This document shows positions 1 to 7,490 of a DNA stretch of 7,490 bases, piece after piece; position 1 is the stretch's first letter, and each line of letters opens with the position of its first letter. Source of the stretch: Gammaproteobacteria bacterium (lineage in GTDB: Bacteria > Pseudomonadota > Gammaproteobacteria > Pseudomonadales > UBA3067); NCBI GenBank assembly GCA_002402085.1, contig NVVB01000051.1, positions 27,158 to 34,647 on the forward strand. Reading direction: 5' to 3'. The notes under the pieces were generated by a model. The model saw only the letters and a list, made by a program, of their open reading frames with translations, was not told where the DNA came from and ran no database searches. Position numbers and translations under genes: made by a program.

Positions 1-475
1 AGCGCTTTGCGTGTATTCGCCTTCCGTAGAGCAGGTCTATTCCAATTATGGAATCTTTTTCCCTAGGGACGAAAACAGTAAAATGGTAGTGCTACCTAAC
101 GACCAAGCCTACCACGACACATTCCAGCACATAAATCGCGAAGCCGTAGTAAAGACAGGCTTACACATAATCCCAGGACAAATCATACGGAAAGAGGGTT
201 TGCAGCTTGCAATTCCCTCAAAGAAAGACCCCAATCAGCTTAAATTTATGCCGTTCAAAAATGGCTTACTGGGGATTTTAAAACAAATTAATAAAGCCGA
301 TCCATTTTTACCGATTTTAGCCAAGGGCGACCTGAGAGAATTCGAAGCAAAACATCCAAGTCTACACCTCCATAAAATCCAGCTCAGTCAATTAACTGAC
401 CGCTCAGCGCTAGAAAGAAGCAGCCTTAAAACCACAATCAAAGAAAAGCTCATTAAGTTTTACAAGGCGCTATAA
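1..475 (+). CDS. 3' end of an unrecognised protein gene (truncated at left edge)
   Basis: An open frame runs from the first bases of the window to TAA at 473-475. A GTG at position 11 could be read as a start, but no Shine-Dalgarno is visible in the ten bases before it and the frame stays open to the edge (Ala-Leu-Cys precedes). I therefore think the gene begins upstream and only about 157 C-terminal residues are seen. The peptide is soluble-looking and basic, with no membrane segment, signal peptide, cysteine cluster or nucleotide-binding motif. It has an N-proximal stretch with FFPRDENSK, a middle rich in Lys/Pro, and a Lys-rich C-terminus ending in KFYKAL. I do not recognise the family and assign no function. 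The gene is convergent with the diguanylate cyclase, with 31 bases between their stop codons and no clear terminator hairpin between them. Confidence 0.6.
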   Translation, partial: ALCVYSPSVEQVYSNYGIFFPRDENSKMVVLPNDQAYHDTFQHINREAVVKTGLHIIPGQIIRKEGLQLAIPSKKDPNQLKFMPFKNGLLGILKQINKADPFLPILAKGDLREFEAKHPSLHLHKIQLSQLTDRSALERSSLKTTIKEKLIKFYKAL

Positions 476-506
476 ATTCGCCACCTGCGACCATTAATGC
501 GTGCCC

Positions 507-1730
507 TCAACTCTGATGAACCAGCATTGAGTCATTAGTCGATAGATCACAACAAACACCATTTCTTCCTTGATGCTTCGATTGATAAAGGTTTTTATCC
601 GCCGCACGAATGAGCTTGCTATAAGCCCCCTCTTCCTCAGGAATCTGCGTAGTAGCCCCAACGCTAACGGTCACCACATTCGTTGCCCTAGAACCCGCGT
701 GGGGAACACACAAAGAACGAATTGTCTGGCATATTTCTCTTCCAAGTAGCAATGCGTCCTCTTGCTCCATATGCGGTAAAATTAAAGCGAACTCTTCTCC
801 GCCGTATCGAGCCACTTGGTCCCCAGGCCTACGACAGAATGCACGCAAGGCCGTAGCAATTTTCTTCAAGCATTCATCGCCCGCTTGATGACCATAGGTA
901 TCGTTATATAATTTAAAATAATCCACATCGATCATAAATAAAGTAATGGAATACTGACCTCTTAAAGCACGCCGCCACTCATCCAACAAAACGTCATCAA
1001 AGGTGCGTCGATTTGCTATGCCTGTTAACGCATCACTAGAAGCAATAGTTCGAAGGTAACGATTAGATTCCTCCAAAGCCTCTTGCCGTCGATCCAACAA
1101 TCGACGACGTAAATAATTTTTTCGCGAAGTTCGATCCAAAACATAATTGGATACCAAACTGATCACACATACCATCAACAACACAAGTAAATCAGCCCAC
1201 AACAAACCATCGGAAACGGGTGAATACCCGCCGTAAATAATGACAGTCGCAACCACCATCACCACCGACACTGCCACAGCGCCTTTAATTTGCATTCGAG
1301 TCGCCGTGAGCCCTGCCATGATAATCAGCAATACCCCAGTATAATAAATATGTCCTTCAGCGCCGGCACTAACCACCGACATCAATAGGATGCAAATACC
1401 ATTAAGCGTAAAAAAGCTAACCAGACAAAGCTGCTGATAATTAATGGATTGAGCCGACATTGAAAAAGCGACAATCACTAAGTTTATAGGCAGAAAATAT
1501 TGGAATCGAATTTTCCATAGCTCAAGAACGCTTTGCTGCGCAATGATTGCATCTAGCCCGGCAGCCAAAACGAAAAAAACCAAGCCAAAGATCAACGCAC
1601 CGCGCACCTGTCCATGATAACGACGCCGATAATGCGCCTGGTAATTGGCCTCTAAAGGCCCAGAAAATCTAATTTTGCCAGCCCCCTCATACGTACTGAC
1701 AGGGAGTCCTTGTGGCGAGTCATATCTCAT
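507..1730 (-). CDS. Membrane-anchored GGDEF diguanylate cyclase
   Basis: 407 residues. It makes cyclic di-GMP from two GTP at the inner membrane. The N-terminal half (about residues 42-197) has five or six hydrophobic segments (near 43-63, 80-93, 101-122, 128-142, 149-168 and 178-197) and acts as an uncharacterised membrane sensor; I recognise no named sensory domain. A charged, probably coiled-coil linker (200-230) leads to a complete GGDEF domain. Visible landmarks are DALTGIANRR at 233-242, metal-binding D268 with VDYFKLYND, HQAGD at 281-285, and the active site GGEEF at 310-314. The inhibitory I-site R301-P-G-D304 lies exactly five residues before GGEEF, so product feedback inhibition is expected. 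The ATG at 1730 is the first possible start after an in-frame TGA at 1740-1742. Its ribosome site is weak (AGGTG about 12 bases upstream), suggesting low expression. The product class is certain; the signal sensed is unknown. Confidence 0.93.
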   Translation of the reverse strand: MRYDSPQGLPVSTYEGAGKIRFSGPLEANYQAHYRRRYHGQVRGALIFGLVFFVLAAGLDAIIAQQSVLELWKIRFQYFLPINLVIVAFSMSAQSINYQQLCLVSFFTLNGICILLMSVVSAGAEGHIYYTGVLLIIMAGLTATRMQIKGAVAVSVVMVVATVIIYGGYSPVSDGLLWADLLVLLMVCVISLVSNYVLDRTSRKNYLRRRLLDRRQEALEESNRYLRTIASSDALTGIANRRTFDDVLLDEWRRALRGQYSITLFMIDVDYFKLYNDTYGHQAGDECLKKIATALRAFCRRPGDQVARYGGEEFALILPHMEQEDALLLGREICQTIRSLCVPHAGSRATNVVTVSVGATTQIPEEEGAYSKLIRAADKNLYQSKHQGRNGVCCDLSTNDSMLVHQS

Positions 1731-1897
1731 CGTAAATTGTCACACCTACAGAATTAAGCTTTAATCGGTATGCTTGAGAAAACTATTATTATCAGCTTAC
1801 CAACAAATTACATGGAAATAGGACCGCTTATTCTTGTGACTTATTACCAAAAAATATTACTTAAACAATCTGCGCTCTAAACAACGTTAAATTTCAA

Positions 1898-1925
1898 ATT
1901 ATAAAAAGGCATAACGTCAAGGCAA
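1898..1925 (-). promoter_or_regulatory. Probable sigma-70 promoter for the diguanylate cyclase
   Basis: On the minus strand a perfect TATAAT (1898-1903) is preceded after 16 bases by TTGCCT (1920-1925, four of six matches to TTGACA). Transcription would begin near 1891, leaving a 160-base AT-rich leader before the start codon at 1730. The gap 1731-1971 between recX and this gene otherwise holds no ORF. I saw no convincing intrinsic terminator for recX; the only hairpin noted is a short GCCC/GGGC stem near 1936-1946 without a following T-run. recX transcription may therefore run into this gene. Confidence 0.45.
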
Positions 1926-1971
1926 GCACTTACAAGCCCAGCGGGCAAGCTGCACAAAAACGAGCCCCCGC

Positions 1972-2430
1972 TTAAGCGTCTAAAACAGAATAGATATGAT
2001 CAAAATCAAAGCCACGGTGCTGATAAAACCGAACTCTACGGGCTTTGTCCGCTGGCGTATCTAAGGGCGTTGCACCGTATTTTTTAACGCTTACTTCAGC
2101 AATCAGCGTAAACCAAATATCGGCACCATTATCCACATGCTTGAGAATCAAACCTTCGGACACCCCACGCTCACGCAACTCCAAGGCAATCCGCACAGGA
2201 CCAAAGCCCTTTCGCCACCGACTTCGTGTATAGGCTTCAGTATATCGATCATCGCATAACAACCCTTCCTCAACGAGCCGAGCGATCGCCGACTCCATTA
2301 ATTCAAGGTCATCGACCCGAGGGGACAGTTTGCGCACTAACTCTTGGCGCGCAAACTCTCGACGCGCAAGCAGATCCATCGCCGCACGTCGAATTTCGCT
2401 GTATTTTTCTAAGGACTTGGCCTGATACAG
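1972..2430 (-). CDS. recX: RecX, regulatory protein that modulates RecA (likely CTG start)
   Basis: RecX binds the RecA filament and inhibits its extension and ATPase. The family is recognised from the N-terminal signature RRAAMDLLARREFARQEL, the central GFGPVRIALELRERGVS, and the C-terminal ARRVRFYQHRGFDFDHIYSVL. The nearest ATG (2379) would give 135 residues, start inside the conserved N-terminal helix, and has no Shine-Dalgarno. The frame is open back to a TGA at 2455-2457 and contains no ATG, GTG or TTG in that extension. It does hold a CTG at 2428-2430, preceded by a perfect AGGAGG (2438-2443) with 7-base spacing. From the CTG the protein is 152 residues, normal for RecX, and restores the family's SEIRRAAMDLLARRE opening. 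The CTG lies two bases after the recA TAG, so translation is probably coupled to recA. Product certain; start inferred. Confidence 0.93.
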   Translation of the reverse strand: MYQAKSLEKYSEIRRAAMDLLARREFARQELVRKLSPRVDDLELMESAIARLVEEGLLCDDRYTEAYTRSRWRKGFGPVRIALELRERGVSEGLILKHVDNGADIWFTLIAEVSVKKYGATPLDTPADKARRVRFYQHRGFDFDHIYSVLDA

Positions 2431-2432
2431 GA

Positions 2433-3467
2433 CTAAGCCTCCTCTTCTACGGTCTCAGGAGCTTCGGCAGTCGCATCACCAAATGCTTCTTTTCGAATTA
2501 ATGCTTCTATCTCTTCAGCCATTGCCGGATTTTCTCTTAGGAATTGGCAGGCATTCGTTTTACCTTGTCCGATTTTATCGCCTTTATAGGCATACCAGGA
2601 CCCAGACTTATCGACTAAACCGAGCTTAACGCCCATATCAATCACCTCACCGAGATGATTAATTCCTTGACCGTAGAGGATTTGGAATTCAGTTTGCTTG
2701 AACGGAGGCGCGACTTTATTTTTAACTACCTTAACGCGAGTTTCGTTACCAATCACTTCATCGCCTTGCTTCACTGCACCAATACGACGAATATCTAAAC
2801 GCACAGACGAGTAAAATTTTAATGCATTACCGCCGGTGGTGGTCTCAGGGTTACCGAACATCACACCAATTTTCATACGAATCTGGTTGATAAAGATAAC
2901 CAAGCAGTTCGCGTTTTTAATATTTCCGGTAATCTTACGCAACGCTTGAGACATTAACCGAGCCTGTAAGCCCACGTGATGGTCACCCATGTCGCCCTCG
3001 AGCTCAGCACGAGGAACCAAGGCTGCCACAGAGTCAATTACGATCACATCCACCGCATTAGACCGCACCAGCATATCGGTAATTTCTAAGGCTTGCTCGC
3101 CAGAATCTGGCTGCGAGACCAATAGGTCTTCGGTATTAACGCCCAGCTTAGCCGCATAAGTGGGGTCCAAGGCATGCTCTGCATCTACAAATGCACAAGT
3201 AGCGCCCTGCTTCTGGGCTTCAGCAACCACTTGAAGTGTCAACGTGGTTTTACCTGAAGACTCAGGCCCGTAAATCTCAACAATACGTCCTTTAGGCAAT
3301 CCGCCTATACCCAGCGCAATATCGAGCCCCAATGAGCCCGTCGAGATAGAAGGGATCGTTTGAGCGTGGCTATCGCCAAGACGCATGACTGAACCTTTAC
3401 CAAACTGCCGCTCGATTTGAGACAGCGCTGCGTTGAGTGCTTTTTCTTTATTTGGGTCAAGAGCCAT
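2433..3467 (-). CDS. recA: RecA recombinase and SOS coprotease
   Basis: 344 residues, normal length. RecA polymerises on single-stranded DNA, performs ATP-dependent strand exchange, and triggers LexA self-cleavage. Visible landmarks are the N-terminal oligomerisation segment [20 protein letters not shown] (8-27), Walker [10 protein letters not shown] (67-75), catalytic E97 in [10 protein letters not shown], Walker B VIVIDS ending at D145, loop L1 around [10 protein letters not shown] (157-166), and loop L2 [15 protein letters not shown] (205-219). The C-terminus is acidic and ends EEEA, matching the regulatory tail of the family. The start ATG at 3467 has AGGA at 3475-3478 with seven-base spacing. 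It heads the recA-recX operon, with essentially no gap between the genes. The leader is unusually long if the LexA-like box at 3619-3634 marks its promoter. No truncation or substitution of key residues was seen. Confidence 0.99.
2438..2443 (-). promoter_or_regulatory. Ribosome binding site for recX inside the recA 3' end
   Basis: The minus strand reads AGGAGG here, followed by seven bases (which include the recA stop TAG at 2433-2435) and then CTG at 2428-2430. The same bases encode the acidic Glu-rich tail of RecA, so the site overlaps coding sequence. It is the only strong Shine-Dalgarno upstream of the recX frame and is the evidence that decides the CTG start. Confidence 0.7.
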
Positions 3468-3526
3468 GTTGTTGTCCTATATGAAAATGAAAAGGCGTAC
3501 GATTGAGACCACCCTCTTTAACAGCC

Positions 3527-3554
3527 TTGATATAAATTAATTTCTTTATATCAA
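3527..3554. repeat. Perfect 10-bp-arm inverted repeat in the recA leader
   Basis: TTGATATAAA (3527-3536) and TTTATATCAA (3545-3554) are exact reverse complements separated by eight bases. The element lies 60-87 bases upstream of the recA start codon. As DNA it looks like a dimeric-protein operator. As RNA it could form an AU-rich stem in the recA leader. It is not followed by a T-run, so it is not an intrinsic terminator. The protein that would bind it is unknown. Confidence 0.6.
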
Positions 3555-3618
3555 ACAAAAGCTCGAGGGTCCTAAGCATGATAACGAGCGCCTATAATCA
3601 GCACCTATCACCCAGGCA

Positions 3619-3634
3619 CTGTCAGTAAGGTCAG
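3619..3634 (-). promoter_or_regulatory. LexA-like (SOS) box upstream of recA
   Basis: The minus strand reads CTGACCTTACTGACAG: CTGA-N8-ACAG against the gammaproteobacterial consensus CTGT-N8-ACAG, one mismatch in the eight defining bases. On the plus strand the flanking A before CTGT and TA after CAG also fit the longer consensus. It is the only near-match I found between recA and mutS, and recA is the expected target. It lies about 150 bases from the recA start codon, further than usual. A CATAAT hexamer sits just upstream of it on the minus strand and could be the -10 element. A LexA footprint or SOS expression data would settle it. Confidence 0.4.
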
Positions 3635-3865
3635 TATTATGACAAAAGAGAGCTCAAGTCACCAGTTTTTCTTATCGCTAATTTTAATCGTGCTAAAACA
3701 ATCATTTATGGCCATTAAGTATGCATCAAACATAAGTTCAATACGCTTAAGAACTAACACAAACTACTGTTTTTTATATATTTACCTTCGAAAAAACAGA
3801 TACCCACTTATCAGCACCTTTTCCCCTTACAAAGCGTCTTCTCGACCCCAAACTCGCTGTCAAGG

Positions 3866-3894
3866 CTGAATGGAGCGTTACGATACGATATAAT
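3866..3894 (+). promoter_or_regulatory. Candidate mutS promoter
   Basis: A perfect TATAAT at 3889-3894 has a weak -35 (CTGAAT, 3866-3871) at 17-base spacing. Transcription would begin near 3901, giving a leader of about 92 bases before the mutS ATG. No clear Shine-Dalgarno precedes that ATG, so the leader appears to give modest translation. The rest of the 525-bp recA-mutS gap (3468-3992) holds the inverted repeat and the LexA-like box, but no gene I can support. Confidence 0.4.
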
Positions 3895-3992
3895 CCACGG
3901 AGCCTTACCAACGGGAACACTTCGTCCCTTAAAATTAGGCCCTCAACCCACGGTTTCCTTTATCCCGCATTTGAAATACGACGTATAAATTT

Positions 3993-6602
3993 ATGGCAGT
4001 CAGCGAAAAATCTCCCACCCAACACACTCCAATGATGAAGCAGTACTGGAGAATCAAGGCAGACCACCCCAACGAGCTGCTTTTTTATCGCATGGGGGAT
4101 TTTTATGAACTATTTCATGATGACGCAAAGAAAGCGGCCAGGATCCTAGACATAACGCTGACCAGCCGGGGTAAATCTAATGGTCAGCCAATCCCAATGG
4201 CCGGCATCCCGTATCACGCGGCTGACAACTACATCTCTCGATTAGTCCGCAAGGGAGAGTCTGTCGCTATTTGCGAACAAGTCGGTGATCCTGCCACCTC
4301 CAAGGGCCCCGTTGACCGGCAAGTCGCCCGAGTCGTCACCCCAGGCACCATTAGTGACGAAGCGTTTCTTGACGCTAAGAAAGACAACTTATTAGCCAGC
4401 CTATTTATCGTAGCCAATAGCTCCCCGTCCACATCCGGCGAACAACAGGCCTGCGGCACCGCATCATTAGACATCACCTCCGGACGCTTCGAGATATCGG
4501 ACCACGACTCCATCGAGGCAGCCCTCGATGAAATCGACCGACTCAGCCCTGCCGAGCTATTAGTCCAAGATGAAATCAAACTGCCTCCCAGCTTACAAAA
4601 TCGAAGCGGGATACGAACACGCCCTCTATGGGAGTTTGATCTAGAGAATGCGCACATCAAGCTATGCCAACAATTCGATACCCGGGACTTGAACGGATTT
4701 GGTATTGAGGGACACGACCTGGGGTTAATTGCTGCGGGCTGCTTAATGCAGTATGTAAAAGAAACCCAACGCACCACCCTGCACCACATCAACTCTATTC
4801 AAGCAATCAATCAAAATCACTTCGTTACCCTTGATTTGGCCACCCGTAAAAACCTTGAGCTAACCACTACCCTAACGGGCGAAACCGAGCATACACTCGC
4901 CTGGGTCATGGACAAGACTTCTACCGCCATGGGCGGGCGCTTAATACGACGCTGGCTCAACCAACCCCTAGCCAACCGCGAGGCCATCACTCAGCGCCAA
5001 GACGCAGTCTCAGACCTATTAGAAAGCTATCAGTTTGAAGCACTACAGCCCGAGCTCAAAAATATCGGCGATATCGAGCGAATATTAGCAAGAGTCGCCC
5101 TAAAGTCAGCGCGTCCCAAAGATCTCGCACGCTTGCGAGATGCGCTAAGCACACTGCCTGCGCTACAAACACTACTCGCGCCCCAAAACACGCCCTTACT
5201 TGAAACACTAAAAACACAGATTTCAGAATTTCCTGAAATCCACCAACTCCTAGACAGCGCAATCATCGAAAACCCGCCCATGCTAATCCGGGATGGTGGG
5301 GTAATTGCGGAAGGCTATGACAGTGAGCTCGACGAGCTTAGACAACTTAAGGACAATGCTGGACAGTTCCTTCTTGATTTGGAGAATCGCGAACGTGAAG
5401 CCACAGGCTTATCCACCCTCAAGGTGGGCTATAACCGAGTACACGGCTACTACATTGAAATAAGCCGCATGCAATCCGACAAAGCCCCCGACGCCTATAC
5501 TCGTCGACAAACGCTCAAAAACGTCGAGCGTTTTATCACCCCCGAATTAAAAGAATTTGAAGACAAAGCTTTGAGCGCTCAAAGTCGCGCATTAGTGCGA
5601 GAAAAGAGCCTCTACGAGCAATTGCTCGACCGACTAATCAATGAGTTATCGCCCTTACAGCTTTGCGCACAAGCCATTGGTGAACTGGATGTGCTGAGTA
5701 ACTTTGCAGAACGGGCCGATACACTTTGCTACTGCAAACCCGCCTTTACCAGCGAGAGCGGCATCGACATCCAAAAGGGCCGCCACCCAGTGGTCGAGAA
5801 AGTCATTGACGACACCTTTGTGGCTAACGAATTAGCGCTTAGTGACCAACGTCGCATGCTAATCATCACCGGGCCAAACATGGGTGGTAAATCGACCTTT
5901 ATGCGACAAACCGCATTAATCGTCCTGCTCGCGCACGTTGGCAGCTTCGTGCCCGCAGAAAAAGTTACCCTTGGCCCAGTCGATCGTATATTTACCCGTA
6001 TTGGCTCTTCAGACGACCTCGCTGGAGGACGTTCTACATTCATGGTGGAAATGACAGAAACCGCCAACATCTTAAACAATGCCAGCGATAAGAGCCTTGT
6101 ATTGATGGATGAAATCGGCCGAGGAACAAGCACTTTCGATGGCCTCTCTTTAGCCTGGGCTTGCGCGACCTATTTATCCAAGACCCTGTCCTCCTACACC
6201 TTATTTGCCACCCACTATTTTGAGCTCACACAACTGCCAGAAACCCTCAAGAATGTTGATAATGTTCACCTTACTGCGACCGAGCATGGCGATAAGATCC
6301 TATTTCAACATCAAGTACAACCTGGACCCGCCAACCAAAGTTACGGCCTGCAAGTAGCTCAGTTAGCCGGTGTTCCTAAGTCGGTAATCAAGGATGCCAA
6401 GCAAATCCTTACCGAACTTGAACGTTCGTCCTCATCAACGCCCACCAAAAGCATCCCTGCACCAGAGCAAGTAGACCTATTTTCCGCCCCCCCTCCGAAT
6501 AGCAAGGCAATGGAGTCTCTTGCGGACTTTAACCCCGACGAAAGCACCCCCCGACAAGCCCTTGAGTACCTTTATCAGCTCAAAAGCATGCTCGATTCGT
6601 AG
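3993..6602 (+). CDS. mutS: MutS DNA mismatch repair protein
   Basis: 869 residues, full length. MutS scans DNA for mismatches and small loops, then recruits MutL in an ATP-dependent way. The N-terminal mismatch-recognition domain contains the Phe-X-Glu wedge F37-Y38-E39 within MGDFYELF. The connector, core and clamp regions follow (about 130-560). The ABC-type ATPase has Walker [10 protein letters not shown] (627-635), [16 protein letters not shown] (672-687), Walker [14 protein letters not shown] (702-714) with D706-E707, and the switch histidine in FATHYFEL (738-745). Near the end, QVDLF (826-830) looks like the beta-sliding-clamp binding motif, and [16 protein letters not shown] (852-867) matches the C-terminal tetramerisation helices. 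The ATG at 3993 puts the conserved HTPMMKQYW at the usual position. It is followed by fdxA, a pairing also known in Pseudomonas. Confidence 0.99.
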
Positions 6603-6627
6603 TTTCTTATAGATACGCTATTCTTAA

Positions 6628-6656
6628 TTGCCAGCCTAATTAGAAAACATTACACT
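6628..6656 (+). promoter_or_regulatory. Probable fdxA promoter
   Basis: TTGCCA (6628-6633, five of six matches to TTGACA), exactly 17 bases, then TACACT (6651-6656, four of six matches to TATAAT). Transcription would begin near 6663, about 28 bases before the fdxA ATG. The mutS-fdxA gap is only 88 bases, so fdxA probably receives both this promoter and read-through from mutS; no terminator hairpin was seen after mutS. Confidence 0.5.
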
Positions 6657-6690
6657 ACGCGTCAATTTAAGGTTGCCAGGAGTTTTCACC

Positions 6691-7014
6691 ATGACATTTG
6701 TAGTAACGGACAGCTGTATTAACTGTAAATATCTGGATTGTGTTGAAGTCTGTCCCGTGGACTGCTTTTATGAAGGCCCAAACTTTCTGGTAATTCATCC
6801 TGACGAATGCATTGATTGTGCGCTATGTGAACCAGAGTGCCCTGTAACCGCCATTTTCTCAGAAGATGAACTCCCTGACGACCAGCAAGAATTCACTGAA
6901 TTAAATGCTGAGCTTGCGGAAAAATGGCCCAACATTACTGAAAACACCGGCCCACTGCCCGACGCAGATGAATGGGACGGTGTAGAAGACAAGATTAAAT
7001 TATTGAAAAAATAA
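6691..7014 (+). CDS. fdxA: FdxA, seven-iron ferredoxin ([3Fe-4S][4Fe-4S])
   Basis: 107 residues, the exact length typical of this family, whose best-studied member is Azotobacter vinelandii ferredoxin I. It is a small cytoplasmic electron carrier. Counting the initiator Met, C9, C17 and C50 correspond to the 3Fe-4S ligands. C21, C40, C43 and C46 correspond to the 4Fe-4S ligands. C12 and C25 are the two extra conserved cysteines. The motif [14 protein letters not shown] (39-52) is textbook. I chose ATG 6691 because AGGAG (6678-6682) precedes it by eight bases and family members begin MTFVVTD; a TTG at 6673 would add six unsupported residues. The acidic C-terminal half ends in KIKLLKK. It is followed by a structured 3' UTR and a strong terminator. 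Confidence 0.97.
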
Positions 7015-7016
7015 TA

Positions 7017-7073
7017 CCGAACTGCGCTCAGTATAAAGGGCTCACTGAGCCCGCCTCAACACGCAGTCCTCGG
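7017..7073 (+). other. Nested RNA hairpin in the fdxA 3' UTR
   Basis: Directly after the fdxA stop, CCGAACTGCG (7017-7026) can pair with CGCAGT (7062-7067) and, across a two-base CC bulge, TCGG (7070-7073), giving ten outer pairs. Inside it CTCAGT (7027-7032) pairs with ACTGAG (7044-7049). An alternative, mutually exclusive hairpin pairs GGGCTCA (7038-7044) with TGAGCCC (7046-7052). No T-run follows, so this is not itself a terminator. It may protect the mRNA 3' end. Pairing was assigned by eye. Confidence 0.45.
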
Positions 7074-7108
7074 CATTAGAAAGTACAGTGCGAATTATAA
7101 ACACGCAC

Positions 7109-7141
7109 AAAAAAAGGACGACCAATTGGCGTCCTTTTTTT
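7109..7141. terminator. Bidirectional intrinsic terminator shared by fdxA and the small RNA
   Basis: Perfect 12-bp arms (7109-7120 and 7130-7141) surround a nine-base loop. Each arm is GGACG plus a run of seven A or seven T, so the core GGACG/CGTCC stem is followed by seven T on either strand. Read rightward it ends the fdxA (mutS-fdxA) transcript; read leftward it ends the GGA-rich RNA. Confidence 0.93.
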
Positions 7142-7143
7142 GT

Positions 7144-7162
7144 TTTTCATTTAAAATGAAAA
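7144..7162. repeat. AT-rich palindrome inside the small RNA gene
   Basis: TTTTCATTTAAAATGAAAA is a 19-base palindrome with a single central base. In the small RNA it can form an AU-only hairpin (about seven pairs, five-base loop) between the GGA-loop hairpin and the terminator, acting as a spacer stem. Confidence 0.55.
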
Positions 7163-7259
7163 TGCGGCCTCCATGGCCATTACTACTCCCTGTATATCTC
7201 CCTGAAGGTTAAACCCTTTAACCACTCTCCCTTGCATCCATCCTTAGCTGCATATTAAA

Positions 7260-7287
7260 ACTATAGTTGATAACTTCTCGCTAGCAA
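7260..7287 (-). promoter_or_regulatory. Promoter of the GGA-rich small RNA
   Basis: On the minus strand TTGCTA (7282-7287, four of six matches to TTGACA) is followed after 16 bases by TATAGT (7260-7265, five of six matches to TATAAT). Transcription would start near 7253, a dozen bases before the first GGA motif, giving an RNA of typical Rsm size. An imperfect palindrome CTTGCTAGCGAG overlaps the -35 element. Confidence 0.5.
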
Positions 7288-7295
7288 GTCATGCC

Positions 7296-7312
7296 GGTAA
7301 TTAAACCTTACA
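7296..7312 (-). promoter_or_regulatory. Candidate GacA-type activator site upstream of the small RNA
   Basis: The minus strand reads TGTAAG-GTTTA-ATTACC. The first half is identical to the GacA box half-site (consensus TGTAAG-N6-CTTACA). The second half matches four of six bases, with a spacer of five rather than six. It is centred about 50 bases upstream of the predicted transcription start. This is plausible but degenerate. Confidence 0.35.
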
Positions 7313-7490
7313 AAACCAATAAAATCGAAATGCGCGCGATCAAATATTTATTACTGCCCAGGAAAAAATCAAACACCTGGACTTAAGAATTCTAAAAAAC
7401 AGCACTCACTGGTAACACCTGAAAAATCAAACTCAAAAACCAGCATTAAAAACGGTGCAGTCTTTTCAACAAACGTCCTCCAAAAGAAGC
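7313..7490. other. Upstream regulatory DNA with no gene seen
   Basis: AT-rich DNA between the activator-like site and the right edge; no ORF or RNA gene is supported. Two sequences each differ by one base from the IHF consensus WATCAANNNNTTR: 7338-7350 and 7367-7379. A motif GAAAAA(A)TCAAAC occurs at 7362-7374 and again at 7421-7432, with ACACCTG next to both copies. CCAGG/CCTGG arms (7358-7362 and 7376-7380) could form a weak hairpin. IHF input is known at some Gac-controlled small RNA promoters, which makes these sites worth noting, but the matches were found by eye. Confidence 0.3.

Follow-up and report, generated by a model that had tools for sequence, protein, structure and literature searches.

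The window, which is the whole 7,490-nucleotide stretch of DNA analyzed, ends where its contig (C67) ends. A second contig (C74) repeats window positions 5975 to 7490 at 99.7% identity and then extends further, and over the two contigs the locus order is rpoS, element 1, element 2, fdxA, mutS (Table 1). Sequence analysis shows that the interval between rpoS and fdxA holds two GGA-rich elements, with element 2 (minus strand) as the inner one and element 1 as its outer neighbor. Both elements are present, in unchanged order, in G001, the single congener that was compared with the window's own genome (G000). In a MutS tree the window joins G001 and groups with none of the named genera. The first 163 bases of C74 (L139:1-163) mismatch the window's mutS, which suggests overlapping assembly or a mixture of strains and does not demonstrate a duplication. 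An nlpD-like frame was recognized by eye beyond element 1. Elsewhere in the window a diguanylate-cyclase-like frame with a GGEEF motif (positions 507 to 1730, minus strand) adjoins recX-like and recA frames, all recognized by eye only.

Table 1. Features of the rpoS-fdxA interval and its flanks (window coordinates unless a locus is named)
Feature	Position	Strand	Basis
mutS, upstream of fdxA	3993..6602	+	Frame; named by eye and MutS tree
fdxA (ferredoxin), flank of interval	6691..7014	+	Frame search
Element 2, predicted ~145-nt CsrA-sponge small RNA	7109..7253	-	7 ANGGA and body identity with G001
Element 2 intrinsic terminator (hairpin, T run)	7109..7141	-	Fold; 25/33 identical in G001, stem kept
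GGCC-AUGGA-GGCC hairpin	7166..7178	-	Sequence, G000 fold, G000+G001 consensus fold
5' hairpin with AGGA in loop	7233..7252	-	MFE and centroid of G000, consensus of G000/G001; MFE of G001 alone differs
Promoter-like site TTGCTA-16-TATAGT of element 2	7260..7287	-	Promoter scan; 35/42 block identity with G001
T-rich tail just after element 1 terminator hairpin	7480..7490	-	Window 7490 = L002 1678
Element 1, GGA-rich, body beyond window	L139:1684-1832	-	10 GGA; ends 6 bases past window
rpoS	L139:2274-3512 on C74		Profile match 512 bits, cut-off 394

The initial annotation had described seven GGA motifs on one strand within about 145 bases, six of them in A(N)GGA form. A motif count confirmed the seven and their clustering, but the number six required correction because all seven fit A-N-GGA. 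The ANGGA count was reached by none of 2000 dinucleotide shuffles (mean, 1.39). The raw GGA count is a weaker signal, which 63 of the 2000 shuffles reached. When both strands of the whole window were scanned, only minus-strand stretches starting at about 7096 to 7169 held at least six ANGGA per 145 nucleotides. The GGCC-AUGGA-GGCC hairpin sequence and the two CAGGGAG copies that had been noted are also present in element 2.

The element had further been described as bounded by a candidate promoter and a strong terminator. The terminator held up, as a strong stem followed by a run of T residues; it is not listed by a simple terminator scan because the stem has an internal mismatch. The promoter-like site places the predicted start of element 2 near 7253 but is near chance by itself, as three such sites were found in 591 bases against 1.1 expected from shuffles.

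The predicted fold of the whole of element 2 is more stable than that of most shuffled sequences (z = -2.26; 5 of 200 shuffles were equally stable). The minimum free energy (MFE) folds differ between G000 and G001. In the G000 ensemble two of the GGAs occupy hairpin loops, another three are largely unpaired, one (the second) is mostly paired, and one is buried in the terminator. The buried, seventh GGA has an unpaired probability of 0.00 and should not be counted as a binding site, leaving at most six that are usable. None of the 29 pairs in the consensus fold is changed on both sides, a count that comes from two near-identical sequences (G000 and G001). Element 1 has 10 GGAs, a number that none of 2000 shuffles reached, and its fold is unremarkable (z = -1.10; 24 of 200 shuffles).

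The initial annotation had looked to the Rfam models for confirmation, and none of them accepts element 2. No Rfam model, including PrrB_RsmZ (RF00166), matched anywhere in the window at its gathering score. The best E-value on element 2 belongs to a sponge family, CsrC, whose score of 16.7 bits is far below its gathering score of 61; in the clan match table a weaker RsmZ match overlapping that of CsrC would have been omitted. Element 1 scored 18.9 bits for RF00166, for which the gathering score is 44, and the model had no match in the window's own genome at E ≤ 0.001. Across 56 genomes RF00166 gave eight matches at E ≤ 0.001, one of them over the cut-off and none in the window's family; in a control set 2 of 14 matched below the cut-off, so weak matches carry little meaning. 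Among 40 further sources searched with Rfam at gathering scores, RsmZ matches were found in three Pseudomonas-type loci (L017, L018, and L049), at 117 to 125 bits.

Those three loci bear on the position of the elements. The proposal that element 2 lies where Pseudomonas keeps rsmZ proved correct, as Pseudomonas rsmZ is reported to sit in the rpoS-fdxA interval (PMC4353343) and the Rfam RsmZ matches were found there. What element 2 has in common with RsmZ/PrrB of Pseudomonas is this interval, the strand, and the anatomy of a short GGA-rich RNA with a terminator. It differs in scoring below the gathering score and in having no conserved GacA box. The description of element 2 as an RsmZ/CsrB-like RNA is supported in the sense of an RNA that would work like RsmZ, on the basis of anatomy, place, and partner proteins, and is not supported, on the Rfam scores, in the sense of an RNA that is RsmZ.

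The partner proteins were sought in the window's own genome, which the initial annotation had expected to encode CsrA/RsmA and GacS/GacA. CsrA is encoded (121.2 bits; cut-off, 73). For the other two the best models are the expected ones but the scores fall just under the cut-offs: a GacA-like frame adjoining uvrC, which contains Ns, has GacA/UvrY as its best model (263 bits; cut-off, 280), and a GacS-like hybrid kinase of 1015 amino acids has BarA/GacS (789 bits; cut-off, 890).

GacA boxes were scanned for in 18 fdxA loci, allowing two or fewer mismatches to TGTRAG-N6-CTYACA. Box-like sites were found in 14 of the 18, against about 0.1 to 0.3 expected per locus; that of G001 is inside rpoS. 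There were no mismatches in G036, L017, and L119 (G046), and one mismatch in G002, G004, G031, L018, L032, and L068. At this threshold none was found at G000, L069, L073, or L121. Outside the scanned set, G035 carries a perfect TGTAAG-N6-CTTACA recognized by eye. All that remains of the box in the window's genus is its left half, TGTGAGATATT, upstream of element 1, and 17 of 20 columns of this region are kept between G000 and G001, compared with 44 to 52% around it (P = 0.0007 and 0.007). The half site lies 187, 187, 186, and 186 nucleotides from the predicted start in G000, G001, G002, and G004, respectively, where the start is that of element 1 in the first two and of a single long predicted RNA in the last two. 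This distance is near that of the GacA site of Pseudomonas aeruginosa rsmZ, reported at -196 (PMC4950607), and therefore element 1, which carries its box-like half site at about -187, is likelier than element 2 to be the counterpart of rsmZ. Element 1 would then probably be under GacA control.

No conserved GacA box (TGTAAG-N6-CTTACA) common to G000 and G001 was found upstream of element 2. A 17-base TGTAAG...TTACC near element 2 in G000 is absent from G001. With its own promoter-like site but no conserved box, element 2 would therefore escape direct GacA control. The -10 sequence of that site, CTATAGT, is one base off the CTATACT reported for RpoS promoters (PMC2375449); it resembles the stress-sigma type, and dependence on RpoS may be inferred from this resemblance. 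A strict GacA-box pattern occurs at two places in the whole own genome, compared with four for a reversed control, and no further Gac-type small RNA was found by this search.

RsmV and RsmW of P. aeruginosa are described as short sponge RNAs that GacA does not control directly (PMC7366521 and PMC4950607). RsmW of P. aeruginosa, as reported, has seven GGAs and binds RsmA in vitro (PMC4950607). Element 2 is likened to these RNAs as a predicted short sponge-type RNA that would be free of direct GacA control. However, RsmW comes from the 3' untranslated region of another gene, elsewhere, whereas a promoter-like site of its own precedes element 2, which lies beside an RsmZ-like element. Adjoining Rsm RNA genes are also on record, in the form of the tandem rsmX-1/rsmX-2 of P. 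brassicacearum, F113, and P. stutzeri (PMC7911923). According to that source the two copies share 75 to 81% identity, and each of them has a GacA upstream activating sequence (UAS) in P. brassicacearum. Elements 1 and 2, by contrast, have dissimilar sequences, occupy the rpoS-fdxA interval, and show a box-like site at the outer one only. CsrB and CsrC of enterobacteria, Pf1-3 of Pseudoalteromonas, and Aln1a-c of Alteromonas are likewise sponge RNAs with multiple GGAs, and multi-GGA sponge RNAs are reported to have been discovered through their motifs, promoters, and terminators, not through homology (PMC11882849 and PMC5864184). The counts given are 25 for Pf1, 21 for Pf2, 9 for Pf3, 22 for CsrB, and 14 for CsrC (PMC11882849); these RNAs are mostly longer and GGA-richer than element 2. 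An unlike pair of sponge RNAs at rpoS-fdxA was not found in searches of open-access literature.

Element 2 is very likely a small-RNA gene of the CsrB/RsmZ class, the inner of two elements, whose RNA is predicted from the sequence to bind and sequester CsrA (RsmA). Sequestration would relieve CsrA repression of mRNA targets. Transcription would proceed from the element's own conserved promoter-like site without direct GacA control. The unannotated RsmZ/CsrB-like RNA gene that had been proposed remains the best reading, given the conserved body, the retained GGAs, the csrA, gacA-like, and gacS-like genes, and the place.

Conservation was compared between two genomes, one of which is 74% complete. 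Element 2 sequence was found only in G000 and G001 in a DNA search of 293 genomes of the order. The body (first 95 nucleotides) is identical at 89 of 95 positions (94%), the promoter block at 35 of 42 (83%), and the terminator at 25 of 33. Neighboring genes are less similar (fdxA, 267/324 or 82%; mutS tail, 1078/1399 or 77%; rpoS tail, 75/95), and the spacers are about 45% identical (77/170 on the rpoS side and 32/75 on the fdxA side). The body is better conserved than fdxA (P = 0.0054), mutS (P = 3.3e-5), and the rpoS-side spacer (P = 1.4e-16). GGA loss in close relatives had been named as evidence against the gene; the one congener checked retains every one of the seven GGAs, with TAGGGAG in place of one of the two CAGGGAG copies.

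Element 2 is conserved throughout its body, at GGA and non-GGA positions alike, and more so than the GGA-richer element 1 (89/95 versus 95/132, or 94% versus 72%; P = 2.6e-5). Sponge function alone does not explain this difference, and the unexplained excess may leave room for an additional base-pairing role. It could be argued from the same data that the working CsrA sponge is element 1 by itself and that element 2 belongs to a different kind of conserved small RNA, for example one that base pairs with mRNA, with its GGAs partly incidental; element 2 also has fewer GGAs, of which two are in loops in G000, compared with 10 in element 1, of which four are in predicted hairpin loops. However, an ANGGA count above that of every shuffle, the retention of all of the GGAs, and a place and neighbor typical of sponge RNAs make this explanation unlikely.

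A chance GGA-rich spacer past fdxA, with the hairpin serving solely as the fdxA terminator, would account for the near-symmetric, self-matching hairpin on the plus strand, and for a raw GGA count and a lone promoter-like site that shuffled sequence can also yield. It would not be expected to keep its body and promoter block at 94% and 83% while the flanking noncoding DNA falls to about 45%, nor to hold more ANGGA than all 2000 shuffles, and we consider it very improbable. Equally improbable is that the stretch encodes a small protein, because the 28-codon ATG frame in G000 is cut to 11 codons by a stop in G001, the sole whole frame with a usual start common to the two (11 codons from the predicted +1, one residue changed) would be leaderless, the 23 codons that are free of stops in both genomes have no usual start, and no frame of at least 60 codons overlaps element 2 on either strand (the plus strand was scanned at this length). 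A coding reading was rejected because every minus-strand frame that has a usual start closes within 11 codons in one or both of the genomes.

The DNA beyond fdxA was examined in 130 loci. Eighty are named loci, chosen as the best FdxA matches, and 50 come from the 52 panel genomes that have an FdxA match; the two left out are G025, with a partial match, and G034, with a weak one. The named loci are Pseudomonas-heavy and a few overlap the panel, so the counts are not frequencies. Clusters were counted in the DNA before the next 110-codon frame, which misses some, such as L049 despite its Rfam RsmZ match. GGA clusters lay on the minus strand in 40 of the 130 loci and on the plus strand in 2 (P = 1.6e-11, with loci that are not all independent). 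Two or more minus-strand clusters occur in eight loci (L015, G000, G001, G002, G004, G024, G035, and G036). A terminator between units was detected in L015, G024, G036, and G001 among 110 loci, and in G000 by eye. The finder used (positive at 35 of the 110 loci) is rough: it missed the terminators of both G000 elements and took the element 2 GGCC hairpin of G001 for a terminator.

Two members of the window's family, G002 (L097) and G004 (L098), have instead of two elements one predicted RNA each of about 506 nucleotides with 27 GGAs. No internal terminator was detected in either, and Tandem Repeats Finder found no tandem array in L097. G031 (L100) has a predicted sponge-like RNA of about 607 nucleotides, some 170 to 780 bases beyond the fdxA end, which is partly built of seven copies of a 13-base motif (AGCAAGGAAGCTA). 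Its 40 GGAs exceed the 25 reported for Pf1 (PMC11882849), the highest of the published sponge-RNA counts consulted. The starts of the long RNAs in G002, G004, and G031 were placed by eye.

It is possible, although we hold it only tentatively, that several Pseudomonadales lineages have, between rpoS and fdxA, a CsrA-sponge locus growing by unlike serial units: an outer, GacA-controlled unit of RsmZ type and an inner, GacA-independent one that is possibly read by the stress sigma factor whose gene adjoins the interval. In the window's genus the inner unit, the more conserved, might set a floor of CsrA titration without Gac signaling. Were the inner RNA outside GacA control, a single locus would separate Gac signaling from CsrA titration. 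The two elements would be a pair of likely CsrA antagonists that Rfam models miss, in a Pseudomonadales lineage that the MutS tree links to no named genus, and the minus strand between fdxA and rpoS offers a position rule for locating such RNAs where sequence models fail. In a Pseudomonas-like genome, an Rfam TwoAYGGAY match over its gathering score (L049:3722-3846, plus strand; 58.9 bits) lies between fdxA and the RsmZ match.
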